Origin: an uncultured Pseudomonadota bacterium
GTDB taxonomy: Bacteria > Myxococcota_A > UBA796 > GCA-2862545
Direction: 5' to 3'
Length of the DNA: 64,000 nt
Assembly (NCBI GenBank): GCA_903861005.1
Contig: CAIOSP010000200.1
Location: 1-64,000, forward strand
Position 1 is the first letter of the stretch, and every line of letters starts with the position of its first letter. Shown one piece after another: positions 1-64,000 of this stretch. The position numbers and the translations under genes are program-made. Below the pieces are notes generated by a model that was not told the DNA's origin, made no database searches, and worked only from the letters and a program-made list of their open reading frames with translations.

Positions 1-760
1 CACCACGACCACCGCCGCCGCGACCGCCGCCGCCGCCGGGGCCGCCGCCGGGGCCGCCGCCGGGGCCGCGCCCGTCATCCGGACCGCGCAAGCCTGGCTT
101 GTCGCGGTTGTTTCCGCCGCCGCCGCCGCCGCCCTTCGATCCGCCCAACATGCCAAGCACGTTCGCGTTCGGCTGGATGATGTGCGTGGTCAGCACGACA
201 AGGTCGCCCTTCTCGTCGGCCTCGTCGGGATCGTCCGTGCCCCACCACACCCGCACGCGCGCCTCGCGCAGGAACGGGTCTAGCATCTGCGCGATCATGT
301 CCGACGACACACCGAACTGCGACAGGTCCGGCAGCTGCTGCGTGGCCTCGCCGGCGCCGGCATCGCCGAAGCTCTGCATCATGTTGTTCGCGGTAGACGT
401 CAGGTCACCGGCGGCCTCCAGGTCAACCTTCGAGACCAGGTACTCCCAGTGGTAGTCGTCCAGGTCCTTGAACTCGACGTTGAGCGCGTCCGTGCCGAAG
501 TCGTCGAAGTCGCCCTTCTCGGTCACGTCGTCGTCGGGGAAGCCCTCGTTCTCCACCATCATGCGGACTTCCGTCAGCTTCTCCTGCGCCAGCTGCGTGC
601 CGATGATGATCTTGTCCGCCTCCATCGTGGCCAACGCGGCGGTGCCCTGAAGCTCCACAAGCACGGCGAGCGCGAACACGAGGATCACCGTCGCGAGCAT
701 CACCTCCATCAAGGTGAAGCCACGGCGCGCGCGGCGGCTGGTGAGGAGCGTGCGGATCAC
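1..760 (-). CDS. gspI: GspI-like type II secretion minor pseudopilin, partial (3' end outside window)
   Basis: The gene starts at a GTG whose bases overlap the stop of the upstream pseudopilin gene (GTGA, 757-760). It runs off the left edge without a stop, so at least 253 codons are present. The N-terminus is a class III prepilin signal: a short basic leader (RRARRG), then FTLMEVMLATVI with the conserved +5 Glu, followed by a hydrophobic helix. After the helix come 'LAQEKLTEV' and an acidic region, as expected of GspI. The predicted role is a minor pseudopilin that caps the T2SS pseudopilus at the inner membrane. Family GspI proteins are about 120-130 aa, but this one has a large C-terminal extension ending in Gly/Pro-rich repeats. 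Calling it I rather than another minor pseudopilin rests mainly on gene order (G-H-I) and the absence of other candidates. Confidence 0.72.
   Translation of the reverse strand, partial: MIRTLLTSRRARRGFTLMEVMLATVILVFALAVLVELQGTAALATMEADKIIIGTQLAQEKLTEVRMMVENEGFPDDDVTEKGDFDDFGTDALNVEFKDLDDYHWEYLVSKVDLEAAGDLTSTANNMMQSFGDAGAGEATQQLPDLSQFGVSSDMIAQMLDPFLREARVRVWWGTDDPDEADEKGDLVVLTTHIIQPNANVLGMLGGSKGGGGGGGNNRDKPGLRGPDDGRGPGGGPGGGPGGGGGRGGGGRG
29..64. repeat. 12-bp tandem repeat, three perfect copies, inside the GspI-like gene
   Basis: The unit GCCGCCGCCGGG occurs three times head to tail (29-40, 41-52, 53-64). On the coding (minus) strand each copy encodes Pro-Gly-Gly-Gly. It is flanked by further Gly/Arg-rich codons, so it forms the core of a flexible tail. 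Such a repeat is prone to length change by slippage. Confidence 0.9.
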
Positions 761-1500
761 AGCTCCAACCTCGGCCCATCATCAGGCAGGAAGCGCCACA
801 TGTCCTTCTGGTCGACCAGCGTGTCGTGGAAGTCCACCTTGCCCGACAGCGGATCGACCGTGATCGTGAAGCCGTCCATGTCATCGGTCGCGTCCGCGAT
901 CTGGACGACGGTGTACTCGGCCGACCCGTTCGCGAACACGTAGCTGTAGACGATCAGCGGCTCGCCGTCGGGTGGGTCATCGCGCTTCTTGCGCTTGCTG
1001 CCCTCGCCGCGCGGCGTCACCGGGTCCTCGCGCTGGGGCGTGAAGATGCTCTTGAACTTCGAGTTCTCGGGCAGGTGCACGACCTCGTCGTACTCGCCCC
1101 CTTCAGGCGGCGCGAACGCGGCGTGGTCCTTCTGGTAGGTGGCCTGATCCTCGGGCTTGAGCTTGGAGAGCAGCTCCTTCTCGTTCGCCTCGAAGTTCAG
1201 CCGCGCCTTGTCGTTGTCGAACACCGCCACGTCCGGGTCGGCGACCTCCACCTTCCAGGTGTTGTCGTCCAAGTTGAACGCGATCCGGTAGGTGCGGTTT
1301 CGCAGGATCGCCTCGTCATGGAGCGCCTCGAACGCGAGCGCCAAGCGCCGCGCGGCGCCACGCTGCTGGAGCATGAACGCGGCGTCCATCGACGGCATCA
1401 GCACGGCCGTGACGAGGAGCATGATCGCGAGCGCGACCATCAGCTCCATGAGCGTCATGCCGCGACGATCGCGGCGGCCGTGAGAGAGGCTTCCTCGCAC
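757..1500 (-). CDS. gspH: GspH-like type II secretion pseudopilin
   Basis: This is a 247-aa protein with a basic leader and prepilin cleavage site (RRG then MTLMELMVALAIM, Glu at +5), followed by one hydrophobic helix. The rest is a soluble domain consistent with a minor pseudopilin of the T2SS. The start is set at a GTG (1500) preceded by GGAG at six bases; a TTG four codons upstream is possible. The +1 residue of the mature protein is Met instead of the usual Phe, as also seen in the neighbouring GspG. The central part (about residues 70-170) is rich in charged residues and lengthens the protein beyond the usual 150-200 aa. It lies downstream of gspG, and its stop overlaps the gspI start, which suggests coupled translation. 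Confidence 0.78.
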   Translation of the reverse strand: MRGSLSHGRRDRRGMTLMELMVALAIMLLVTAVLMPSMDAAFMLQQRGAARRLALAFEALHDEAILRNRTYRIAFNLDDNTWKVEVADPDVAVFDNDKARLNFEANEKELLSKLKPEDQATYQKDHAAFAPPEGGEYDEVVHLPENSKFKSIFTPQREDPVTPRGEGSKRKKRDDPPDGEPLIVYSYVFANGSAEYTVVQIADATDDMDGFTITVDPLSGKVDFHDTLVDQKDMWRFLPDDGPRLEL

Positions 1501-1559
1501 CTGGGACTCCAAGGGGCCTCGGGCCCGCCACGCACGCGCGCGTCAGGCCTTGGCCGGGA

Positions 1560-2006
1560 TCACTCGAGTTCGGACAGCTTCACGTCGGCGTCACCACCCG
1601 AACCGCCTTCCTTGCCGTCGGCGCCCATCGAGACGATGTCGTAGCCGCCCTTGCCGCCCTTCTTCATCTTGAAGGGGTTGCCCCAAGGATCCTTGGGCTC
1701 AGCCTCACCGGCGTACAGCTCGGTGATGCTGTCCGGGAGCTTCTTCTTCTTGACCTGGTAGATCTTCACCTTCTCGTTGATCCGGGTGATCGAGAGTTCG
1801 GCCGTGCTGCGCTGCGCGTCGCCGAAGATGCCCGCCAGACCAAACGTCAGCGCGCCCATGAGGAGCAGGATGATCGCGATGACGATCATGATCTCCATCA
1901 GGGTCATGCCGCGACGCATCCGGCGCAGCGCGCCCATGTCGCGGAGCGCGCCCATGTCGCGCAGCACGTCGAGTCGCTCACGCAGCGTGGTGGTGTCCTG
2001 GTCCAT
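1560..2006 (-). CDS. gspG: Type II secretion major pseudopilin GspG
   Basis: At 148 aa this is the usual size for the family. It forms the main subunit of the pseudopilus that pushes substrates through the secretin. The prepilin site is RRG followed by MTLMEIMIVIAIILLL. The C-terminal half has the GspG signature DPWGNPF followed by a Gly-rich loop and 'GADGKEGG...DAD', the region that binds calcium in characterised GspG. The ATG at 2006 is chosen because a perfect AGGAGG lies six bases upstream. An upstream TTG at 2021 would contain that ribosome site and is unlikely. The leader before the cleavage site is unusually long (about 33 residues) and contains a duplicated segment (RDMGAL twice). 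The gene is separated from gspF by 55 bases, the largest gap between gspF and gspI. Confidence 0.93.
   Translation of the reverse strand: MDQDTTTLRERLDVLRDMGALRDMGALRRMRRGMTLMEIMIVIAIILLLMGALTFGLAGIFGDAQRSTAELSITRINEKVKIYQVKKKKLPDSITELYAGEAEPKDPWGNPFKMKKGGKGGYDIVSMGADGKEGGSGGDADVKLSELE
1927..1962. repeat. 18-bp direct repeat in the gspG leader region
   Basis: Two adjacent 18-base copies (1927-1944 and 1945-1962) differ at one position. They encode the duplicated Arg-Asp-Met-Gly-Ala-Leu block just before the prepilin cleavage site, so the duplicated residues would be removed by the prepilin peptidase. Confidence 0.85.
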
Positions 2007-2061
2007 GTCGATCCTCCTCAAGATGCTCTGTGAATCTGGACGCGAAAGTCGTCATCGAACG

Positions 2062-3300
2062 TCAATGAATCGCCTTCGTCATCGCCTGCATCGGCAGCAG
2101 CAAGCCGAGTGCCACAGTCCCGATCACCACGCCCATGACGAGCATCGCGATCGGAGCGAGCAAGGACGTCACCGCAGCGACCGTAGCCTCGACCTCCTCC
2201 TCGTAAGAGTCGGCGATCAGGTTGAGCATACGCTCAAGTTCACCTGTTCTTTCGCCGACTTTAATCATATGCACCACCATCGGCGGGAACTGGCCCGACT
2301 CCTGGAGCGGGCGCGCGATGCTCTGGCCCTCCTGGATGTTGAGCGAGGCCTTGGTGATCGTCTCGGACAGAATGACATTGCCGACCACGTCGCGGACGAT
2401 CGCCAGCGCCGCGATGATCGGCACGCCCGAGACCAGCAGCGTGCCGAGCGTGCGGCAGAAGCGGCTCACGGCGACGATGCGGTTGAGGCGGCCAAACAGC
2501 GGCACGGTCAGCTTGAAGCGATCGAAGCGCTCGCGACCTGGCACCGTGGCCACCCAGCGACGGAACGCAAAGAAGCCCGCCACCACGAACACCGGCACCA
2601 GCCAGCCCCAGCCGACGACGAAGTCGCCAAACGCGAACACCGCCTTGCTGACCAGCGGCAGGTTCTTCTCGCCGCCAAACGACGCCAGCGTGCCGCGCAT
2701 CTGGGGCACGACCATCGTGAAGATCAGGGCGATCATGCCCGTGCCGATGAACATCATCAGGACAGGGTATGCGAGCGCGCTGACGACTTGTCCCTGCAGT
2801 TTCACGTTCGCGTCGGCGAACTTGGACAACCTGTCCAGAACCTCGCCCAAGGCGCCCGTGCGCTCGCCCGCGCGCACCATGGAGATGTAGAGCGTGTCGA
2901 ACACCTTGGGGTGATCCGCCATGGCGTCGGCCAGGGTGGTACCCTCGTTCACGCGCTCCTTGATCTTGGACAGCACGACCTTGAGCTTCTGCTTCTCGGT
3001 CTGCTCCACCAGCGCCGCCAGCGACTCAGCCATCGGGACCGACGCGCCGATCAGCACCGCCAGCTGCGCCGTGACCTGCGCGATGTCGCGCTGCGAGATG
3101 AACTCGAAGTACTGGGCGACGTCGATCTCGCGGTTCAAGCCCGAGCCTGTGACCGCCTTGCCGTGCTGCTCACGCACGTCCGTCGGGAACACGCCCTGCT
3201 TGCGCAGGCGCGCCCGCGCGATCTTGGCCGTGTCGGCGTCGACCACGCCCGTGACCGCGCCGCCTACCCCGTCAAAGCCCTTGTATTCGAAGACAGGCAT
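2062..3300 (-). CDS. gspF: Type II secretion inner-membrane platform protein GspF
   Basis: The 412-aa length is typical of GspF, a polytopic platform protein that couples the GspE ATPase to pseudopilus assembly. It begins 'MPVFEYKGFD', the usual GspF start. It has two homologous cytoplasmic T2SSF domains (about residues 70-195 and 275-400), each ending in hydrophobic segments. The first repeat carries 'MVRAGERTGAL' and the second 'MIKVGERTGELERML', the conserved GE-R-TG motif of each T2SSF repeat. Transmembrane stretches are visible near residues 175-200, 230-250 and 380-405. The gene starts six bases after the gspE stop, so it is in the operon. Confidence 0.95.
   Translation of the reverse strand: MPVFEYKGFDGVGGAVTGVVDADTAKIARARLRKQGVFPTDVREQHGKAVTGSGLNREIDVAQYFEFISQRDIAQVTAQLAVLIGASVPMAESLAALVEQTEKQKLKVVLSKIKERVNEGTTLADAMADHPKVFDTLYISMVRAGERTGALGEVLDRLSKFADANVKLQGQVVSALAYPVLMMFIGTGMIALIFTMVVPQMRGTLASFGGEKNLPLVSKAVFAFGDFVVGWGWLVPVFVVAGFFAFRRWVATVPGRERFDRFKLTVPLFGRLNRIVAVSRFCRTLGTLLVSGVPIIAALAIVRDVVGNVILSETITKASLNIQEGQSIARPLQESGQFPPMVVHMIKVGERTGELERMLNLIADSYEEEVEATVAAVTSLLAPIAMLVMGVVIGTVALGLLLPMQAMTKAIH
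2100..2114 (-). promoter_or_regulatory. Sigma-54-like -24/-12 element upstream of gspG
   Basis: On the minus strand the sequence reads TGGCAC, five bases, TTGC, matching the sigma-54 core (TGGCAC-N5-TTGC). It lies in the last codons of gspF, about 95 bases before the gspG ATG, so a transcript could start within the end of gspF and lead into gspG. The same bases encode Val-Ala-Leu-Gly-Leu in the conserved GspF C-terminus, so coincidence is possible. Confidence 0.3.
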
Positions 3301-3306
3301 CGAGGA

Positions 3307-5019
3307 TCAGTCCCCCTCGGCGTTGTCCATCTGGGTGACGCGCATCACTTCGTCGAACGACGTGTAGCCGCGCAGCACCTTCAGGAAGCCGTCTTCGCGC
3401 AGCGTGCGCATGCCGAGCTCGACCGTCTTGCGCTTGATCGCGCCAGAGTCTGCGCGCGCGATCACCAGCTGCTTGATCTCCTCCCACGCGGGCAGGAACT
3501 CGTAGATACCCACGCGGCCCCGGTAGCCCACGCTCTGGCACGCGTCGCAGCCGACGGCCTTGAACACCGTGTGCCCCGTGAGCGTGGCGCGCTGCATGCC
3601 GATGTCGAGGAGTTCGGTGTCGGAAGGCTCGTACGGCGCCTTGCACTCGGGGCACAGACGACGGACCAACCGCTGGGCCAACACGCCCGCGAGCGACGAC
3701 GCCACCAGGAATGGCTCCACGCCCATCTCGGTCAGGCGCGCGAACGCGCCCGCCGCGTCGTTGGTGTGGATGGTGCTGAACACCATGTGACCCGTGAGCG
3801 ACGCCTGCACCGCGTTCTCTGCGGTCTCACGATCGCGGATTTCACCGACGAGGATGACGTCGGGGTCCTGACGAAGGAAGGCGCGCAGGGCGCTGGCGAA
3901 CGTGAGGTCGATCTTGGAGTTGACCTGCACCTGCCCGATGCCGACCAGCTCGTACTCGACCGGATCCTCAATCGTGAGGATGTTGATGTCCGGCTCGTTG
4001 ATCTCGGAGATGGCCGAGTACAGCGTGGTGGACTTGCCCGAGCCGGTAGGACCGCTGACCAGCAGGATGCCGTGGGGCAGTCGAATGATCTTGCGGAAGG
4101 TCTCGAGCGTGTCCGCCTCCATGCCGACGCGGTCGAGCGAGAAGACCTGACCCTTCTCCAAGATACGCATGACGACGCGCTCGCCGTGGCGCACGGGCAC
4201 GGTCGACACGCGGAAGTCAATCTCGCGGCCGCCCATTCGACGCCGGATGCGGCCGTCCTGCGGCAAGCGCTTCTCGGCGATGTTGAGGCCGCTGATGATC
4301 TTGATGCGCGACACGATCGGGCTGCGCAGGCTGAATTGCGGCTTGAAGCGCTCGTGCAGCACGCCGTCGATGCGGAACCGGACGACCAGATCCTTCTCGA
4401 AGGGCTCGATGTGGATGTCGCTCGCCCGCTCCTTGATCGCCTGGGTGAAGAGCGCGTTCACGAACCGGATGATCGGCGCCTGGTTCGGGTCGTCGAGCAG
4501 CTCGGCGTCCTCCAGGTTCAGGTCGTCGTCGTTCTTCTGATCGGCGTCGTCGACGTTGTCGAGGATGTCCGACGCGCTCTTGGAGGCGCGGTCGTACGAG
4601 TCGTTCATCGCCTTGTCGAGCACGTCGGACGGCACGAGGACAGGGCGCACCGGGCGGCCGTGCAGCAGGCGCAGGTCGTCGATGATCGACAGCGCGTCGA
4701 GCTCCGACAGGCCCACCACCAGCTCACCGTCGGCCACCCACAGCGGCAGCACGTGGCGGTCGCGCGCCAACTGAAGCGGCAGCTTGAGCACCAGATCGGG
4801 ATCGACGCTCTCAGGGTCGACGGTCTCCATGACCGGCAGGCCCGAGATCTCCGACAGCGCACGCGCCATCGCCTTCGGGTCGAGCCCGTCGGTGATCAGC
4901 GCGGCGCGACGCAGCGGGATGCCCTGCTTGGTCGCGGTCGTGCGAGCGCGCTCCAGCGCGTCGGCGCCAATGCCGAAGCGCTTCAGGCTCTCGTCGAACT
5001 CGATCCGGCGAACGCCCAT
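3307..5019 (-). CDS. gspE: Type II secretion ATPase GspE
   Basis: At 570 aa this matches GspE, the cytoplasmic hexameric ATPase of the T2SS. The N-terminal T2SSE/MshEN-type domain covers roughly residues 1-150. It is followed by an Asp-rich linker and the C-terminal ATPase. Walker A (GPTGSGKSTT), the Asp box, Walker B (DPDVILVGEIRD) and the His box (FSTIHTNDA) are all present. The zinc-binding tetracysteine insert is complete: CPEC, then GCDACQSVGYRGRVG after about 30 residues. It starts one base after the gspD stop. The insert, and its place between secretin and platform genes, argue for GspE over a type IV pilus PilB. Confidence 0.95.
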   Translation of the reverse strand: MGVRRIEFDESLKRFGIGADALERARTTATKQGIPLRRAALITDGLDPKAMARALSEISGLPVMETVDPESVDPDLVLKLPLQLARDRHVLPLWVADGELVVGLSELDALSIIDDLRLLHGRPVRPVLVPSDVLDKAMNDSYDRASKSASDILDNVDDADQKNDDDLNLEDAELLDDPNQAPIIRFVNALFTQAIKERASDIHIEPFEKDLVVRFRIDGVLHERFKPQFSLRSPIVSRIKIISGLNIAEKRLPQDGRIRRRMGGREIDFRVSTVPVRHGERVVMRILEKGQVFSLDRVGMEADTLETFRKIIRLPHGILLVSGPTGSGKSTTLYSAISEINEPDINILTIEDPVEYELVGIGQVQVNSKIDLTFASALRAFLRQDPDVILVGEIRDRETAENAVQASLTGHMVFSTIHTNDAAGAFARLTEMGVEPFLVASSLAGVLAQRLVRRLCPECKAPYEPSDTELLDIGMQRATLTGHTVFKAVGCDACQSVGYRGRVGIYEFLPAWEEIKQLVIARADSGAIKRKTVELGMRTLREDGFLKVLRGYTSFDEVMRVTQMDNAEGD

Positions 5020-5020
5020 C

Positions 5021-7642
5021 TCACTGGCCTCCGTCGGCCGGCGGCGTCTCGGGCGCAGGCGCGGGCGCGGGGGGCGGAGGCGGCGTGACGATGTTCACCT
5101 GGTTGTTCGGCAGCAAGCCAGCGCCCTCGCCGGGCTGAACCTGACGCGCGGCCTCAAGGCTGGCCTCAAGCTCGTCGCGTGCACCGGCCGAGACCGGCTG
5201 ACCGCCGACCGTCACCGTGTTGGCGATGGTGGCCGGGCCGCGGAACACGGAGGGCTTGTCGACGTTGTTCATGGAGTACTGCAGCAGGCGCTTGATCTCG
5301 GCCATCTGCTGGTCCTGCGACTTGCCGTAGAAGCGGCGCATGAACTCTTCGCGCTGGGCTTCCTTCACGCGCATGATCTCAGCCAGATCGTCGGAGTCGT
5401 CGATGATGTGCGGCGTGATGAACACCATCAGGTTGGTGCGGCGCGCCGAGTTGCTGTGGTTGCGGAACAGCGCGCCGATCAGCGGCAGGTCACCCAAGAT
5501 GGGGATCTTGGACTCGGACTTGCTGTCCGTGCTGCCCACCAGGCCGCCGAGCACGACGGTCTCGTTGTCGCCGACCAGCGCGACAGTCTTGATCTCGCGG
5601 TTGGACGTGATGAAGCCGGCCTGCGCGGTGTTGAGCGAGCTGGAGTCTTCGACCTCCTGCACTTCCACGTCGAGTTCGAGCGTGACGAAGTTCTCGGAGT
5701 TGATGCGCGGCGTCATGTCGAGCGTGATCGCGACGTCCTCGCGCTGGTAGGTCACGACCGGCTGGCCCAGGCTGTTGAGGCCGTTGGACGTCGGGAACGG
5801 GATCTTCCGGCCGACGACGATCTTCGCCTCCTCGTTGTCGAGCGCCATGACGCTCGGGTTCGAGACGATGTTCACCATCTGGTTCGTCTTGAGCGCCTGC
5901 AGCGCGATGCCGAACGCGGGGATGTCGATCGACGTGACGGAGCCGGTCGAAGGGTCGATGACCGGCACGGCCACCGACTGGCCGAAGATGCCAAACGCCA
6001 GGCCCGACAGGCCCGTGGGATCCAGGCCGAGCGAGTTGGTGCCGAACTGGCCGCCGACAATGCCGGTGGCCTTGGAGCCGCCGTTGAACGGCGTGTTGAT
6101 GTCGAACGGCGTGTGGTACGCGAGGTTGAAGTCGAGCGCGTCGTTGCTCGACAGCTCAAGGATGACGGCGTCGAGGTAGACCTGCTTACGCTTGGTGTCG
6201 AGCTCCTTGATCACGGACTCGATGATCGCGTAGTCGTCCCTGGACGCGATGATCACCAGGCTGTTCGTGTTCTCATCGGCCGCGATGCGCATGCCGGAGT
6301 CGAACGCGGCGATGGCGCCGCCGGCCTCGCTGTTGTTGCCCTCGGCCGCAGCATTCGCAGGAGGCACGGCCTCACGCGCGCGGGTGGCCGCCAGGCGGGT
6401 GTCGACGGTGGTCTGGTTGCCCGCGCCACGGCCCGAACTGGCGCTCGACTTGGACGTGGTCTGCGACAGCGTCTGCAGCACCTTGGCGATGTCCTCCGCC
6501 TTGGCGTGCTCCAGGCGATACACGTAGATCTGCGAGCGGCTGGTCGGATCGACGTCGATGTCGAGCTTGGCGATCAGGTCCTTGACCGCCTGCTGGCCCT
6601 GCTCGTTTGCGAGCACGATCAGCGAGTTGGTGCGCTCGTCGGAGAGCACCTTCGTGATGTAGTTGGACTCCTTGCCCGCGGTGACGCCCTCACCCGCGCC
6701 CGGCGTGGCGCCGGCGGTGGGGTTGGCTCGCGCCGCGGCGCGAGGATTCCGAGCGCCCGCGCGCGCGGTGGCCCGGCCCGCCGTGCTGCTGGCGTCTTCG
6801 GCCGTGCCGTAGAGGTCCTCGATCAGCTGCTTGATGTCCTCAGCCTTGGCGAAGACGATGGGGTAGATCGCCATGGTCGCGCGCGGAGCCGCGATGTCGA
6901 GCTTGCTGATGATGTCGTAGATGCGCCGGATGTTGTAGCCGGTGTCCGTCAGGATCAGCGTGTTGGCCGGGGCGTAGGCCAGCACCTTGGCGTTGGGCGA
7001 CACCAGGTTGTCGACGATCTCGCGGACGTCGCTGACGCTGATGTTGTCGAACTGGATGATCTGCGTGATGTACTGGTCGGTCGCCTGGATATCGCCGCCC
7101 TGGCCGGGCCGACCAGGCGACTGCTGCGCCTCTTGCGCCTTGATGATCTTGTACAGGTTGCCGACCTGCACGACGGTCAGCCCGTGGACTTCCAGCGCGG
7201 ACAGGAACGCCTCGTAGGCGGCCCCCGGCGACACCGGCTTATTCGAGATGATCGTGACCTTCTTGCCCTGCAGGTCACGCTGATCCGCGATCACGAAGTT
7301 CTTGCCCGTGGCGCGCGCGAAGTACTCGAGCAGCGAGTACAGATCGGCTTCCACGTAGTTGATGTTCACGCCGCCGCCCGCGGGCGCCAACGGCGGCGGA
7401 ACCGTCTCAGGCGCGCTGGACGGGTTCACCGGCGCAGACGCAGGCGTGGGCTCACCGGGCTTGAGCGTCGGCGGCGCGCCCACCGGGGTCTGACCCGCAG
7501 GCACGCCCGCAGGAGACGCGGTCGGCGGCGTGGGCACCGAGCGGGGCGCGGGCGTGGGCGGGTTGTCCTGCGCGAGCGCGCCCGAAAGGGGCACGGCGAG
7601 GATCAACGCAACGAGGAAGGGACGAGAGAGACGCTGAGGCAT
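5021..7642 (-). CDS. gspD: Type II secretion outer-membrane secretin GspD
   Basis: This 873-aa precursor has a signal peptide (cleavage likely after SGALA). A Pro/Ala-rich linker follows (residues about 25-95), then the N0 domain and three N1-N3 repeats. The repeats carry typical phrases such as 'LAYAPANTLILTD', 'NSLIVLANEQGQQAV' and 'NSLVIIASRDDY'. The secretin core ends with the family signature 'KIPILGDLPLIGALFRN'. The N2-N3 and N3-secretin junctions hold Ala/Arg/Thr-rich insertions, and the C-terminus is a Pro/Ala tail of about 30 residues, which together make the protein longer than the usual 650-750 aa. It forms the outer-membrane channel through which folded proteins leave. No separate pilotin gene is visible nearby. 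Confidence 0.95.
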   Translation of the reverse strand: MPQRLSRPFLVALILAVPLSGALAQDNPPTPAPRSVPTPPTASPAGVPAGQTPVGAPPTLKPGEPTPASAPVNPSSAPETVPPPLAPAGGGVNINYVEADLYSLLEYFARATGKNFVIADQRDLQGKKVTIISNKPVSPGAAYEAFLSALEVHGLTVVQVGNLYKIIKAQEAQQSPGRPGQGGDIQATDQYITQIIQFDNISVSDVREIVDNLVSPNAKVLAYAPANTLILTDTGYNIRRIYDIISKLDIAAPRATMAIYPIVFAKAEDIKQLIEDLYGTAEDASSTAGRATARAGARNPRAAARANPTAGATPGAGEGVTAGKESNYITKVLSDERTNSLIVLANEQGQQAVKDLIAKLDIDVDPTSRSQIYVYRLEHAKAEDIAKVLQTLSQTTSKSSASSGRGAGNQTTVDTRLAATRAREAVPPANAAAEGNNSEAGGAIAAFDSGMRIAADENTNSLVIIASRDDYAIIESVIKELDTKRKQVYLDAVILELSSNDALDFNLAYHTPFDINTPFNGGSKATGIVGGQFGTNSLGLDPTGLSGLAFGIFGQSVAVPVIDPSTGSVTSIDIPAFGIALQALKTNQMVNIVSNPSVMALDNEEAKIVVGRKIPFPTSNGLNSLGQPVVTYQREDVAITLDMTPRINSENFVTLELDVEVQEVEDSSSLNTAQAGFITSNREIKTVALVGDNETVVLGGLVGSTDSKSESKIPILGDLPLIGALFRNHSNSARRTNLMVFITPHIIDDSDDLAEIMRVKEAQREEFMRRFYGKSQDQQMAEIKRLLQYSMNNVDKPSVFRGPATIANTVTVGGQPVSAGARDELEASLEAARQVQPGEGAGLLPNNQVNIVTPPPPPAPAPAPETPPADGGQ

Positions 7643-7681
7643 CGAGGCTCATGCTCCGGCTCGGGTCATACGACCCAAGCG

Positions 7682-8686
7682 TCAGCGGATGTCGTAGTTG
7701 AGGGTGGTCGGCTGGCCACGGCGGGTGACCTCGACCTTGAGATTGGGCTGCGTCTTGAGCGCGTCGAGCGCCTTCATCGCGCCATCGAGCGAATTGATCG
7801 GCAGGCCATTCACCGAGTGGATGATGTCGCCGTTGCGGATGCCGACCTTGTCGGGGAGCGTGTCGCGGCGGATCGCCGACAGTCGGTAGCCGTCGTACTC
7901 GCCGTCCGGGCCGCGGTGAAGGAGCGCGCGGGCCATGCCCGACAGCTCGTCCATGTTGCCGAGCGCGGCGTTGAGCGTGGTGCGGTCGATCGTGAAGTTG
8001 GTCTCGCCGTCGCCGGTGATCCCACCCTCAGCCGGGGGCTTGGCTCCGTCGCCCGCGGACGCCGGCTTCTCGACACCGACCTCCAGCCACTCCTCGGCGC
8101 CGGCCGGGTTGCGCACGCGCACCCGCTTGTCCTGGATCTCGAGGATCTCAGCGCCCTGGACCTTCTGACCGATCCCGTAGGCGTGGACCGTCTCCTTGCC
8201 CTCCTCGGCGATGAAGGCGGCGCTGTAGGCGGCAGGGACGGCGACCACCGTGCCCTTGAGCGTGACCTTGAGTTCGGACTGCTGGCCGTCGGGGCAGTCA
8301 TCGCCAACGCATTCGGGCTGGCCGATCTTCGACGGGTCGAAGATGTTGCGACCCAGGATGCCCTTGACGTACTCGTCCTTGCTCAAGCGACGACCCGCGT
8401 GGATCGCCGCAGCGAGGCCCTCCGCGGAGCTGCCCCCCGCGTCCGCGCCCGCGTCCGCCCCGGCGGTCACCGTGGCCGTCACGTCGTCCGCGTTGGTCGG
8501 CAGGCCGCCCGCGCTGGCGATGTCCTCGGCGGTCATGGCCGGGCTCACCTTGGCGCCCTCGGGCAAACGAACCAGCACGCCGACCCCGGCGGAGGCCAGG
8601 AGCGCGAGCACGACGGCGCCGACCGTGACGCCGATGAACGGCATCCACGGCTTGTCGCGCAGTCCCGCCAGGGCCTCACCCGCCAT
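7682..8686 (-). CDS. gspC: Type II secretion protein GspC (HR plus PDZ domains)
   Basis: This 334-aa bitopic protein links the inner-membrane platform to the secretin. One transmembrane helix (about residues 14-38) is followed by an Ala-rich linker. The homology region contains 'ILGRNIFDPSKIG', 'LKGTVVA' and 'YGIGQKV', and the C-terminal PDZ domain contains 'DKVGIRNGDIIHSVNGLPI'. The start is placed at the ATG at 8686 because GGAGG sits five bases upstream; an ATG at 8707 would add seven residues. As the first gene of the gsp operon here, it is preceded by a 126-147 base intergenic region with TGTCA half-sites. Confidence 0.9.
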   Translation of the reverse strand: MAGEALAGLRDKPWMPFIGVTVGAVVLALLASAGVGVLVRLPEGAKVSPAMTAEDIASAGGLPTNADDVTATVTAGADAGADAGGSSAEGLAAAIHAGRRLSKDEYVKGILGRNIFDPSKIGQPECVGDDCPDGQQSELKVTLKGTVVAVPAAYSAAFIAEEGKETVHAYGIGQKVQGAEILEIQDKRVRVRNPAGAEEWLEVGVEKPASAGDGAKPPAEGGITGDGETNFTIDRTTLNAALGNMDELSGMARALLHRGPDGEYDGYRLSAIRRDTLPDKVGIRNGDIIHSVNGLPINSLDGAMKALDALKTQPNLKVEVTRRGQPTTLNYDIR

Positions 8687-8775
8687 CCCGTCCTCCATCG
8701 CCAGCATAAGGCAACCCGCGTGCCATGCCTCTGCAAGCCCGTTCTACACGCTTTCTTCGACCCGTCCCGGACATC

Positions 8776-8821
8776 CTGTCAACGGGGGTGGAAGCCGCCC
8801 CGAACGTGTGACAAGCTGTCA
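8776..8821. promoter_or_regulatory. TGTCA half-sites, including a TGACA-AGC-TGTCA palindrome, before gspC
   Basis: A perfect interrupted palindrome (TGACA, three bases, TGTCA) lies at 8809-8821. A third TGTCA, reading TTGACA on the gspC strand and so also a -35-like hexamer, lies at about 8777-8782. The sites lie in the gap between the dipeptidase stop and gspC. They could be an operator for the gsp operon; no family is assigned. Confidence 0.3.
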
Positions 8822-8833
8822 TCTGGAATTGCG

Positions 8834-9913
8834 TCACGGGCGGACTTCCTTGACCACGCGCAGGTAGTTCTCGCCCAGGATCCCGCGAATGCGGGCGTGG
8901 GACCAACCTCGGTCGAGCATGTCCTGCACCAGCAGCGGGTGATGCGTGATGTCGGTCAGATCGGACGGCGGCGTGATGACGCCGTCGTAGTCGGTGCCGA
9001 TCGCCGCCGCCTGCTCGCCCGCGACGCGAATGACATGATCGAGGTGGTCCACGATCGCCGAGCGCTTGCTCGCGCAGCCGACCGGCACGTTCGCCAGGAA
9101 GTTCCCCTGGTAGACGATGCCGATCACGCCGCCGCGGTCGGCGATCGCGCGGGCCTGGTCGTCGTCGATGTTGCGCCACAGGTCCCGCACGCCGGCCATG
9201 CCGACGTGGCTGACGATCGGCGGGATGAGCGTGTCGTGCGCGTCGAGCGCGCCCCAGAAGGTCTTCTTGCCCGCGTGGGCGAGGTCCACGATGATCCGCG
9301 CCTGGTTGCACAGCTTCACGAACTCGCGGCCGCGTTCAGTGATGCCGTCCTCGGGCTGGCCGGGGCTGTTGCTGCCCCCGAGCACGCTGGACTTGAGGTG
9401 CACGAGCGTGATGCGGTGGATGAGTTGGCCCACGTCGCCCAGCAGCACCGTGGGGTCGTGGGACAGCGCGTTCCCGCCCTGCAGCGCCAGGAAGAAGGCC
9501 GTGCGACCGGCCGCCACCGCCGCGTCGTACTCGGAGCGGGTGCGCGCGACCGCCAGATCGTCGGGCCACGCCGCGATCTGCCGCTGGCAGCGCTCCAGGT
9601 TGGCCAGGGTGATCACCTGCCGGTTGGGCTCGCGGCGGAACACGTTGGTCGCCAGGTCGTAGACCACCCCAGTCATCCCGGCCTCCCGCAGGCGCGGGTA
9701 GTCGGTGTGGCCAAACAGCGGCATCACCCGCTTCCAAGGGCCGTGGCGCTTGGCCGGGTTCCAGCCGAACAGGCGGACCGGGACCTCGAGATCGCAGTGC
9801 AGGTCGATGAACGGGCTGTCCAGCAGCAGCGCCACCGCCTCGTCCGAACAGCCGAGGTCGCGCGCCCAGGCGGACGGGTCTGCGCGATGATCGATGTAGT
9901 CGAGACGAGCCAA
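8834..9913 (-). CDS. Membrane dipeptidase-like zinc hydrolase (peptidase M19, renal dipeptidase family)
   Basis: This 359-aa TIM-barrel metal hydrolase is predicted to cleave dipeptides. Metal-site motifs of the family are visible: 'FIDLHCDL' near the N-terminus, a central 'FFLALQGGNAL' at the bridging Glu position (here Gln), 'VDLAHAG', 'SHVG' and 'IGTDYDG'. The start is set at a TTG (9913) with GAGG six bases upstream. A longer reading from 10012 also begins at TTG and uses codons rare in this genome (AGG, ATA, CGA), so it looks non-coding. Gln at the usual Glu of the metal bridge means activity on standard substrates is uncertain. No signal peptide is visible. Confidence 0.85.
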   Translation of the reverse strand: MARLDYIDHRADPSAWARDLGCSDEAVALLLDSPFIDLHCDLEVPVRLFGWNPAKRHGPWKRVMPLFGHTDYPRLREAGMTGVVYDLATNVFRREPNRQVITLANLERCQRQIAAWPDDLAVARTRSEYDAAVAAGRTAFFLALQGGNALSHDPTVLLGDVGQLIHRITLVHLKSSVLGGSNSPGQPEDGITERGREFVKLCNQARIIVDLAHAGKKTFWGALDAHDTLIPPIVSHVGMAGVRDLWRNIDDDQARAIADRGGVIGIVYQGNFLANVPVGCASKRSAIVDHLDHVIRVAGEQAAAIGTDYDGVITPPSDLTDITHHPLLVQDMLDRGWSHARIRGILGENYLRVVKEVRP

Positions 9914-10059
9914 GTGGCACCTCGCGGGCGCGCTTCGTATGCACAGTTCCACGCAATCGCCATGCGCGAGAGGCCACGTCGTGTCAGGATCCCTACCAGG
10001 GTCGGGGTACAACGTCCGTCCCGCGTCAGGAGCCCACGATCCAACCCCCTCATCCGGCC

Positions 10060-10428
10060 ATGACCACGCTGCTCGTGGTGGACGACGACCCGCTGGTGCG
10101 GCGCACCGTGGTGCGCGCCCTAGAGCGTGACGGTCGCAGGGTGGTGTCCGCGACCAGCGGCGCCGAGGCGCTGTCCGTGCTCGCGCGCGACCCGTCCATC
10201 CAGTTGCTGCTGTCCGACGTGATGATGGACGACATCGAGGGCCCGTCGCTTGCCCGCCAGGCGCGCGGCATGCGGCCTGACCTGCACGTGATCTTCATGT
10301 CCGGCGAGACGCCCGAGAACCTCACGGTGGTCGGCGTCGACAAGCAGCGCGACGCCTTCCTGGCCAAGCCCTTCCGGCCCGAGTCGCTGCTCGCCCTGGT
10401 CAACGCGATCCTGCGCGACCGCGACTAG
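10060..10428 (+). CDS. Single-domain response regulator (CheY-like receiver)
   Basis: This 122-aa protein is a lone receiver domain. The acidic pocket (DDD at residues 8-10), the phosphoacceptor Asp in 'LLLSDVMMDD', the switch Ser/Thr in 'IFMSGETPE' and the conserved Lys in 'FLAKPF' are all present. There is no output domain, so it would act by protein contact or in a phosphorelay. No histidine kinase gene lies beside it. Its closest-looking relatives are receiver modules of hybrid kinases. Its stop overlaps the stop of the convergent topoisomerase gene by four bases. The 146 bases upstream separate it from the divergent dipeptidase gene. Confidence 0.9.
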   Translation: MTTLLVVDDDPLVRRTVVRALERDGRRVVSATSGAEALSVLARDPSIQLLLSDVMMDDIEGPSLARQARGMRPDLHVIFMSGETPENLTVVGVDKQRDAFLAKPFRPESLLALVNAILRDRD

Positions 10429-12917
10429 ATCGGGCCTCTCCAGCCGCACCCTTCGCGCCACCGGGAGCAGCCGAGCGAGGTCCGGCCCCGCATCACCCGG
10501 CCCTCGCCGCAGGTGGGGCACGGGTCGCCGACCTTCGGCGCGGCGGGCATGGCGCTCGGCCGAGGCTTGGTCGCCGACTTGTCCGCCCCGGGCTTGGGCG
10601 CCGCCTTGCTCGCAGGCGCCTTCCCTTCCGCCTTGGCACGAGGCTTGGACTCCCCAGATGCCTTGGGACCCGCCTTCGCGCGACCCTCCGCGATCGGCTT
10701 GGGCTCGCTCGGCTCGGCCTTCGGCGCCGCCGGCTCGTTCGAGAAGTACAGCTGCACCCTGCCGTCTGGCCCGACCTCCAGGCCCGCGTCGAACGCCTTT
10801 CCGGCGCGGCTCTTGAAGCCCGTCATCACCGCGGTGCGCTTCTCCTTGAGCAGCGTCCGCACGATGGTCACACCGATGGTCTTGCCGCCCATGGTGCCAA
10901 ACACCACAAACGGGCAGGTGCGACCGGTGTCGCAGGTCCACACGTCGCCGCGCTTGCGGACGGGGGCGCCGCAGGCCGGGCAGGCGCCGATCGCCTCGGC
11001 CTCGGGGCGGGTGCGCTCGGTCGCGGCCATCGGCAGCGCCCCGCTCCCGCGGATCGCGTCGACGATGGTGCCCGTGTAGATGACCACGTCGGACATGAAC
11101 GCGTCGCGGCGCTCACGCCCCTCGGCGATGTCGGCTAGGCGCTTCTCCCAGCGGCCGGTCAGCTCAGCGCTCTTGAGTGCCTCGACCGGCAGCGCCTCGA
11201 TCAGCGCGCAGCCCATGGGGGTCGCCTGCAGCGCGCGCCCGTCGCGGAGGATGTATTTGCGGTCGAGCAGCGTCTGCAGGATGGCGGCGCGCGTGGCGGG
11301 CGTGCCTAGGCCTGCGTTGCGGAGGGCGCGGCGCAGGTTGTCGTCGTCGAGCGCGCGACCGGCGGTCTCCATCGCGCGCAGGATCGACGCGTCGTCGTGC
11401 GGGCGCGGCGGGCGTGTCTGGCCGGGCGTGGTCGCGGCGTCGTCCACGTGTACGACCGCGCCCTCCTCGATGTGGGGCAGGTCCAGGTCGCTGGAGCTCG
11501 CGGGCGGGTCGATCGCCTGCCAACCTGGCTCCCGGAGCACGCGCCCCTTGGCGCGAAAGGTCAGCGGAGGCGGCGCGTCCGCGGGCAGCGGCGCGTCCGG
11601 CGGCGGCGCCACCTCCACCAGGATCTCGGCCGTGTCGATCACCGCGTCCGGTGACAGCGCGGCCAACAGGCGCCGGGCGATCAGGTCGTAGACGCGCTTC
11701 TCGTCGGGGTCCAGGCGCGCGCCCTCCGCCGAGCGCGCCGTGGGCAGGATCGCGTGGTGATCGCCCACCTCGGCGTCGTCGACGATGCGGGCGCTGATCC
11801 GCAGCGGGCGCTCCGACAGCGCCTCGGCCGTCGCCCGGTACGGGGCCAGCGTGCCCACGGCGCGCAAGATCCCGGGCAGCTCCCCCACCTGATCCGACGT
11901 CAGGTAGCGCGCGTCCGTACGCGGGTACGTGATGAGCTTGTGGCGCTCGTAGAGCCCTTGAGCCACCTCCAGCGTGCGCTGGGCGGACAGGCCATAGCGC
12001 TGGTTGGCGCGACGCTGTAGCGAGGTCAGGTCGTAGAGGAGCGGCGGCAGCTCGCGGCGAGTCTTGCGGGTGGCGCGGGTGACCACACCCGCCCGACCGC
12101 GCACCGCGTCGGCGATCCAGCGCGCGTCTTGCTCGGTGGCGAGCCGCTCGACCTTGGGCGCGTCCTGACCCTCGCGCTCCTCCTCATCCTTGGGCGCGGT
12201 GGTCGTGCGGATGAAGGTGGCCTTCCAGACGCCACCACCGGCGCTGAGCTTGGCCTCTACCCGCCAGTACGACTCGGGCACGAAGGCCGCGATCTCGTGG
12301 TCCCGCGCGACGATCATCGCCAAGGTGGGCGTCTGGACGCGCCCCACGCTCCACAGCGCGTCCCCGCCGGCGTCGCGGGTGCGGCAGGTCAGCGCCCGCG
12401 TCGCGTTCAGCCCGACCAGCCAGTCGGACTCGGAGCGGGAGCGGGCGGCGTCGGCCAACGCGTCGAACTCCAGACCGGGCCGAAGCCGCGAGAAGCCCAG
12501 CCGCACCGCCTCGTCCGTCAGCGACGACACCCACAGCCGCTGGACCGGGCGCGTGCACTCGCTGAACTCGTAGATTTGGCGGAAGATCAGCTCGCCCTCG
12601 CGACCGGCGTCACAGGCGTTGATCACCTCGCGCAGGGCCTTGTCGCGCAGCAGCTTGCGGACGACCTTCGCCTGGTCCTCGACGCCCTCCCGCACGCGGA
12701 GCGCGAAGTGGCTCGGGACCATGGGCAGCGTGTCGAGCGCCCAGCGCTTCCAGGCGGGGTCGTAGTGGGCCGGATCCTCAAACTCCAACAGGTGACCAAT
12801 GCACCACGTCACGGTGACGCCGTCACCCTGCAGGAAGCCGTCGCCCTTGCCACCCAGGCCAAGCACTCGGGCCAGGTCCCGCGCGACGCTCGGCTTCTCA
12901 GCGATGATCAACCGCAA
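10425..12917 (-). CDS. topB: DNA topoisomerase III (type IA)
   Basis: At 830 aa this is a type IA topoisomerase that relaxes and decatenates DNA through a 5'-phosphotyrosine bond. The TOPRIM domain shows 'IIAEKPSVARDLARVLG' and the acidic 'CDAGREGELIF'. The active-site Tyr lies in 'KLITYPRTDARYL'. The start is a TTG. After the catalytic core (to about residue 600) come a Cys4-like element (CPACGAP...C...C), a repeat typical of TopB C-termini, an Ala/Lys/Pro-rich linker of about 60 residues, and a terminal zinc ribbon (CPTCGEGR...C...C). The linker and ribbon probably add DNA binding. 'SVGRVQTPTLAMIV' and the absence of a TopA-type zinc array favour topoisomerase III over I. Confidence 0.93.
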   Translation of the reverse strand: MRLIIAEKPSVARDLARVLGLGGKGDGFLQGDGVTVTWCIGHLLEFEDPAHYDPAWKRWALDTLPMVPSHFALRVREGVEDQAKVVRKLLRDKALREVINACDAGREGELIFRQIYEFSECTRPVQRLWVSSLTDEAVRLGFSRLRPGLEFDALADAARSRSESDWLVGLNATRALTCRTRDAGGDALWSVGRVQTPTLAMIVARDHEIAAFVPESYWRVEAKLSAGGGVWKATFIRTTTAPKDEEEREGQDAPKVERLATEQDARWIADAVRGRAGVVTRATRKTRRELPPLLYDLTSLQRRANQRYGLSAQRTLEVAQGLYERHKLITYPRTDARYLTSDQVGELPGILRAVGTLAPYRATAEALSERPLRISARIVDDAEVGDHHAILPTARSAEGARLDPDEKRVYDLIARRLLAALSPDAVIDTAEILVEVAPPPDAPLPADAPPPLTFRAKGRVLREPGWQAIDPPASSSDLDLPHIEEGAVVHVDDAATTPGQTRPPRPHDDASILRAMETAGRALDDDNLRRALRNAGLGTPATRAAILQTLLDRKYILRDGRALQATPMGCALIEALPVEALKSAELTGRWEKRLADIAEGRERRDAFMSDVVIYTGTIVDAIRGSGALPMAATERTRPEAEAIGACPACGAPVRKRGDVWTCDTGRTCPFVVFGTMGGKTIGVTIVRTLLKEKRTAVMTGFKSRAGKAFDAGLEVGPDGRVQLYFSNEPAAPKAEPSEPKPIAEGRAKAGPKASGESKPRAKAEGKAPASKAAPKPGADKSATKPRPSAMPAAPKVGDPCPTCGEGRVMRGRTSLGCSRWREGCGWRGPI

Positions 12918-12932
12918 TGGAGCACCCGGGCG

Positions 12933-14474
12933 TCAGCCCTCGTCCGGCGCACGGAGCCCCACGACGGTGGTTCCGGTCACGATGCTGTCCCCGATAGAGA
13001 TGATCGTCGGCTCAAGCACCGGCTCAAGCTGGCGGGCGCCCGCGCGCAGCAGCCAGGTGGGGCAGCGCTCGTGGAGCGGGGTCAGGCGGATCACGTCGCC
13101 GACCAGGCTGATCGCCGCCTGCCGACGGCCGACCAGCGCGCGATCCATGGTGAAGCCGCCCGCGCGTGCCTTGGCGGCGCGAACGCCGGAGCACCAGCGG
13201 ATGTTCTGCTGGCCGCGACGGTCGGCGAACATCAGGCCCGGGTGGTTCGGCTCGCGGCCGATCTCGACCGTCTGGCCGCCGATCACGCCGATGCGCATGT
13301 TCGTGTCGCACATGATCGCGCCGACAAAGTCCGGGTGCGACAGCGCATGGAACGTGAACGTCATGCCGCCCACGTCGAACCGGGTGCCGCCCGCGAGCGA
13401 GATCACCTCGTCGGGGCGACGCGTGCGACCGTCGATCACGACGCCCGGCGCGGTCACGACCAAGCGCGGCCCATCCAGGTTGACCTCGACGCGCAGCAGG
13501 GTGCGCTCGGAGCTGTTGACCCAGCGGCCCTCAGGCATCAGCTCGTAGTAGTAGGACTCCACGACCTCGGACAGCGGGACGGCCGGCAGCGCCAAGCCCG
13601 AGAGCACGAGCTCGAAGTCCACCAGGGCGCCCGTCTCGAGCACCAGGGTGTCCGCGCCCGAGCTGCGGCTGATCGCGCGCTGGACGTCGTGGATGGCCCG
13701 GTCGACCGCGTTCGGGACGCCGATCACCAGCCCGCGGCCAGCGTCGACCCAGCCCTGCCGGTCCGCCGACGAGATGTGGTAGGTCGTCAGGTAGAGCGAC
13801 GCCGGGTCGAGCACGGGCAGCCGACCCAGCGCGTCGGACAGCTCGGACGATCCCGGGAGGAAGCCCTCCAGCAGAAGGATGGCCTCGGGGGGCAGCATCG
13901 CGTTCATCGGCTGGCCGCGCTTGACCCGCACCAGGCGGTTCCGACGGGCGGCGGAGGCCACGGCCTCGGGCAACCAGCACTTGTGCGTGGGCACGGCGCG
14001 GTACAGGTCGACGTCGCCCGAGATGCCCTTGAGCGGGAAGCGGCCGACCGACTCCCAAGGGATCTCCGACACGTTCATGCACACGCGGGTGCCTGGGCCA
14101 AACCAGACCTCGCCCGCCGGGGCCTTGGACAGGATGCGCGCCGCCTGGTTCACGGCGTCGCCGAACGCGTCGCCGTCAATCTCCTCGACGTCGCCGGTGG
14201 TCATGCCGATGCGGATGTTGATCCCGCCGCTGGCCGCCACATAGTCCTGGATGTCGAGCGCGGACCGGACCGCGTCCGTCGACGAGTCGAACAGGCACAT
14301 GAAGCTGTCGCCCAGGTTCTTGACGACCCGGCCGTGGTAGCGCTTCACGATGGGCGAGACCGCGTCTTCATGCTCCGCGAGGAGCCTGCGGAGCCCATCA
14401 CGGTCCGTGCGCGCGACAGCGGCGGTGTAGTCCGCCATGTCGGTGAACATCACGGTGCAGGTACGGGTACCCAA
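12933..14474 (-). CDS. Class III adenylate/guanylate cyclase with FHA-like C-terminal region
   Basis: This is a 513-aa soluble protein starting at TTG with GGGAG upstream. Residues 5-165 are a class III cyclase domain with intact key residues: metal Asp12 (MFTDM) and Asp56 (NLGDS), substrate-contact Lys52, and the transition-state pair Asn109 and Arg113 (DAVNQAAR). The base-selecting residues resemble adenylate cyclases, so cAMP is the likelier product. Residues about 250-500 contain two stretches with FHA-like features ('GGTRFDVGGMTFTF' and 'VEIGREPNHPG'), though the canonical Ser/His and Asn motifs are weak. No transmembrane or receiver domain is present, so the input may be a phosphoprotein partner. 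It lies 15 bases downstream... upstream of topB on the same strand, which suggests cotranscription with topB. Confidence 0.85.
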   Translation of the reverse strand: MGTRTCTVMFTDMADYTAAVARTDRDGLRRLLAEHEDAVSPIVKRYHGRVVKNLGDSFMCLFDSSTDAVRSALDIQDYVAASGGINIRIGMTTGDVEEIDGDAFGDAVNQAARILSKAPAGEVWFGPGTRVCMNVSEIPWESVGRFPLKGISGDVDLYRAVPTHKCWLPEAVASAARRNRLVRVKRGQPMNAMLPPEAILLLEGFLPGSSELSDALGRLPVLDPASLYLTTYHISSADRQGWVDAGRGLVIGVPNAVDRAIHDVQRAISRSSGADTLVLETGALVDFELVLSGLALPAVPLSEVVESYYYELMPEGRWVNSSERTLLRVEVNLDGPRLVVTAPGVVIDGRTRRPDEVISLAGGTRFDVGGMTFTFHALSHPDFVGAIMCDTNMRIGVIGGQTVEIGREPNHPGLMFADRRGQQNIRWCSGVRAAKARAGGFTMDRALVGRRQAAISLVGDVIRLTPLHERCPTWLLRAGARQLEPVLEPTIISIGDSIVTGTTVVGLRAPDEG

Positions 14475-14583
14475 GGCGTCGGCTCCCAGTGACGCCCGGC
14501 AACCTTGCAGAGCGGCGCCGAAAGGCTACCCCGTGCGGGTCCTGCGCGTCGAGGACGAGGTGCAGACAGTGAAAGAGGCAGAC

Positions 14584-15315
14584 ATGGTCCGCGTGCAGCT
14601 CTCGGTGAACATCAACAAGTATGCCCTGGTGCGCAACAGTCGCGGCCATGACACGCCAAACCTGCTCGACGCAGCCGACGCCGTGCTGGCCGCCGGGGCC
14701 CACGGAATCACCGTCCACCCCCGCCGCGATCAACGGCATGTTCTGTACTCGGACCTGGTGCCCCTCGCGGCGCATCTGGCGTCCAAGCACCCCGGAGTGG
14801 AGCTCAACATCGAGTGTGAGAACCACCCGGAGATCGTCGATCTGGTGGTGGCGCTCCGTCCTGCCCAATGCACCCTGGTACCCGTGCGCCCCGGCGAGGT
14901 CACCAGCGACCACGGGTACCGCTTCCCCGAGGACAACGCAGAATTGGCGCAGACGATCGGGCGCCTTCACCGTGTCGGTACCCGCGTGAGCCTCTTCGTG
15001 GACTGCGATCCGGGCCCCGTCGCCGGTGCTTACGATGCGGGCGCGGACCGGGTGGAGCTCTACACCGGCCCCTACGCGTGGGCCTGGGGCAAGCCCGACC
15101 AGGAGATCGCCCGTGCCGCCATGTTCGCCACCGCCGAGGCGGCCGCCCGCGTGGGCCTGTCGGTCAACGCAGGACACGATCTGGACCGGCACAACCTGAT
15201 CGGCCTACGCGGCCTGCCGGGTCTTCGCGAGGTCAGCATCGGGCACGCCCAAATCTGCCGCGCGCTGGAAGTCGGCACGCAACGGTCAGTCCGGGAGCTC
15301 CTCGCCGCGCTCTGA
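14584..15315 (+). CDS. pdxJ: Pyridoxine 5'-phosphate synthase PdxJ
   Basis: At 243 aa this is the usual size for PdxJ, which condenses 1-deoxyxylulose 5-phosphate with aminoacetone phosphate derivative to form pyridoxine 5'-phosphate (DXP-dependent vitamin B6 route). The ATG at 14584 is preceded by AGAGG; an upstream reading has no support. Conserved elements include 'GITVHPRRDQRH' with catalytic His, 'LNIECENH' with the active-site Glu, 'VSLFVD' and 'VNAGHDL'. The N-terminal motif is 'VNINK' instead of the E. coli 'VNIDH', a variant I recall from Bacteroidota-type PdxJ. The gene stands alone on the plus strand, with a GAAA-loop hairpin just after its stop. Confidence 0.93.
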   Translation: MVRVQLSVNINKYALVRNSRGHDTPNLLDAADAVLAAGAHGITVHPRRDQRHVLYSDLVPLAAHLASKHPGVELNIECENHPEIVDLVVALRPAQCTLVPVRPGEVTSDHGYRFPEDNAELAQTIGRLHRVGTRVSLFVDCDPGPVAGAYDAGADRVELYTGPYAWAWGKPDQEIARAAMFATAEAAARVGLSVNAGHDLDRHNLIGLRGLPGLREVSIGHAQICRALEVGTQRSVRELLAAL

Positions 15316-15324
15316 CCGTTGGTC

Positions 15325-15338
15325 GCCCGGAAACGGGC
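15325..15338 (+). terminator. GAAA-tetraloop hairpin after pdxJ
   Basis: A perfect GCCCG/CGGGC stem closed by a GAAA loop begins ten bases after the pdxJ stop. There is no T-run, so it may mark an RNA 3' end or stability element and not an intrinsic terminator. Confidence 0.35.
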
Positions 15339-15370
15339 GGCGACAGCTCGCGACGGACCTGTCTTCGGGG

Positions 15371-15376
15371 TAGAAT
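15371..15376 (+). promoter_or_regulatory. Candidate -10 element TAGAAT upstream of the Asp-Thr-Asp protein
   Basis: TAGAAT lies 44 bases before the ATG at 15421, in the gap after pdxJ. No clear -35 is seen. It fits a TA-C/G-n-n-T box that recurs before several genes of this window. Confidence 0.35.
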
Positions 15377-15420
15377 GCACGGCCGAGCGGCCTGGATCGA
15401 GCCGCGCGGCTGGAGACGCC

Positions 15421-16008
15421 ATGAACCACGCGCATCGCGCGGCTCTGCTGCTTGTGTGCCTGCTGCCGGTCAGCCGCGCGCTCGCTGTGCCGCAGCCGCT
15501 CCCCCCGGTCATTGACACCGACGTGCCCGACACCGATCTGGTCGTCGACACCGATCTAGTCGTCGACACCGCCCCGGTGTGGGACACCGGCTTCGTGTGG
15601 GACACCGGCCTCGTCTGGGACACCGCCATCGTGCCCGCGGACTCCGCCTCCATCGACACCACGGACAGCGGCTGGCCCGACACCTGGGGCGTCGTCTACG
15701 ACTCGTCGGACACGTTCGACACCGGCCTGGACACCGACGTTCCGCCCATCGACACCGACACGGTGGTCGACACGGACATCTCCGGCGGTGACACGGACGT
15801 CGTCGTCGACACGGACATCGGCGACACTGAGACCGCCACCACCGCCCAGGACACGGACGACAACGTCGCCGGCGACGACACCGACACCGGCGGTGCGGTC
15901 ATCAAGGAGTTCTGCGGCTGCGACAGCACCAGCCGGTCCGCAGGCTTTGGCCTCACGGGCCTGGCGCTCGGCCTGGCCGGTCTGCGCCGCCGTCGGTCGC
16001 TCGTCTAG
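15421..16008 (+). CDS. Secreted Asp-Thr-Asp-rich protein with MYXO-CTERM-like sorting tail
   Basis: This 195-aa protein has a signal peptide (cleavage near SRALA). About 130 residues follow that consist almost entirely of Asp-Thr and Val-Asp-Thr units, with some WDTG blocks. The C-terminus has a tripartite sorting-like signal: 'FCGCDSTS', a hydrophobic stretch 'GFGLTGLALGLAGL' and 'RRRR'. MYXO-CTERM tails have that architecture (Cys motif, transmembrane, Arg cluster) and are processed for surface anchoring in myxobacteria. GGAG precedes the ATG at 15421. No catalytic domain is visible; the Asp-rich body could bind calcium or act as a spacer. Function is unknown. Confidence 0.8.
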   Translation: MNHAHRAALLLVCLLPVSRALAVPQPLPPVIDTDVPDTDLVVDTDLVVDTAPVWDTGFVWDTGLVWDTAIVPADSASIDTTDSGWPDTWGVVYDSSDTFDTGLDTDVPPIDTDTVVDTDISGGDTDVVVDTDIGDTETATTAQDTDDNVAGDDTDTGGAVIKEFCGCDSTSRSAGFGLTGLALGLAGLRRRRSLV

Positions 16009-16037
16009 CCCACCCGTCCAGAGCCTCGGCTCGGGCG

Positions 16038-16712
16038 CTACCGGGCGGCCTCGCCGCCAAACCCCAGCACGACCGCCCACACCCGGTCAATGTCCGGCCA
16101 GTCGAGCGCGTCGAGCACCGCCCCCGCGTGCGCCCAGGTGGCCGGAGGGCAGCGGAACAACTCCACGTTGAGCTTGTCGTCGCCCTGAGTGCGGAAGGTC
16201 ACCGGGCACAGGATCGGCGCGACCTTGACCCGTCCAGCCCACGGGACCGGGGCGACGCGGGTGGTCACCTCCACTGCCGGAGCGCAGCCCTCGGACGCGC
16301 TCCGCAGGCGCACCGTGCCGTCCTCGCCCACCGCCAGGTGCACGTCGCACACGGGCCCCTCGCGGTAGCGCCACGTGTCCGGGTGCGGGAACTGGAACAC
16401 GTCGATCGGCGCGTCGAAGTGGGCCGTCACCCGCGCAACCGTGCCCTCGACCACCGGCTTGCGCCAGCGATCCCGCCGCACGATGCGCTCCGCGAACGAC
16501 GCCATCTCCGCCGGACACGCCACCACCTGCGCGCCCGTCACGTGGCCCCGATCGTCCAGGGTCACGTCGAACGTGCAGGTCCTGTCGATCGAGCGGTCCG
16601 TGTAGATCTTGTTCGGGTAGCGTCGCCGCGCCTCAGATCGGAGCTGCGGTCCCTCGTCGGCGACCGCGACCGTCGCCAGCAACAGTCCGAGAGCCATGAT
16701 CGAGCGCCTCAT
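16038..16712 (-). CDS. Exported protein with TonB_C-like folds, function unknown
   Basis: This 224-aa protein has a short signal peptide (cleavage near VAVADE). Residues about 40-110 look like a TonB C-terminal-type domain: '[20 protein letters not shown]', a Cys-Pro pair, and '[18 protein letters not shown]'. A second copy may follow at residues 115-200 ('[18 protein letters not shown]'), giving two similar beta-alpha-beta units, each with Cys pairs. There is no N-terminal membrane anchor as in true TonB, so it would be periplasmic. Its start overlaps the fumarase stop (ATGA), so the two are probably translated together. A second, smaller protein of this type lies on the other side of fumarase. 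Confidence 0.7.
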
Positions 16713-18109
16713 CGCTTCAACGGACCGGTCATGTCGGCCGGGACCACGAGCGCGTCGAACTGCTCCGCCGTCAGGAGCCCCAGCGACACCGCCGCCTGCC
16801 GCAGCGTGCCCCCCGTCCGGTGCGCCTCCTTGGCGATGCGCGAGGCCTTGTCGTAGCCGAGGTGCGGGTTGAGCGCGGTCACGAGCATCAGACTGTTCTC
16901 CACGTTTTGCTGGATCCGCGCCAGGTCGGGCTCGATCCCGCGGGCGCAGTGTACGTCGAACGACTCGGCGGCGTCACCCAGCAGCCGCACGGCCTGCAAG
17001 GTGTTGTGCGCGATCACCGGCTTGAACACGTTCAGCTCAAAGTTGCCCTGGCTGGCGGCGAACGTGACGGCGGCTTGGTTCGCGAACACCTGCACGCACA
17101 CCATGGTCAGCGCCTCGGACTGGGTCGGGTTGACCTTGCCGGGCATGATTGAGCTGCCGGGCTCGTTCTCCGGGATGTGGAGTTCGCCCAGGCCGGAGCG
17201 CGGCCCTGACGCCAGCCAGCGCACGTCGTTGGCGATCTTCATCAGCGCCGTCGCCAGCTGCGCCAGCCCGCCCATCGCGCCCACGAACGCGTCGTGCCCG
17301 GCCAGGGCAGCGAACTTGTTGGGCGCGGTCACAAAGCGCGTCTCCGCGATCGAGGCGATGACCTCCGCCACGCGCGACGCGTACCCGGGCAGCGTGTTGA
17401 GCCCTGTGCCCACCGCCGTCCCACCAAGCGCCAGCTCGCGTAGCTGCGGCAGGGAGCGCCGCACGGCGTCCAACCCGTGATCGAGCTGCGCCACCCAGCC
17501 GCTGATCTCCTGCCCCAGCGTGAGCGGCGTCGCGTCCTGCAAGTGGGTCCGTCCGATCTTCACCACGTCCTCGAACGCGACCGCCTTGCCGTCCAGGGTG
17601 TCCCGCAACGCGACCACGCGCGTGATCAGGTGCCCCTCGATCGCCATCACCGCCGCCATGTGCATGGCGGTCGGAAACGTGTCGTTCGACGACTGCGACA
17701 TATTGACGTCGTCGTTGGGATGGATCGGCGACTTGCTGCCCATCACCCCGCCCGCCAGCTCGATCGCGCGGTTGGACAGCACCTCGTTCACGTTCATGTT
17801 CGTCTGGGTGCCCGACCCGGTCTGCCAGATCACCAGCGGGAAGTGCGCGTCGAGCGTGCCCGCGATCAGTTCCTCCGCCGCCAACGCGATCAGGTCGCGC
17901 TTGGCCAGCGGCAGCAGCCCGAGCTCTGCGTTGGTGATCGCCGCCGCCTGCTTGAGGATGCCGAACGCCGCGAGGATCTCGCGCGGCATGCGCTCCGAAC
18001 CGATCCGAAAGTGCCGGAGGCTCCGCGCGGTCTGCGCGCCCCAATAACGGTCGGCGGGCACCTCGACGGCACCCATGCTGTCCGTCTCGGTGCGGGTCGG
18101 GGAAGGCAG
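16709..18109 (-). CDS. fumC: Class II fumarate hydratase FumC, with probable CTG start
   Basis: This 466-aa iron-independent fumarase of the TCA cycle interconverts fumarate and malate. Family motifs include '[13 protein letters not shown]', '[14 protein letters not shown]' with the B-site His-Pro-Asn-Asp, '[10 protein letters not shown]' with the catalytic His, and the signature '[13 protein letters not shown]' with the catalytic Ser. The first ATG (18076) would cut into the conserved start. In frame upstream the codons spell TRTETDS, matching the usual FumC N-terminus. The only start-like codon before the upstream stop is CTG at 18109, with CGAGG six bases before it. I therefore place the start at CTG. 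The TonB_C-like gene downstream overlaps its stop. Confidence 0.93.
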
Positions 18110-18190
18110 GGCAAACCTCGGGGGCTCAGGTCAGGTAGCTCCGCACGACAAAGCGGTCCACAGGCCCCGCGAGCGGATTAGAGGCCCCCC

Positions 18191-18652
18191 ATGCGCACGC
18201 TCCTCCCGTCACTCGTGTTGTCGTCGAGCCTCGCCTCTGTGGCGTGGGCCGACGTGCCCCCACCCCCGCCGCCCTCGCCCACCGTCGTGGCTGTGGCGAC
18301 CGCGGACACCGACCACATCGTGGTCCTCTCGGACCCGCTCGGCGAGTCGGACGACCGTACGGCCAGCCGCCTGGAGAAGCTCCTGCGCGCGGACGACACC
18401 GGCCTTCGGGCCTGTCGCGAGCAGGCGCTGGCCCGAGGCAAGTCGCCCATGCGCTTCCTCCAGGTGCACCTGCGCTTTCGCACCGACGGCACCGTCCGCT
18501 CCGTGAAGGTCACCAGTTCGACTGAGGACGAGGTGCTCGACGAGTGCGCCGCGGACGTGGTCCGCGCGGTCAAGCTCGACCCGCCGCCGCAGTTCCCGGA
18601 CTACTTGAACCTGGGCATCACCTGGGCGCTGGCCACCAAGAAGCCCGAGTAG
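18191..18652 (+). CDS. Small exported protein with AgmX/TonB_C-like domain
   Basis: This 153-aa protein starts at an ATG preceded by GAGG and carries a signal peptide (cleavage near VAWA). A Pro-rich stretch (VPPPPPPSP) follows. The C-terminal two thirds resemble the TonB C-terminal or AgmX/PglI-type domain ('LQVHLRFRTDGTVRSVKV', 'LDECAADVVRAVKLDPPPQF') with two conserved Cys that could pair. In Myxococcota such domains occur in gliding and envelope proteins, but here there is no transmembrane anchor. It is divergent from fumarase and 43 bases upstream of the PLP enzyme gene. Exact role unknown. Confidence 0.72.
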   Translation: MRTLLPSLVLSSSLASVAWADVPPPPPPSPTVVAVATADTDHIVVLSDPLGESDDRTASRLEKLLRADDTGLRACREQALARGKSPMRFLQVHLRFRTDGTVRSVKVTSSTEDEVLDECAADVVRAVKLDPPPQFPDYLNLGITWALATKKPE

Positions 18653-18695
18653 CGCCCCACCACGCCGCCTTGGCCAGAACTGGACGGAGACTGCC

Positions 18696-20447
18696 GTGCT
18701 GACGCGACAGGAACGACTGATCGAGACCATCCGCAGCGGCATCATCGGCGACGATCAGGTGCTCGACGGCCCGTACGGCCCCCGCCGCGTGACCTACGCC
18801 GACTACACCGCGTCGGGCCGATCGCTGTCCTTCATCGAGGACTTCATCCGGCACGAGGTGATGCCGCTCTACGCGAACACGCACACCGAGACGAGCGGCA
18901 CGGGTCGCCAGACCACGCGCTTTCGAGAGGACGCGCGCGCGATCATCAAGGAGGCCGTCGGCGCGGACGAGCGGGACGCGCTGGTGTTCTGTGGATCCGG
19001 CGCGACGGGCGCCATCCACAAGCTGATCGACTGCCTGAACCTGCGCCTGCCCGCCGACCTGGACGCCCGGTACAATCTGTCGTCCCACATCCCGGAGCAC
19101 GAGCGCCCCGTCGTGTTCATCGGTCCGTACGAGCACCACAGCAACGAGCTCCCCTGGCGTGAGTCGATCGCGCAGACCGTCGTGATCCGCGAGGACGCAG
19201 ACGGCCACATCGACTTGGCGCATCTGGAGGCTGAGCTGGTCCGCTACGCGGATCGGCCGATGAAGATCGGCAGCTTCTCGGCGGCGTCCAACGTCACCGG
19301 CATCGGCACGAACACCCGCGCGGTCGCGTCCTTGCTGCACCGACACGGCGCGCTCTCGTTCTGGGATTTCGCGGCGGCCGGCCCGTACGTGAAGATCGAG
19401 ATGAACATGCGCGATGACAAGGAGGACGGCGACCAGATCTACAAGGACGCCATCTTCCTCTCCCCGCACAAGTTTGTCGGTGGTCCAGGCACCCCAGGCG
19501 TGCTCGTCGCTAAGCGCCACGTCTTCCGCAACCGCGTCCCGGCCGTGCCGGGCGGCGGCACCGTGGCCTACGTGAACGACCAGGATCACGCCTACCTTTC
19601 GGACGTGGAGCACCGCGAAGAGGGCGGCACGCCGGCGATCATCGAGTCGATCCGCGCCGGTCTCGTGTTCCAACTGAAGGAGGCGGTCGGCTGGGAGACC
19701 ATCCGGACGCGCGAGCACGCGTTCGTCCAGCGCGCGATCCAGCAGTGGCGCACCAACCCCAAGATCGAGATCCTCGGCAACCCAGACGCGTGGCGCCTGT
19801 CGATCGTGAGCTTCATGGTCCGTCACGGCAGCCGCTACCTGCACCACAACTTCGTGGTGGCGCTGCTCAACGACCTGTTCGGCATCCAGTCGCGCGGCGG
19901 CTGCTCTTGTGCGGGCCCCTACGGGCACCGCCTCCTCGGCATCGACATCACCACGTCGCACGAGTTCGAGCGCGAGATCCTCAACGGCTGCGAGGGGATC
20001 AAGCCCGGCTGGGTGCGTGTGAACTTCAACTACTTCATCAGCGACCCGGTCCTGCAGTTCATCCTCGACGCGATCGAGTTCGTCGCCGAGCAAGGGTGGC
20101 GCTTCCTCCCCCATTACACGTTCGACCCCGCGTCCGGTCGCTGGCAGCACCGGGACGGGACGCCGCGCCCCCCGCTGTCGCTGCGCGATGTGTCGTACGC
20201 CAACGGCCGGATGGAGGTCCGCACGCGTCGGTCGACCGAGCCGGAGTGGGTGCTCCCCACCTACCTCGACGAGGCCCGTCGCATGCTCGCCACCCTGGGC
20301 GACGCGGAACCGCCGCCTGCGCCCAAGGTCACCGCGGACTTCGAGGCGCTGCGCTGGTTCCCGATGCCGTCCGACCGTGCACGCGGTCCGGACGACGCGA
20401 TCGCCGGCGTGGGCGCGCACCTCACCCTGCGGGCGGGCCGCACGTGA
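18696..20447 (+). CDS. Class V aminotransferase-fold PLP enzyme (cysteine desulfurase-like)
   Basis: This 583-aa protein starts at GTG with GGAG six bases upstream. Residues about 25-470 form a class V PLP fold: 'GSGATGAIHKLI' for phosphate binding, the 'HSNELPWRE' and 'FSAASNVTGI' segments, and the Schiff-base Lys259 in 'LSPHKFVGGPGTPG'. A 'RGGCSCAGPYGH' loop carries two Cys near the place of the desulfurase active-site Cys. The last 110 residues are an extension not seen in SufS/IscS (about 400 aa). The family could be a desulfurase, a lyase or another C-S/C-N enzyme; substrate is not clear. Its stop overlaps the asparaginase start (GTGA). Confidence 0.85.
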   Translation: MLTRQERLIETIRSGIIGDDQVLDGPYGPRRVTYADYTASGRSLSFIEDFIRHEVMPLYANTHTETSGTGRQTTRFREDARAIIKEAVGADERDALVFCGSGATGAIHKLIDCLNLRLPADLDARYNLSSHIPEHERPVVFIGPYEHHSNELPWRESIAQTVVIREDADGHIDLAHLEAELVRYADRPMKIGSFSAASNVTGIGTNTRAVASLLHRHGALSFWDFAAAGPYVKIEMNMRDDKEDGDQIYKDAIFLSPHKFVGGPGTPGVLVAKRHVFRNRVPAVPGGGTVAYVNDQDHAYLSDVEHREEGGTPAIIESIRAGLVFQLKEAVGWETIRTREHAFVQRAIQQWRTNPKIEILGNPDAWRLSIVSFMVRHGSRYLHHNFVVALLNDLFGIQSRGGCSCAGPYGHRLLGIDITTSHEFEREILNGCEGIKPGWVRVNFNYFISDPVLQFILDAIEFVAEQGWRFLPHYTFDPASGRWQHRDGTPRPPLSLRDVSYANGRMEVRTRRSTEPEWVLPTYLDEARRMLATLGDAEPPPAPKVTADFEALRWFPMPSDRARGPDDAIAGVGAHLTLRAGRT

Positions 20448-21502
20448 GCGTGCGCCGCGTCCTGGTGCTGTACACGGGCGGCACCATCGGCATGGCACAG
20501 GGACCGCGCGGCTGGGTGCCGGCGCCAGGCCTGCTGGTGCGCGAGCTGCGTCGGAGCCGCGCCTTCCATGTGGAGGGCCAGCCGGATCTGACGCTGCCCA
20601 CCGACATCGACGGCCTCGTCGTGCGCTACACCGTGCGCGAGTACCCGTCGTTGCTGGACTCCGCGAACATGGGGCCCGCCGACTGGGTCGGGATCGCCAA
20701 CGACATCGCCGCGCACGACGCCGAGACGGACGCGTTCGTCGTGCTGCACGGCACCGACACCATGGCCTACACCGCATCCGCGCTGTCGTTCATGCTGGAG
20801 GGCCTGTCCAAGCCGGTGATCTTCACGGGCTCACAGATCCCGTTCATGCGGGTGCGAAACGACGCGACCGCGAACCTGCTGGGCGCGCTCACCCTCGCCA
20901 GCCGCGCCGACATCCCCGAGGTCGGGCTCTACTTTCGCGACAGCCTGCTGCGCGGCAACCGCGCCACCAAGGTCGACGCGAGCGGCCTCGACGCGTTCGC
21001 GTCCGGCAACCTGCGTCCGCTCGCGCGCGTGGGCGTGGACGTCACCGTCGACCGTGACCTGGTGCGACCGCCCGGCACAGGCCCCGTCCGGGTCGTGCCG
21101 ATCACCCAGCCGCTGGTCGCGTGCTTCCGTTGGTTCCCCGGCCTCACGCCGCACACGCTCGACGCAATGCTCCAGGCGCCGCTGCAGGGCGTCGTGCTCC
21201 AGACCTTCGGCGCGGGGAACGCACCCGACAACCAGCCCGAGCTGCTGGGCGTGCTCCGCAAGGCGACCGACGCTGGGCTCGTGCTCACCCACGTCACCCA
21301 GTGCCTTCGCGGCACCGTGCGTGACGACTACGCCGGCGGCCGCGCCTTGGCGGACGCAGGCGTCATCGGCGGTCTGGACATGACCGCAGAGGCTGCGCTC
21401 ACCAAGCTGATGTGGCTCCTCTCCCAGCCCCACCTCACGCGGGCCGACGTCCGCAGACTGTTCGCCACCGACCTGCGCGGTGAGCTCGGAGCCCCCCAAT
21501 GA
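20444..21502 (+). CDS. L-asparaginase (AnsA-like type I)
   Basis: This 352-aa cytoplasmic amidohydrolase is predicted to convert L-asparagine to aspartate and ammonia. The first catalytic Thr is in 'LYTGGTIGM' and the second in 'VVLHGTDTMAYTASALS'; the Lys/Asp region 'RNDATANLLGAL' is also visible. There is no signal peptide, which favours the type I (cytoplasmic) class. The C-terminal domain contains 'QTFGAGNAP', typical of the allosteric domain. The GTG start overlaps the preceding stop (GTGA), and its stop overlaps the following ATG (ATGA). It is therefore translated within a tightly coupled three-gene unit. Confidence 0.92.
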   Translation: MSVRRVLVLYTGGTIGMAQGPRGWVPAPGLLVRELRRSRAFHVEGQPDLTLPTDIDGLVVRYTVREYPSLLDSANMGPADWVGIANDIAAHDAETDAFVVLHGTDTMAYTASALSFMLEGLSKPVIFTGSQIPFMRVRNDATANLLGALTLASRADIPEVGLYFRDSLLRGNRATKVDASGLDAFASGNLRPLARVGVDVTVDRDLVRPPGTGPVRVVPITQPLVACFRWFPGLTPHTLDAMLQAPLQGVVLQTFGAGNAPDNQPELLGVLRKATDAGLVLTHVTQCLRGTVRDDYAGGRALADAGVIGGLDMTAEAALTKLMWLLSQPHLTRADVRRLFATDLRGELGAPQ

Positions 21503-22278
21503 ATGTGGCCACGCTCACGGACCCGACCTTTCACGCGCACGCCGTCCAAGCGATGTTCGCGGCCGCCGCGCTCACCGTGGCGTCGCTCACACTGCTGTCC
21601 GCGCCGTACGGCCGACACGCGCGCGAAGGCTGGGGCCCCACCTTCGACCCGCGCATCGGCTGGGTCGTCATGGAGAGCCCGTCGGTGCTGCTGTGGGGCA
21701 CGCTGTTCTTCCTGACCATGCCCCACGCCAGCGCGCCCGCGCTGATCTTCCTGGGCGTCTGGTTCTTCCACTACGTCTACCGCGCGTTCATCTACCCCTT
21801 CCGCATGCGCGTGAAGCCGGGCGACCGGATGCCGATCCTGGTCGCGGCCATGGCCGTGTGCTTCAACACCCTGAATTCGGTCGTGAACGCGCCGATGGCG
21901 TCGGGCGGTGTCCAGCCTTGGACCAACGCCTGGCTCATAGACCCGCGCTTCCTGGTGGGCATCGCCCTGTTCGGCGTGGGGACCTGGATCAACCGACAGG
22001 CCGACGCTTCGCTCCGCGCGCTCCGCAAGCCCGGCGAGACTGGCTACAAGATCCCGACCGGCGGTCTCTACGAGTGGATCACCTGCCCCAACTACTTCGG
22101 GGAGTGCCTGGCCTGGGCCGGCTGGGCCATCGCCACATGGTCCACCGCAGGGCTCGGATTCGCCGTCTACACCGCCGCCAACTTGGTCCCACGCGCCTTG
22201 CAGAACCACGCGTGGTACCAGTCCCAGTTCCCGGACTACCCGAAAAGTCGTCGGGCCATCCTGCCCTGGATCCTTTGA
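21499..22278 (+). CDS. Polytopic membrane reductase-like protein (steroid 5-alpha-reductase/DUF1295 family)
   Basis: This 259-aa protein has about six hydrophobic segments. It ends with the C-terminal signature of 3-oxo-5-alpha-steroid 4-dehydrogenases: 'YKIPTGGLYEWITCPNYFGE' followed by 'NHAWYQSQFPDYPKSRRAILP'. Enzymes of this family use NADPH to reduce an enone double bond in sterols, polyprenols or lipids. The bacterial substrate is unknown. Its ATG overlaps the asparaginase stop, so it is the third gene of a coupled unit, although the chemistry of the three products has no obvious link. Confidence 0.88.
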   Translation: MNVATLTDPTFHAHAVQAMFAAAALTVASLTLLSAPYGRHAREGWGPTFDPRIGWVVMESPSVLLWGTLFFLTMPHASAPALIFLGVWFFHYVYRAFIYPFRMRVKPGDRMPILVAAMAVCFNTLNSVVNAPMASGGVQPWTNAWLIDPRFLVGIALFGVGTWINRQADASLRALRKPGETGYKIPTGGLYEWITCPNYFGECLAWAGWAIATWSTAGLGFAVYTAANLVPRALQNHAWYQSQFPDYPKSRRAILPWIL

Positions 22279-22378
22279 CATCGGCTGGACACGCAGCCGC
22301 TGTGGCAATTTGATGCTTGACCCAGCCCACCGCCATTGAGACAACGTCCGTGGACGCTTGCTCGTCATGGGGTGAACT

Positions 22379-22927
22379 TTGACCGCACGACAACTTCTGG
22401 AGGACTTCGGACACGCAGTCCGCGCCTTCCTAGACCTCGACGAGGACGGCGAGATCACCGCCTGGGATCGCCACTCGGTCTTCAAGCTGGACGCGGCCTT
22501 CCGCGACGTCTTCAAGGAGATGGCGTGCGCCGAGAAGCCGCCTCGCTGTTGGCTGCTGATGACCCGGCGCGACGAGGGTGAGCTGTACTACACGCTCTGG
22601 TGGTGTCCGGAGCAGGGGCTGGCGCAGGACGTGTGGCCGGTGGTCGAGCTGTCGGAGAGCGGCGACGCGGCGGTGCTCGCCGGGAACGCCGAGGACTGGC
22701 TCGCGGCCATGCTCTACACGGGCGGCTCCTCCGGGGGCGGCGCCGAAGAGGACCTGGACTCTGCCCGTGACGAGGCGACCGGCGCCGCGATGGGTCTCGC
22801 CAACGAGCTGCGCGAGGAGCTTGACCTGGATCTGGCCGACGCCGAGGCGCTCGCCGAGCGCTACGAGGCCGCCCAGGATCGTTGGTCCGACGCGTGGATG
22901 GACGCCGTCGAAGGGATCGACACCTAG
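22379..22927 (+). CDS. Hypothetical acidic protein with EF-hand-like motif
   Basis: This 182-aa acidic, soluble protein starts at TTG (a GGGGTGA lies just upstream). Residues 18-30 read 'LDLDEDGEITAWDR', which fits one EF-hand calcium loop (D-x-D-x-D-G-x-I-x-x-x-D). The middle has paired aromatic and Cys residues ('LYYTLWWCPEQG'). The C-terminal third (residues 120-180) is a Glu/Ala/Asp-rich, probably helical or coiled-coil region after a Gly/Ser linker. There is no signal peptide or membrane segment. I do not recognise the family. It is convergent with the CAP lipoprotein gene, one base apart. Confidence 0.75.
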   Translation: MTARQLLEDFGHAVRAFLDLDEDGEITAWDRHSVFKLDAAFRDVFKEMACAEKPPRCWLLMTRRDEGELYYTLWWCPEQGLAQDVWPVVELSESGDAAVLAGNAEDWLAAMLYTGGSSGGGAEEDLDSARDEATGAAMGLANELREELDLDLADAEALAERYEAAQDRWSDAWMDAVEGIDT

Positions 22928-22928
22928 C

Positions 22929-23951
22929 CTACGGCGCGTCGGTGTCCGGAGCGTCAGTGTCGGGCAAGTCTGTGTCCGGCGAGTCCGTGTCGGTGGGTGT
23001 GGGCGACGTACGGAAGGTGGTGTGCACCATCGTGGTGCCGAACAGGCTCGTGATCTCCGCATCGACCGCGTACTCGGTGTCGACCGCGAGCGGGGCGTTC
23101 GGCGCGAGCACGATCGTGGTTCGCAAGAACCCCGCGAACGTGCCGGTCGGCGGGATCACGCGGATCGGGACCTCCTTGCCGTCCGGGTTGGTCAGCGTCG
23201 CCGACACGACCGCGATCTGGAACGGGTTGATCGACACGTGGCCCTGCTGGTCGCTGCCCATGGTGATCGTCACCGGGAAACCGATCCACTTGTGATTCGT
23301 GAGCTTGTCGTCCCACACCTGCGCGAGGTCAGTCCAGGCCGCCGGCACGTCCTCCTGGCCATCCTTCGGGTACACGACCGGGCGGAGCAGCCGGGTGCCT
23401 GAGGGGATCGCCGCGAACACGTCCGTGTACGCCCGCTCGACGCCGCCAAGCGTGACCGTCGCCTCGCCGACGCCGAGCACCTTGGGCTGGAACAACGCGT
23501 CCCGAACGGACGGCTCCATGATCCACCGGTCTGGGTCCACGTCCGCGTGAAAGCGGAAGATGCCCCAGATGTTGGTCGGCAGACCACCGGCGACCGTCAC
23601 GCCGGTCTTCGCGTTTCGGTCGTAGGGCGACAGCCCCGTGTACCCGTCGGTGCCCTCCACCTCGCGGACGACCCCGTTCCAGTCACGGACGTCGACCTTG
23701 GGCGCGGGGCCGAGCACGTCGTTCACCTCAAGCCAGTGCGCGTGCGCCTCAGCGGCAGCCTGCACGCCGCTGGAGACGCTCATATGCGGCAGGCCCAGGT
23801 AGCCCCGGTAGCAGTTGACCCGGGCCAGCACATCCGGTGACCCGTTCAGCAACGACGCGCCTGGGAGCGATGAAGCGCAGCCCTCGTCGACCGTGGCTGT
23901 CCCGTTCGAGCAGGCGCCGACCAGCAACGCGACCAGCGAAACGCAGCGCAT
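22929..23951 (-). CDS. CAP (SCP/PR-1)-domain lipoprotein with Asp-Thr-Asp tail
   Basis: This 340-aa precursor begins 'MRCVSLVALLVGAC', a lipoprotein signal with lipobox LVGAC. The ATG at 23951 has GGAGG five bases upstream. Residues about 40-190 look like a CAP domain: 'VLARVNCYRGYLGLP' and the helix 'AEAHAHWLEVND', with a later 'VTLGGVERAYTDVFA'. A beta-rich domain follows (residues 195-310, possibly an Ig-like fold). The protein ends with 'TDTDSPDTDLPDTDAPDTDA', the same linker chemistry as the surface protein at 15421-16008. Function in bacteria is mostly unknown. It should be outer-membrane or surface attached. Confidence 0.8.
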   Translation of the reverse strand: MRCVSLVALLVGACSNGTATVDEGCASSLPGASLLNGSPDVLARVNCYRGYLGLPHMSVSSGVQAAAEAHAHWLEVNDVLGPAPKVDVRDWNGVVREVEGTDGYTGLSPYDRNAKTGVTVAGGLPTNIWGIFRFHADVDPDRWIMEPSVRDALFQPKVLGVGEATVTLGGVERAYTDVFAAIPSGTRLLRPVVYPKDGQEDVPAAWTDLAQVWDDKLTNHKWIGFPVTITMGSDQQGHVSINPFQIAVVSATLTNPDGKEVPIRVIPPTGTFAGFLRTTIVLAPNAPLAVDTEYAVDAEITSLFGTTMVHTTFRTSPTPTDTDSPDTDLPDTDAPDTDAP

Positions 23952-23967
23952 GAGGGCCTCCACAGAC

Positions 23968-23973
23968 AGTGTA
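23968..23973 (-). promoter_or_regulatory. Candidate -10 element TACACT before the CAP lipoprotein gene
   Basis: TACACT on the minus strand lies 16 bases before the ATG at 23951, with the GGAGG ribosome site in between. It has no recognisable -35. Confidence 0.3.
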
Positions 23974-24005
23974 CCGGACGCCGACGCGACCGGCGACCCG
24001 TACGC

Positions 24006-25223
24006 TCAGTCCAGCGCCCAGACCCCGACCTTGAGGTAGTGCCCCTCCGGGAAGGTCACGAGCGCGGGGTGGTCCACGGCGGCGCCCAAGAACGCGAGCT
24101 CACGGGCGGTGCGCTCGGCCCGCTTGAAGCCCTCAGCCATGGCTCCGCGGAATTCGCGCGGGGAGACCTGCCCTTGGTTGGACGCGACGACCAACAGCCC
24201 GCGGCGATCGAGCACCCGCACCGCCGCCGCCACCAGCCGAGGGAGGTCCTTCTTGGCCGACCACATACCCTCGGGGCCGTGGGAGAAGCTGGGCGGGTCC
24301 ACCACGACCAGATCGAAGCGACGCCCCGTCCGTCGGAAGCGGTCGAGCACGCGGAAGGAGTCCTCGGCGAGGAACTCGGACGCGTCAGGATCCAGCCCGT
24401 TCGCCACGAAGTTGGCCTTGGCGCGCTCCAGCGACACCACCGCCAAATCCACGCTTACCGCCTCGGCCGCGCCGCCACGCATGGCCGCCACCGAGAACCC
24501 GGCCGTGTAGGCGAACGTGTTGAGCACACGACGACCGGCCCAGTGCGGGGCCAGCCAGGCGCGGACGTCACGCATGTCCGGGTAGCTGCCCACGTCCGGG
24601 CCCTCGCCAGGGCGCACGCGCATGGCCATCCCGCGCTCGAGCACGACGACCTCGCCGCCCTCCGGTGCCTGGCCGTAGAGCCAGCCGGGCGCCGGCGTGA
24701 ACTGGGACGGGTCACGCGTGTCGCGAGAGTCGAGCCGGTAGCACAGGAACACGCCCAGCGGCGCCAAGCGCTCGACCAGCGCGTCGACCAGCAGCGGCAG
24801 CAGCGAGCGCACCGCGGGCGTGTCGAGGATGACCGTCAGGTAGTCCCCCCACTTGTCCACGCGCACGCCGGGGAGCGCGTCGTTCTCGCCGTGCACCAGG
24901 CGAGCGCAGTTGGTGTCCTCGGACAGCACGAGCCGTTCACGCAGGGTGATCGCGTCGTCCAAGCGGCCGCGCATCCACGCCTCGTCGAGCAGGCCGCCGT
25001 CGACGCGGTACACGCGCGCCGCGATCCAGGCGTCGTCCGTCAGCGCGCGCCCGAGCACGGTGCCGTCGGCCGCCTCCAGCAGCACCTCGGTGCCCGCAGG
25101 CTTGGGGAGCTGCCCCACCACCTCGTTCGGGTAGACCCACGGGAAGCCCTGACGCAGCCAGGTCGCCGAGTGCCCGTTCACGCGCAGGCGCCGCCCCGCG
25201 TTCTTGTCGTCACCACGCGCCAT
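24006..25223 (-). CDS. RlmI-like class I SAM-dependent rRNA methyltransferase (COG1092)
   Basis: This 405-aa protein has an N-terminal PUA domain (about residues 10-90: 'WLRQGFPWVYPNEV') and a middle EEHEE-like domain. A Rossmann methyltransferase domain follows, with SAM motif 'VLNTFAYTAGFSVAAMRGGA', acidic loop 'AVSVDLAVVSLERAKANF' and motif IV 'VVVDPPSFSH'. E. coli RlmI (396 aa) makes 5-methylcytosine in 23S rRNA; architecture and length agree. The exact base and position modified here cannot be read from sequence. The start overlaps the stop of the upstream M14-type gene by one base. Confidence 0.88.
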   Translation of the reverse strand: MARGDDKNAGRRLRVNGHSATWLRQGFPWVYPNEVVGQLPKPAGTEVLLEAADGTVLGRALTDDAWIAARVYRVDGGLLDEAWMRGRLDDAITLRERLVLSEDTNCARLVHGENDALPGVRVDKWGDYLTVILDTPAVRSLLPLLVDALVERLAPLGVFLCYRLDSRDTRDPSQFTPAPGWLYGQAPEGGEVVVLERGMAMRVRPGEGPDVGSYPDMRDVRAWLAPHWAGRRVLNTFAYTAGFSVAAMRGGAAEAVSVDLAVVSLERAKANFVANGLDPDASEFLAEDSFRVLDRFRRTGRRFDLVVVDPPSFSHGPEGMWSAKKDLPRLVAAAVRVLDRRGLLVVASNQGQVSPREFRGAMAEGFKRAERTARELAFLGAAVDHPALVTFPEGHYLKVGVWALD

Positions 25224-26233
25224 CAGAGCCGCTCCGAGTCGGGGATGCCCAGCGTACCCAGCAGGGCGCCCGGCGCCACCCAGCTCGCTTCGACCCAGCT
25301 CATCAACACGCCGTCGTCCGTCGCGATGATCGACTCGGCGACGTCACCGGTGATCGTGCGGAGCCACGCGAGCACGTCGCCCTTGGCGAACCGATCGCCA
25401 GGCTCCAGACGCGGGTCGAACAGACCGGCCACCCGGGCGCGGGGCGTGGGCGCGCGACGCCACACGCCTTCCACCTTGGTCGAGTCCGGGTGCGTCACGT
25501 GGTCGACCAGGCCGCAGGAGCCCAGGATGCCCAGCGTGGCGCCCAGCGCCTTGGCGACCGACCGCGAGTCCATCCAACGCCGCGGCCCGACCTCAAGCGT
25601 GACGGACGGCGTTTGGAGCACGTTCACCACCGCGCCAGCCAGCGAGCGATCCAGGCCGAACTGCACGTACGCCTCGTCGGGGTACTCGCGCAGCACGGTC
25701 AGGCCGGTCGCGTCCGCCAAGGCGAGCAGCCGCTCGCCGAGCTTGCGCCTGGCCTCGCCCGCGCTCTGTACCGGGCGGTCGACGATCACGTACGGCAAGG
25801 CGCAAGGCGCGTCGGCGTGCAGGTCGACCACCAGATCGGGCCGCCGCGCCGACAGGTCGTGCCAGATCGACGCGGCGAGTCGGCTGCCGGAGGTGCCGCG
25901 CGCGTTGCCGGGGAACAGCCGGTTCAGGTCGACGTCGTCCGCGGGGACGTGCCGGGTCTGCGCGCGCAGCCCGGTGGGGTTGCACGACGGATACAGCGCG
26001 ATCGTCCCCCGGAAGGGGTTCGCCTGGAGCCACATGTCCAGCCGGTGCGCGACCGCCACGCCGATCGTCTCATCGCCGTGCAGGTTCGCCGTGATCACCG
26101 CGCACGGGCCGGGCGTCGCCGACTGGTGCACCAACACCGGCACCTCCACGCCCGCCACCGCGCGACGCCCGTCCAGGACGACGCGCTCGATCGAGCGGAT
26201 GGCGCGAGGTGCCGTGGCCGACAGCGGATTCAA
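25223..26233 (-). CDS. Succinylglutamate desuccinylase/aspartoacylase-family zinc hydrolase (M14-like)
   Basis: This 336-aa protein is predicted to hydrolyse an N-acyl or amide bond using one zinc. The metal-binding 'NLHGDET' and the 'VVDLHADAP' His are present, as are an Arg/Asn patch ('VDLNRLFPG') and the catalytic Glu in 'PSVTLEVGPRRW'. The C-terminal 100 residues form a barrel-sandwich, lipoyl-like domain ('LEPGDRFAKGDVLAWL') found in many family members. The start is a TTG with GGAG upstream; a later start is possible because residues 1-12 are not conserved in the family as I know it. The acyl substrate is unknown. It overlaps the RlmI-like gene, so they are cotranscribed. Confidence 0.85.
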   Translation of the reverse strand: MNPLSATAPRAIRSIERVVLDGRRAVAGVEVPVLVHQSATPGPCAVITANLHGDETIGVAVAHRLDMWLQANPFRGTIALYPSCNPTGLRAQTRHVPADDVDLNRLFPGNARGTSGSRLAASIWHDLSARRPDLVVDLHADAPCALPYVIVDRPVQSAGEARRKLGERLLALADATGLTVLREYPDEAYVQFGLDRSLAGAVVNVLQTPSVTLEVGPRRWMDSRSVAKALGATLGILGSCGLVDHVTHPDSTKVEGVWRRAPTPRARVAGLFDPRLEPGDRFAKGDVLAWLRTITGDVAESIIATDDGVLMSWVEASWVAPGALLGTLGIPDSERL

Positions 26234-26295
26234 GAGCGGCTCCGTAGTCCCGGAAATGTCCTGACCCGCCTGACGCGGCCCGTGCGACGACGCGC

Positions 26296-27009
26296 TTACT
26301 CGGCGGCGCCGTCGGCCGGGACCTTGTCCGCGCCGTCTTCCGGGGCGGAGGCAGCCTTGGGCGTGGCGCCCGGCGCCGAAGGAGCCCAGAGCAGACCGAC
26401 GATCTTGAGATCGGCGAGCGCTTCCTTGGCGGGAGCAACCTTGGCGTCACCGGCCCAGCCCTCGACGATGTAGCCGAGGTGCGCGTCCGACGACGCGTGG
26501 CAGAAGGCCTTGCCGTCGAGCGGCGACGGCGCGAGCTCGCACACCATGCGCGTCCAGTTCTTGTGGTCGCCCATGCGCAGGCCGACGCGGCCGTTGAACG
26601 GATACTGAACCTTGTCCGACGTGGAGTAGGCGCGCAGGATGGACTTGTTGTCCGTCGCCGGCCACACGTCCGCGACCACGGCGCCGTCGCGCACGATCTG
26701 GACCGTGGCGCCCGGCAGGCCGCCTTCAGCCGCGCGCGCGGTGTAGGGGGCGCCCATCTTGGCGGCGATGCCTTCCACCGTGGGGAGCGTGTCCGAGGTC
26801 AGGTTGCCAAAGCGCTTGGGGACGACGTGGACCATGTCCGGGCGGCCCTCGGCGGCGCCCGGAGCCTTGGCCTTACGACCCTTGGCGCCCTGCTGCGCCT
26901 GCTCGGCGGGCGCTTCGGGAGCGCTCCCACTGCACGCGACCAGGGTGGCGAACAGGCCAGAGAAGGCCAGCAGACCGACGAAGCGGGCGGAACGAGCGGA
27001 CGGAATCAA
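26296..27009 (-). CDS. Lipoprotein of unknown function
   Basis: The 237-aa precursor is assigned a TTG start with GGAGG five bases upstream. Its N-terminus is a lipoprotein signal with lipobox LVAC. An Ala/Lys-rich linker (residues about 30-60) is followed by one compact domain (residues 65-200). That domain contains 'ATVQIVRDGAVVADVWP' and 'YPFNGRVGLRMGDHKNWTRM' and two Cys ('CELAPSPLDGKAFCH') likely to form a disulfide. The pattern faintly recalls DUF1131 (YfeY-like lipoproteins), but I cannot confirm it. The tail is Ala/Pro/Asp-rich. It is divergent from the halogenase-like gene. Confidence 0.72.
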   Translation of the reverse strand: MIPSARSARFVGLLAFSGLFATLVACSGSAPEAPAEQAQQGAKGRKAKAPGAAEGRPDMVHVVPKRFGNLTSDTLPTVEGIAAKMGAPYTARAAEGGLPGATVQIVRDGAVVADVWPATDNKSILRAYSTSDKVQYPFNGRVGLRMGDHKNWTRMVCELAPSPLDGKAFCHASSDAHLGYIVEGWAGDAKVAPAKEALADLKIVGLLWAPSAPGATPKAASAPEDGADKVPADGAAE

Positions 27010-27051
27010 GAGGCCTCCACGGGCCGACCAAACGGCCCGATCAACGCGGCC

Positions 27052-27057
27052 ACGGTA
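27052..27057 (-). promoter_or_regulatory. Candidate -10 element TACCGT before the lipoprotein gene
   Basis: TACCGT on the minus strand lies 42 bases before the TTG start at 27009, in the 125-base divergent gap with the halogenase-like gene. Confidence 0.28.
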
Positions 27058-27134
27058 GCCGCGGAACGCTGCCGTGTCGACCCGCAAACAACCGGCTACT
27101 CAAGCAACCCTCACTACACACCGGGAGGCTCACC

Positions 27135-28394
27135 TTGAGCCAGGTCCAGACCGTCGCCATCCTCGGAGGCGGACCGTCCGGCGCCGCGCTGGCCGTTTGG
27201 CTCGCCCGCGCAGGCAAGACCGTGGTCCTGTTCGACCCAGGCAAGCGCCCGCCGCTGATCGTCGGCGAATCGCTCATCCCCGCGATCATGCCCTTCCTGT
27301 TCGACCTGGGCATCGCGGACGAGGTCAAGAGCTACAGCAAGATCAAGCCCGGCGCGACCTTCATCCTGGACAAAGGCAGGACGATCCACTCGTTCAAGTT
27401 CGACACGGTGCCCGGCGCCAAGTGCACGTACGCCTACAACGTGCCGCGCGAGAAGTACGACGCCACCTTCCGCGCCGCCGCCGCGCGCGCCGGCGCCACC
27501 GTGCTCACCCACCGCGCCCAGGTGGAGGCGGTCGAGGGCACCGACAAGCTCAAGCTCGCCGACGCGACCCTGGCCGCCGCCGAGGTCCTGGGCGGCAAGC
27601 AGCCCGACTGGATCATCGACGCGACCGGCCGTTCGCGCAAGTTCGCGCGGCTGCTCGGCCTGGAGGCCGACGAGGGCCCCCGCAAGGACATCGCGCTGTT
27701 CGCCCACTGCGACGACGTGCCCTCGCTCGACGAAGGACACGTGCACACCGAGGTCATGGACTGGGGCTGGTCCTGGCGCATCCCGCTGCCCGACCGCATG
27801 AGCGTGGGCTTCGTGCTGCCGGCCGAGCGCGCCGCCCAGTACGGCGACACCGACGAGGCGCGCTTCGACAACATCCTCAAGCGCGACTCGATCGCCGCCA
27901 AGTGGAACGTGAACGCCAAGCGCATCACGCCGGTGGTGCGCTTCAACAACTGGTCGCTCGTCGCGCGACGCGGCGTGGGCGAGAACTGGGCGCTCGTCGG
28001 CGACGCCTTCGGCTTCGTCGACCCCGTGTTCTCGAGCGGCATGATGCTCGCGCTCACCTCCGCCAACGAGCTGGCGATGGCGCTCACCAAGGGCGACGGC
28101 AGCATGAAGGCCATGAAGAAGTACGAGGCCGATCAGGCGTCGCATGTGCGTGGCTGGCAGGAGGCCGTCGAGACCTTCTACAACGGCAAGCTGTGGTCCA
28201 TCCTGGACGTCGGCATGCGCATGAAGGAGACGACGTGGTTCGGACGTTTGGTCGCCCCGCACTTCGAGGCGAACATCCCCAAGGTGTTCACCGGCGAAGC
28301 CGCCCGCGACAAGCACGCGCTCCAGCTGATCCGGACCATGTGCAAGTACGGCCTGGTCGACGTCGACGTCGCCAAGTTCGCGGTCCACAGCTAG
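27135..28394 (+). CDS. Flavin-dependent halogenase-like FAD oxidoreductase
   Basis: This 419-aa flavoprotein starts at TTG with GGGAGG seven bases upstream. The dinucleotide motif is 'AILGGGPSGAALA' (residues 8-20), followed by 'IVGESLIP' and a second FAD contact 'GDAFGFVDPVFSSG'. Residues 212-217 read W-S-W-R-I-P, the WxWxIP motif that marks flavin-dependent halogenases. Lys71 in 'IKPGATF' sits where halogenases carry their catalytic Lys. Geranylgeranyl reductase-type enzymes share the fold but usually lack WxWxIP. It is monocistronic with no biosynthetic cluster nearby, so the substrate and true halogenation are uncertain. Confidence 0.82.
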   Translation: MSQVQTVAILGGGPSGAALAVWLARAGKTVVLFDPGKRPPLIVGESLIPAIMPFLFDLGIADEVKSYSKIKPGATFILDKGRTIHSFKFDTVPGAKCTYAYNVPREKYDATFRAAAARAGATVLTHRAQVEAVEGTDKLKLADATLAAAEVLGGKQPDWIIDATGRSRKFARLLGLEADEGPRKDIALFAHCDDVPSLDEGHVHTEVMDWGWSWRIPLPDRMSVGFVLPAERAAQYGDTDEARFDNILKRDSIAAKWNVNAKRITPVVRFNNWSLVARRGVGENWALVGDAFGFVDPVFSSGMMLALTSANELAMALTKGDGSMKAMKKYEADQASHVRGWQEAVETFYNGKLWSILDVGMRMKETTWFGRLVAPHFEANIPKVFTGEAARDKHALQLIRTMCKYGLVDVDVAKFAVHS

Positions 28395-28397
28395 CGC

Positions 28398-29162
28398 TCA
28401 GCTGCCCGCGGACCCGTACCGTCGAAGCCCGGCGCGCCACGCGAGCGCGCCCGCGGCCCCGCACGCGAGCGAGACGACCGGCCACGCCGCCATCCACGCG
28501 GGCGTCGGCAACCCGAGCAGCCAGCAGCCAGGCGCGTAGCCCGCAAACGTGAACGGCAGCGCGGTCACCAACAGCCAGCGCAACGGTCCCGCGAGCGCAT
28601 CAGGCGGCCACGCGGCGAAGCTCGTCGCCTGCCAGACGACGGACACCGCGCCGCCCCGCTGCGGGATCCAGAAGCCGCTCGACGCGACCGCGAGCGCCAC
28701 GCCGGCCATGAGCAGCGCGCCGAGCGCGCCGCCGATCACCAAGCGCGCGACCTCGCCCGGTCCGACGTGCGGGCAGGCTGCCAGCGCGACCGACGCACCC
28801 CACAGCGCCGGGAGCGACGCCACCGGGTTCACGCCCTCAGCGATCACCTGTCCAAGCACCGACGTCGGTCGGAGCAGCAGTCGGTCGAGCCCGCCGTCGA
28901 GCACGTAGCGGCTCGGCACCGCGGACACCGGTCTGCTGACCAGGCCCGCGAGCCCACGCGCCACCTCGCCCACACCCCAGCACGCGATCATCGCGCGCCG
29001 ATCCAGCCCCGCAAAGGTGTCGACCCGCGTAAACACCGCCAGCACCATCGCCAAGCCCACGAACGCGCCCGCGAGGTCCGCGATCACGCCGATGAGCGCG
29101 TCGGTTGGCGCGCGCCAACGCTCACGCCCCCGCGCGCGCACCAGCAGGAGCCACGCGTTCAT
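28398..29162 (-). CDS. ABC-2 type permease (COG3694/COG4587-like), second of pair
   Basis: This 254-aa membrane protein has about six hydrophobic segments. The ATG at 29162 overlaps the stop of the first permease (ATGA). 'PVSAVPSRYVLDGGLDRLLLRPTS' is the conserved segment between the early helices in the exporter families linked with COG4586 ATPases, where a pair of permeases and one ATPase form the exporter. The cargo is unknown; related systems are annotated for drug or glycolipid export without strong evidence. It is the last gene of the unit, four bases from the halogenase-like gene, which is convergent. Confidence 0.88.
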   Translation of the reverse strand: MNAWLLLVRARGRERWRAPTDALIGVIADLAGAFVGLAMVLAVFTRVDTFAGLDRRAMIACWGVGEVARGLAGLVSRPVSAVPSRYVLDGGLDRLLLRPTSVLGQVIAEGVNPVASLPALWGASVALAACPHVGPGEVARLVIGGALGALLMAGVALAVASSGFWIPQRGGAVSVVWQATSFAAWPPDALAGPLRWLLVTALPFTFAGYAPGCWLLGLPTPAWMAAWPVVSLACGAAGALAWRAGLRRYGSAGS

Positions 29163-29929
29163 CCGCCCACCACGGTGAGCGACTGCGTCGCACGGCGCCA
29201 GGACAGCTCGGCGAGCGCGCAGAGGACCACCGCCCACACCGCCTGGAGCGCGAGCGCCGCGACCGGCCGAGGACCGCCCATCCACCACGCCGCGGGCACG
29301 GTCGCGAGGCCGGCGGTCGGCAGCCAGGAGAGAGCGCGCGCGACCCCATCCGGCAGCATCGCGTGCGGCACGAGCGCGCCCGAGATCAGCGGGACCAGCA
29401 CCTCCTTGAGCCCCACGATGCCTTGGCCCTGCCCGCTCCGCGCGGCGGCGACGCCCACGCAGATCGCCAGCGCGCCGCCGGTGATCACGCCCAGGCTGAG
29501 CGACAGCAGGAAGCCAAGCGCCGACACCACCCCACCGTGCAGCGCGAGCGGGCCAAGCGCCGCGCCCAGGAGCACGAGCGGCGCGCCGATCACGACGAGC
29601 GTCGCGAGCGCGCGCCCCGCGTCGCGCCACAGCAACCAGGACACAAGCCCGATCGGCTTGAGCAGATCCGTCGCGACCTGACCGCTCCGCCAGCGCTGCG
29701 CCAGGTTGTCGTCGAGGCGGCTGCTCGTCACCCGCGACACCGCCCATGCCAGCACGACCCAGGTCGTCGCGACCCGTGGATCCTCACCGCCCGCGCGCGC
29801 CGCCGCGTGCCAGGTGCCCGCCGCGGCCAGCATCACCAGCGCGGAGGAGAGCCACGCGATCACCACATCCCCGCGCCACGCGTACGCGTACTTCGCCCCG
29901 AGCCGCAGCAGCGCGAGGCGGCCGGTCAC
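29159..29929 (-). CDS. ABC-2 type permease, first of pair
   Basis: This 256-aa protein has six predicted transmembrane segments. The GTG start overlaps the ATPase stop (GTGA). 'NLAQRWRSGQVATDLLKPIGLV' corresponds to the cytoplasmic 'G.i...LlkP' segment of this permease family. With the neighbouring permease it should form a heterodimeric channel served by the ATPase encoded upstream. The hydrophobic residues are dense Ala/Leu/Gly, as is usual for this genome. Direction (export) is inferred from the ABC-2 class. Confidence 0.88.
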   Translation of the reverse strand: MTGRLALLRLGAKYAYAWRGDVVIAWLSSALVMLAAAGTWHAAARAGGEDPRVATTWVVLAWAVSRVTSSRLDDNLAQRWRSGQVATDLLKPIGLVSWLLWRDAGRALATLVVIGAPLVLLGAALGPLALHGGVVSALGFLLSLSLGVITGGALAICVGVAAARSGQGQGIVGLKEVLVPLISGALVPHAMLPDGVARALSWLPTAGLATVPAAWWMGGPRPVAALALQAVWAVVLCALAELSWRRATQSLTVVGG

Positions 29930-30915
29930 CGGTGGGCCTCGTACCAGTCAGCGAGCAGCCGCTCGAGCGACGCCTCGACCGTGGCCACGTCCATCACGTC
30001 GATCGCGTCCAGCACCGCGCGCGTGCGCCCCGCGGCGTCCACGTCGATCGGCACCCGGAGCGCGCCACCCTCGCGTCCGACTGCCACGCCCAGGCGCGCC
30101 GAGAGCGCCGCGACCGCCTCGTCCGGCACGTGGTCCCGCGGGACAACTCGCAGGGAGCGCACACCACCCAGCCACGTCTTGAGCGCGGCGGGCGGCCCCT
30201 GAAAGATCGGACGTCCGTGGTCGAGCAGGACGACCGCGTCGCAGATCGCGTCGACGTCGTCCAGGTCGTGCGTGGCGAGCAGCACCGCGGCGCCCCCGTC
30301 CGCGCGCGCCCGCACGAAGGAGCGCACACGCGTCCGCACCGACGCGTCGATCCCGATCGTCGGCTCGTCGAGCACCAGCACCGATGGTCCGTGCAGGAGG
30401 CTCGCTGCCAGGTCGCAGCGCACGCGCTGGCCCAACGACAGCTCTCGCACAGGGCGCGCGAGCAGGTCCTCGATCTCCAGGGCGGCGACGAGCGACTCGA
30501 GGCGCGCCTTGTGCGTCGCGTCGTCCACCCCAAACAGCGCCGCGAGCAGGTCGAACGACTCACGCACCGCCAGATCCCACCACAGCTGCGATCGCTGACC
30601 GAACACCACGCCCAAGCGCCTCACGACCTGTTCACGCTGCGTGAAGGGATCGAGCCCGTCGATCCGCACCGTCCCGGACGTCGGCTGAAGCAGCCCGACG
30701 AGGCACTTCACCACCGTGGACTTCCCCGCGCCGTTGGCCCCGAGCAACCCCACCACCTGTCCCGCGCGCACGTCGAGATCGACACCCTCGATCACGACGC
30801 GCTCGCTCACGATCGGCGAGATCCAGTCCGCGACCGCGCCCTTCAACCCCGCCCGACGCGCGCGCATCTGGAACGCCCGAGACAGGCCCGCGGCGTGGAG
30901 GCGCGCTTCAGCCAT
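29926..30915 (-). CDS. ABC transporter ATP-binding protein (COG4586 type)
   Basis: This 329-aa ATPase is predicted to power the two ABC-2 permeases that follow. It has Walker A 'GANGAGKSTV', the family-typical 'VVFGQRSQLWWDLAV', signature 'LSLGQRVR' (replacing LSGGQ, as usual in COG4586), Walker B 'VLVLDEPT' and the switch His in 'ATHDLDDV'. Residues 230-329 form a regulatory-type C-terminal domain. I chose the ATG at 30915 because the protein then begins directly before the ATPase core. It overlaps the TcdA stop by eight bases. A GTG at 30942 is the alternative. Substrate unknown. Confidence 0.9.
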   Translation of the reverse strand: MAEARLHAAGLSRAFQMRARRAGLKGAVADWISPIVSERVVIEGVDLDVRAGQVVGLLGANGAGKSTVVKCLVGLLQPTSGTVRIDGLDPFTQREQVVRRLGVVFGQRSQLWWDLAVRESFDLLAALFGVDDATHKARLESLVAALEIEDLLARPVRELSLGQRVRCDLAASLLHGPSVLVLDEPTIGIDASVRTRVRSFVRARADGGAAVLLATHDLDDVDAICDAVVLLDHGRPIFQGPPAALKTWLGGVRSLRVVPRDHVPDEAVAALSARLGVAVGREGGALRVPIDVDAAGRTRAVLDAIDVMDVATVEASLERLLADWYEAHR

Positions 30916-31831
30916 CCGAGGGCGGCGCGTCCAGATCCGCACGCGCGACAGGCTGAAGCAGCGAGGCCATCTCCATCAGCTCACGGCGACGCTCGGCGCT
31001 CGGCTTCTGCCGCGACGGCACGCTCTTGTGCGGGGCGAGCAGGGGCGCAGGGGCTGGGTCGCTCACGGTCTTGCGCTGCGCGAGCGCGCCCACCACCGCG
31101 GCCGCCATCACCAGCCCAAACACGGGCGGCATCCAGGCCACCGTCCCCTGCACCTGGAAGCGCCGGTCACAGGAGTACGGCGTGCCCGCCTTGTCGGGGC
31201 AGATGCACTTGAAGGCCGCCTCGACCTCTTCGTCCACGTCGTTGGGCGGCTCGTCCGACCACACCGCGCGGATCCCGCGCTCGATGCCGGCCTCCCGCAG
31301 GTTCTTGCGGACGATGCGCGCGAACGGATCGGTGTTCGTGTCTTCGATGTCGGTCACGCGCACGCGGGTGGGGTCCATGCGCCCGCCCGCGCCCATCGCG
31401 GACCACACTGGGATGCCGCGCTCCACGCAGGTCTGGAGCAGGTGCAGCTTGGTCGCCATGTGGTCGATGCAGTCGAGCACGGCGTCGTAAGGACGGTCGA
31501 AGATCTCGTCGCGGGTGTCAGGGCCGTAGAAGGTGGCCAGGCCGCGCACGTCGAGCTTGGGGTGGATGTCCTTGCAGCGGGCCGCCATCAGGTCGGCCTT
31601 CTTCTCGCCCACCGTGCTGCGCAGCGCGTGCACCTGACGGTTGAGGTTGGTCAGGCACACCGCGTCAAAGTCGACGAGCGTCAGGTGGCCCACACCGGAG
31701 CGCGCGAGCGCCTCAGCCGCGTGGCTGCCGACGCCCCCGAGGCCGATCACGGCGATGGAGGCGCCCTCGAGGCGGGCATAGCCCTCCTGACCCAGGAGAA
31801 GCTCGGTACGATGGAAGGCGTGCATGCGCAT
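30908..31831 (-). CDS. tcdA: tRNA threonylcarbamoyladenosine dehydratase TcdA (CsdL)
   Basis: This 307-aa ThiF/E1-like enzyme is predicted to cyclise t6A to ct6A at tRNA position 37 using ATP. It starts near 'HRTELLLGQEGYARL', the usual TcdA beginning, with nucleotide loop 'VIGLGGVGSHAAEALARSG'. The Asp/Arg adenylation residues are in 'LVDFDAVCLTNLNRQ'. A hydrophobic segment near residues 230-250 ('MPPVFGLVMAAAVVGAL') is characteristic of TcdA and may bind membrane. The last 50 residues are a charged extension. It is in the overlapping unit with the ABC exporter, a link that looks genomic more than functional. The chief alternative is another E1-like family. Confidence 0.92.
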   Translation of the reverse strand: MRMHAFHRTELLLGQEGYARLEGASIAVIGLGGVGSHAAEALARSGVGHLTLVDFDAVCLTNLNRQVHALRSTVGEKKADLMAARCKDIHPKLDVRGLATFYGPDTRDEIFDRPYDAVLDCIDHMATKLHLLQTCVERGIPVWSAMGAGGRMDPTRVRVTDIEDTNTDPFARIVRKNLREAGIERGIRAVWSDEPPNDVDEEVEAAFKCICPDKAGTPYSCDRRFQVQGTVAWMPPVFGLVMAAAVVGALAQRKTVSDPAPAPLLAPHKSVPSRQKPSAERRRELMEMASLLQPVARADLDAPPSDG

Positions 31832-31869
31832 GCCGCCTCATTCGCCGATCGCGGGACGACCCGCAAGCG

Positions 31870-33072
31870 TCAGCGCCGTGACAGCACCCACAGGTCCACC
31901 ACCAAGCGCAGCGCGGCGACCACATCGTCCACCGGTAGATCGGCCTCCACCGGCACCACGCCCAGGTCCACAGGCTCGACGCAGCGGAAGGCCCGGCCGT
32001 CCCATTCGGGCTCCGGGAAGCGCGCGCGGGCGACCGGCACGCCGCCAGCGCCCGGCACCGGATCAGACGTGTCCAGCCACTGGATCGACGCGTACGGGAT
32101 GCGACGCAGGATCTCCACGTCCATCAGGCCGTGCTGAAAATTGTGTGCCATCCAGTCGTCCGCGACGGCCGCCGACAGCGGGCCCTGCTGGTCGAGGAGC
32201 CCGCCTACCGCGCCGCCCACCGACACCACGGCGATCACGCGGTCGCGCAGGTCCACGCGCTCCGCCAGCGCGCGAAGCACCAACGGCATCGCGCCGCCCG
32301 TCGCCGCGACGATCAGGCGCCGCTCTGGCTTGTCGACCGGCAGCTTGGTCTCCATCACCTTGGCGAGCGCATCCACCGCCGACGCCAACGCCACGCGCCC
32401 CCAGGGCGCCATCCCGGCCGAGATCGTGTCCCACTCGGCCGCGGTCACCTGACCGACCTGAGCCAGCCGTGTCCGCGCCATCTCCCACGCGCCGCCGATC
32501 ACCGGATCCGCGCACAGCGACGCCAGCGTGCGCAACTCTGCGAACCCCGCGAACGCCGCCGACACGTCCGGGACGCCGGGACGCGGGTCGTCGATCAGCA
32601 GCCACGACGAGCTCGTCCGGCGCTCCGCCGACGCAGGCAGCGCGTCGTCCCGCACGCGGTCCCAGCCGCTCGCGGCGCCCAGCCACCGCGCGGGGCTCGC
32701 CTCCGCCGGGAGATCGCCCGGCAGGGTCAGGGTCTTGGCCACCGCCTCATCTCGGAGCATGGCCCAGCGCGCGACGATGCTCGGCAGGCGGGCCAACCTC
32801 TCCAGCAGCTCGCCCTCTCCAGGCAAGAGCTTCCCGGGCATCGACTCCACCGTCGGGTGCGCCAGCTTTCGCTCTGGCCAGCGGCCGAGCGGGTGCCACA
32901 CGACCCAGCGCATCACGTCCGCCGGGGGACGATCCGCGAGCCGCGCGACCAGGAGGCCCTTGAACCACGCCTCGCCGTCCAGCTCAGGCGGATGAGGGGC
33001 GACAAACCAAGCTGCAGCCAAACCCACGACGGCCGCCATCAGCGCGACCCAGAGGACTGCGGCCGACGTCAC
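31870..33072 (-). CDS. Membrane-anchored hypothetical, possibly alpha/beta-hydrolase-like
   Basis: This 400-aa protein has one N-terminal transmembrane anchor (residues 5-24) and no lipobox, so most of it is probably periplasmic. The C-terminal half contains 'RRLIVAATGGAMPLVLRAL' and 'VIAVVSVGGAVGGLLD', which recall strand-turn elements of an alpha/beta-hydrolase fold. However, the nucleophile elbow G-x-S-x-G is not present in standard form. No family is assigned. Its start overlaps the stop of the upstream 51-aa gene (ATGA), and 38 bases separate it from tcdA, so it belongs to the same transcription unit. Confidence 0.68.
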   Translation of the reverse strand: MTSAAVLWVALMAAVVGLAAAWFVAPHPPELDGEAWFKGLLVARLADRPPADVMRWVVWHPLGRWPERKLAHPTVESMPGKLLPGEGELLERLARLPSIVARWAMLRDEAVAKTLTLPGDLPAEASPARWLGAASGWDRVRDDALPASAERRTSSSWLLIDDPRPGVPDVSAAFAGFAELRTLASLCADPVIGGAWEMARTRLAQVGQVTAAEWDTISAGMAPWGRVALASAVDALAKVMETKLPVDKPERRLIVAATGGAMPLVLRALAERVDLRDRVIAVVSVGGAVGGLLDQQGPLSAAVADDWMAHNFQHGLMDVEILRRIPYASIQWLDTSDPVPGAGGVPVARARFPEPEWDGRAFRCVEPVDLGVVPVEADLPVDDVVAALRLVVDLWVLSRR

Positions 33073-33224
33073 TCGCGACGGCGCCGATCATCCCGCGTGG
33101 GACGGCCGACCGGCACGGGAACCAGCTGGGGCCTGGGCGCCAGCGCGTCCAGCGCCGAGCGGACGCGATCTTCCAGCGTCTCGATGGCGTCCTGGATCGC
33201 CTTCTTCCAGTCCTTTGTCGCCAA
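33069..33224 (-). CDS. Small 51-aa protein, function unknown
   Basis: The TTG at 33224 is supported by a perfect GAGGAGG six bases upstream, and the stop overlaps the start of the next gene (ATGA). The protein is amphipathic: a helical N-terminal half ('WKKAIQDAIETLEDRVRSAL') and a Pro/Arg-rich tail ending 'RDDRRRRE'. It has no signal or membrane segment. Longer readings upstream contain an in-frame region without coding character and the ribosome site itself. It may be a small cytoplasmic partner for the membrane-anchored protein next to it. Confidence 0.6.
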   Translation of the reverse strand: MATKDWKKAIQDAIETLEDRVRSALDALAPRPQLVPVPVGRPTRDDRRRRE

Positions 33225-33323
33225 TCTTCCCTCCTCTAGGTGTGAGTATCGGATCAGACGCGAGCACAATGAGGATCTAGACGCATTTCTCGCCGTGTTC
33301 AATCCTGATTCGTCACGATCCAT

Positions 33324-34868
33324 TCAGAGGCTCGGCCCCAGGACGCGCTCCAGGAGCGTACGATCCGCTTGGATCGCCGTGCGTTGCTGATAGAACCGCA
33401 TCCCCCGCACCCCGCCCAATTCCTCGCCACCGCCGGCCTTGCCGGGCCCGCCGTGCACCAGGTTGGGGAGCACTGTACCGGGCCCGGGGCTCTGATCGGC
33501 CACCTTCTTCGATCCCCAGTGGATCCGGCCGTGCCAGGGCGCGAGGCCGAGGACCACCCGCCCGGCCCAGGACTCGTCGTCGCTGTAGACGCTGGCGACC
33601 AAGCCGCCGCCGCCCTTGGCGACCATGGCCACCGCCGCGTCGGCGTCGCCATCCCAGGTCAGCACGGTGGCCACGGGGCCGAACACCTCGTGCTCGTGCA
33701 CGTACGGCGCGTCGGCGCCCAGGTCCGTCACGAACACGCGGGGACGCACGAAGAAGCCCGCCTCCGGGAGGTCGCCCTTGGCGGCGATCAGCTCGTCGAA
33801 GTGCGAGGCCAGCGCGTCCACGCCTCGGTTCACGTCGCGGAGCTGGACCGCCGTTGACACCGGACCCACCGACGTCTCACGGGCGTCCGGGTCACCGACG
33901 ACCACCCGCTCGAAGTGGTCCGCCAGCGCCTCGCGCACCGGCTCAAGGAGATCGGTCGGGACGAACACGCGCCGGATCGCCGTACACTTCTGGCCCGCCT
34001 TCTGGGTCAGATCGCGGACCATGTCGCTGACGAACATCTCGAAGGTCGGCTCGCCGGGCTCAACGTCCGGCCCAAGCACTGACGCGTTCAGCGAGTCGGC
34101 CTCGACGTTCACGGGGATGCCGAGCGCGATCACCTTGGCGTGCGACCGAATGGTCCGGCCCGTGTCGCTTGAGCCCGTGAAGGCGATGACGTCCTGCGGC
34201 GCCAGATGATCGAGCAGGTCGCCCGCGCTGCCGCAGAGCAGGCTGACCGCGCCCGGCGGGAGCAGCGCCGCCTCGTCCCACAGCTGCACCACCCGCCAGG
34301 TGACCAGCGCGGTGGCCGTGGCCGGCTTCACCAGCGCCGGGACACCGGCCAGCAAGCTGACCGCGAGCTTCTCGGCCATGCCCCACGCGGGGAAGTTGAA
34401 CGCGTTGATGTGCAACGCCACGCCCTGACGCGGAACCAGCACGTGCTGCCCCACAAACCGGGCCGAGCGACCGATCGCCTCAGCGTCCCCGTCCAGCAGC
34501 ACCGTGCGATCGCCGAGCTTGGCCCCGACCGAGGCGTAGTAGGCCAGCGTCGCGCTGGCGCCGTCCACGTCGAACTTGGCGTCGCCGCGCGTCGATCCGT
34601 AGTTGGCGCGGGACAGGTCCACCAGCTCGTCGCGCCGCGCGTGAAGCACGCCGCTGAGCGACTTCAGCAGCGCCCCACGCTGGGCGAAGGTCAGCGCCCG
34701 CAGGGAGGGCCCGCCCACCGTTCGGGCGAACGCGAGCGCCGCGCCCAGATCCAGACCGTTCGAGCTTGCCTCGGCCACGGCCTGACCGGAGACCGCGTCC
34801 ACGAGCGACGCGTGCGGCGCAGCCCCGTCGATCCATGCGTCTTGCAGGCGGCTGGTCAGACGTTCCAT
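33324..34868 (-). CDS. PaaZ/BoxD-type aldehyde dehydrogenase
   Basis: This 514-aa aldehyde dehydrogenase has the special signatures of the PaaZ N-terminal domain: 'HINAFNFPAWGMAEKLA', 'GIPVNVEADSLNASVLG' and 'TQKAGQKCTAIRRVFVP' with catalytic Cys and Glu intact. PaaZ itself carries a C-terminal MaoC-type hydratase domain (total about 680 aa). That domain is absent here, as in BoxD (3,4-dehydroadipyl-CoA semialdehyde dehydrogenase) of benzoyl-CoA degradation. No other paa or box genes are nearby, so the pathway is uncertain. The ATG at 34868 is chosen because GGAGG lies six bases upstream. Confidence 0.9.
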   Translation of the reverse strand: MERLTSRLQDAWIDGAAPHASLVDAVSGQAVAEASSNGLDLGAALAFARTVGGPSLRALTFAQRGALLKSLSGVLHARRDELVDLSRANYGSTRGDAKFDVDGASATLAYYASVGAKLGDRTVLLDGDAEAIGRSARFVGQHVLVPRQGVALHINAFNFPAWGMAEKLAVSLLAGVPALVKPATATALVTWRVVQLWDEAALLPPGAVSLLCGSAGDLLDHLAPQDVIAFTGSSDTGRTIRSHAKVIALGIPVNVEADSLNASVLGPDVEPGEPTFEMFVSDMVRDLTQKAGQKCTAIRRVFVPTDLLEPVREALADHFERVVVGDPDARETSVGPVSTAVQLRDVNRGVDALASHFDELIAAKGDLPEAGFFVRPRVFVTDLGADAPYVHEHEVFGPVATVLTWDGDADAAVAMVAKGGGGLVASVYSDDESWAGRVVLGLAPWHGRIHWGSKKVADQSPGPGTVLPNLVHGGPGKAGGGEELGGVRGMRFYQQRTAIQADRTLLERVLGPSL

Positions 34869-34888
34869 CAAGGTCCTCCAAAGGCGGC

Positions 34889-34894
34889 ACGGTA
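34889..34894 (-). promoter_or_regulatory. Candidate -10 element TACCGT before the aldehyde dehydrogenase gene
   Basis: TACCGT lies 20 bases upstream of the ATG at 34868, between the stop of the GT-C gene and the ribosome site. No clear -35 is seen. Confidence 0.28.
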
Positions 34895-34909
34895 ACGCAC
34901 CCGGTCGGG

Positions 34910-36970
34910 TCAGCGCAGCGGGATCACGAGCGTCTTCGGCGCGGACGGCGCCGGGTTGTTTCGCCAGGGCAGAATCGCCGGATCGACGCCGACCTCCAGC
35001 TCAGGCGTGACGCCGGCGGGCCAGGCACCCGTCGCCGCGATCGGCGTGAGCGCGCCGTCGCCGCCGACGATGCCGGTCGCCAGCACGATCGACGCGACCT
35101 CGGCACCCGCCGCGTCGTGACCGACCACGCGAACCCCCCTAACCGCGGCGTTGCCGAAGAAGCCGTAGTTCCAACCCTGGCCGCGCAGCTGATTGCTGTG
35201 GAAGGACACGTCGACCACGTCGTCGTGCGGGTGCCACAACACCAAGCCACGGACCCACATCGGGACCTGACCACCGCCGGCTTGGAGGGTCACGCGCCAA
35301 CGAGAGTCCCCGTCCACGTCGGGGAGCCGCGCCGCGTGATCCTCCTGCGGCGCGCCTTCCTCTGGCCAGGTCAGCAGCTCCTCCGGCGTCAGGACGTAGC
35401 GCTGATCAAACGAGGTCGGGCAGCGGCCAGAGGCCGTCGCGTAGAGCACCAGCGCGGAGCGCGGCGCCAGCTCCACCACGCGGTCCACGCTCGTCACCTG
35501 ATCCACGAGCAGCGCCCCCGCCATCGCCGCAGGCGTCGCCCACTCCGACGAGGGCGAGTCCTCTTCATGCTCCACGACGAGCGCGCAGGGTGGCGGGAGC
35601 GATCCGGGGAAGGCCTGCCCTTCATGCGCCAACAGCCACGCGACCGGCACCGAGACCTGCCGCTCGAAGTGGGTGCCGCGGTAGCGAACGGCCAGGGTGC
35701 GACCCGACACGTCCTGGAGCGACCAGCCGGTCGCCTGCCGGACCGCGGACGTCCACTCCAGCAGATGCCCGTAGTCAAAGACCTCCGGCGCGCGGAGCTC
35801 GCGGACGGCCGCGTCGCGCTGGCTCAGCATCACCGTCACGGGCCAAGCGGCCACCAGGCTCGCGCTGAGCCACGCCACACGCGGCGCCGCCTGGGTCGCC
35901 GCGCGCAGGAACGCGCCCGCAAGCAACGCCACGGCCGGCGCGCCCGCAAGCAGGTAGCGACTGTTCACCAGCATGCCCGCGTTGATCGACGAACCGGCGT
36001 AGGCCGCGACAAACAGAGCCACGACGGATCCGCTCGCGAGAAGCAAGCGACCGTCCGAGTACCCGCGGCGGACCCAAGCCAGGGCGCCTGCCACGCCGAC
36101 GGCGGCGATCACCGTCCCCCACATCGTGAGCCCCACCGACTCCGGGCTCACGCCCGACCAGCCCGAGAGCTGCGCCACGATCCCCGACAGCTCGGTCCAC
36201 ACGTCGTCGGCCAGCTGCGTCGGGATCAGGCCATCCACCTGCTGCTGTGCGCCCATCGCGCGCAGGTTCCACCAGCCGTTTCGCGCGTCGGAGATCAGGT
36301 ACGGCGTGTAGGTCGCGACCACCACCCCGACCGCGGCGACCACGTGCCGCGGCTTGGTGACGGGCCGAGCCAGGATCCACGCCGGCAGCGCGCACAGCGC
36401 GAGCAGCGGCACCGACATGTGGGCTGTCGCGCCCACGGCCACACACGCGGCGAACAAGGGCAAGCCGCGACCGTCGCGATCCAGCACGGCCTTGAGCCAC
36501 GCCGTGAAGCCGACGGCGAGGAAGACGGGGATCCAGCCCGGGTTCCACAGGGTGCGAAGGCTGCCCCACACGACGGGCGCAGCCAGCAGCGACGCGAACG
36601 TCATCGCGCCTGCCAGTGCGCCGAGCCGCCGCGCCATGTCCCGCGCGAGCCAGCCGGCGCCGACGACGAGCAGCGCCCACTGCACCATCCATACGAAGCG
36701 CGGGTCGTCGCGCAGCTGAAGCACGGCCCACCACAGCGTGTGCATGGCGCCGCCCGGGATGCGCGCGCCGATGCCGTATGACAGCTCCGCGCCCATCGTC
36801 GGTAGGTCCAAAAAAGAGACGTCGCTCCGCAGCATGTCGCGATCCGACCACAGGTGGTACCGGAAGTCGGTCCGCGCCACATGGTCGATCAGGATGCCCA
36901 CGCTCGCCGCGCCGAGGAGGGCGGCCAGCACACGTTCGAAGCGCGACGATGCGGGGGCGGGGGTGTCCAC
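34910..36970 (-). CDS. Polytopic GT-C-like membrane protein with large C-terminal extracytoplasmic domain
   Basis: This 686-aa protein starts at GTG (GAGG just upstream) and has about ten transmembrane segments in the first 400 residues. The remaining 290 residues are soluble. The first outside loop is acidic ('SDRDMLRSDVSF'), as expected for a GT-C (GT39/ArnT/PMT-like) transferase using a lipid-linked sugar. The C-terminal part has no recognised domain and ends in a region that looks beta-rich ('DVSFHSNQLRGQGWNYGFFG'). Family assignment is by topology and the acidic loop only. It is upstream of the aldehyde dehydrogenase on the same strand, 41 bases apart. Confidence 0.75.
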   Translation of the reverse strand: MDTPAPASSRFERVLAALLGAASVGILIDHVARTDFRYHLWSDRDMLRSDVSFLDLPTMGAELSYGIGARIPGGAMHTLWWAVLQLRDDPRFVWMVQWALLVVGAGWLARDMARRLGALAGAMTFASLLAAPVVWGSLRTLWNPGWIPVFLAVGFTAWLKAVLDRDGRGLPLFAACVAVGATAHMSVPLLALCALPAWILARPVTKPRHVVAAVGVVVATYTPYLISDARNGWWNLRAMGAQQQVDGLIPTQLADDVWTELSGIVAQLSGWSGVSPESVGLTMWGTVIAAVGVAGALAWVRRGYSDGRLLLASGSVVALFVAAYAGSSINAGMLVNSRYLLAGAPAVALLAGAFLRAATQAAPRVAWLSASLVAAWPVTVMLSQRDAAVRELRAPEVFDYGHLLEWTSAVRQATGWSLQDVSGRTLAVRYRGTHFERQVSVPVAWLLAHEGQAFPGSLPPPCALVVEHEEDSPSSEWATPAAMAGALLVDQVTSVDRVVELAPRSALVLYATASGRCPTSFDQRYVLTPEELLTWPEEGAPQEDHAARLPDVDGDSRWRVTLQAGGGQVPMWVRGLVLWHPHDDVVDVSFHSNQLRGQGWNYGFFGNAAVRGVRVVGHDAAGAEVASIVLATGIVGGDGALTPIAATGAWPAGVTPELEVGVDPAILPWRNNPAPSAPKTLVIPLR

Positions 36971-37019
36971 CCTCGACCGTTAGCACTTCACGTGCGGCGC
37001 TGCCGCCGCCAACGCGCCC

Positions 37020-37619
37020 CTAGCGGGCCCGAAGAGACGCCTTGAGCTCGCGCAGCTCAGCCTTGAGCGCGTCGATCTCCGCCTGCTGCGCTTCGAGTCG
37101 GGCGTGGTCGGCCTGGACCGCGGCCAACGTGAGGCTCGTGTAGCCGTAGAGATCGACGTGATCCCCGTCGCCCGTCACCGCCCGGCTGCCCTCCTGATCG
37201 TCGATGATGAAGCCGAGGTGCCGCCGCGCGTCCGGCGCGTCCCAGTTGTAGCTCCACGTCGACAGGCCCATGGAGAGCGCCTGCTTGGCCGCCTCGTCTC
37301 GCTCGGCCGAGTCCAGGTAGTGGATGTCGCGCTTGAACTTGCGCCGCGAGATGGGGCAGCCGCCGGGCTGCTGCGTCGGATCCTCGGACACGCAGGCCAG
37401 CAGCACGTCGCAGTCGTTGACCAGGTCGCAGCGCGCGTCCGCGGTCGCGCAGATGTCGCCCTCCACCTCGCTGGTGCACTCGGGTACGCCGTCGAACGGC
37501 CCGTGGTAGCCGCCGCACGCGGGAGAGCCGCAGGTTGTGTACCAGCGGAGCTGAGTGGGGTCGACGTCGGTCGGGCACGCCGCCACGAACATCAAGGGGA
37601 TCAAGAGCGCGCGCTTCAT
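37020..37619 (-). CDS. Lipoprotein with S74-like (endosialidase-chaperone) C-terminal domain
   Basis: This 199-aa precursor starts at the ATG at 37619 and has a lipobox (FVAAC). Residues about 25-85 are Cys-rich (about eight Cys, 'CGSPACGGYHGPF', 'CDLVNDCDVLLAC'). Residues 90-199 resemble the intramolecular chaperone domain of phage tail spikes (peptidase S74): 'SRRKFKRDIHYL', then 'YNWD...RRHLGFIIDD', 'LYGYTSLTLAAVQ' and a terminal coiled coil with 'QAEIDALKAELREL'. In true S74 domains the Ser near the domain start and a Lys form the autocleavage site; a Ser is present here in the right place. Trimerisation and self-cleavage are inference only. Confidence 0.75.
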   Translation of the reverse strand: MKRALLIPLMFVAACPTDVDPTQLRWYTTCGSPACGGYHGPFDGVPECTSEVEGDICATADARCDLVNDCDVLLACVSEDPTQQPGGCPISRRKFKRDIHYLDSAERDEAAKQALSMGLSTWSYNWDAPDARRHLGFIIDDQEGSRAVTGDGDHVDLYGYTSLTLAAVQADHARLEAQQAEIDALKAELRELKASLRAR

Positions 37620-37793
37620 GGGAGACTCCGGAGTGCGGGGTGGATGGGCCCGTGGCCGCTTGAAAAGCCCGAATTGCTCGCGAGGTGAACCAAAGAATGC
37701 ACCGCGCGTGCCCATGACGCCAACTCACACAAACGGGGAACGGTGGCCGATCCGCGGTCGCCGGGGCACGAGACCCGGCCAGTCGGAGTCGTC

Positions 37794-38336
37794 GTGAGCG
37801 AAGCAGACCCACGCCCCCTCACCTTCCGCGTCGCCGGACCCGCCGACGTCCCCGCGATCGTCTCGCTGGTCGAGGCCACGTTCCGCGGTGATGCCAGCCG
37901 CGCCGGGTGGACCACCGAAGCGGACCTGCTCGAAGGACAACGCACCGACGCTGAGGAGGTCGCGGAGCACCTCGCCAACCCGCACGCGCGCTTCCTGCTC
38001 GCGTTGGACGGGGATAAACTCGTGGGTTCGGTGCTGATCAAGGACGACCACGGCTGCGGATACGGCGGGATGCTGTCGGTGTCGCCGGACCAACAGACAT
38101 CAGGGCTCGGCTCACGCATGCTCGCCCTCGCCGAGCGCGCGCTCGTCGAGGAGTTCGGGGTCGGCGAGGCCGCGATGACTGTGATCGTTCAGCGCACCGA
38201 GTTGATCGCGTACTACGTGCGCCGCGGCTGGCGCGTCACCGACGAACGCCGCCCCTTCCCCTACGGCCAGCCACGGTTTGGCCAGCCCAAGCGCGACGAC
38301 CTGGAGTTTGTCGTGCTGCGCAAGGCGCTTCGCTGA
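37794..38336 (+). CDS. GNAT-family N-acetyltransferase
   Basis: This 180-aa protein has the GNAT fold: 'FRVAGPADVPAIVSLVEATF' for beta1-alpha1 and 'KLVGSVLIKDD'. The acetyl-CoA P-loop is in 'GGMLSVSPDQQTSGLGSRML' (Q-x-x-G-x-G/S type), and a late 'AYYVRRGWRVTDER' strand follows. The GTG at 37794 has GGAG six bases upstream; a longer reading from 37743 has no ribosome site. Substrate (amine) unknown. Its stop is two bases from the start of the pseudouridine synthase gene, so the two are cotranscribed. Confidence 0.88.
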   Translation: MSEADPRPLTFRVAGPADVPAIVSLVEATFRGDASRAGWTTEADLLEGQRTDAEEVAEHLANPHARFLLALDGDKLVGSVLIKDDHGCGYGGMLSVSPDQQTSGLGSRMLALAERALVEEFGVGEAAMTVIVQRTELIAYYVRRGWRVTDERRPFPYGQPRFGQPKRDDLEFVVLRKALR

Positions 38337-38338
38337 CC

Positions 38339-38911
38339 ATGCTGATCGCGTTCTACAAGCCGTTCGACGTGCTCAGCCAGTTCACGCGCGACGTGCCCAC
38401 GCATCACACGCTCGCGGAGTTCGGCTTTGGCCCTGGCGTCTATCCGATCGGTCGTCTCGACCGAGACTCCGAGGGGCTCCTGCTGTTGAGCGACGAGGCA
38501 CGCTGGACCGACCTCTTGCTCAACCCCAAGCGAGCGCACCCGCGGACCTACCACGCGCAGGTGGAGGGGCTGGTCGAAGACAGCGCGCTGCTCGCCTTGC
38601 GCCGCGGTGGGCTGGATCTCAAGGACTTCCGCACGCGGCCGTGCCTGGCGACCCGGCTGGACACCGAGCCGGAACACCCGCCAAGAAGCCCGCCGATCCG
38701 CTACCGCAAGAGCATCCCCACCACGTGGCTGGAGCTCACGCTCACGGAGGGGAAGAACCGACAGGTGCGCCGGATGACCGCGACGGTGGGTTCGCCAACC
38801 TTGCGCCTGATCCGCGTCGCGATGGGCGGACTCACGATTTCTGATCTGGGCCTCACGCCCGGCAAGTGGCGACCGCTCACGCCCGCCGAGGTCCAGCGGC
38901 TGTTGGCGTAG
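38339..38911 (+). CDS. rluE: RluE-like rRNA pseudouridine synthase
   Basis: This 190-aa protein belongs to the RsuA/RluBEF family. The catalytic Asp lies in 'PIGRLDRDSEGLLLLSD', and 'ELTLTEGKNRQVRRMTATVG' is the second family motif. There is no N-terminal S4 domain, as in RluE, which makes pseudouridine 2457 in 23S rRNA in E. coli. Length and the start 'MLIAFYKPFDVLSQFT' also agree with RluE. No strong ribosome site precedes the ATG, which fits translational coupling to the GNAT gene. The specific target base is inferred. Confidence 0.9.
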   Translation: MLIAFYKPFDVLSQFTRDVPTHHTLAEFGFGPGVYPIGRLDRDSEGLLLLSDEARWTDLLLNPKRAHPRTYHAQVEGLVEDSALLALRRGGLDLKDFRTRPCLATRLDTEPEHPPRSPPIRYRKSIPTTWLELTLTEGKNRQVRRMTATVGSPTLRLIRVAMGGLTISDLGLTPGKWRPLTPAEVQRLLA

Positions 38912-38914
38912 GGT

Positions 38915-39799
38915 TCAGGGCGAAACCGTCTTACTCCACCGAAGCTGGATGGCGTCGTGCATCCACGCGCGCTCCAGGTCCGACACGCGGTGCTGGTTTC
39001 CAGGGAAGCTCTGGAAGGTGGCATCGAAGCCTGCCTCGGCCATCTTGAGGATGGTCGCCTTGCTCGGCGCGGACGGGACGATCGGATCGCGCTCGATGTG
39101 CGCGGCGCGCACCGGGAGCGCCGCCTGCGCGGCGTTTGCGTGCTCCGGGATGATCCGCGGCGGCATCGGGCCCGACAGGATGAGGACCTCCTCGAACAGC
39201 TCTGGGTGGTAGACGGACAGTCCGTAGGCCATCGCCCCGCCCAAGCTGAAGCCCACCAAGATTGGCTTTCCAGCCATCGGACGCTCCGTCCGCAGCCTCT
39301 CGACGAGCGCCACCAGGTCGGCCATGGACGCGTCGGCCTCGGCGGTGGCGCTCTGCGGCGTACCGTCCTCACGAAGGTGCGCGATCCAGGTGTAGCCACG
39401 GCCGGACCGCAGCGGCGCCTGCGGCGCGATCACCCGCACGTCGAGGTCCTCGAACTGGGCGATCGGCATGATGCGCTCCGGCGTTCCGCCCCATCCGTGC
39501 AGCACGATCACGGTCGGAAGCGCCTCAGAACCTTCATGCGGGCGCGCGGTCCACTCCAAGTAGGACAGCGCGTGGGTCGACGCCGCGGCGCCGCGCGGGT
39601 CAGCCCCAGGCGCCGCGGTCTGCTCTACGACCGCAGACTCGGGCTCCACGGTCGGCGCGACCGCCACCGGTGCCACGTCAGGCTCGGAGGTCGTCGTCGG
39701 CGCAGGCTGCGCGACCTCAGGCGTCGCGGGTGCCTCTCCGCCAAACGCGGACGGCGACAACGACAAGCACAACCAGACCGCAACCTGGGCACCGCGCAT
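38915..39799 (-). CDS. Exported alpha/beta-hydrolase (phospholipase/carboxylesterase-like)
   Basis: This 294-aa precursor starts at an ATG preceded by GAGGG. The signal peptide (cleavage after AFGGEA or nearby) is followed by a Pro/Thr/Val-rich linker of about 50 residues. The catalytic domain contains the oxyanion 'VIVLHGWGGTPE' loop, nucleophile elbow 'VGFSLGGAMAYG', probable Asp in 'ERDPIVP' and His in 'NQHRVSDLE'. The closest family type is the phospholipase/carboxylesterase (DLH/YpfH-like) group. It is predicted to act in the periplasm or outside the cell. The natural substrate is unknown. It converges with rluE, three bases apart. Confidence 0.87.
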   Translation of the reverse strand: MRGAQVAVWLCLSLSPSAFGGEAPATPEVAQPAPTTTSEPDVAPVAVAPTVEPESAVVEQTAAPGADPRGAAASTHALSYLEWTARPHEGSEALPTVIVLHGWGGTPERIMPIAQFEDLDVRVIAPQAPLRSGRGYTWIAHLREDGTPQSATAEADASMADLVALVERLRTERPMAGKPILVGFSLGGAMAYGLSVYHPELFEEVLILSGPMPPRIIPEHANAAQAALPVRAAHIERDPIVPSAPSKATILKMAEAGFDATFQSFPGNQHRVSDLERAWMHDAIQLRWSKTVSP

Positions 39800-40068
39800 G
39801 ATTCCCTCGCGTCGTCACACTACCCCTCAACACGGTCCGCGCACGGACTTGCAGCCCGTCGGGACGATCGATGTCAGGCGCTTTCGACCGGGACCGCTGG
39901 CGAGCGCGCCGTCGCTGTGCGATGAAAGAAGCGTCCGGTCGTCCTCTGGGGGGACGCGCCGAGCATCAAGCGGGACGGTGTAAGTTACACGGTCCTCGTT
40001 CGTCCTAAGCGGCCATCGGGACCACCGAAGTCCGTCGGTCCCCTGCCACCTCACCTGGAGTCACCTCG
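39800..40068. other. Intergenic region with regulatory-looking palindromes
   Basis: This divergent gap of 269 bases lies between the esterase and the small lipoprotein gene. It holds a short hairpin (GTCCG-CGCA-CGGAC, 39835-39848), a perfect 13-base palindrome (39978-39990), and GGAG before the ATG at 40069. No coding sequence or RNA gene is seen. Confidence 0.5.
39978..39990. promoter_or_regulatory. Perfect 13-bp palindrome GTGTAA-G-TTACAC, possible operator
   Basis: The two six-base arms are exact inverted copies around one G. The site lies about 80 bases before the lipoprotein ATG (40069) and is AT-rich relative to its surroundings, as a dimeric regulator site would be. Confidence 0.4.
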
Positions 40069-40731
40069 ATGAACCGCGCTCTTCTCACCACCCTCACGTT
40101 CCTCACGGCCACCACTCTCGGCGCTTGCAAGGGCACCAAGGAGATCAACGATCCCGCGGTCGAGTCGGCAGCGAAGTCCGTGGGCTCGTCGTCGGGTACC
40201 ATGGCGGCCACCCCGGCCGACGCCGACGAAGCGACGCTGCAGGCCAACGTGACGGCCGTCGGCTCCAGCTTCTCGGGCCTGGTCAGCGCGCATCAGTCGT
40301 ACGCCGCCACCAACGGGACGGACGCCGAGCAGGCCGACCCGGCCACGCTCGCGCGCGCCGCGGGCGATGTGGTCGAGTGGGACGGCAGCCACCTCGTCGT
40401 CAGCACGACCTGGGGCGAGACCGGCTACGAGTTCACCTACGACGTCGACCTGAACATCGGGACCGCGCCCGCGTCCATCGACGGCACCTACGAAGTCGAC
40501 TACGCAATCGGCGCGGCCGGCGTCTCCATTGGCTACACCGTCAGTGCCGTCTACGATGCGCTCACCTTCGACGACGCGGGCTGCGCGGCGTCGGGCAAGG
40601 TCATCGTCGACTGGTCCTACGACACGTCGCTCGGCGGGCTCGGCATCCCCGGCGCCACCGGCGGCGTGGATCATGGCACGGTGATCACCGAGTTCACCGC
40701 CTGCGACACCGTCACGATCAGCGGCACCTGA
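40069..40731 (+). CDS. Lipoprotein of unknown function
   Basis: This 220-aa precursor has lipobox LGAC followed by 'KGTKEIND'. The ATG is preceded by GGAG eight bases upstream. The mature protein is Ala/Ser/Thr-rich and acidic. Residues about 100-215 alternate hydrophobic and polar residues ('YEFTYDVDLNIG', 'YEVDYAIGAAGVSIGYTV'), suggesting a beta-sandwich or barrel-like fold with two late Cys. No family is recognised. The divergent palindrome upstream suggests regulated expression, and a strong hairpin lies just after the stop. Confidence 0.8.
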   Translation: MNRALLTTLTFLTATTLGACKGTKEINDPAVESAAKSVGSSSGTMAATPADADEATLQANVTAVGSSFSGLVSAHQSYAATNGTDAEQADPATLARAAGDVVEWDGSHLVVSTTWGETGYEFTYDVDLNIGTAPASIDGTYEVDYAIGAAGVSIGYTVSAVYDALTFDDAGCAASGKVIVDWSYDTSLGGLGIPGATGGVDHGTVITEFTACDTVTISGT

Positions 40732-40732
40732 T

Positions 40733-40779
40733 CCAAGTCGGCGCCCGCTCCGCCCGCGCGGAGCGGCGCCCCTACTTGG
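40733..40779. terminator. Large bidirectional hairpin between convergent genes
   Basis: Nested inverted arms are found: CCAAGT...ACTTGG, GGCGCC...GGCGCC and GCTCCGC...GCGGAGC around a four-base CCGC loop. The arms pair 19 bases with small internal bulges. It starts two bases after the lipoprotein stop and reaches into the 3' end of the convergent epimerase gene (stop at 40772). There is no T-run on either strand, so it probably acts as a barrier or 3'-end stabiliser for both transcripts. Confidence 0.6.
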
Positions 40780-41797
40780 CGGCCTTCGCGGCCTTGCGCG
40801 CCTTGTGCGCCGCCGACTCCTTGGCCAGGATGTCCTCGTCCGCGAGCCAATTGTAGATGGCGCGGATGGTGTCCTCGACAGGTCGCGGGTTGTAGCCCAG
40901 CTCAGTTGTGGCCTTGGCGTGCGACATGTTCGGGTTCGCGAGCAGCGCGTCGAGCGCCTCACGGGTCACGGGCGGCCGCTTGCCGATCATGGTGAGGACC
41001 GGACCAAGCGCGTGCAGCGCCCGCAGCGTCCACATGGGGATGGGCTTGGCCGGGATCGGCTTGCCGACGATGCCGGCCGCGATGTTCCCAAGCGCCAAGT
41101 TCGAGTTCCAGTGGCCCGCCAGGATGTACGCCTCACCGGGGCGGCCCTTGGTTTCGGCCAGCAGAAGCCCCTGCACGACGTCGCGCACGTCGACCCAGTT
41201 GAAGCCGGACGGCCCCACCGGACCCGAGTTGCCGCGCGCGATCGCGCGGAAGAACTTGCCCATCCGCGACGCCTTGTAGTCGTACGGACCGATCACACCG
41301 CAGGGATTGACCACCACCACGTCCAAGCCCTTGGCGCCCTCTTCGAATACGGCGAGCTGGCCCTGGGCCTTGGAGACGTTGTAGGCGCTCGAGCTGTGGC
41401 CGATCGCCAGGCGCGTCTGCTCAGTGATCGGCGCGCCGTGCGTGTCGATGTCGTAGGCGTGGATCGAGCTGGTGTGGATCAAGCGCTTGAGGCCGACCTC
41501 GCGCGCGACCTTGGCGATGTTCCGCGCGCCATCGACGTTCACGGACTGCACGAGGCCGCCCTTGTCGCCGGACGTGGAGATGACCGAGGCCAAGTGGAAG
41601 AGCGTGTCGCCAGGCTGGAAGGCCGACCGGAGGAAGTCCGCGTCGCGGATGTCGCCGCGCAGGACTTCGACATCGAGGCCCGCCAACGCGATGCCCGGGT
41701 CGAGATCGAGCGCCTTGACGGAGCGACCCTGGGCGAGGAGCGTACGAACGAGGGTGGCGCCGAGATGGCCGCCGGCGCCGGTCACGAGGGTGGACAA
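40772..41797 (-). CDS. NAD(P)-dependent epimerase/dehydratase (extended SDR)
   Basis: This 341-aa protein starts at TTG (41797) with AGGAG eight bases upstream. The Rossmann motif is at the very N-terminus ('LVTGAGGHLGATLVRTL'). The active-site YxxxK is in 'SAYNVSKAQGQLAVFE', preceded by the Ser in 'IHTSSIHAYDID'. The substrate-side region 'NWVDVRDVVQGLLLAE' is typical of dihydroflavonol-reductase-like and 3-beta-HSD-like SDRs. The C-terminus is a short Lys/Ala-rich tail (AHKARKAAKAAK). The product is not a clear sugar epimerase; sterol or polyketide-like substrates are possible. It is divergent from the methyltransferase at 41963. Confidence 0.86.
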   Translation of the reverse strand: MSTLVTGAGGHLGATLVRTLLAQGRSVKALDLDPGIALAGLDVEVLRGDIRDADFLRSAFQPGDTLFHLASVISTSGDKGGLVQSVNVDGARNIAKVAREVGLKRLIHTSSIHAYDIDTHGAPITEQTRLAIGHSSSAYNVSKAQGQLAVFEEGAKGLDVVVVNPCGVIGPYDYKASRMGKFFRAIARGNSGPVGPSGFNWVDVRDVVQGLLLAETKGRPGEAYILAGHWNSNLALGNIAAGIVGKPIPAKPIPMWTLRALHALGPVLTMIGKRPPVTREALDALLANPNMSHAKATTELGYNPRPVEDTIRAIYNWLADEDILAKESAAHKARKAAKAAK

Positions 41798-41962
41798 GGG
41801 GGAAACTCCTGGTTGCAGGCTGGAGTGACGCCTTGGGGACCCACCCCTCGACGCGCGCGCGTCCATAGCTCGGCAGAGCCCCACGCACCGGCCAAGACGC
41901 ACACGCCACGAGCTTTCCCGTGCCGACGTTGCGGCCGCTGCGCTCCCGGGACACATGCCGCG

Positions 41963-42739
41963 ATGCTTCCGCGCCTCCATCTCTTCGAGTTCATGGACCT
42001 CGAGTTCTTCCCCGCGTCCATGCGGCGGCGGATGACAGACTGCCTCCGCGACGTCGAGGCGTTCACCGGCCTGTTCAACTGGGCGGTGCCGCTGATCGTG
42101 GAGCTGCTGGGCGCTTCGGGCCGGCGCTCGATCGTGGACCTCGGCACAGGCTCGGGCGGGCCGATCGTCAGGCTATTCCCCAAGCTCGTCGCCGCGGGCG
42201 CGCTCGACGACTTGGTGCTGACGGACCTCTACCCGAACCTGGAGGCGATCGTGGCACAGCCTGGCCTTCGGTACGACCCTCGCTCGGTCGACGCGTCCGC
42301 GGTGCCCAACGACCTCCACGGGCTGCGCGTGCTGTGCAATTCCTTCCACCACATGCCGCCAGATCTGGCGCGGGCGGTGCTCGCCGACGCGCACGCCAAG
42401 GGCGAGCCGCTGCTGGTCCTGGAGGCGCTGAATCGCGACCCGTTCGCCATGGTCGCGTCGGTGGCGGTCGCCGTGATGGCCTGGATCCTGATGCCCTTCC
42501 TGCAGCGGTTCGACGTGGGCTCCGCGCTGCTGTGGTGGCTGGTCCCGGTCGTGCCTGTGCTGCTGGTCTGGGAGGGCGTCGTGTCCTGCCTCCGCTGCTA
42601 CACGCGCGGCGAGTTCGGTCGGATGGTCGCGACCCTCCCCGGCGCCACCTACGAATCGGGCATCGTGCAGACGGTCTTCATCGGGGCGCGGATCCGCTGG
42701 TTCTACCTGAACGGCTCGGCGAACACGCGACTGACGTAA
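41963..42739 (+). CDS. SAM-dependent methyltransferase-like protein with membrane segments
   Basis: This 258-aa protein has a SAM-binding motif 'SIVDLGTGSGGPIVRLF' followed by an acidic 'LVLTDLYPNLEAI'. 'VLCNSFHHMPPDLARAVL' is the methyltransferase motif seen in ubiE-like enzymes. Residues about 165-200 contain two hydrophobic segments ('MVASVAVAVMAWILMPF', 'ALLWWLVPVVPVLLVW'), so it may sit at the membrane and act on a lipid. The ATG at 41963 follows 165 bases of divergent intergenic DNA without coding character. Substrate unknown. Confidence 0.85.
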   Translation: MLPRLHLFEFMDLEFFPASMRRRMTDCLRDVEAFTGLFNWAVPLIVELLGASGRRSIVDLGTGSGGPIVRLFPKLVAAGALDDLVLTDLYPNLEAIVAQPGLRYDPRSVDASAVPNDLHGLRVLCNSFHHMPPDLARAVLADAHAKGEPLLVLEALNRDPFAMVASVAVAVMAWILMPFLQRFDVGSALLWWLVPVVPVLLVWEGVVSCLRCYTRGEFGRMVATLPGATYESGIVQTVFIGARIRWFYLNGSANTRLT

Positions 42740-42751
42740 ACGGCCGACGCG

Positions 42752-43150
42752 CTAGGAAGGCGCTGGCTGGCAGAACTCGACGACGTTGTGGTCCGGGTCT
42801 CGTACGAACACGCTGCGCGATCCTTTCCCGTGGGTGATCGGCCCCTCGGTGATCACGTGCCCCGACGCGAGGAGCGCTGCCGCGGCGTCGTCCACCGAGC
42901 GCACGGACCACGCCACGTGCGTGATTCCCGCGACCTTCTTCGGCACGTCCATCAGCACGTTCGGACCATCGGCCACCGCGTTGACGATGAGGTTGATCTC
43001 CATGCCGGCGGGGTGGCGCAGGATCGCCACGCGATCCTCTTCACCCCACCAGACCTGGGTGAAGCCGAGCTGCCCGTAGAAGCCCAGCGCCCGCTCCAGA
43101 TCGTGTACGCGGATCCCGACGTGACCCACGGCCACAATCGCTACAGACAT
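42752..43150 (-). CDS. VOC-family (glyoxalase/dioxygenase-like) protein
   Basis: This 132-aa protein consists of two beta-alpha-beta-beta-beta modules. It begins 'AVGHVGIRVHDLERALGFYGQLGF' and ends with 'SRSVFVRDPDHNVVEFCQP', both VOC signatures. Metal-ligand positions are consistent with His near the start, His in 'THVAWSV' and Glu near the end. The ATG at 43150 has GGGAGAG just upstream; longer readings extend into the divergent methyltransferase region. It could be a lyase, isomerase or resistance protein; no specific reaction can be assigned. Confidence 0.9.
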   Translation of the reverse strand: MSVAIVAVGHVGIRVHDLERALGFYGQLGFTQVWWGEEDRVAILRHPAGMEINLIVNAVADGPNVLMDVPKKVAGITHVAWSVRSVDDAAAALLASGHVITEGPITHGKGSRSVFVRDPDHNVVEFCQPAPS

Positions 43151-43208
43151 GCTCTCTCTCCCAGCACGGTCCACAACGGTTAGCCAACGCGGCCCCAGGG
43201 AGCACGAG

Positions 43209-44135
43209 ATGGGACTCGCAAATGCACGCCACCCGGATGGTACACCAGTCGCCCTGGCGGGTGATGCCCCGTTTTCGGCGCGCGCGCTGACACAGCTTGA
43301 CGGGCTCGCGTTCGACCTCCCGGCCGACGACCCCTGGGTTCTTGGCAAGGGCGGCGCCGACCACGCGTACTTGGACGCGGCGAAGGAGGCTTGGAACAAC
43401 GAAGCCGAGTGGATGGACGTGCTTGACCGCGCCTGCCCCGTCTACGACCTGAAGGCGGTCGAGCGTGAGCTGTACACCTGGCACTGGAAGCCGTGGCTCG
43501 ACCGCGCCAAGACGGTGCTGGACGTCGGCTGCGGCGTAGGTCGTTTCTTGGTGCCGCTCGTCGCGCGCGGGGCCACGGTCTACGGTGTGGACGCGGACCT
43601 CCGAAGCCTTCGGCGCGCGGCCCAGCACGTGATGGGGATGCCGGGCAAGGTGGACCTGCACTGGTCGAGCGTCCACGCGCTCCCTGACGTGCAGGTTGAC
43701 ACCGTCATCGCCTGCGAGGTGCTCTGCTACGTGCCCGAGGTCGAGCGGGCGCTCGCCGAGATCGTCGCGCGACTCAAGCCCGGGGGCGCCCTGCTGCTGT
43801 CGATGGAGGGGCGCTGGGGCTGGGCGCTGGCCCAGGACGCATCGCCCGGTTCGATCGCGCACGCGCTGGTCGGCGACGGCATCATCGACCTGCCAGGCGA
43901 GGGCTGGGTACACACCTGGGAGGATGGGCCCCTCACCGAGCTGCTGGAGAGCGCAGGCCTCAAGGTCGAGCTCATGGTCCCGACGCACTACGTCCTCGAC
44001 GGGCCGCTGGAGCAGGTCGCTGGCTTCGTCCCGCCGGTAGAAGCCCTCCTCGACGTCGAAGACGCGTGCCGCGCCCACCCGGTCTGGCGTCCGCTGAACC
44101 GGATCTGGACCGCCGTCGCGGTCAAGCCTCGCTGA
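43209..44135 (+). CDS. Class I SAM-dependent methyltransferase
   Basis: This 308-aa protein starts at the ATG at 43209, with GGGAG upstream. Motif I is 'KTVLDVGCGVGRFLVPLVA', followed by 'VYGVDADLRSLRRAA', motif II-like 'VDTVIACEVLCYVPEVERAL' and 'RLKPGGALLLSMEG'. The N-terminal 90 residues are a helical cap. The fold matches ubiE/UbiG-type small-molecule methyltransferases. The acceptor is unknown. A 58-base divergent gap separates it from the VOC gene, and the acetate kinase fusion follows 60 bases downstream. Confidence 0.9.
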   Translation: MGLANARHPDGTPVALAGDAPFSARALTQLDGLAFDLPADDPWVLGKGGADHAYLDAAKEAWNNEAEWMDVLDRACPVYDLKAVERELYTWHWKPWLDRAKTVLDVGCGVGRFLVPLVARGATVYGVDADLRSLRRAAQHVMGMPGKVDLHWSSVHALPDVQVDTVIACEVLCYVPEVERALAEIVARLKPGGALLLSMEGRWGWALAQDASPGSIAHALVGDGIIDLPGEGWVHTWEDGPLTELLESAGLKVELMVPTHYVLDGPLEQVAGFVPPVEALLDVEDACRAHPVWRPLNRIWTAVAVKPR

Positions 44136-44172
44136 TCTCGACTCGGAGTCCCGGCATCGCCCACGGCCGAGA

Positions 44173-44178
44173 TAGCTT
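44173..44178 (+). promoter_or_regulatory. Candidate -10 element TAGCTT before the acetate kinase fusion
   Basis: TAGCTT lies 17 bases before the ATG at 44196, with the GGGAG ribosome site in between. It belongs to the recurring TA-C/G-n-n-T pattern. Confidence 0.3.
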
Positions 44179-44195
44179 GGTCGGTGGGAGATCCC

Positions 44196-46010
44196 ATGCG
44201 CATCCTGGTCCTCAACGCCGGAAGTAGCAGCCTCAAGGCGGACGTCCTCGACCCCTCCACGGGCGCCCGGGAAAGCTGGGTGGAGATCGACCGGATCGGC
44301 GAGCACTCCACGCTCAGCGTGGATGGTGCAGAGCCGGTCCGCCAGCCCGTGGAATCGATGAACGAGGCGTTGCGCGTCGCGCTCCCCCACCTGCTTCGCG
44401 GTGGCGCGGTCGACGCCGTAGGGCACCGCGTGGTCCATGGCGGGTCGCGCTTCACCGCGCCCACCCGCGTCGACGACTCGGTGGAGGCGGAGATCGAGGC
44501 GCTGATCCCCCTCGCGCCCCTCCACAACCCGGCCGCGTTGGCCCTGATTCGAGCGGCCCGGGCCGAGTTTCCGTCTGTCACGCACGTCGCGGTCTTCGAC
44601 ACCGCCTTCCACGCCACCCTGCCCGCGCGGGCGCGAGCCTACGCGCTGCCCCGTGAGCTTGCCGAAGCGCACGGCGTGCGACGCTACGGCTTTCACGGAA
44701 CGAGCCACGGCTGGGTCGCCGCGGAGGTCGCTCGACACCTCAAGGCCCAGATCCGTGAGCTTCGAATCCTCACGATTCACCTGGGGAGCGGATGCAGCGT
44801 GTGCGCCGTCGAGAACGGTCGGAGCGTCGAGATCTCGTCCGGAATGACGCCCGCCGAGGGGCTGGTGATGCGCACCCGCACGGGAGACATCGACCCGGGC
44901 GCGTTGATCGCGCTGGCGCGCGCCGAGGGCTTGGACCTCGATGGGCTCGACGACCTGGTTAACAAGCGCGGCGGCCTGGCCGGCCTGGCGGGCGGAAGCG
45001 GCGACTTTCGGGACCTGGAGGAGCGCGCGTCGGCGGGAGACGAGTCGGCGCGCATGGCGATCCACGTGTTCTGTCACCGGCTCCGCAAGTACATTGGCGC
45101 GTACGTGGCGCTGATGGGCGGCGTCGACGTCATCGCGTTTACGGCCGGCATCGGCGAGCACAGCGCGCTGGTTCGACAGCGCGCGCTCCAGCGCCTCGGC
45201 TTCCTCGGTGCTGTCCTCGACGACGACGCCAACCGCGACGCGAGCGTCTCTCAGCTTCGGCCCGTGTTCGCCATCCACGACCCGGCGAGCCGGGTGCAAC
45301 TGCTGGTGGTCCACACCGACGAGGCCCGCGCGATCGCCCGGGACACGGCGGCGCTGGTCGCAGGCGCCGACGCGGTCGGAACGCCGGGCGCCATTCCCAT
45401 CGCCGTGAGCGCACGCCACATCCACCTCACGCGCGCCGCAGTGGACGTCCTGTTCGGGGTGGATCACACGCTCACACCACTCAAGCCGCTCTCCCAGCCG
45501 GGTCAGTACGCGAGCGTCGAGTTGCTCGACATTATGGGTCCAAAGCGGACCATCGAGAGGGTCCGGGTGCTGGGTCCGGAGCGCTCGGCCTGTCAGGTCG
45601 AGATCAGCCGCACGGACGAGTTCTTCCTGGGTCTGGATGCGCCCGTTCGCATCTCAGGAGACGTCACAAACAGCCCCGGCGTGACGCTCCGAGGGCCCGC
45701 CGGCTCGCTCACCCTCTCAGAAGGCGTGATCTGCGCGGCTCGTCACATCCACATGACCCCCGCAGACGCCGCCACGTACCGCGTGAAGCACAAGGACATG
45801 GTGGAGGTGGAGGTGTCCTCCGGCCCGCGAAAGCTGATCTTTGGTGACGTGACGATCCGTGTCTCAGAGGCGTCCAAGCTGGAGATGCACATCGACACCG
45901 ATGAGGCGAACGCCGCGGAGATCTCGAATGCCTCCGAGGGCGCCCTGGTTCAGGTGGAGGCTGTGGCCGTGCTTCGCAGGCGTGAAACGCGGTACGACCA
46001 GGACGCCTGA
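44196..46010 (+). CDS. Fused acetate kinase - PduL-type phosphotransacylase
   Basis: This 604-aa protein joins two enzymes of one pathway. Residues 1 to about 390 are acetate kinase: 'LVLNAGSSSLKADV', 'VGHRVVHGG', 'VAVFDTAFHATLP', 'YGFHGTSHG', 'THLGSG'-type loop 'IHLGSGCSVCAV', 'RTRTGDIDPGAL' and 'FTAGIGEHS'. Residues about 395-604 are a complete PduL phosphotransacylase with two His-x-His zinc motifs ('SARHIHLT' near 408 and 'AARHIHMT' near 517), 'LGLDAPVRISGD' and the terminal 'MHIDTDEANAA'. Together they would convert acyl-CoA and phosphate to acyl phosphate, then to acid plus ATP, or the reverse. No bacterial-microcompartment shell genes are nearby and no encapsulation peptide is seen. 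The ATG at 44196 has GGGAG five bases upstream. Confidence 0.93.
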   Translation: MRILVLNAGSSSLKADVLDPSTGARESWVEIDRIGEHSTLSVDGAEPVRQPVESMNEALRVALPHLLRGGAVDAVGHRVVHGGSRFTAPTRVDDSVEAEIEALIPLAPLHNPAALALIRAARAEFPSVTHVAVFDTAFHATLPARARAYALPRELAEAHGVRRYGFHGTSHGWVAAEVARHLKAQIRELRILTIHLGSGCSVCAVENGRSVEISSGMTPAEGLVMRTRTGDIDPGALIALARAEGLDLDGLDDLVNKRGGLAGLAGGSGDFRDLEERASAGDESARMAIHVFCHRLRKYIGAYVALMGGVDVIAFTAGIGEHSALVRQRALQRLGFLGAVLDDDANRDASVSQLRPVFAIHDPASRVQLLVVHTDEARAIARDTAALVAGADAVGTPGAIPIAVSARHIHLTRAAVDVLFGVDHTLTPLKPLSQPGQYASVELLDIMGPKRTIERVRVLGPERSACQVEISRTDEFFLGLDAPVRISGDVTNSPGVTLRGPAGSLTLSEGVICAARHIHMTPADAATYRVKHKDMVEVEVSSGPRKLIFGDVTIRVSEASKLEMHIDTDEANAAEISNASEGALVQVEAVAVLRRRETRYDQDA

Positions 46011-46023
46011 TCTCGGAGGGCCC

Positions 46024-48354
46024 ATGCGCCGCACCCTTCCCCTGCTCGCCTTGCTCGCCGCCTGCGACACCACGTCCGACCCTACAGAGCTTGTGCTCGG
46101 CGGATTCACCGTCACCCAGGACGACGACGCCTCGCTCACGGTGGTCGGGGAGGACGGCGCTCACCTGGAGCGCGTGCGCATCGCCTGGGGCGCCACCACG
46201 CAGACCATCCAGATGAACGTCGGCGCGTTCCGCTTTGACGATGTCCAGCAGGCGATCTCGGCCCTCATGCTGGGCGAACGAGGGGGCGCCGACGCCAACC
46301 CAACGTGGCCCCTGCTCGACCCGGACGGCGCGGTCGGCAGCCTGACCCTCAAGGTGGTCGACGGCGATCTGGTGGCGACCGTGACCACCGACAACCCGGC
46401 GATCGACAAGAGTGCCCGCACCGACGCCATCGCGCCGCTGGTGCGCCTGTCGGCGGCCTGCGACACGGACGAGGCCTTCCTGGGCCTGGGCAGCATGGCG
46501 CTCGACGTGAACCACGTCGGCGAGGCGTTCCCGCTGTGGGTCAGCGAGCCTGGCATCGGTCACTACGACACCGACGTGCCCGGCGACGACTGGTTCCTCA
46601 AGGGCACCCGCCACGGGTCGTCCTACCCGGTGCCCTTCCTGCTCCGACCGCAGCAGCCGTCCGGTCTGCTGGTCGACACGCTGGCCCGCGTCGAGGTCGA
46701 CCTCTGCAAGTCGGACCCGACGCGCTGGTCGACGACCGCCTGGTCCGACCACGTCGAGTTCACCCTGCTCCAGGGCAAGACGCCGCTAGCGATCGTGGAG
46801 AAGCTCACGAACCTCACAGGGCGGCCACCGCTCGCGCCGGGCTGGGCTTACGGTCCCTGGAACGACGCGGTTCGGGGCCCCGATCGCGTCAACACCGTCG
46901 CGACCACGCTCCGTGAAGCGGGGACGCCCTCGTCGGCTATCTGGACCGAGGACTGGAAGGGCGCCAACCAGACCGGCACCGGCTACCGCCTGTCCGAAGA
47001 GTGGGACATCGACACCACGCTCTACCCGGACGTCGCTGGCCAGGACGCCGCGCTGGAGGCCGGTGGCTTCAAGTGGTTCGCGTACTTTGCACCGTTCGTC
47101 GGCATGAACGCCCGGAGCGGCGAGGACTCAAGCGCGGCTGGCGCGCTGGTCCAGGGCCCTGACGGGGACGACGTGTTCACGGGCGTCACCTTCAAGCCGA
47201 CCGCGATGATCGACGTGTTCACGAACGCGGGCCGCGCCTGGGCACGGCAGAAGATGGAGGTCGCGCGGGACGCGGGCTTTGACGGTTGGATGGCGGACTA
47301 TGGCGAGTGGCTGCCGACCGACGCGGTGATGGCGGACGGCCGCGTGGGTTTGGACGTGCACAACGACTACCCGCGCGCGTGGCAGTCGCTGAATCAGGAG
47401 GTCCTGGGGGGCCGAGACGCGGTCTACTTCTGCCGATCCGGCTGGCTGCGCGCCGCGCCCGCCTGCCCCGTGACCTGGCTGGGCGACCAGCGCACGAGCT
47501 TCGACGCGGACGACGGTCTCCCGAGCATCCTCCCGCTCGCCTTGGGCCTCTCCGCTTCCGGAGTCCCGGTCACGACGCACGACATCGCCGGGTACCAGAG
47601 CGTCGGGAATGACCCGCGCGACGCCGAGCTGCAGGCCCGCTGGACCGAGCTCGGGGCCTTCTCGCCCATCATGCGAACCCACCACGGCAGCTTCGACGGC
47701 GACAACGTCCAGTTCGACTCCACGCCGGACACGCTGGCGCTGTGGACCACCTACGCTCGCGAGAACGCGCGCACGTGGCCCTACCGCTACGCGCTCGCCA
47801 AGCAGGCCAGTGACATCGGCACGCCCATCGTCCTGCCGATCTCATTCGTGTTCGAGGGCGAGCCCTGGGACCGCGTGGACGCCTGGATGCTTGGCCGCGC
47901 CCTGCTCGTCGCCCCCGTCCTGGAGAAGGGCGCCACCTCACGTCAGGTCGATCTGCCCGCGGGCGTGGACTGGTACGACTGGTGGACGCTGGCCCCGGTC
48001 ACCAGCGGCGTGTTCGACGCCCCCATCGACCAGATCCCGGTGTTCGTGGCGGCCGGATCGACCGTGCCCCTGTTTGAGGTGATTCCCGACACCCTGGGCG
48101 AGGCGACGGTCGAGGGCGTGACGGACTTTGCCGACGCGGACGTGTCACGCCGCGTGCTGCTGGTCGGTGGCGGCGCGCAGCGCTTTGTCGAGGCCGACGG
48201 CACCACGTACACGGCGACAGGCGCCTCCACGGGGAGCGCCGAGCTCACGCTCACGACCACCGGCGCCGACGCAGTGGAGGGCGACGTCGGAGGCGTGCAC
48301 GTGACGGTGCAGGGCCCGACGCCGCGCACCTACACGTTCCAGGTGGTGCGCTGA
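46024..48354 (+). CDS. GH31-family glycosidase lipoprotein (YihQ-like subgroup)
   Basis: This 776-aa precursor starts at ATG with GGAGGG upstream and has lipobox LAAC. The central TIM barrel shows the nucleophile Asp425 in 'GWMADYGEWLP' and the probable acid/base Asp488 in 'VTWLGDQRTSFDADDG'. Around them, 'THDIAGYQS' and 'RTHHGSFDG' match the GH31 fold. The phrasing resembles sulfoquinovosidase YihQ most closely. However, the YihQ segment that carries the sulfonate-binding Arg and Trp reads 'TEDWKGANQTGTGYRLSEEW' here and lacks the usual pattern. The substrate is therefore more likely another alpha-glycoside. Surface or outer-membrane location is inferred from the lipobox. It lies 13 bases after the acetate kinase fusion. 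Confidence 0.9.
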   Translation: MRRTLPLLALLAACDTTSDPTELVLGGFTVTQDDDASLTVVGEDGAHLERVRIAWGATTQTIQMNVGAFRFDDVQQAISALMLGERGGADANPTWPLLDPDGAVGSLTLKVVDGDLVATVTTDNPAIDKSARTDAIAPLVRLSAACDTDEAFLGLGSMALDVNHVGEAFPLWVSEPGIGHYDTDVPGDDWFLKGTRHGSSYPVPFLLRPQQPSGLLVDTLARVEVDLCKSDPTRWSTTAWSDHVEFTLLQGKTPLAIVEKLTNLTGRPPLAPGWAYGPWNDAVRGPDRVNTVATTLREAGTPSSAIWTEDWKGANQTGTGYRLSEEWDIDTTLYPDVAGQDAALEAGGFKWFAYFAPFVGMNARSGEDSSAAGALVQGPDGDDVFTGVTFKPTAMIDVFTNAGRAWARQKMEVARDAGFDGWMADYGEWLPTDAVMADGRVGLDVHNDYPRAWQSLNQEVLGGRDAVYFCRSGWLRAAPACPVTWLGDQRTSFDADDGLPSILPLALGLSASGVPVTTHDIAGYQSVGNDPRDAELQARWTELGAFSPIMRTHHGSFDGDNVQFDSTPDTLALWTTYARENARTWPYRYALAKQASDIGTPIVLPISFVFEGEPWDRVDAWMLGRALLVAPVLEKGATSRQVDLPAGVDWYDWWTLAPVTSGVFDAPIDQIPVFVAAGSTVPLFEVIPDTLGEATVEGVTDFADADVSRRVLLVGGGAQRFVEADGTTYTATGASTGSAELTLTTTGADAVEGDVGGVHVTVQGPTPRTYTFQVVR

Positions 48355-48483
48355 CCGGGGGCCGTGGGCGCCGCCACCGTGATCATGGCGTGAGCTTGCA
48401 AAACCCCTGCGTGCATAGGGAGGACGCGGCGTGAGAGGAGCGCGAACTGCTCCCTCAATCTGCCAGACCGCAGCGCCTCGCCG
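48355..48483. other. Convergent intergenic gap without recognised genes
   Basis: 129 bases separate the stops of the GH31 gene and the beta-barrel candidate. The only structures seen are a short GGAGC/GCTCC stem and a CGCCA/TGGCG stem. Neither has a T-run, so no confident terminator is called. Confidence 0.4.
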
Positions 48484-49332
48484 TCACTTCGGGGAGGGCG
48501 CCCTGCGCGCGAACTCGCCGTGGATCTCAGCAAAAGCACGCACGGACGGCACAGTCCAGGCTGGAGTCAGACCCGCGCTGGCTCCCAAGCGCACCGAGAG
48601 GCCCTGGTCCGCGTCGATCCAGCCAGAGAGGATCGCTTCGGCGGGGGTGGTCTCCGGGCGGATGGCGTGCAGCAGCGCCACCGCCCCCTGCCACTCGAGC
48701 GTCATGCCGCCGTGTCGGGTGAAGCGGACACCCGTCGCCTGCCGCCAGACGAAGGAGGTGTCGAGCGCGAGATCGCCCACCTGGACGGCCGGTGTGTCCC
48801 GAACGCCGGCCTCTGCGGCGATCCAGACGGGGCCCGCGACGCCGTCCATCAACGCGCGCGCCTCCCAGGCGGCGGCGCCCCAGCCGAGGCCAAGCCGGTG
48901 CCCGCCGAGCGGCGCGGAGGCGTAGACCAACAAGCCGAAGCCCGGGCGCTTGAACGACGCAGAGAACGGCACGAATTGCAGGTCGACGCCGAGGTCACCC
49001 GGCGCCGTCCGCACGCCCTGGAACCGGTCGCTGGTGGCCAGGTAGCCAGCGAAGGTCGCGCCGAGACGCAGCGGACCAAAGCCCACGCCGCCCGACACCG
49101 ACACCACGCCATCATCGCGGATGACCGCGGCCTTGTCGTGTTCGTCCTTGAGCACGAACGGCGCATGCGCCCAGCCAACGTGCACGGTCGCTGCACCAAG
49201 CCGCTGGGTGTTGGAGTCCGAGGTGACGACGCCGCGCTCCGAGAACACCGCCGGAGCGAGGCCATCCGAGGAGACCGCGGGCGCCGCGTCCTGGCCGAAG
49301 GCCACCCCGAGCGCGACCACCCAGACGATCAT
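48484..49332 (-). CDS. Predicted outer-membrane beta-barrel protein
   Basis: This 282-aa precursor has a signal peptide (cleavage after VAFGQ). The mature part alternates hydrophobic and polar residues in short strands, with Gly turns ('GVGFGPLRLGATFAGYL', 'FGLLVYASAPLGGHRLGLGW'). The 'SVSGGVGFG' and 'DQGLSVRLGASAG' segments are typical of small barrels. It ends '...EFARRAPSPK', without a C-terminal aromatic BamA signal, so assembly is uncertain. The ATG overlaps the stop of the LysM/FecR gene (ATGA), making it the last gene of the kinase operon. It may be the outer-membrane component of that unit. Confidence 0.72.
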   Translation of the reverse strand: MIVWVVALGVAFGQDAAPAVSSDGLAPAVFSERGVVTSDSNTQRLGAATVHVGWAHAPFVLKDEHDKAAVIRDDGVVSVSGGVGFGPLRLGATFAGYLATSDRFQGVRTAPGDLGVDLQFVPFSASFKRPGFGLLVYASAPLGGHRLGLGWGAAAWEARALMDGVAGPVWIAAEAGVRDTPAVQVGDLALDTSFVWRQATGVRFTRHGGMTLEWQGAVALLHAIRPETTPAEAILSGWIDADQGLSVRLGASAGLTPAWTVPSVRAFAEIHGEFARRAPSPK

Positions 49333-50450
49333 GGCGTCACCACCGGCGCGAAGAAGGTGCGGCCGGGCGACGGCTTGCCCTCGAACCCGAGCGCGTCGAC
49401 CGCCGACATCTGCCAGGTCCACGCGCCTCGACCGGACGGCAGGACGAGCGTTTCATCCGGGTAGAGCGGCGCGAAGGTAGGGGTGAGCAGCTCAGTCGCG
49501 AACACCGGGAGCTCGGGCGTCTCGGCCAGCGCGATGCGCAGGATGTAGCTGCCCGCCCGCAGCGCCGCCTGCGCGCGGAAGTCGGGCACCAAGAGCGGCG
49601 CACGATCCGCGGGAGAGAGGAGCTTGGGCGTGGTGGGGAGCGGGTGCGGGTCGCTGGGCGCCTCACCGAACGTGGTGCGTCCGCCGTAGCCCTCGGGGAG
49701 CACGACCTCGTGGCCCTGGGCCGTGGTGCTGACCTCGGCGCCGATCGCCTCGGTGCGGGCGGCGGTGGGCTCGACCGCGACGCGGAAGCCGCCGCGATGC
49801 CCGACCGTGACCGCGCTGCCCGCGGGATCGGTGCCGCCGGTGCGCACGATCACGTCGCCGGGGACAGGCTGGTGCTCGACCACGATGGCGCCCTGGGTCA
49901 GGTCGACGAGCGAGCTGCGCGCGTCCCGGACCCGGTCCACGGCGGTGATGATCACGCAGGTACCGGGCAAGAGCGTGATCACGTCCCGCGCGCCAGCGTC
50001 CGGCGGCACGGACAGCTCGACCCGCGCGAAGCCATCCACCGAGTCGCCGTCGACGCCGGCCGCGCCCGTGCAGATCTCGTCGGCGAGGTTGAGCACCGTG
50101 TGGTCGTCAACGTGCGTGCGAACCACGACGTCGTGCAACTCCTGGCTGAGGGTGCCGTCGGCGTGGGTCACGGTCACGGCTTCGCGGCGGGTCGCGCGCA
50201 GGAAGAGCGGGCCGTGGTGGTCCAGCACGCGCGACGGCTCGCAGCCGGATCCGGGCACGGACTCGGGCAGTCGGAGCACGGCGCCCACCACCGGCTGCGC
50301 GCCCAGCGCGATGTCGTTCTCCGCGCGGATCGCGTCGGCGAGCTTGGGGTCGCCGACCATGCGCGCGATCGACTCCGCGGTCTCCCCGGCCAGCACCACG
50401 TGCGTGCCTGAAGCCTGCGCGACAGACAGAGCCAGCCACAAGGCGATCAT
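49329..50450 (-). CDS. LysM/FecR-like exported peptidoglycan-associated protein
   Basis: This 373-aa precursor has a short signal peptide (cleavage after AQASG). A LysM motif begins directly after it ('THVVLAGETAESIARMVGDP', then 'IRAENDIALG'), which should bind peptidoglycan. Residues about 95-215 resemble a FecR domain ('GPLFLRATRREAVTVTHADG', 'LTQGAIVVEHQPVPGDVIVRTG'). The last third is an Ig-like or fibronectin-like region ending 'FEGKPSPGRTFF'. LysM-FecR proteins are often encoded beside OmpA-like proteins and signalling enzymes. Both its ends overlap neighbouring genes, so it is translated with them. Confidence 0.82.
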   Translation of the reverse strand: MIALWLALSVAQASGTHVVLAGETAESIARMVGDPKLADAIRAENDIALGAQPVVGAVLRLPESVPGSGCEPSRVLDHHGPLFLRATRREAVTVTHADGTLSQELHDVVVRTHVDDHTVLNLADEICTGAAGVDGDSVDGFARVELSVPPDAGARDVITLLPGTCVIITAVDRVRDARSSLVDLTQGAIVVEHQPVPGDVIVRTGGTDPAGSAVTVGHRGGFRVAVEPTAARTEAIGAEVSTTAQGHEVVLPEGYGGRTTFGEAPSDPHPLPTTPKLLSPADRAPLLVPDFRAQAALRAGSYILRIALAETPELPVFATELLTPTFAPLYPDETLVLPSGRGAWTWQMSAVDALGFEGKPSPGRTFFAPVVTP

Positions 50451-51499
50451 CGCGACACCTCAGGCGGGAGTTCGGCGACGACGGTGGCGCTGCGCTGGGC
50501 CTCCAACGAGGCGCCCGGGTTGGGCTCGACCACGTCGGTCGACAGGATCCGGCTGGCGGGCACGCCAGCGCGAATCAGCACGTCCCGCACCGCGTTCGCG
50601 CGCGCGAGACCCAAGGCGCGGTTCTGGTCCAGGTCGCCCTCGGTCGAGTACGAGCCATGCACGCGCCAGACGACCCCGGGCGCGCGCGCGAGCGCGCTGA
50701 TCTGCGCCGCCTCAGCGTCAGACAGGGACGCGTCCGCCAGCGCGAACACCACCCAGTAGGCGGGCGGCAGGCGGCGCGCCCAGACCGTGTGACCGGCGAA
50801 GCGAAGCTCGTCGGGTGCGATCTGCCCTGAGCCCGGCGTGACCCAGACGGCTCCTTCAGGGGGCGGCGGGGGCGAGTCCGGTGCGACGACCGCGGTGGGC
50901 GCCGTACCCTCGGGCGCGCGCGTCTCGGCGACGTCGTCCCCAAAGTAGGCCCGCGCCTCGGCAGGTCCGACGAACCGGCACTCTGGGAACGGCAGCCAGG
51001 GCTGGACGGCCTTCTCCTCGACGACGGGGGCCGAGTCCCGCCGACGAGTCCACACCACGCCCAAGGCGAAGCGCGTCGCGGCGAGCGTGGTGGTGGTCGG
51101 CAGCCAGCCGCCCTCGAAGCGGAGTGCGACGTTGTGCGCGACGCGAACGTCGAGCGCGGACGAGAGTTCGAACTGCCCGCGTGCAGGCGTAGGCAGCACC
51201 TGAATGCCCGCGCCCGCCGCGAAGGAGAGCGCCGCGCGGGTCGACTCGTCGCGGGGCGTGGCGAACACGCGGAGCCGCGGCCACATCGCCACACGCGGAC
51301 CGCTCGCGGGCGTCCACGCGCCCTCCAGCACCGCCTCCATCCACAGCGGGCCGAAGGCGTTCACGCCGAACGCCGCGCCGCCCCCGATGCCGGGCGCGCC
51401 CTGGTCGTCGGAGAAGGTGGAGAGCGCGACGACGTGCCCCTCCACCAGCGGGGAAGAACCCGCCAACGCCGTCGCGACCCATAGGGCGGTCAGCATCAC
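50447..51499 (-). CDS. OmpA-family protein with C-terminal peptidoglycan-binding domain
   Basis: This 350-aa precursor has a signal peptide (cleavage near ALAGS). Residues about 25-155 look like an eight-stranded-type beta-barrel ('GIGGGAAFGVNAFGPLWM', 'LRFEGGWLPTTTTL'). After a Pro-rich linker (about 205-220) comes an OmpA/MotB-type domain with 'VHGSYSTEGDLDQNRALG', 'ARANAVRDVLIRAGV' and 'QRSATVV'. That domain binds peptidoglycan meso-DAP in known OmpA proteins; here the consensus Asp is replaced by Glu-Gly-Asp in the loop, and the C-terminal Arg is kept. The start may be GTG at 51499 or the adjacent ATG. It lies four bases after the FHA gene. Confidence 0.85.
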   Translation of the reverse strand: MMLTALWVATALAGSSPLVEGHVVALSTFSDDQGAPGIGGGAAFGVNAFGPLWMEAVLEGAWTPASGPRVAMWPRLRVFATPRDESTRAALSFAAGAGIQVLPTPARGQFELSSALDVRVAHNVALRFEGGWLPTTTTLAATRFALGVVWTRRRDSAPVVEEKAVQPWLPFPECRFVGPAEARAYFGDDVAETRAPEGTAPTAVVAPDSPPPPPEGAVWVTPGSGQIAPDELRFAGHTVWARRLPPAYWVVFALADASLSDAEAAQISALARAPGVVWRVHGSYSTEGDLDQNRALGLARANAVRDVLIRAGVPASRILSTDVVEPNPGASLEAQRSATVVAELPPEVSR

Positions 51500-51503
51500 C
51501 GGC

Positions 51504-52466
51504 TCACTTGATCACGATGTCGGCGAGCGCGAGCCGGATGGCTTTCCGCCGCTTCTCGATGAACCAGGGGTCGAACCCGGCCTCTTTCAGTTCTTTGCGC
51601 AGGCGGTGGACCAGCACGTGCAGGCTGTTTGCGTCCGACGACGAGCGCCGTCCCCAGACGTCCCGCGTGATGTCCTCGTCCGAGCACCACGCATCGTCTT
51701 CGTCGCCCGTGCTGCGCGAGTCCACCGCGCGCTTGGCGAGCGCGTAGAGCAGCACGGCCCGGTTCTCGGCGTCGATCACGTGGCGCGCGCCCGTCTGCGG
51801 GTCGTCGATGATCGCTTCGGCGCCCGCGACGCCATCGAGCGTCAGCGTGAGACGGAACGGCAGGCGTGCGTCGCCGATCGTGGCGCCGAGGCCCACGGAC
51901 CCGTCGTCCGCCACCACGCGGAAGCGGCGACCGCCGCAGGTGAACACCTCGCCCAGCTCAAGCGGGCCGTCGTCGTCGACGGTGGACCGCCAGATGTCGC
52001 CGTCTGGGTGCAGGAAGAGCGCGACGCCGCCGCCCGCGTCCGCCACCCGGAGGTCGGCGTGGTCGCTGTCGCCCAGGAAGAAGCGATCCGCGAAGAAGGG
52101 ATGCCGGACCATCGTCTCCACGTCTTCGACGGCGAAGGCGTCCTGGCGGGTCGGCACGACAGGCGCGGCCGCGCGGACGACGAACTCGATCGTGGACCCG
52201 AGGCGGACCCGGGCGCCATCGTTCAGTACGGCGGGCGCCGAGACGCGCGCGCGGTCGATCCACGTACCGTTGCGGCTGCCGAGGTCGCGGATCCAAGCGC
52301 AGCCGTTCTCGAACCAGACCGAGGCGTGGTGGGAGGACACGCTCGGGTCGGCGATCACGTGATCACAGTCACGCGCTCGTCCGAGCGTTCGTGGGCGTCC
52401 AAGCACGGCGACCGCCGGGCGTTCTATGCCGTTGCGCACCATGTGCAGCCACATCCCACCGCTCAC
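51504..52466 (-). CDS. FHA-domain regulator with C-terminal winged helix
   Basis: This 320-aa cytoplasmic protein starts at GTG. Residues 20-95 are a well-kept FHA domain: GR at 29-30, Ser-Ser-His at 44-46 and Asn-Gly at 66-67, the phosphothreonine-binding set. A middle region (100-235) repeats a weaker FHA-like beta fold. Residues about 245-320 form an OmpR/PhoB-type winged helix ('LHVLVHRLRKELKEAGFDPW' then 'IEKRRKAIRL'). It therefore looks like a DNA-binding protein controlled by phosphothreonine binding. The Ser/Thr kinase gene lies 44 bases upstream on the same strand. The topology is the reverse of EmbR (winged helix first, FHA last). Confidence 0.86.
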   Translation of the reverse strand: MSGGMWLHMVRNGIERPAVAVLGRPRTLGRARDCDHVIADPSVSSHHASVWFENGCAWIRDLGSRNGTWIDRARVSAPAVLNDGARVRLGSTIEFVVRAAAPVVPTRQDAFAVEDVETMVRHPFFADRFFLGDSDHADLRVADAGGGVALFLHPDGDIWRSTVDDDGPLELGEVFTCGGRRFRVVADDGSVGLGATIGDARLPFRLTLTLDGVAGAEAIIDDPQTGARHVIDAENRAVLLYALAKRAVDSRSTGDEDDAWCSDEDITRDVWGRRSSSDANSLHVLVHRLRKELKEAGFDPWFIEKRRKAIRLALADIVIK

Positions 52467-52510
52467 TCACACCCCCAACCCTGCTCTACCACGGATACTG
52501 ACGCGGGGGA

Positions 52511-54088
52511 TCACTCCGCCCGGCGGTACTGGATGTCTCCCATGTTCACAGCGCCACCTCCGCAACACGTCACCGCCAGCGTACCGTCTGGCATGAGCTT
52601 GAGGTCGAGGCGGACGGTCGTCTCCGCGTACTCAAATTCGACCGCGCCCTGCCGTACGGCGGGATCCCAGGTGCCCTTCGAGAGCGTCCCCTCGCCCACC
52701 ACCGTGTTCGCGCGGCTGTAGGCGAACGTTCCGCGCAGCGCTGACGGATCGCCTCCGACCACGAACGTCGAGGGCCCAACCGACCCACCGTTGCGGCGCC
52801 ACTTGCCGGCGATCGGCGCCATCTCGGGCGAGACGGGGGCCGGGGCGACAGTCTTGAGCCTCGCGCGCGGCGCGTCCGGGGAGACGGCGGCCACAGCCTC
52901 ACGCGAGGCCTGCGCGAGCGACGCGACCGGAGCCACCGCCGAACCGGAGGGCGGAACCGCCGAGGGATCGGCCGCGGGAGCGACAGACGTCGCCGACCCG
53001 ACCGCCGCCACAGGCGCGCTCGCAGGGGGCCCGCTGGCCGGGCCCGTCAGCCACACCATCAGCACGACCATCAGCACGCTGCCCAGCGCCAAGGCGACCC
53101 GAGCCGGGGTGAGCGCCCGACCACCGTCGTCGTCGAACTCCGGGAGCCCGTCCGCCGTCTTTGTCTGTCCAAACGTCGGAAATGCGCCGTCTCGGCTGTC
53201 GGCGCTGCGCCCCGGAAACCGGGTGAGCGCGTCGGCGACCTCGTCCGGTGGCAGCGACGCGACGCACGCTTCCAGCGCGTCGGCCATGGCGTCGGCGGTT
53301 TGGTAGCGGTCGTCCGGGTCCTTCTTCATCGCCTTGAAGAGCACCGACCGAAGCGGCTCGTCCACCAGCTGCCAGCGCACGTCCTCGATCGGCTCGGCGA
53401 ACAGGTGATCGGGGCGCTCCCCCGTCAGCATCTGGTAGAGCGCGGCGCCAGTCGCGTACAGATCCGACGTGGGCCGCGCGTCCTTGGCCGACAGGCGCTG
53501 CTCCGGCGGCGCGTAAGCCACGGACCCCATCATCACGCCCGTCCGTGTGAAGCGATCCACCTCGTCGGAGAACATGGCGATGCCAAAGTCCGCGAGCACC
53601 GCGTTGCCCTCGCGGTCGAGCAGGATGTTCGACGGCTTGATGTCGCGATGGACGACGTTGACCCGATGCGCGACGCCCAACGCCGACAGCACCTGCACTA
53701 CCCAACGCACCGCACGACGCGGCGGCAGACGCCCCAGCGCGTGCATCTGCTGCTCGACGTTGCCCCCCTCGACGTACTCCATGACGATGAAGGCGCGCTG
53801 TTCCTTGGTCGCCGGGTCCTCGAACTCGTGGAACGCGTAGACCTGCACCAGGTTGGGATGTCGCGCGGACTCCAGCCTGGACAGCGCGCGCAGCTCGGCG
53901 GTCAAGCGCTTGACCCGGACCGCGGTCGCCCGTCCTCCGCCGCGCACCACCTTGATGGCGACGAGCTTCTGCTTGACGGAGTCGTAGCCCCGCCAGACCA
54001 CCGCCATGCCGCCCTCACCGAGCAGGTAGTCCAGGCGGTAGCGTGCGTCGTGCGGGCCCAGCGAGGCCTTGGCGTCCACGCCGTCCAT
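52511..54088 (-). CDS. Membrane Ser/Thr protein kinase (PknB/Hanks type)
   Basis: This 525-aa protein has an N-terminal kinase domain (about residues 17-275). The Gly loop is 'LLGEGGMAVVWRG', the ATP Lys is K46, the catalytic HRD is 'VHRDIKPSN' with Asp149, DFG is at 167-169, and APE-like 'YAPPEQRLS' follows. All catalytic residues are intact, so it should be active. A single transmembrane helix (about 331-348) leads to a Pro/Ala linker and a small outside domain (about 430-520: 'AGKWRRNGGSV...GTFAYSRANTVVGEGTL'). That domain has no known PASTA repeats. It is first in the five-gene unit and divergent from 54358. Its likely partner is the FHA regulator downstream. Confidence 0.93.
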   Translation of the reverse strand: MDGVDAKASLGPHDARYRLDYLLGEGGMAVVWRGYDSVKQKLVAIKVVRGGGRATAVRVKRLTAELRALSRLESARHPNLVQVYAFHEFEDPATKEQRAFIVMEYVEGGNVEQQMHALGRLPPRRAVRWVVQVLSALGVAHRVNVVHRDIKPSNILLDREGNAVLADFGIAMFSDEVDRFTRTGVMMGSVAYAPPEQRLSAKDARPTSDLYATGAALYQMLTGERPDHLFAEPIEDVRWQLVDEPLRSVLFKAMKKDPDDRYQTADAMADALEACVASLPPDEVADALTRFPGRSADSRDGAFPTFGQTKTADGLPEFDDDGGRALTPARVALALGSVLMVVLMVWLTGPASGPPASAPVAAVGSATSVAPAADPSAVPPSGSAVAPVASLAQASREAVAAVSPDAPRARLKTVAPAPVSPEMAPIAGKWRRNGGSVGPSTFVVGGDPSALRGTFAYSRANTVVGEGTLSKGTWDPAVRQGAVEFEYAETTVRLDLKLMPDGTLAVTCCGGGAVNMGDIQYRRAE

Positions 54089-54357
54089 GCGCGCCCCCCC
54101 GGTCCGCTAACGGGCCGGTCCAGCGCGCGCATTCGCGGCGGGGTGGTCGAAGGCTCCAGGGTGCGTCCCGAGTCCATCTTGCGCGCCACACAAGGGGGAG
54201 AGCAGCGCGCGTGTTCCTCGAGGGCGTCCCTTCCGGGCACCGCGCAGCCATCCGACCGTCCGGCCGTAGGGGTTTGCGTCCCGGATACCCATGTCATGGC
54301 CCAGCGTCTGACATGCTGCACTTACGCGGAGGTGACACCCCGAGATAGGCGCCGCGC
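54089..54357. other. Divergent intergenic region upstream of the kinase operon
   Basis: 269 bases lie between the kinase start and the HExxH/Cys-cluster start. It contains a TAGCGG-like box 15 bases before the kinase ATG (minus strand). I see no coding sequence, repeat or RNA gene. Both promoters must lie here. Confidence 0.5.
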
Positions 54358-55362
54358 ATGACACGCACCATCCCTGGCACGTATGGCGACCCGCTCGACG
54401 CGATCTGGCTGCGCTGCGCCGCGCGCCTGGGCTGGAAGGTCGCCCGCGCCCCGGACGTGTACGCGTCGTGGGATGGCCGCGACACGTTGACCCTGTGCCC
54501 GCCGTCCGACTTCGATCCCGACGACAGCGTGGCGCAGATGATCCTGCACGAGATCGTGCACGCGCTGGTGCAGGGGCCGAGCATGCTGCGCGAGGTCGAC
54601 TGGGGCCTGGACAACACTGAGGACGCGCTCGCCGCCGTGCAGGAGCACGCGTGTCACCGCCTGCAGGCCGCGCTCACCGATCTGTACGGCCTGCGGGACA
54701 TGCTCGCGCCGACCACGACCTGGCGACCTTACTGGGACGCGCTACCGCCTGACGCGCTCGGCGCGGGCGACGACCCCGCCATCCCACTCGCGCGCGCCGC
54801 GTGGCCCGAGGCGGTGCGCGGCAAGTGGTCCGGCCCGCTGCTCGACGCGCTCCGCGCGACCGCCGACATGGCGGATCTGGTCCGCGACGCGGCCGAACCA
54901 GACTCGCTGTGGTCCCGCACCCGCCCCCGGACCGTGGTTGGCATCGCGGCCCACCCGAGCGCCGGCACCTGCGACACCTGCGCGTGGAGCACCTCGCAGA
55001 CGACCCACTGCCGCGCCCACGATCGTGCCATCGCGCCGGCGTCGCCCGCGTGTGTGCGCTGGGAGCGAAAGCTCGATCACAGCGACTGCGCCGCGTGCGG
55101 TGCGTGCTGCCGCGAGGGCTTCCACGCCGTGTCCGTCGAGCCCGAGGACGCGGTCAACCTCGTCCGCCCCGACCTCATCTCCGCCGACGGCGAGTTCCGC
55201 TACCTGGACCGCCCGGGCGGCCGCTGCGTGGGCCTGAACCCCGGCGGTCCGCCATGGCGCTGCGCGATCTACGCCATCCGCCCGCACGCGTGCCGCGACT
55301 TTGAGGTGGGCGCCGACGCATGCCTGCAGGCGCGTCGACGCGTGGGTCTGTCGCGGCTGTGA
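54358..55362 (+). CDS. HExxH domain fused to a YkgJ-type Cys-cluster domain
   Basis: This 334-aa cytoplasmic protein has two parts. In residues 1-150, 'MILHEIVHALVQG' is an HExxH zinc site, followed by a helix 'AVQEHACHRL' that could supply the third ligand. The middle (about 195-235) has a Cys quartet: C-x2-C, then C, then C. Residues 240-330 match the UPF0153/YkgJ family ('CAACGACCREGFHAVSVE', 'GRCVGL', 'WRCAIYAIRPHACRDFEVG'), whose Cys cluster binds Fe or Zn. The HExxH part could be a protease, but HExxH alone does not prove this. I know no characterised protein with this combination. It stands alone between divergent and convergent neighbours. Confidence 0.8.
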   Translation: MTRTIPGTYGDPLDAIWLRCAARLGWKVARAPDVYASWDGRDTLTLCPPSDFDPDDSVAQMILHEIVHALVQGPSMLREVDWGLDNTEDALAAVQEHACHRLQAALTDLYGLRDMLAPTTTWRPYWDALPPDALGAGDDPAIPLARAAWPEAVRGKWSGPLLDALRATADMADLVRDAAEPDSLWSRTRPRTVVGIAAHPSAGTCDTCAWSTSQTTHCRAHDRAIAPASPACVRWERKLDHSDCAACGACCREGFHAVSVEPEDAVNLVRPDLISADGEFRYLDRPGGRCVGLNPGGPPWRCAIYAIRPHACRDFEVGADACLQARRRVGLSRL

Positions 55363-55369
55363 GCGACGC

Positions 55370-57370
55370 CTAGAAGCGCTGGCGCCACGCGGGCGAGAGC
55401 TCGCAGGCGGCGTCATCGACCGCGACGAACTTGAAGACCTTGTGCGCGAGGTAGGACGGCGACGTGATGGGCACGGAAACGTGCCCCGTACCGTCGGCCG
55501 TGCCGTGTCCGAGCGTGTAGCGCGGCGTGAACGGCAGCGACGCGGAGGCGCAGCCAGGCACCGGCGACGTCCCTCGACCCGAGCCCGCGTAGAACGTGAT
55601 CGTTTGCCCAGGGGCGGCGCCGTCCGCGGTGAGCGTCAGAGGGTTGCCCGGCGTGACCGCGCTCACCGCCGTGATGTGCAGCTCCGGCTGGCAGGTGGAC
55701 GAGCAGCCGTCGCCCGACACCAGATCCCCGTCGTCGCACCGCTCGCCTGCGTCCAGCACGCCATCGCCGCAGCGCTCGCAGCCGGTGGCCGGCGTGAGCC
55801 GGACCGCGTCCGCGACGACCACCGCCCCCGCCGTCGCCCAGCGGGAGAGGTCGACCTGATTCCAGCCCGGCGTGAAGCCCCAGGTGCCGAGCGTGTTCCA
55901 CTGGGAGCCGCGCGCGGTCTGATCGACCACCGCGCGGCCGACCTCAACGCCGCCCGCGTCGTACGCGATCCACGGCGCCGAGGTCGATCGATCCGCCGCG
56001 GTTGTCCACCACGCGTCGACCTTGTAGCAGACCGGCGAGGCCGCCAAGAACTGGAAGCGCGCCGGGTCGGACACGGGCGAGGTGGGCGCCACCCAGTAGC
56101 CCGTGTTCCAGTAGCCGGAGACGTTGGCGCTCGACGTCCAGTTGGCGGAGGTGTCGACGCGGGCAACGCTCGGGTCGTTCGCCGCGTTGTTGCTGTCGAT
56201 CACCAGCTGCCCCGCGGTGCCGCCGCTCGTCGCCTCGCCGCACGCGGCGTGCACGCGGTCAAGGTAGTCGACCCACGGCCAGCCCGCGCCGGGGTCCGTG
56301 CGGTTGTAGGGCTGGAGCGTGGCGTGCGCGACGATGTGGTAGCTGTCGCGCGGGATCTGGTGCGTGGTCGTGATGTCGCAGACGAGCTGCGCGGACACGT
56401 CCAGCATGTGGTCGTCCCAGCTGGTCTGCGACGAGAAGCCGGCGTGCTCGATGCCCACCGAGAAGTGGTTCACGTTCCAGCCGTTGAGGCTGCAGTCCGT
56501 GTTGCCGTTGAGCGCGCAGTCGTAGGTGGCGCCGACGTGCCAGGCGCGGTCGGCCTCATGGACCAGCTGCGAGATCTCCGAGCCCGTCTCGCTGATCACG
56601 TAGTGTGCGCTCACGCCGGACGCGGCGTCGGTGAGCCAGCCCCAGCACCCGGAGTAGGCGCCCTCGCAGTCGTGGATGATGACCATGCTGACGCCGCCGG
56701 CGCCCGCGCTGCGGGTGTTGAAGTTGGGCGACGGACGCCACACCGCGTACGGGTGCTCCGCGCCCAGCACCGACGCCGACACCGTCGGTCGAGGCCACGC
56801 GGGCACCACGTCCATGCCTCCGACGAAGCCACCTTCGACGACGAAGCCGCGCTGAAGGTTGCCGAACACGCCGTCCCACACGTACGACGCGGTCGCGTTG
56901 GCGTCCGGAATGCCGGCGTAGCGCGCGACGAGCGGCGCCCACGCGCCCAGGTCTGCGCGGTCGAGCGCGACCTCGTCGGCCCACGACGACAGCAGCGCCG
57001 CAGCGGCCATCACGTTGGACGCGCGATCCGTGCGGACGATTGCCTCATCCAAGCCGGCCAGGCGCGCGCCGTCCGTCAGGTGTTCGCCGCGCAGGCCCAT
57101 CACGCCGAACGCGGGCGCCCAACCTTCGATCTCCTCCTGACCCGACACCATCTTGCCGCCGGTCTCGGTCTGCGCGATCGCCTGCAGCAGGTCAGCGGGG
57201 ACCTCCCAGGTCTGCGCTGCGTCCGCGTACACATCGGGCGACGCGCCGGGAGCTTCACCCGCGGCGAGCGGCGCCGAGGGGTCCGGGTCCACGGACACGT
57301 CCGAGGTCGCGCAGGCGACGAGGAACAGCGTCGCGAAAGCCGAGGCAGAGCGGACAAGGCGTGCGGTCAC
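55370..57370 (-). CDS. Modular N-acetylmuramoyl-L-alanine amidase lipoprotein
   Basis: This 666-aa precursor starts at GTG and has lipobox LVAC. Residues 30-170 look like a lysozyme-like or transglycosylase-like helical domain ('AAQTWEVPADLLQAIAQTET', 'PAFGVMGLRGEHL'). Next is an amidase_2 (PGRP-like) domain: 'SMVIIHDCEGAY', 'SGVSAHYVIS', 'SVGIEHAGF' and 'HIVAHATLQPYNRTDPG' hold the likely zinc ligands. A golvesin/xanthan-lyase-like beta domain (about 455-560: 'WNTGYW', 'FTPGWNQVDL') follows, then one DUF4215 Cys repeat ('CGDGVLDAGERCDDGD'), then a C-terminal beta domain. It would cleave peptidoglycan stem peptides from outside the cell or in the periplasm. Confidence 0.85.
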   Translation of the reverse strand: MTARLVRSASAFATLFLVACATSDVSVDPDPSAPLAAGEAPGASPDVYADAAQTWEVPADLLQAIAQTETGGKMVSGQEEIEGWAPAFGVMGLRGEHLTDGARLAGLDEAIVRTDRASNVMAAAALLSSWADEVALDRADLGAWAPLVARYAGIPDANATASYVWDGVFGNLQRGFVVEGGFVGGMDVVPAWPRPTVSASVLGAEHPYAVWRPSPNFNTRSAGAGGVSMVIIHDCEGAYSGCWGWLTDAASGVSAHYVISETGSEISQLVHEADRAWHVGATYDCALNGNTDCSLNGWNVNHFSVGIEHAGFSSQTSWDDHMLDVSAQLVCDITTTHQIPRDSYHIVAHATLQPYNRTDPGAGWPWVDYLDRVHAACGEATSGGTAGQLVIDSNNAANDPSVARVDTSANWTSSANVSGYWNTGYWVAPTSPVSDPARFQFLAASPVCYKVDAWWTTAADRSTSAPWIAYDAGGVEVGRAVVDQTARGSQWNTLGTWGFTPGWNQVDLSRWATAGAVVVADAVRLTPATGCERCGDGVLDAGERCDDGDLVSGDGCSSTCQPELHITAVSAVTPGNPLTLTADGAAPGQTITFYAGSGRGTSPVPGCASASLPFTPRYTLGHGTADGTGHVSVPITSPSYLAHKVFKFVAVDDAACELSPAWRQRF

Positions 57371-57465
57371 GAGGCACCCGTGGGGGAACGCCACCCGACT
57401 AACGCCCCCCACGCCCCCGTTCCGCCTCCAAGGCGGAAATCCAGCGTGTCGGGTCCACCACCGAC

Positions 57466-58200
57466 TCAGTCGAACCACACCCGCCAGCCCACCGACTTGG
57501 GCGCGCGCTTGGCCATATCCGCGAAGCCTCGCTCACCCGGGAACGGCACCTTGTGCTCGAGGATGACCGGCACCCGCTTGTTGACCACGTCGCCGCGGAT
57601 CCCCCACTTGTTGGGGGACGGCAGAATGCCGACCAACCGCGCGGACTCCTCGGGCGTGAGCGCCTTGGCGGACCTGCCGAACCAGTGCCGGGCGCCCGCC
57701 TCCATGCCGAAGGTGTTCGGTCCGGTCTCCGCGACGTTGAGGTAGACCTCGAGGATGCGCGCCTTGGGCACCAGCGCCTCCATCAGCACGGTGTACCAGG
57801 CCTCCAGGCCCTTGCGGACCCAGGTGCGCCCCTGCCAGAGGAACACGTTGCGCGCGACCTGCTGGGAGATGGTCGACGCGCCCTTCACCTTCTTGGACTC
57901 GGCGTTGTGCTCGACCGCCGCCTCGATGGCGCCCAGGTCAAAGCCGTGATGGTGCCAGAACCAGCCGTCCTCGGCCGCCACCGCCGCGCGCGGGACCTCT
58001 CGACCCAGCGCGTCCATGTCGAGCCAGCGCTGCTGCGGCATCGCGCCACGCTCCCACCCGCTCTCGACCATCGTCCAGGTCATTGGCGGGTTCACCCAGC
58101 GCAACGCGACCACCTGAAGCACGCTCAAGAGCAGCGCCGCGACCACCAGTCGCGTGCTCCACACCACGAGCCGAACGGCGATCTTGCGCAGCGTGGCCAC
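57466..58200 (-). CDS. mtgA: Monofunctional peptidoglycan glycosyltransferase MtgA
   Basis: This 244-aa protein starts at GTG with GAGGGAG upstream. A transmembrane helix (residues about 9-32) precedes a GT51 domain. The catalytic Glu77 is in 'VAAEDGWFWHHHGFD', and further family motifs are 'KGASTISQQVARNVFLWQGR', 'RKGLEAWYTVLMEAL' and 'ILEVYLNVAETG'. There is no transpeptidase domain, so it only polymerises glycan strands from lipid II. The length is normal for MtgA. It is divergent from the PHP lipoprotein gene with an inverted repeat between them, and is close to the amidase gene that acts on the same polymer. Confidence 0.93.
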   Translation of the reverse strand: MATLRKIAVRLVVWSTRLVVAALLLSVLQVVALRWVNPPMTWTMVESGWERGAMPQQRWLDMDALGREVPRAAVAAEDGWFWHHHGFDLGAIEAAVEHNAESKKVKGASTISQQVARNVFLWQGRTWVRKGLEAWYTVLMEALVPKARILEVYLNVAETGPNTFGMEAGARHWFGRSAKALTPEESARLVGILPSPNKWGIRGDVVNKRVPVILEHKVPFPGERGFADMAKRAPKSVGWRVWFD

Positions 58201-58218
58201 GACAGCGCTCCCTCGTGC

Positions 58219-58240
58219 TCGCGAGCGGCACCGCTCGCGA
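58219..58240. promoter_or_regulatory. Perfect 9-bp inverted repeat in a divergent promoter region
   Basis: Arms TCGCGAGCG and CGCTCGCGA enclose a four-base GCAC spacer. It lies 19 bases upstream of the mtgA start and 30 bases upstream of the PHP lipoprotein start, so one DNA-bound regulator could control both. Confidence 0.45.
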
Positions 58241-58257
58241 ACGCCGCCTCTATCCGC

Positions 58258-58263
58258 TAGGGT
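58258..58263 (+). promoter_or_regulatory. Candidate -10 element TAGGGT very close to the PHP lipoprotein start
   Basis: TAGGGT ends six bases before the ATG at 58270. If used as a -10 box, transcription would begin at about the ATG, giving a leaderless mRNA. Alternatively the AGGG serves as the ribosome site. Confidence 0.28.
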
Positions 58264-58269
58264 CAGACC

Positions 58270-61209
58270 ATGCGCACCTACCTGCTGCCCCTGCCCCTCC
58301 TGCTCGTGACCGCCTGCCCCGCTCCGGAGGGTTGCCTCGGCGGCGCCGACGACTGCGTGGTCCCGAGCCCGTGCAAGGCCGTCGCGTACACCTGTGAGTC
58401 TGGCACCAGCGAAGTGTTCGTGGTGACCGACCCTGCCCAGGTGCCCGGCGGCGTCGGCGCGCTGGGCGCCCTTGGCGATGTGGTGCTTGGAAACGACAAG
58501 GTCGTGGCGGTCATTGAGGCGTTGGACCACCCGCACTACCTGGGGCCAACCGGCGGCAACCTGGTCGACCTGTCGAACCGAGGCGCCAACGACGACGACC
58601 TCCGACAGTTGCTGCAAGCGACCGGCCTGCTCCCCCAAGACGTCGCGCACTACGACACGCTCCAGATCCTGGACGACGGCGACATCAAAGCGGTGCAGGT
58701 CACCGGCACCTTGGACAACCGCCCCGACGTGCGCGTCGCGACCCGCTACGAGATCCGGCCCTGTGAGCCAGGAATCCGCGTTCGGACCGAGCTGATCCAC
58801 GAGGGCGTCGACCCGATGTCCGTGTTCGTCGGCGACGGCTTCTACTTTGGCGATCGTGGACAGATCCCGTTCGCGCCCGCCGTCGGCGCAGGGTTCACCC
58901 ACCCCGCGTTCGGCCTGTCGGACGTGGGCGACGCCATCGTCACCACTCCGTACATGGTGGCCGCCGCGCATGAGCAGCCGGGCGCGAGCTACGGCGAGGT
59001 CGCCTGTGATCGCGAAGGCGTGAGCGGCTTTCACAGCGACATCATCAGCGCGATCGGCACGCCCACCCGCGTGCTGCTGCCGCGCGACGCCGAGGTCTAC
59101 GAGCGCTTCCTGGCCGTGGCGCCTGGCGCAGCGGTCTCCGGCGTGTCGGACATCGCGCTGGAGCTGCGCAAGCAGCTGTGGGATGAGCCCTTCGTCACGC
59201 TCACGGGACGCATCGTGCAGGAGGCCGGCGACGTGGGCAGCCTCGGCGCCCCCGTCCGCGCGCAGGTCGTGATCAGCGAGGGCGCGGCGTCGGACGACCC
59301 CTCGACGCGTACGCCATGGACCCACGTGATCCCTGCTGCTGACGGCACTTTCTCCGCGCGTGTCCCGCCGGACCGGACCTACACACTCGAGGTCGAGGCG
59401 TTCGGCCAACTGGTGACGTCGGACGACGTGAAGGTCGGCGGAGGCGACGCGACCGCCGCAGATCTCACCGTGCCGGCGGTCGGCGAGCTGGTCGTCGACG
59501 GCACGGTCGACGGTGTGACCGACCACCTGCTGGTGTTCGTCGACCCGACCACCGCCGACGAGGCCGACGCGCTGATGGGCACCTTCCTGGGGCACTTCGC
59601 GTCCTGCGCGCCGCTGCTGGGCAACCCGCACGGCGGATCGCCCGCCTGCAACCGCGTTCTGGTCGACGGACCCACGTCGCTGGTCGTCCCGCCCGGCACC
59701 TACGAGCTGTACGCGGCGGCCGGGCCGTTCACCACGCTCGCGCACACCACGGTCACGGTGACGGCCGGCGCAAGCACGTCCGCCACGCTCGCCGTCGAGA
59801 CTCTGCCGCTTCAGCCCGAGGGCACGCTGTCGGGCGACTTCCACGTGCACGGCGCGCCGTCGTTTGACTCCAGCCTGGGCGGCGAAGATCGGGTTCGCGC
59901 CTGGCTCGCCGCGCGCGTCGACGTGATCGCGTCGACTGAGCACGACGTGGTCGGCGACTACAGCGCGGCGCTCGGCGCGCTCGACGCGTCGTCGCGGCTC
60001 GCGGTGATCGAGGGCACGGAGACCACCGGCCACATCCTGTTCCCGCTGTTCTCCGACTCGTCGTACCCGCGGGTGATCGGCCACTTCAACTTCTGGCCGG
60101 TGAAGTACGACCCGACCGACTCGCTGCGCGGCGCGCCGTGGGACGAGCTGGTCGAGCCCGGCGCGCTCATGGATCGCCTCGTCGGCCACGGGTGGGACGA
60201 GGGCAACGGCGTCGCCCAGCTCAACCACCCGTACGATGGCTTCCAGTTTGGCCGCGACTTTGGCTGGGTCGACGCCATCGATCTGGACGGCACCAAGCCG
60301 CTGCCCAAGTCCTACGACGGCTCGGGCGCGTCGCTCTTCCTGCGCACGCCGCCGGGCGCTGCGCACGCGAACAGCGACTTCGACGCCGAGGAGGTGATGA
60401 ACGGATCGGCCAACTCGGTCTACCAGCCCTACCGCGCGATCTGGTTCTACCTGCTGAACCAGGGCGTCCTGCGCGCGGGCACCGCGAACAGCGACAGCCA
60501 CACGCTCACCGAGAGCGTCATCGGCTTCCCACGAAACCTGGTGTGGGCGGACACGTCGGTGGCCGACTTCGACGTGGGCCTGTTCGACGCCTCGGTCCGC
60601 GACGGTCGGATGATCGGGACGAACGGCCCGGTGCTCTCCGTGTCGCTCGACGACGACACAAGCGCCGCCCATGGTCCTTCGCTCACGCCCTTCCAACCGG
60701 ACACGTCGGGCGCGCTGTCGATCGTGGTGCGCGCGGCCCCGTGGATCCCCGTCGAGGAGGTGCGCGTGGTCGTGAACGGCCGCGTCGTTCGCACGCTGCG
60801 CGACGAGCTCGCCCACCCCGCGTCCGAGGACGACCTCGACGGCTTGGATCGTCTGAACATGACGCTCCCGCTCGCCGATCTGCTGCCCGACTCCGGCGAC
60901 GCCTGGATCGTCGTCGAGGCCGGCGCGCCGCTGGTCGACAGCGCGGACCTGGACTGCAACGGCTGGCCGGACACCAGCGACAACAACGGCGACGGCCACA
61001 TCGACTGGACCGACGTGGACGCGCTCACCGACAAGCCGAGCGTCGAGTGCCTGACCGACGTCGGCCCGCTGACCGCCCCACCGTTGCCCAAGCGAGGCGA
61101 GCTTGGCTACGCCTACAGCGTGGTGGTGCCCGGCGGCGCGCCGATGTCCTACACCAACCCGCTGGTGCTCGACCTCAACGGCGACGGCAAGTTCGAGGTG
61201 ACCCCGTGA
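58270..61209 (+). CDS. PHP-domain lipoprotein (CehA/McbA-like metallohydrolase)
   Basis: This 979-aa precursor has lipobox VTAC. Residues about 30-350 form a beta-rich region that reads like a carbohydrate-binding or galactose-mutarotase-type fold ('VRTELIHEGVDP'), and a second beta region follows (360-515). A PHP hydrolase domain begins near residue 520: 'LSGDFHVHGAPSFDSS', 'VDVIASTEHDVVGDY', 'VAQLNHPYDG' and 'AGTANSDSHTLTES', the CehA-type metal-site signatures. After a further beta domain, the C-terminus has EF-hand-like calcium motifs ('DNNGDGHIDWTDVD', 'DLNGDGKFEVTP'). The PHP active site appears intact; phosphate-ester hydrolysis is inferred. The stop overlaps the next start (GTGA). Confidence 0.86.
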   Translation: MRTYLLPLPLLLVTACPAPEGCLGGADDCVVPSPCKAVAYTCESGTSEVFVVTDPAQVPGGVGALGALGDVVLGNDKVVAVIEALDHPHYLGPTGGNLVDLSNRGANDDDLRQLLQATGLLPQDVAHYDTLQILDDGDIKAVQVTGTLDNRPDVRVATRYEIRPCEPGIRVRTELIHEGVDPMSVFVGDGFYFGDRGQIPFAPAVGAGFTHPAFGLSDVGDAIVTTPYMVAAAHEQPGASYGEVACDREGVSGFHSDIISAIGTPTRVLLPRDAEVYERFLAVAPGAAVSGVSDIALELRKQLWDEPFVTLTGRIVQEAGDVGSLGAPVRAQVVISEGAASDDPSTRTPWTHVIPAADGTFSARVPPDRTYTLEVEAFGQLVTSDDVKVGGGDATAADLTVPAVGELVVDGTVDGVTDHLLVFVDPTTADEADALMGTFLGHFASCAPLLGNPHGGSPACNRVLVDGPTSLVVPPGTYELYAAAGPFTTLAHTTVTVTAGASTSATLAVETLPLQPEGTLSGDFHVHGAPSFDSSLGGEDRVRAWLAARVDVIASTEHDVVGDYSAALGALDASSRLAVIEGTETTGHILFPLFSDSSYPRVIGHFNFWPVKYDPTDSLRGAPWDELVEPGALMDRLVGHGWDEGNGVAQLNHPYDGFQFGRDFGWVDAIDLDGTKPLPKSYDGSGASLFLRTPPGAAHANSDFDAEEVMNGSANSVYQPYRAIWFYLLNQGVLRAGTANSDSHTLTESVIGFPRNLVWADTSVADFDVGLFDASVRDGRMIGTNGPVLSVSLDDDTSAAHGPSLTPFQPDTSGALSIVVRAAPWIPVEEVRVVVNGRVVRTLRDELAHPASEDDLDGLDRLNMTLPLADLLPDSGDAWIVVEAGAPLVDSADLDCNGWPDTSDNNGDGHIDWTDVDALTDKPSVECLTDVGPLTAPPLPKRGELGYAYSVVVPGGAPMSYTNPLVLDLNGDGKFEVTP

Positions 61210-62021
61210 TCACCCTGCTCGCCCTGCTGGCCACCGCGCACGCCGCCGACCCCTGCGAGGCCGCGTCCGACGGCTTCATCGACGGCCCGACCCAGGCGTG
61301 GTTCACGGACGGCGCCTTGGGCGCGCCCCGGCGCACCTGCACCCGCTCCGAATTTGGCGTGGGCGCGGGCGGCCGCATCACTATCGATCGCCCCAACTTC
61401 TACGGCTACGTCGTCGGCGGCCTGAACCTGGACGGGAGCTACCAGATCATCCCCGGCGTCGAGGTCTTCGGGCGCCTGGAGGCGGTGCGCTACGACCTGG
61501 CGGTCGCGTCGCTGTCGGCGTCCGCGATCGGCCTCGGGCACCTGTCGGTGGGTGCTGCGTTCGCAGAGTCGCCGGTGCGCGACTTCACGATCGGCAGCCA
61601 CGTCAAGGTGGTGCTCCCCACCGCGACCGGGCTGTACCACTACGGCCGCCCGTACGGCGGCGAGCTGGCCGTGAGCACGGTCTGGCAGGCCCACCCCTGG
61701 GTGCGGCTGCACGACAGCTTCACGGTCACCGTGCTGGCTGGGTCGGGCGTCACCGCGGTCCCGTCCATCGGCGGGAACGTGAACCTCGGCCTGGAGTTCC
61801 GACCGATCCCCCAGTTTGGGATCGTGGCGGACGTGGACGCGGGCTTCCTGCGGACCGCGCCGGTCGACGTGGTGTCGGTGGGCGGCGGCCTTCGCTTTGG
61901 CGACGGCAAGCGCTTCGGGTTTGAGGTCGGCGCGCGCACGCCGCTCGCCGGCCGGGAGCGCGCGAACATCGTCGCCGATCTGCGCGGGTCGGTCCGGTTC
62001 GGTCCAGTCGCCAAGCCTTAA
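61206..62021 (+). CDS. Predicted outer-membrane beta-barrel protein
   Basis: This 271-aa precursor starts at a GTG overlapping the previous stop (GTGA). The signal peptide ends near TAHAA, followed by a Cys pair. From residue 60 on, alternating amphipathic strands with Gly and Asp turns dominate ('FGVGAGGRITI', 'FYGYVVGGLNLDGSY', 'GVEVFGRLEAVRYDLAV', 'GSVRFGPVAKP'), as expected for a 10-14 strand barrel. No family is assigned. Position between the PHP lipoprotein and a membrane glycosyltransferase suggests these three act together at the envelope. Confidence 0.75.
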   Translation: MITLLALLATAHAADPCEAASDGFIDGPTQAWFTDGALGAPRRTCTRSEFGVGAGGRITIDRPNFYGYVVGGLNLDGSYQIIPGVEVFGRLEAVRYDLAVASLSASAIGLGHLSVGAAFAESPVRDFTIGSHVKVVLPTATGLYHYGRPYGGELAVSTVWQAHPWVRLHDSFTVTVLAGSGVTAVPSIGGNVNLGLEFRPIPQFGIVADVDAGFLRTAPVDVVSVGGGLRFGDGKRFGFEVGARTPLAGRERANIVADLRGSVRFGPVAKP

Positions 62022-62036
62022 GGCCACGGGGGAGCG

Positions 62037-63575
62037 GTGACGTCCACGCCGAACGCCTCTGGTCTCGTGCTCCTGCCGTTGACCCTGGCCTGGCTCGCCT
62101 GGCTCGCGCTCGGCGCGCGCGCGCTGGGGTCGAATCGCAGGTCGACTCCGCCCAGCGCGTGGCTGACCGCAGCGCTGATGTTCGCGCTCGCGCTCGCGCT
62201 TCGCATCGCCGCCCCGGCCGTCCCCCACGACATCAACCCACGCACCGACGAGGTGTTCCAACCTTGGGACCAGATCCAGTGGCGCTACACCCATGGCCTG
62301 GTGGCGCTCATGCGCGCCGTGTGGGCGCTGGGCGCGGTCGTCGACGACCGGGTGGTGTTCGGTGTCGTGGCCGTCGCCGGAGCGCTCTGTGTGCCGCTGA
62401 TCGACCTCGTGACGCGCCGCGTGGGTGGTGGTCGGCTGGCGGGGCTCGTCGCGGCCTTGGTGCTCGGCGGTGTAGGCCTGCATGTCCGCTACAGCCACAC
62501 CGACGCGCCGCAGATCGTGGAGATCCTGCTCACCCTGGTGGCGGTGATCGCGGCGACGGCGCCTGGCGCGCCTCCCGCCAGAGACGTAGCCTGGGTGGGC
62601 CTGTCGCTCGGGCTGACCTCCGCCATGCGGCCCGAAGGCATGGCGATCCCCTTCTTGCTCGGATTTTGGGCGCTCGCGTGCGGCGTCCGATGGCCGAGCC
62701 AGCGGGTCGCGGCGGTCGGCGCGCTGGTCGCGTTGGTGGCGCTGCCCGACCTCCTCGGCGTGACACTCGCCCAGGGGCCGTCGGCGCGCGGCGCGAGCCT
62801 AGACCAGGGCCACGGCGCGCTCACCTGGGGCCTCGACCACTACGCCCCATTCAACGCGGCGTTCGTGCCCACCGCGCTGGGTGCGCTGACCTTGACCGCG
62901 CCGTGGGGCCGACCCGGATCACGCCGCGGCCTGGCGACGCTGGCCCTGATGTTCGCGCTCGGCTCGCTCGTCGCGAACGCGAGCTGGTCGATCGGCGCGA
63001 CGCCGGTGTGGTGTCTGGCGCGCCACCAGCTGCGGGTGCTCCCCTGGATGGCCCTGCTCATCGGGCTCGGCGTCGAGGGCCTCGTCGATCGTGCGGTCGA
63101 GTGGACCCGGCAAGACGCGCGGGCGTCGCTCGCCGTGCTCGCCGCGCTTGGCGTCGCAGGTCTGACCGCCACCACCCTGCCCGACGCCTACAGCCGGTTC
63201 ACGCTGGCCGAGGAGTACGCCTTCATCCGCCAGCACCTACCGGAGGTCCCTGACGGCTGCACCGTGGTGACCGAGCGCGAGGTGACCGATCGCGGGCTGT
63301 TGTTGCGTGACGGCCTCGCGTTCCTCGACCAGCGCCTGACCTGGCAGGACGTGTCCGACCCCATCGCCCCGTCCTCGTGCGTGATCTACTACCGCTCCGC
63401 CCTGTGCACGTCCGTCGAGCCGGGAGAGCCTGCCGATCTGTGCGCCGCGTTCGAGCACAGCCACACGCTGCAGCCGCTCGCCGAAGCGCAGATCATCGCG
63501 CGGGGCTGGCTGTGGGAGCGCTACGCGACGCCCACGCTGCGCGTCGGGTACTACCGCGTGACCGACCCGCCCTAA
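62037..63575 (+). CDS. GT39-like polytopic glycosyltransferase
   Basis: This 512-aa membrane protein starts at GTG with GGGGAG upstream and has about ten transmembrane segments in the first 390 residues. The first outside loop is acidic and His-containing ('VPHDINPRTDEVF'), the expected catalytic loop of GT39/ArnT-type GT-C enzymes that use polyprenyl-phosphate sugars. 'VRYSHTDAPQIVEILL' is also common in this family. The C-terminal 120 residues are outside and Cys-containing ('CVIYYRSALCTSVEPGEPADLC'). It would transfer a sugar to a lipid or protein on the periplasmic side; the acceptor is unknown. It is 15 bases after the barrel gene. Confidence 0.85.
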   Translation: MTSTPNASGLVLLPLTLAWLAWLALGARALGSNRRSTPPSAWLTAALMFALALALRIAAPAVPHDINPRTDEVFQPWDQIQWRYTHGLVALMRAVWALGAVVDDRVVFGVVAVAGALCVPLIDLVTRRVGGGRLAGLVAALVLGGVGLHVRYSHTDAPQIVEILLTLVAVIAATAPGAPPARDVAWVGLSLGLTSAMRPEGMAIPFLLGFWALACGVRWPSQRVAAVGALVALVALPDLLGVTLAQGPSARGASLDQGHGALTWGLDHYAPFNAAFVPTALGALTLTAPWGRPGSRRGLATLALMFALGSLVANASWSIGATPVWCLARHQLRVLPWMALLIGLGVEGLVDRAVEWTRQDARASLAVLAALGVAGLTATTLPDAYSRFTLAEEYAFIRQHLPEVPDGCTVVTEREVTDRGLLLRDGLAFLDQRLTWQDVSDPIAPSSCVIYYRSALCTSVEPGEPADLCAAFEHSHTLQPLAEAQIIARGWLWERYATPTLRVGYYRVTDPP

Positions 63576-64000
63576 AACAGGCCGAACACCCAGTGAACGG
63601 TGCCGCCGATCGACAGGGCGAACGCCAGGGCCGAGAGACCGGCGAGCGTGGCCGCGGCGAGCTCACGGCCAAAGGCCTCAGCGCCCTCTTCCGCGGTGGC
63701 GGCGGACGTGGCGACCGAGAAGCGCCAGAGCCCCGCGCCGAGGGTGAAGAGCACGCCGAAGATCGGAAGGAGACCGGCGCCCTGGGCGACCGCGCCGAGC
63801 GTCTCAGAGTGGCTGGCGTGGTTGGAAGCCCAGGCGGTGACCAACCAGCAGAAGGGCGCCGCGAGCACCCAGGTGCGGAACCCGTGAAGGCCGCGCTCCA
63901 GCGCGTGCAGCAGCCCGTCCGACACGTCCTCGACACCCAGTTCGCCAGCCAAGCCCGGCAACGCCGCCACCACGCGCCCCGTCGCCAACGCCACCGCCAC
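63572..64000 (-). CDS. Membrane protein fragment, cut by right edge
   Basis: At least 142 codons are open up to the right edge, so the true start probably lies outside. The product has about four hydrophobic segments ('WVLAAPFCWLVTAW', 'LLPIFGVLFTLGAGLW', 'LSALAFALSIGGTVHWVFGLF'). No family is recognised. Its stop overlaps the stop of the convergent GT39-like gene by two bases. Confidence 0.7.
   Translation of the reverse strand: MAVALATGRVVAALPGLAGELGVEDVSDGLLHALERGLHGFRTWVLAAPFCWLVTAWASNHASHSETLGAVAQGAGLLPIFGVLFTLGAGLWRFSVATSAATAEEGAEAFGRELAAATLAGLSALAFALSIGGTVHWVFGLF

Follow-up and report, generated by a model that had tools for sequence, protein, structure and literature searches.

Trans-envelope sensors in which a LysM/FecR protein has a cyclase or a histidine kinase as its output are known. 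The BiofilmReg operon of Burkholderiales encodes a response regulator, a LysM/FecR protein, a CHASE2 histidine kinase and a DUF4136 protein (PMC5192318). Clusters of a CHASE2 cyclase and a FecR outer-membrane protein have also been reported from Campylobacterota (PMC9239204). In Sinorhizobium meliloti the outer-membrane barrel NsrA relays a signal from outside the cell to a receptor enzyme of the inner membrane (CyaK/CyaD1/CyaD2) and further to transcription, and the reported candidate for this signal is a plant protein (PMC13001267, PMC7529298). The Ser/Thr kinase PknH and the FHA/OmpR-type winged-helix regulator EmbR of Mycobacterium tuberculosis are encoded in one operon; EmbR was reportedly phosphorylated in vitro, but no phosphorylated EmbR was found in vivo in normally growing cells (PMC9239209).

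The locus described here appears to be a variant of the LysM/FecR sensor, with a eukaryote-like protein kinase and a putative DNA-binding protein that would read phosphothreonine. Inspection of the open reading frames of the window (the whole stretch of 64,000 nucleotides analysed) revealed five genes, all on the minus strand, spanning 48484-54088 (Table 1). Their coordinates agree with the original prediction of five minus-strand genes with spacers of 44 and 4 bases followed by two ATGA overlaps. That prediction also called the barrel small; its ORF was listed with 312 aa, which the internal ATG reduces to 282 aa, and this is not very small. The promoter of the five genes probably lies within the upstream intergenic region. 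A scan of this region for sigma-70-like promoters found none and a terminator scan gave zero sites, both scans being uninformative in G+C-rich DNA.

Table 1. Positions of the genes, domains and intergenic features of the module in the window
Feature	Position	Strand	Remarks
Kinase gene	52511-54088	-	525 aa, transmembrane Hanks-type Ser/Thr kinase
Kinase domain	53285..54034	-	Pfam Pkinase
Single predicted transmembrane helix	53042..53098	-	Kinase aa 331-349, from hydropathy
Kinase ectodomain, predicted eight-stranded avidin-like beta-barrel	52514..52825	-	20 aligned kinases; AlphaFold2
Spacer, kinase gene to regulator gene	52467-52510		
FHA-winged-helix regulator gene	51504-52466	-	320 aa, GTG start; winged helix of OmpR type
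FHA domain	52197..52388	-	G29, R30, S44, H47 and N66 invariant in 16/16
Trans_reg_C winged-helix DNA-binding segment	51546..51689	-	Pfam; AF2 model shows helices and wing
Spacer, regulator gene to OmpA-like gene	51500-51503		
OmpA-like envelope protein gene	50447-51499	-	Signal-like N terminus, OmpA-like C-terminal domain
OmpA-like domain	50540..50692	-	Ser replaces diaminopimelate-binding Asp, motif GSYSTEG; aligned to Pal 4g4v
ATGA overlap, OmpA-like/LysM	50447-50450		
LysM/FecR-like periplasmic protein gene	49329-50450	-	373 aa
ATGA overlap, LysM/barrel	49329-49332		
Predicted outer-membrane beta-barrel gene	48484-49332	-	282 aa from ATG at 49332
Upstream intergenic region, common to divergent gene at 54358	54089..54357	.	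Kept in same-genus genome

The kinase protein matches Pfam Pkinase with 132.7 bits. HRD, K151, N154, DFG and the activation-loop Thr181 are invariant in 20 aligned kinases and K46 is conserved in 90% or more, so that the protein has the kinase fold, Lys, HRD, Asn and DFG of a Hanks-type Ser/Thr kinase. An intact kinase of this type with an extracytoplasmic domain had been predicted, and the conserved catalytic motifs and the ectodomain found in the 20 aligned kinases agree with this. The AlphaFold2 model of the ectodomain (pLDDT 84.7) predicts an eight-stranded barrel of avidin-like or fatty-acid-binding-protein-like topology. As in the PASTA kinases (PknB, PrkC), a membrane Ser/Thr kinase would thus carry an ectodomain outside the inner membrane, but the module kinase has no PASTA match in Pfam and assignment to that class was rejected; the NCBIfam PASTA-kinase model covers the kinase domain only (229.9 bits, cut-off 450). 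The genome of the window has 43 kinase-domain matches and a single ectodomain match at E<=1e-6. Across 63 genomes there were 46 ectodomain matches at this threshold, of which 22 are located outside the module loci, all but two of these being weaker.

Both domains of the regulator score above their Pfam cut-offs, FHA with 68.1 bits and Trans_reg_C with 33.5 bits (cut-off 26.2), and the five invariant FHA residues listed in Table 1 are those with which FHA domains bind phosphothreonine. This is in line with the original prediction of an FHA protein with a winged helix. The middle region aligned to FHA with an hhalign probability of 40% (E 3e-4), and we suggest that it is possibly a degenerate FHA-like domain; VIA-align of the whole model listed FHA chains, in which the other domains were barely covered. 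The best solved relative by sequence is EmbR, through its FHA domain (E 7.5e-17), and EmbR is also the best analogue of the regulator. EmbR is arranged as winged helix-BTAD-FHA (PMC9239209), whereas the module regulator has an N-terminal FHA domain, a C-terminal winged helix and no BTAD match in Pfam; membership of the EmbR family was therefore rejected. FHA-winged-helix genes also occur apart from the module, some of them adjoining other kinases. Since such genes and 22/46 ectodomain matches lie outside the module, the pairing of kinase and regulator is not exclusive. We know of no envelope cassette joined to a PknH-EmbR-like pair before the present module.

OmpA/Pal domains bind diaminopimelate through an Asp and an Arg. 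The OmpA-like protein of the window scores 24.6 bits, just under the Pfam cut-off of 27.2, and all 23 family members match Pfam OmpA at E<=0.05. In 23/23 module domains the Arg is present and the Asp is absent, replaced by Ser in 20 and by Ala in three (L042, L044 and L049, whose alignment contains gaps, with an acidic residue two places further on). By contrast, the GHTD motif is kept in 14/14 hand-picked comparison domains, 11 from distant LysM/FecR loci and three from separate barrel-OmpA genes near kinase-type loci. Because the diaminopimelate-binding Asp is missing, the module domain is, judged from its sequence, probably not a standard peptidoglycan binder; we rejected such binding as the default, and with it the original designation "OmpA-type peptidoglycan binder". 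The N-terminal region of the protein looks beta-rich by eye.

Neither the LysM/FecR protein nor the barrel of the window is matched by Pfam, which does not detect the FecR homology of the former. At the family level 11/23 members match Pfam LysM and 7/23 match FecR (E<=0.05), and a search with the family profile recovers LysM structures (E 4e-10); the LysM region is missing from three members (L046, L050 and L052). The predicted LysM/FecR and OmpA domain names are supported by these family-level matches. LysM is a better candidate for wall contact than the OmpA domain. The last gene is predicted to encode an outer-membrane beta-barrel, a reading based on the pattern of its sequence as judged by eye and on its homology to proteins in which an N-terminal barrel is fused to OmpA. 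From the alignment of the barrels, one row (L032:10855-11784), an unrelated protein resembling a CysD-like enzyme by eye, was dropped before profiles were made.

A total of 26 related loci were found in 24 genomes from six families of one order, and at 24 of these loci no contig end interrupts the place of the kinase. All 24 testable loci, covering the six families, have a kinase with this ectodomain upstream of OmpA, and OmpA precedes LysM/FecR in 25/25 loci where both gave a profile match. According to our own gene calls, overlaps of 1 or 4 bases join OmpA to LysM in 23/24, LysM to the barrel in 11/13 and the kinase to OmpA in 10/21 cases. The barrel follows LysM in 13/26 loci and is absent there in the other half. 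The FHA-winged-helix gene is present in 17/26 loci, that is 17/21 of those not shortened by contig ends, and its place varies, being ahead of the other module genes, among them, behind them or divergent from them; at the four loci lacking it (L032, L038, L040 and L052) the regulator would have to act from elsewhere in the genome. Thus, of the conserved gene order originally proposed as a check, the set itself and the constant kinase-OmpA-LysM order held, with movable FHA and barrel genes, whereas the exact five-gene order was confined to the genus of the window (2/26 loci).

The loci are related by descent and therefore not independent trials. A match to the FHA-winged-helix protein was found in 24/24 genomes with a strong LysM/FecR gene versus 21/39 without, for which the Fisher p of 3e-5 is only indicative since the genomes are related. 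In mirror-tree comparisons of all sequences nine gene pairs correlate strongly (r 0.73-0.92). After leaving out eight close relatives, kinase-LysM/FecR retained r 0.60 (6/2000 shuffles), ectodomain-LysM was weak (64/2000) and the remaining seven pairs were weak or absent (258 to 865 of 2000). As only the first and, weakly, the second of these pairs hold after thinning, the mirror-tree gives modest support.

A CHASE2 protein is found beside 11/20 distant LysM/FecR loci versus 0/26 kinase-type loci; no CHASE2 was detected in the window's own genome (E<=0.001) or on the 26 kinase-type contigs, some of which are short. The family profile matches the LysM/FecR proteins adjoining CHASE2 proteins with E 9e-31 to 1e-21, at the loci compared, all of the same phylum, which agrees with the earlier remark on LysM-FecR-OmpA sets beside cyclases. 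At these phylum loci the homologous LysM/FecR protein is likewise located next to OmpA or barrel-OmpA, but the output is a CHASE2 nucleotide cyclase, and the OmpA domains read there keep GHTD, many being fused to a barrel. BiofilmReg, likened here by description, resembles the module in that a single operon encodes a periplasmic LysM/FecR protein together with a kinase of the membrane and a regulator with a winged helix; it differs in having a CHASE2 histidine kinase and a receiver-domain regulator and no Ser/Thr kinase, and the words OmpA and FHA are absent from the text of its description (PMC5192318). The NsrA pathway is an analogue which relies on cAMP and Clr where the module would have phosphothreonine and an FHA regulator (PMC13001267, PMC7529298). 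In view of the distribution of CHASE2, the cassette of LysM/FecR and barrel, whose partner is often a cyclase or a histidine kinase with CHASE2, appears to have been rewired to a kinase of the Ser/Thr type and a regulator that would read phosphothreonine.

The conserved unit, the kinase motifs, the FHA residues with the winged helix and the existence of cyclase-linked LysM/FecR-OmpA sets make an envelope sensor with transcriptional output the best reading of the set. We consider it rather probable that the five genes encode one signalling line across the envelope, from the outer membrane or wall to DNA. In such a line the barrel and the OmpA-like protein would sit in the outer membrane and the LysM/FecR protein would bind the wall, its FecR-like domain signalling the state of either layer to the ectodomain of the inner-membrane kinase. 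This ectodomain, a predicted avidin-like barrel, may then release or dimerise the kinase, which would autophosphorylate on threonine of the activation loop. The regulator would dock on phosphothreonine with its FHA domain and, once phosphorylated or released, would change transcription through its winged helix. As for the signal, cell-wall stress is a guess.

Alternatively, the kinase and FHA regulator could form a general transcription switch, having the OmpA, LysM and barrel genes as its main target or as an adjacent wall anchor rather than as a sensor. The variable position of the FHA gene fits this, as do kinases with weaker ectodomains beside FHA-winged-helix genes without directly adjoining OmpA/LysM (L205, on a contig of 5.7 kb, L207 and L208). 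We nevertheless find a general switch unlikely: it is the kinase and not the regulator that constantly accompanies the envelope genes, 23 of the 25 strongest ectodomain matches in the order lie inside module loci, and cousin loci encode a receptor cyclase or histidine kinase beside the LysM/FecR gene. Mere adjacency of unrelated envelope and signalling genes is hardly credible, even though the exact five-gene order is limited to one genus, since the arrangement, including starts and stops that overlap, recurs in six families, while it is mainly within genera that outer flanks are shared, and kinase, OmpA and LysM/FecR stay together at every testable locus despite just 43 kinase-domain matches in the window's own genome.

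It is also conceivable, if quite improbable, that the ectodomain binds a small ligand of its own, such as a fragment of the wall, in an avidin-like pocket, and that the envelope proteins do no more than bring this ligand or raise its local concentration. This would suit the predicted barrel topology and the weaker-ectodomain kinases without adjacent envelope genes. The model scored Z 10.4-11.5 against avidins and streptavidins and 11.4 against Cap15, but a designed barrel scored as high as avidin (12.4 vs 11.5), so the fold shows no ligand; furthermore, G and W are the only near-invariant residues.

To our knowledge, neither signal nor transcriptional target is known for most bacterial Ser/Thr kinases. 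Here the genes for candidate sensor parts, the kinase and a putative DNA-binding reader lie together, so that a laboratory host could be used to reconstruct the complete path. There is about an even chance that the trans-envelope sensor read here is an output class of LysM/FecR sensors, so far in one order, forming a Ser/Thr counterpart of the two-component system: a Hanks kinase would, with its avidin-like ectodomain, read the FecR protein and signal to DNA via the FHA-winged-helix regulator, an OmpA-like protein without the usual Asp having turned into a signalling part. If true, one envelope-sensor cassette can be rewired so that its output is a cyclic nucleotide, phosphorylation of histidine or phosphorylation of threonine. 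A single genome (G048) has both a kinase-type locus (L047) and a CHASE2-cyclase locus, and the frames of the former are broken.

The module is real and conserved, and all five minus-strand genes were found with the positions, spacers and overlaps given in the original prediction. The LysM/FecR-like and barrel proteins had no Pfam and no NCBIfam match at E ≤ 0.1; the other three products are described in the table. Relatives of the LysM/FecR protein were found in 24 of the 93 genomes searched, the window's own genome counted. The sample comprised 25 loci and the window, thus 26 kinase-type loci from 24 genomes in six families of the window's order, whose stop-to-stop frames were searched with profiles for the five protein families and the kinase ectodomain. 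In all 24 loci that contig ends leave intact at this point, a kinase with the ectodomain lies upstream of the OmpA-like gene and on its strand; the remaining two (L033 and L048) are cut. The OmpA-like gene precedes the LysM/FecR gene in all 25 loci, the contig of L048 carrying only the end of the OmpA-like gene.

Coordinates and properties of the module genes and of the other features discussed
Feature	Location	Strand	Description
Module	window 48484-54088	minus	kinase, FHA-winged-helix regulator, OmpA-like, LysM/FecR-like, barrel
Gene 1, kinase		minus	525 aa; one predicted transmembrane helix (residues 331-349); C-terminal ectodomain
Gene 2, regulator		minus	FHA domain and OmpR-type winged helix (Pfam)
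Gene 3, OmpA-like		minus	Pfam OmpA match is weak (24.6 bits; cut-off 27.2)
Amidase	window 55370-57478		N-acetylmuramoyl-L-alanine amidase with golvesin C-terminal domain (Pfam)
Broken module	L047:9557-13543		several frames broken
Module flank	L045, 14683-16421 region		MscS-like channel, DUF481 protein
Large-kinase loci	L202:6890-10973; L204:3378-7343		FHA-winged-helix genes adjoining large kinases, one with AAA/TPR repeats
Histidine-kinase locus	L173:4450-10489		consecutive OmpA, LysM/FecR, CHASE2 histidine kinase, Ser/Thr kinase-receiver fusion
HAMP cyclase loci	L186:2860-9453; L190:1320-8989		barrel-OmpA, HAMP cyclase, Hanks kinase and FecR protein grouped

The FHA-winged-helix gene is present in 17 of the 26 loci, located before the kinase, in the gap between kinase and OmpA, after LysM or on the opposite strand; the position between kinase and OmpA was seen in the window's genus only. 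Nine loci lack it, among them five short or cut ones (L033, L043, L048, L050 and L055); the other four (L032, L038, L040 and L052) are neither. A barrel gene follows LysM in 13 of the 26, and the complete five-gene set was found in six (window, L031, L041, L045, L047 and L054). In L047 the kinase, OmpA and LysM genes are split over frames, which may reflect either decay or assembly errors. By our own gene calls, overlaps of 1 or 4 bases occur in 23 of 24 OmpA-LysM pairs, 11 of 13 LysM-barrel pairs and 10 of 21 kinase-OmpA pairs, where the two loci of the window's genus, with the FHA gene in between, were scored as non-overlapping. These overlaps suggest translational coupling of neighbouring module genes.

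Genes flanking the module are common mainly to members of one genus, the exceptions being an MscS-like channel (L045, L046, L035), a DUF481 protein (L045, L046, L054) and a third gene cluster; the Pfam run behind the first two was on L045. The amidase close to the operon in the window is retained in a same-genus genome.

The catalytic residues of the module kinases and the activation-loop Thr181 are invariant in the alignment, and Lys46 nearly so. The ectodomain was modelled as an eight-stranded barrel (pLDDT 84.7). Foldseek gave no match to this model at E below 0.001, the top rows above that value including fatty-acid-binding proteins, a luciferase, lipocalins and avidin. In VIA-align it aligned to avidins and streptavidins with Z 10.4-11.5 (rmsd 2.1-2.9 over 88-97 residues), to a designed barrel with Z 12.4 and to a Cap15 receptor with Z 11.4. 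An avidin-like barrel is a plausible fold class for the modelled domain. At E ≤ 1e-6 the order holds 46 ectodomain matches, from 34 of 63 genomes. Among the 25 strongest, 23 lie within kinase-type loci and two on contigs ending nearby (G007:C285 and G015:C227, the latter with an OmpA match cut by the contig end). Several weaker matches adjoin FHA-winged-helix genes without envelope genes.

In the OmpA domain we take one Asp and one Arg position to be diaminopimelate-binding. The Arg is kept in all 23 module domains, and the Asp is replaced in all 23, by Ser in 20 and Ala in three. The motif GHTD was present in all 14 comparison proteins that we picked (11 from distant loci and three separate barrel-OmpA genes). 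Since the Asp is replaced throughout, wall contact would more likely be made through LysM than through the OmpA-like domain.

The key FHA residues are invariant in all 16 aligned regulators. By sequence the closest solved protein is EmbR (E 7.5e-17), although the domain order is reversed and no BTAD was seen in the regulator by Pfam. The regulator family is found paired with kinases of several types. Its profile matched 45 of the 63 order genomes at E ≤ 1e-20, namely all 24 with the LysM/FecR gene versus 21 of 39 without; at the full-length threshold of 230 bits the counts were 24 of 24 versus 19 of 39. Among the best 80 of 453 relatives in named genomes, at least seven match most of the FHA query at E 9e-40 or better, and weaker matches (L066, L101) likewise span most of it. 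The titles of the seven include Myxococcota and Deltaproteobacteria bacterium; Rhodobacterales and Bifidobacterium breve titles look mislabelled. Strong LysM/FecR matches (E below 1e-70) occur in 24 of the 63 order genomes, with three more borderline only. At E 1e-8 or better, 78 of 377 genomes drawn from the phylum matched, these 24 and 54 others with a best E of 4.8e-31.

Published work reports that interrupting the regulator gene in a histidine-kinase version of the LysM/FecR system caused a biofilm defect (PMC5192318), CHASE2 cyclases cluster with FecR outer-membrane proteins (PMC9239204), an NsrA-cyclase pathway operates in Sinorhizobium meliloti (PMC13001267, PMC7529298), where signal perception did not need a FecR-domain protein (PMC5498481), and a Hanks kinase acts on a sigma factor (PMC13147305; Hanks kinases reviewed in PMC6213207). 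Among the open-licence papers listed in our searches, none described a Hanks kinase-FHA regulator set with LysM/FecR and OmpA genes, and because of that scope the absence is weak evidence of novelty. We regard the module as an apparently undescribed form of a sensor type that is already known, and we infer its mechanism.

Twenty weaker LysM/FecR loci were also read, one of them (L174, G048) from the window's order. In 11 a CHASE2 domain adjoins LysM/FecR, and the eight likely output proteins scanned comprised six CHASE2 cyclases, one histidine kinase that also carries CHASE2 (L173) and one HAMP cyclase that lacks it (L186). The earlier remark that LysM-FecR-OmpA sets occur beside cyclases is thereby borne out. 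No CHASE2 match was found on the 26 kinase-type contigs or in the window's own genome. Genome G048 holds one locus of each type, its kinase-type copy being the broken L047. The present kinase-type set reads best as a rewired version of the LysM/FecR cassette, whichever way the change may have run. At least three of these weaker loci (L173, L186, L190) also have a Hanks kinase near LysM/FecR, so the proximity of a kinase to a FecR protein is not confined to the window's order. The gene row at L173 is possibly a mixed phosphorelay, and L190 additionally carries an FHA-sigma54 activator on the opposite strand.
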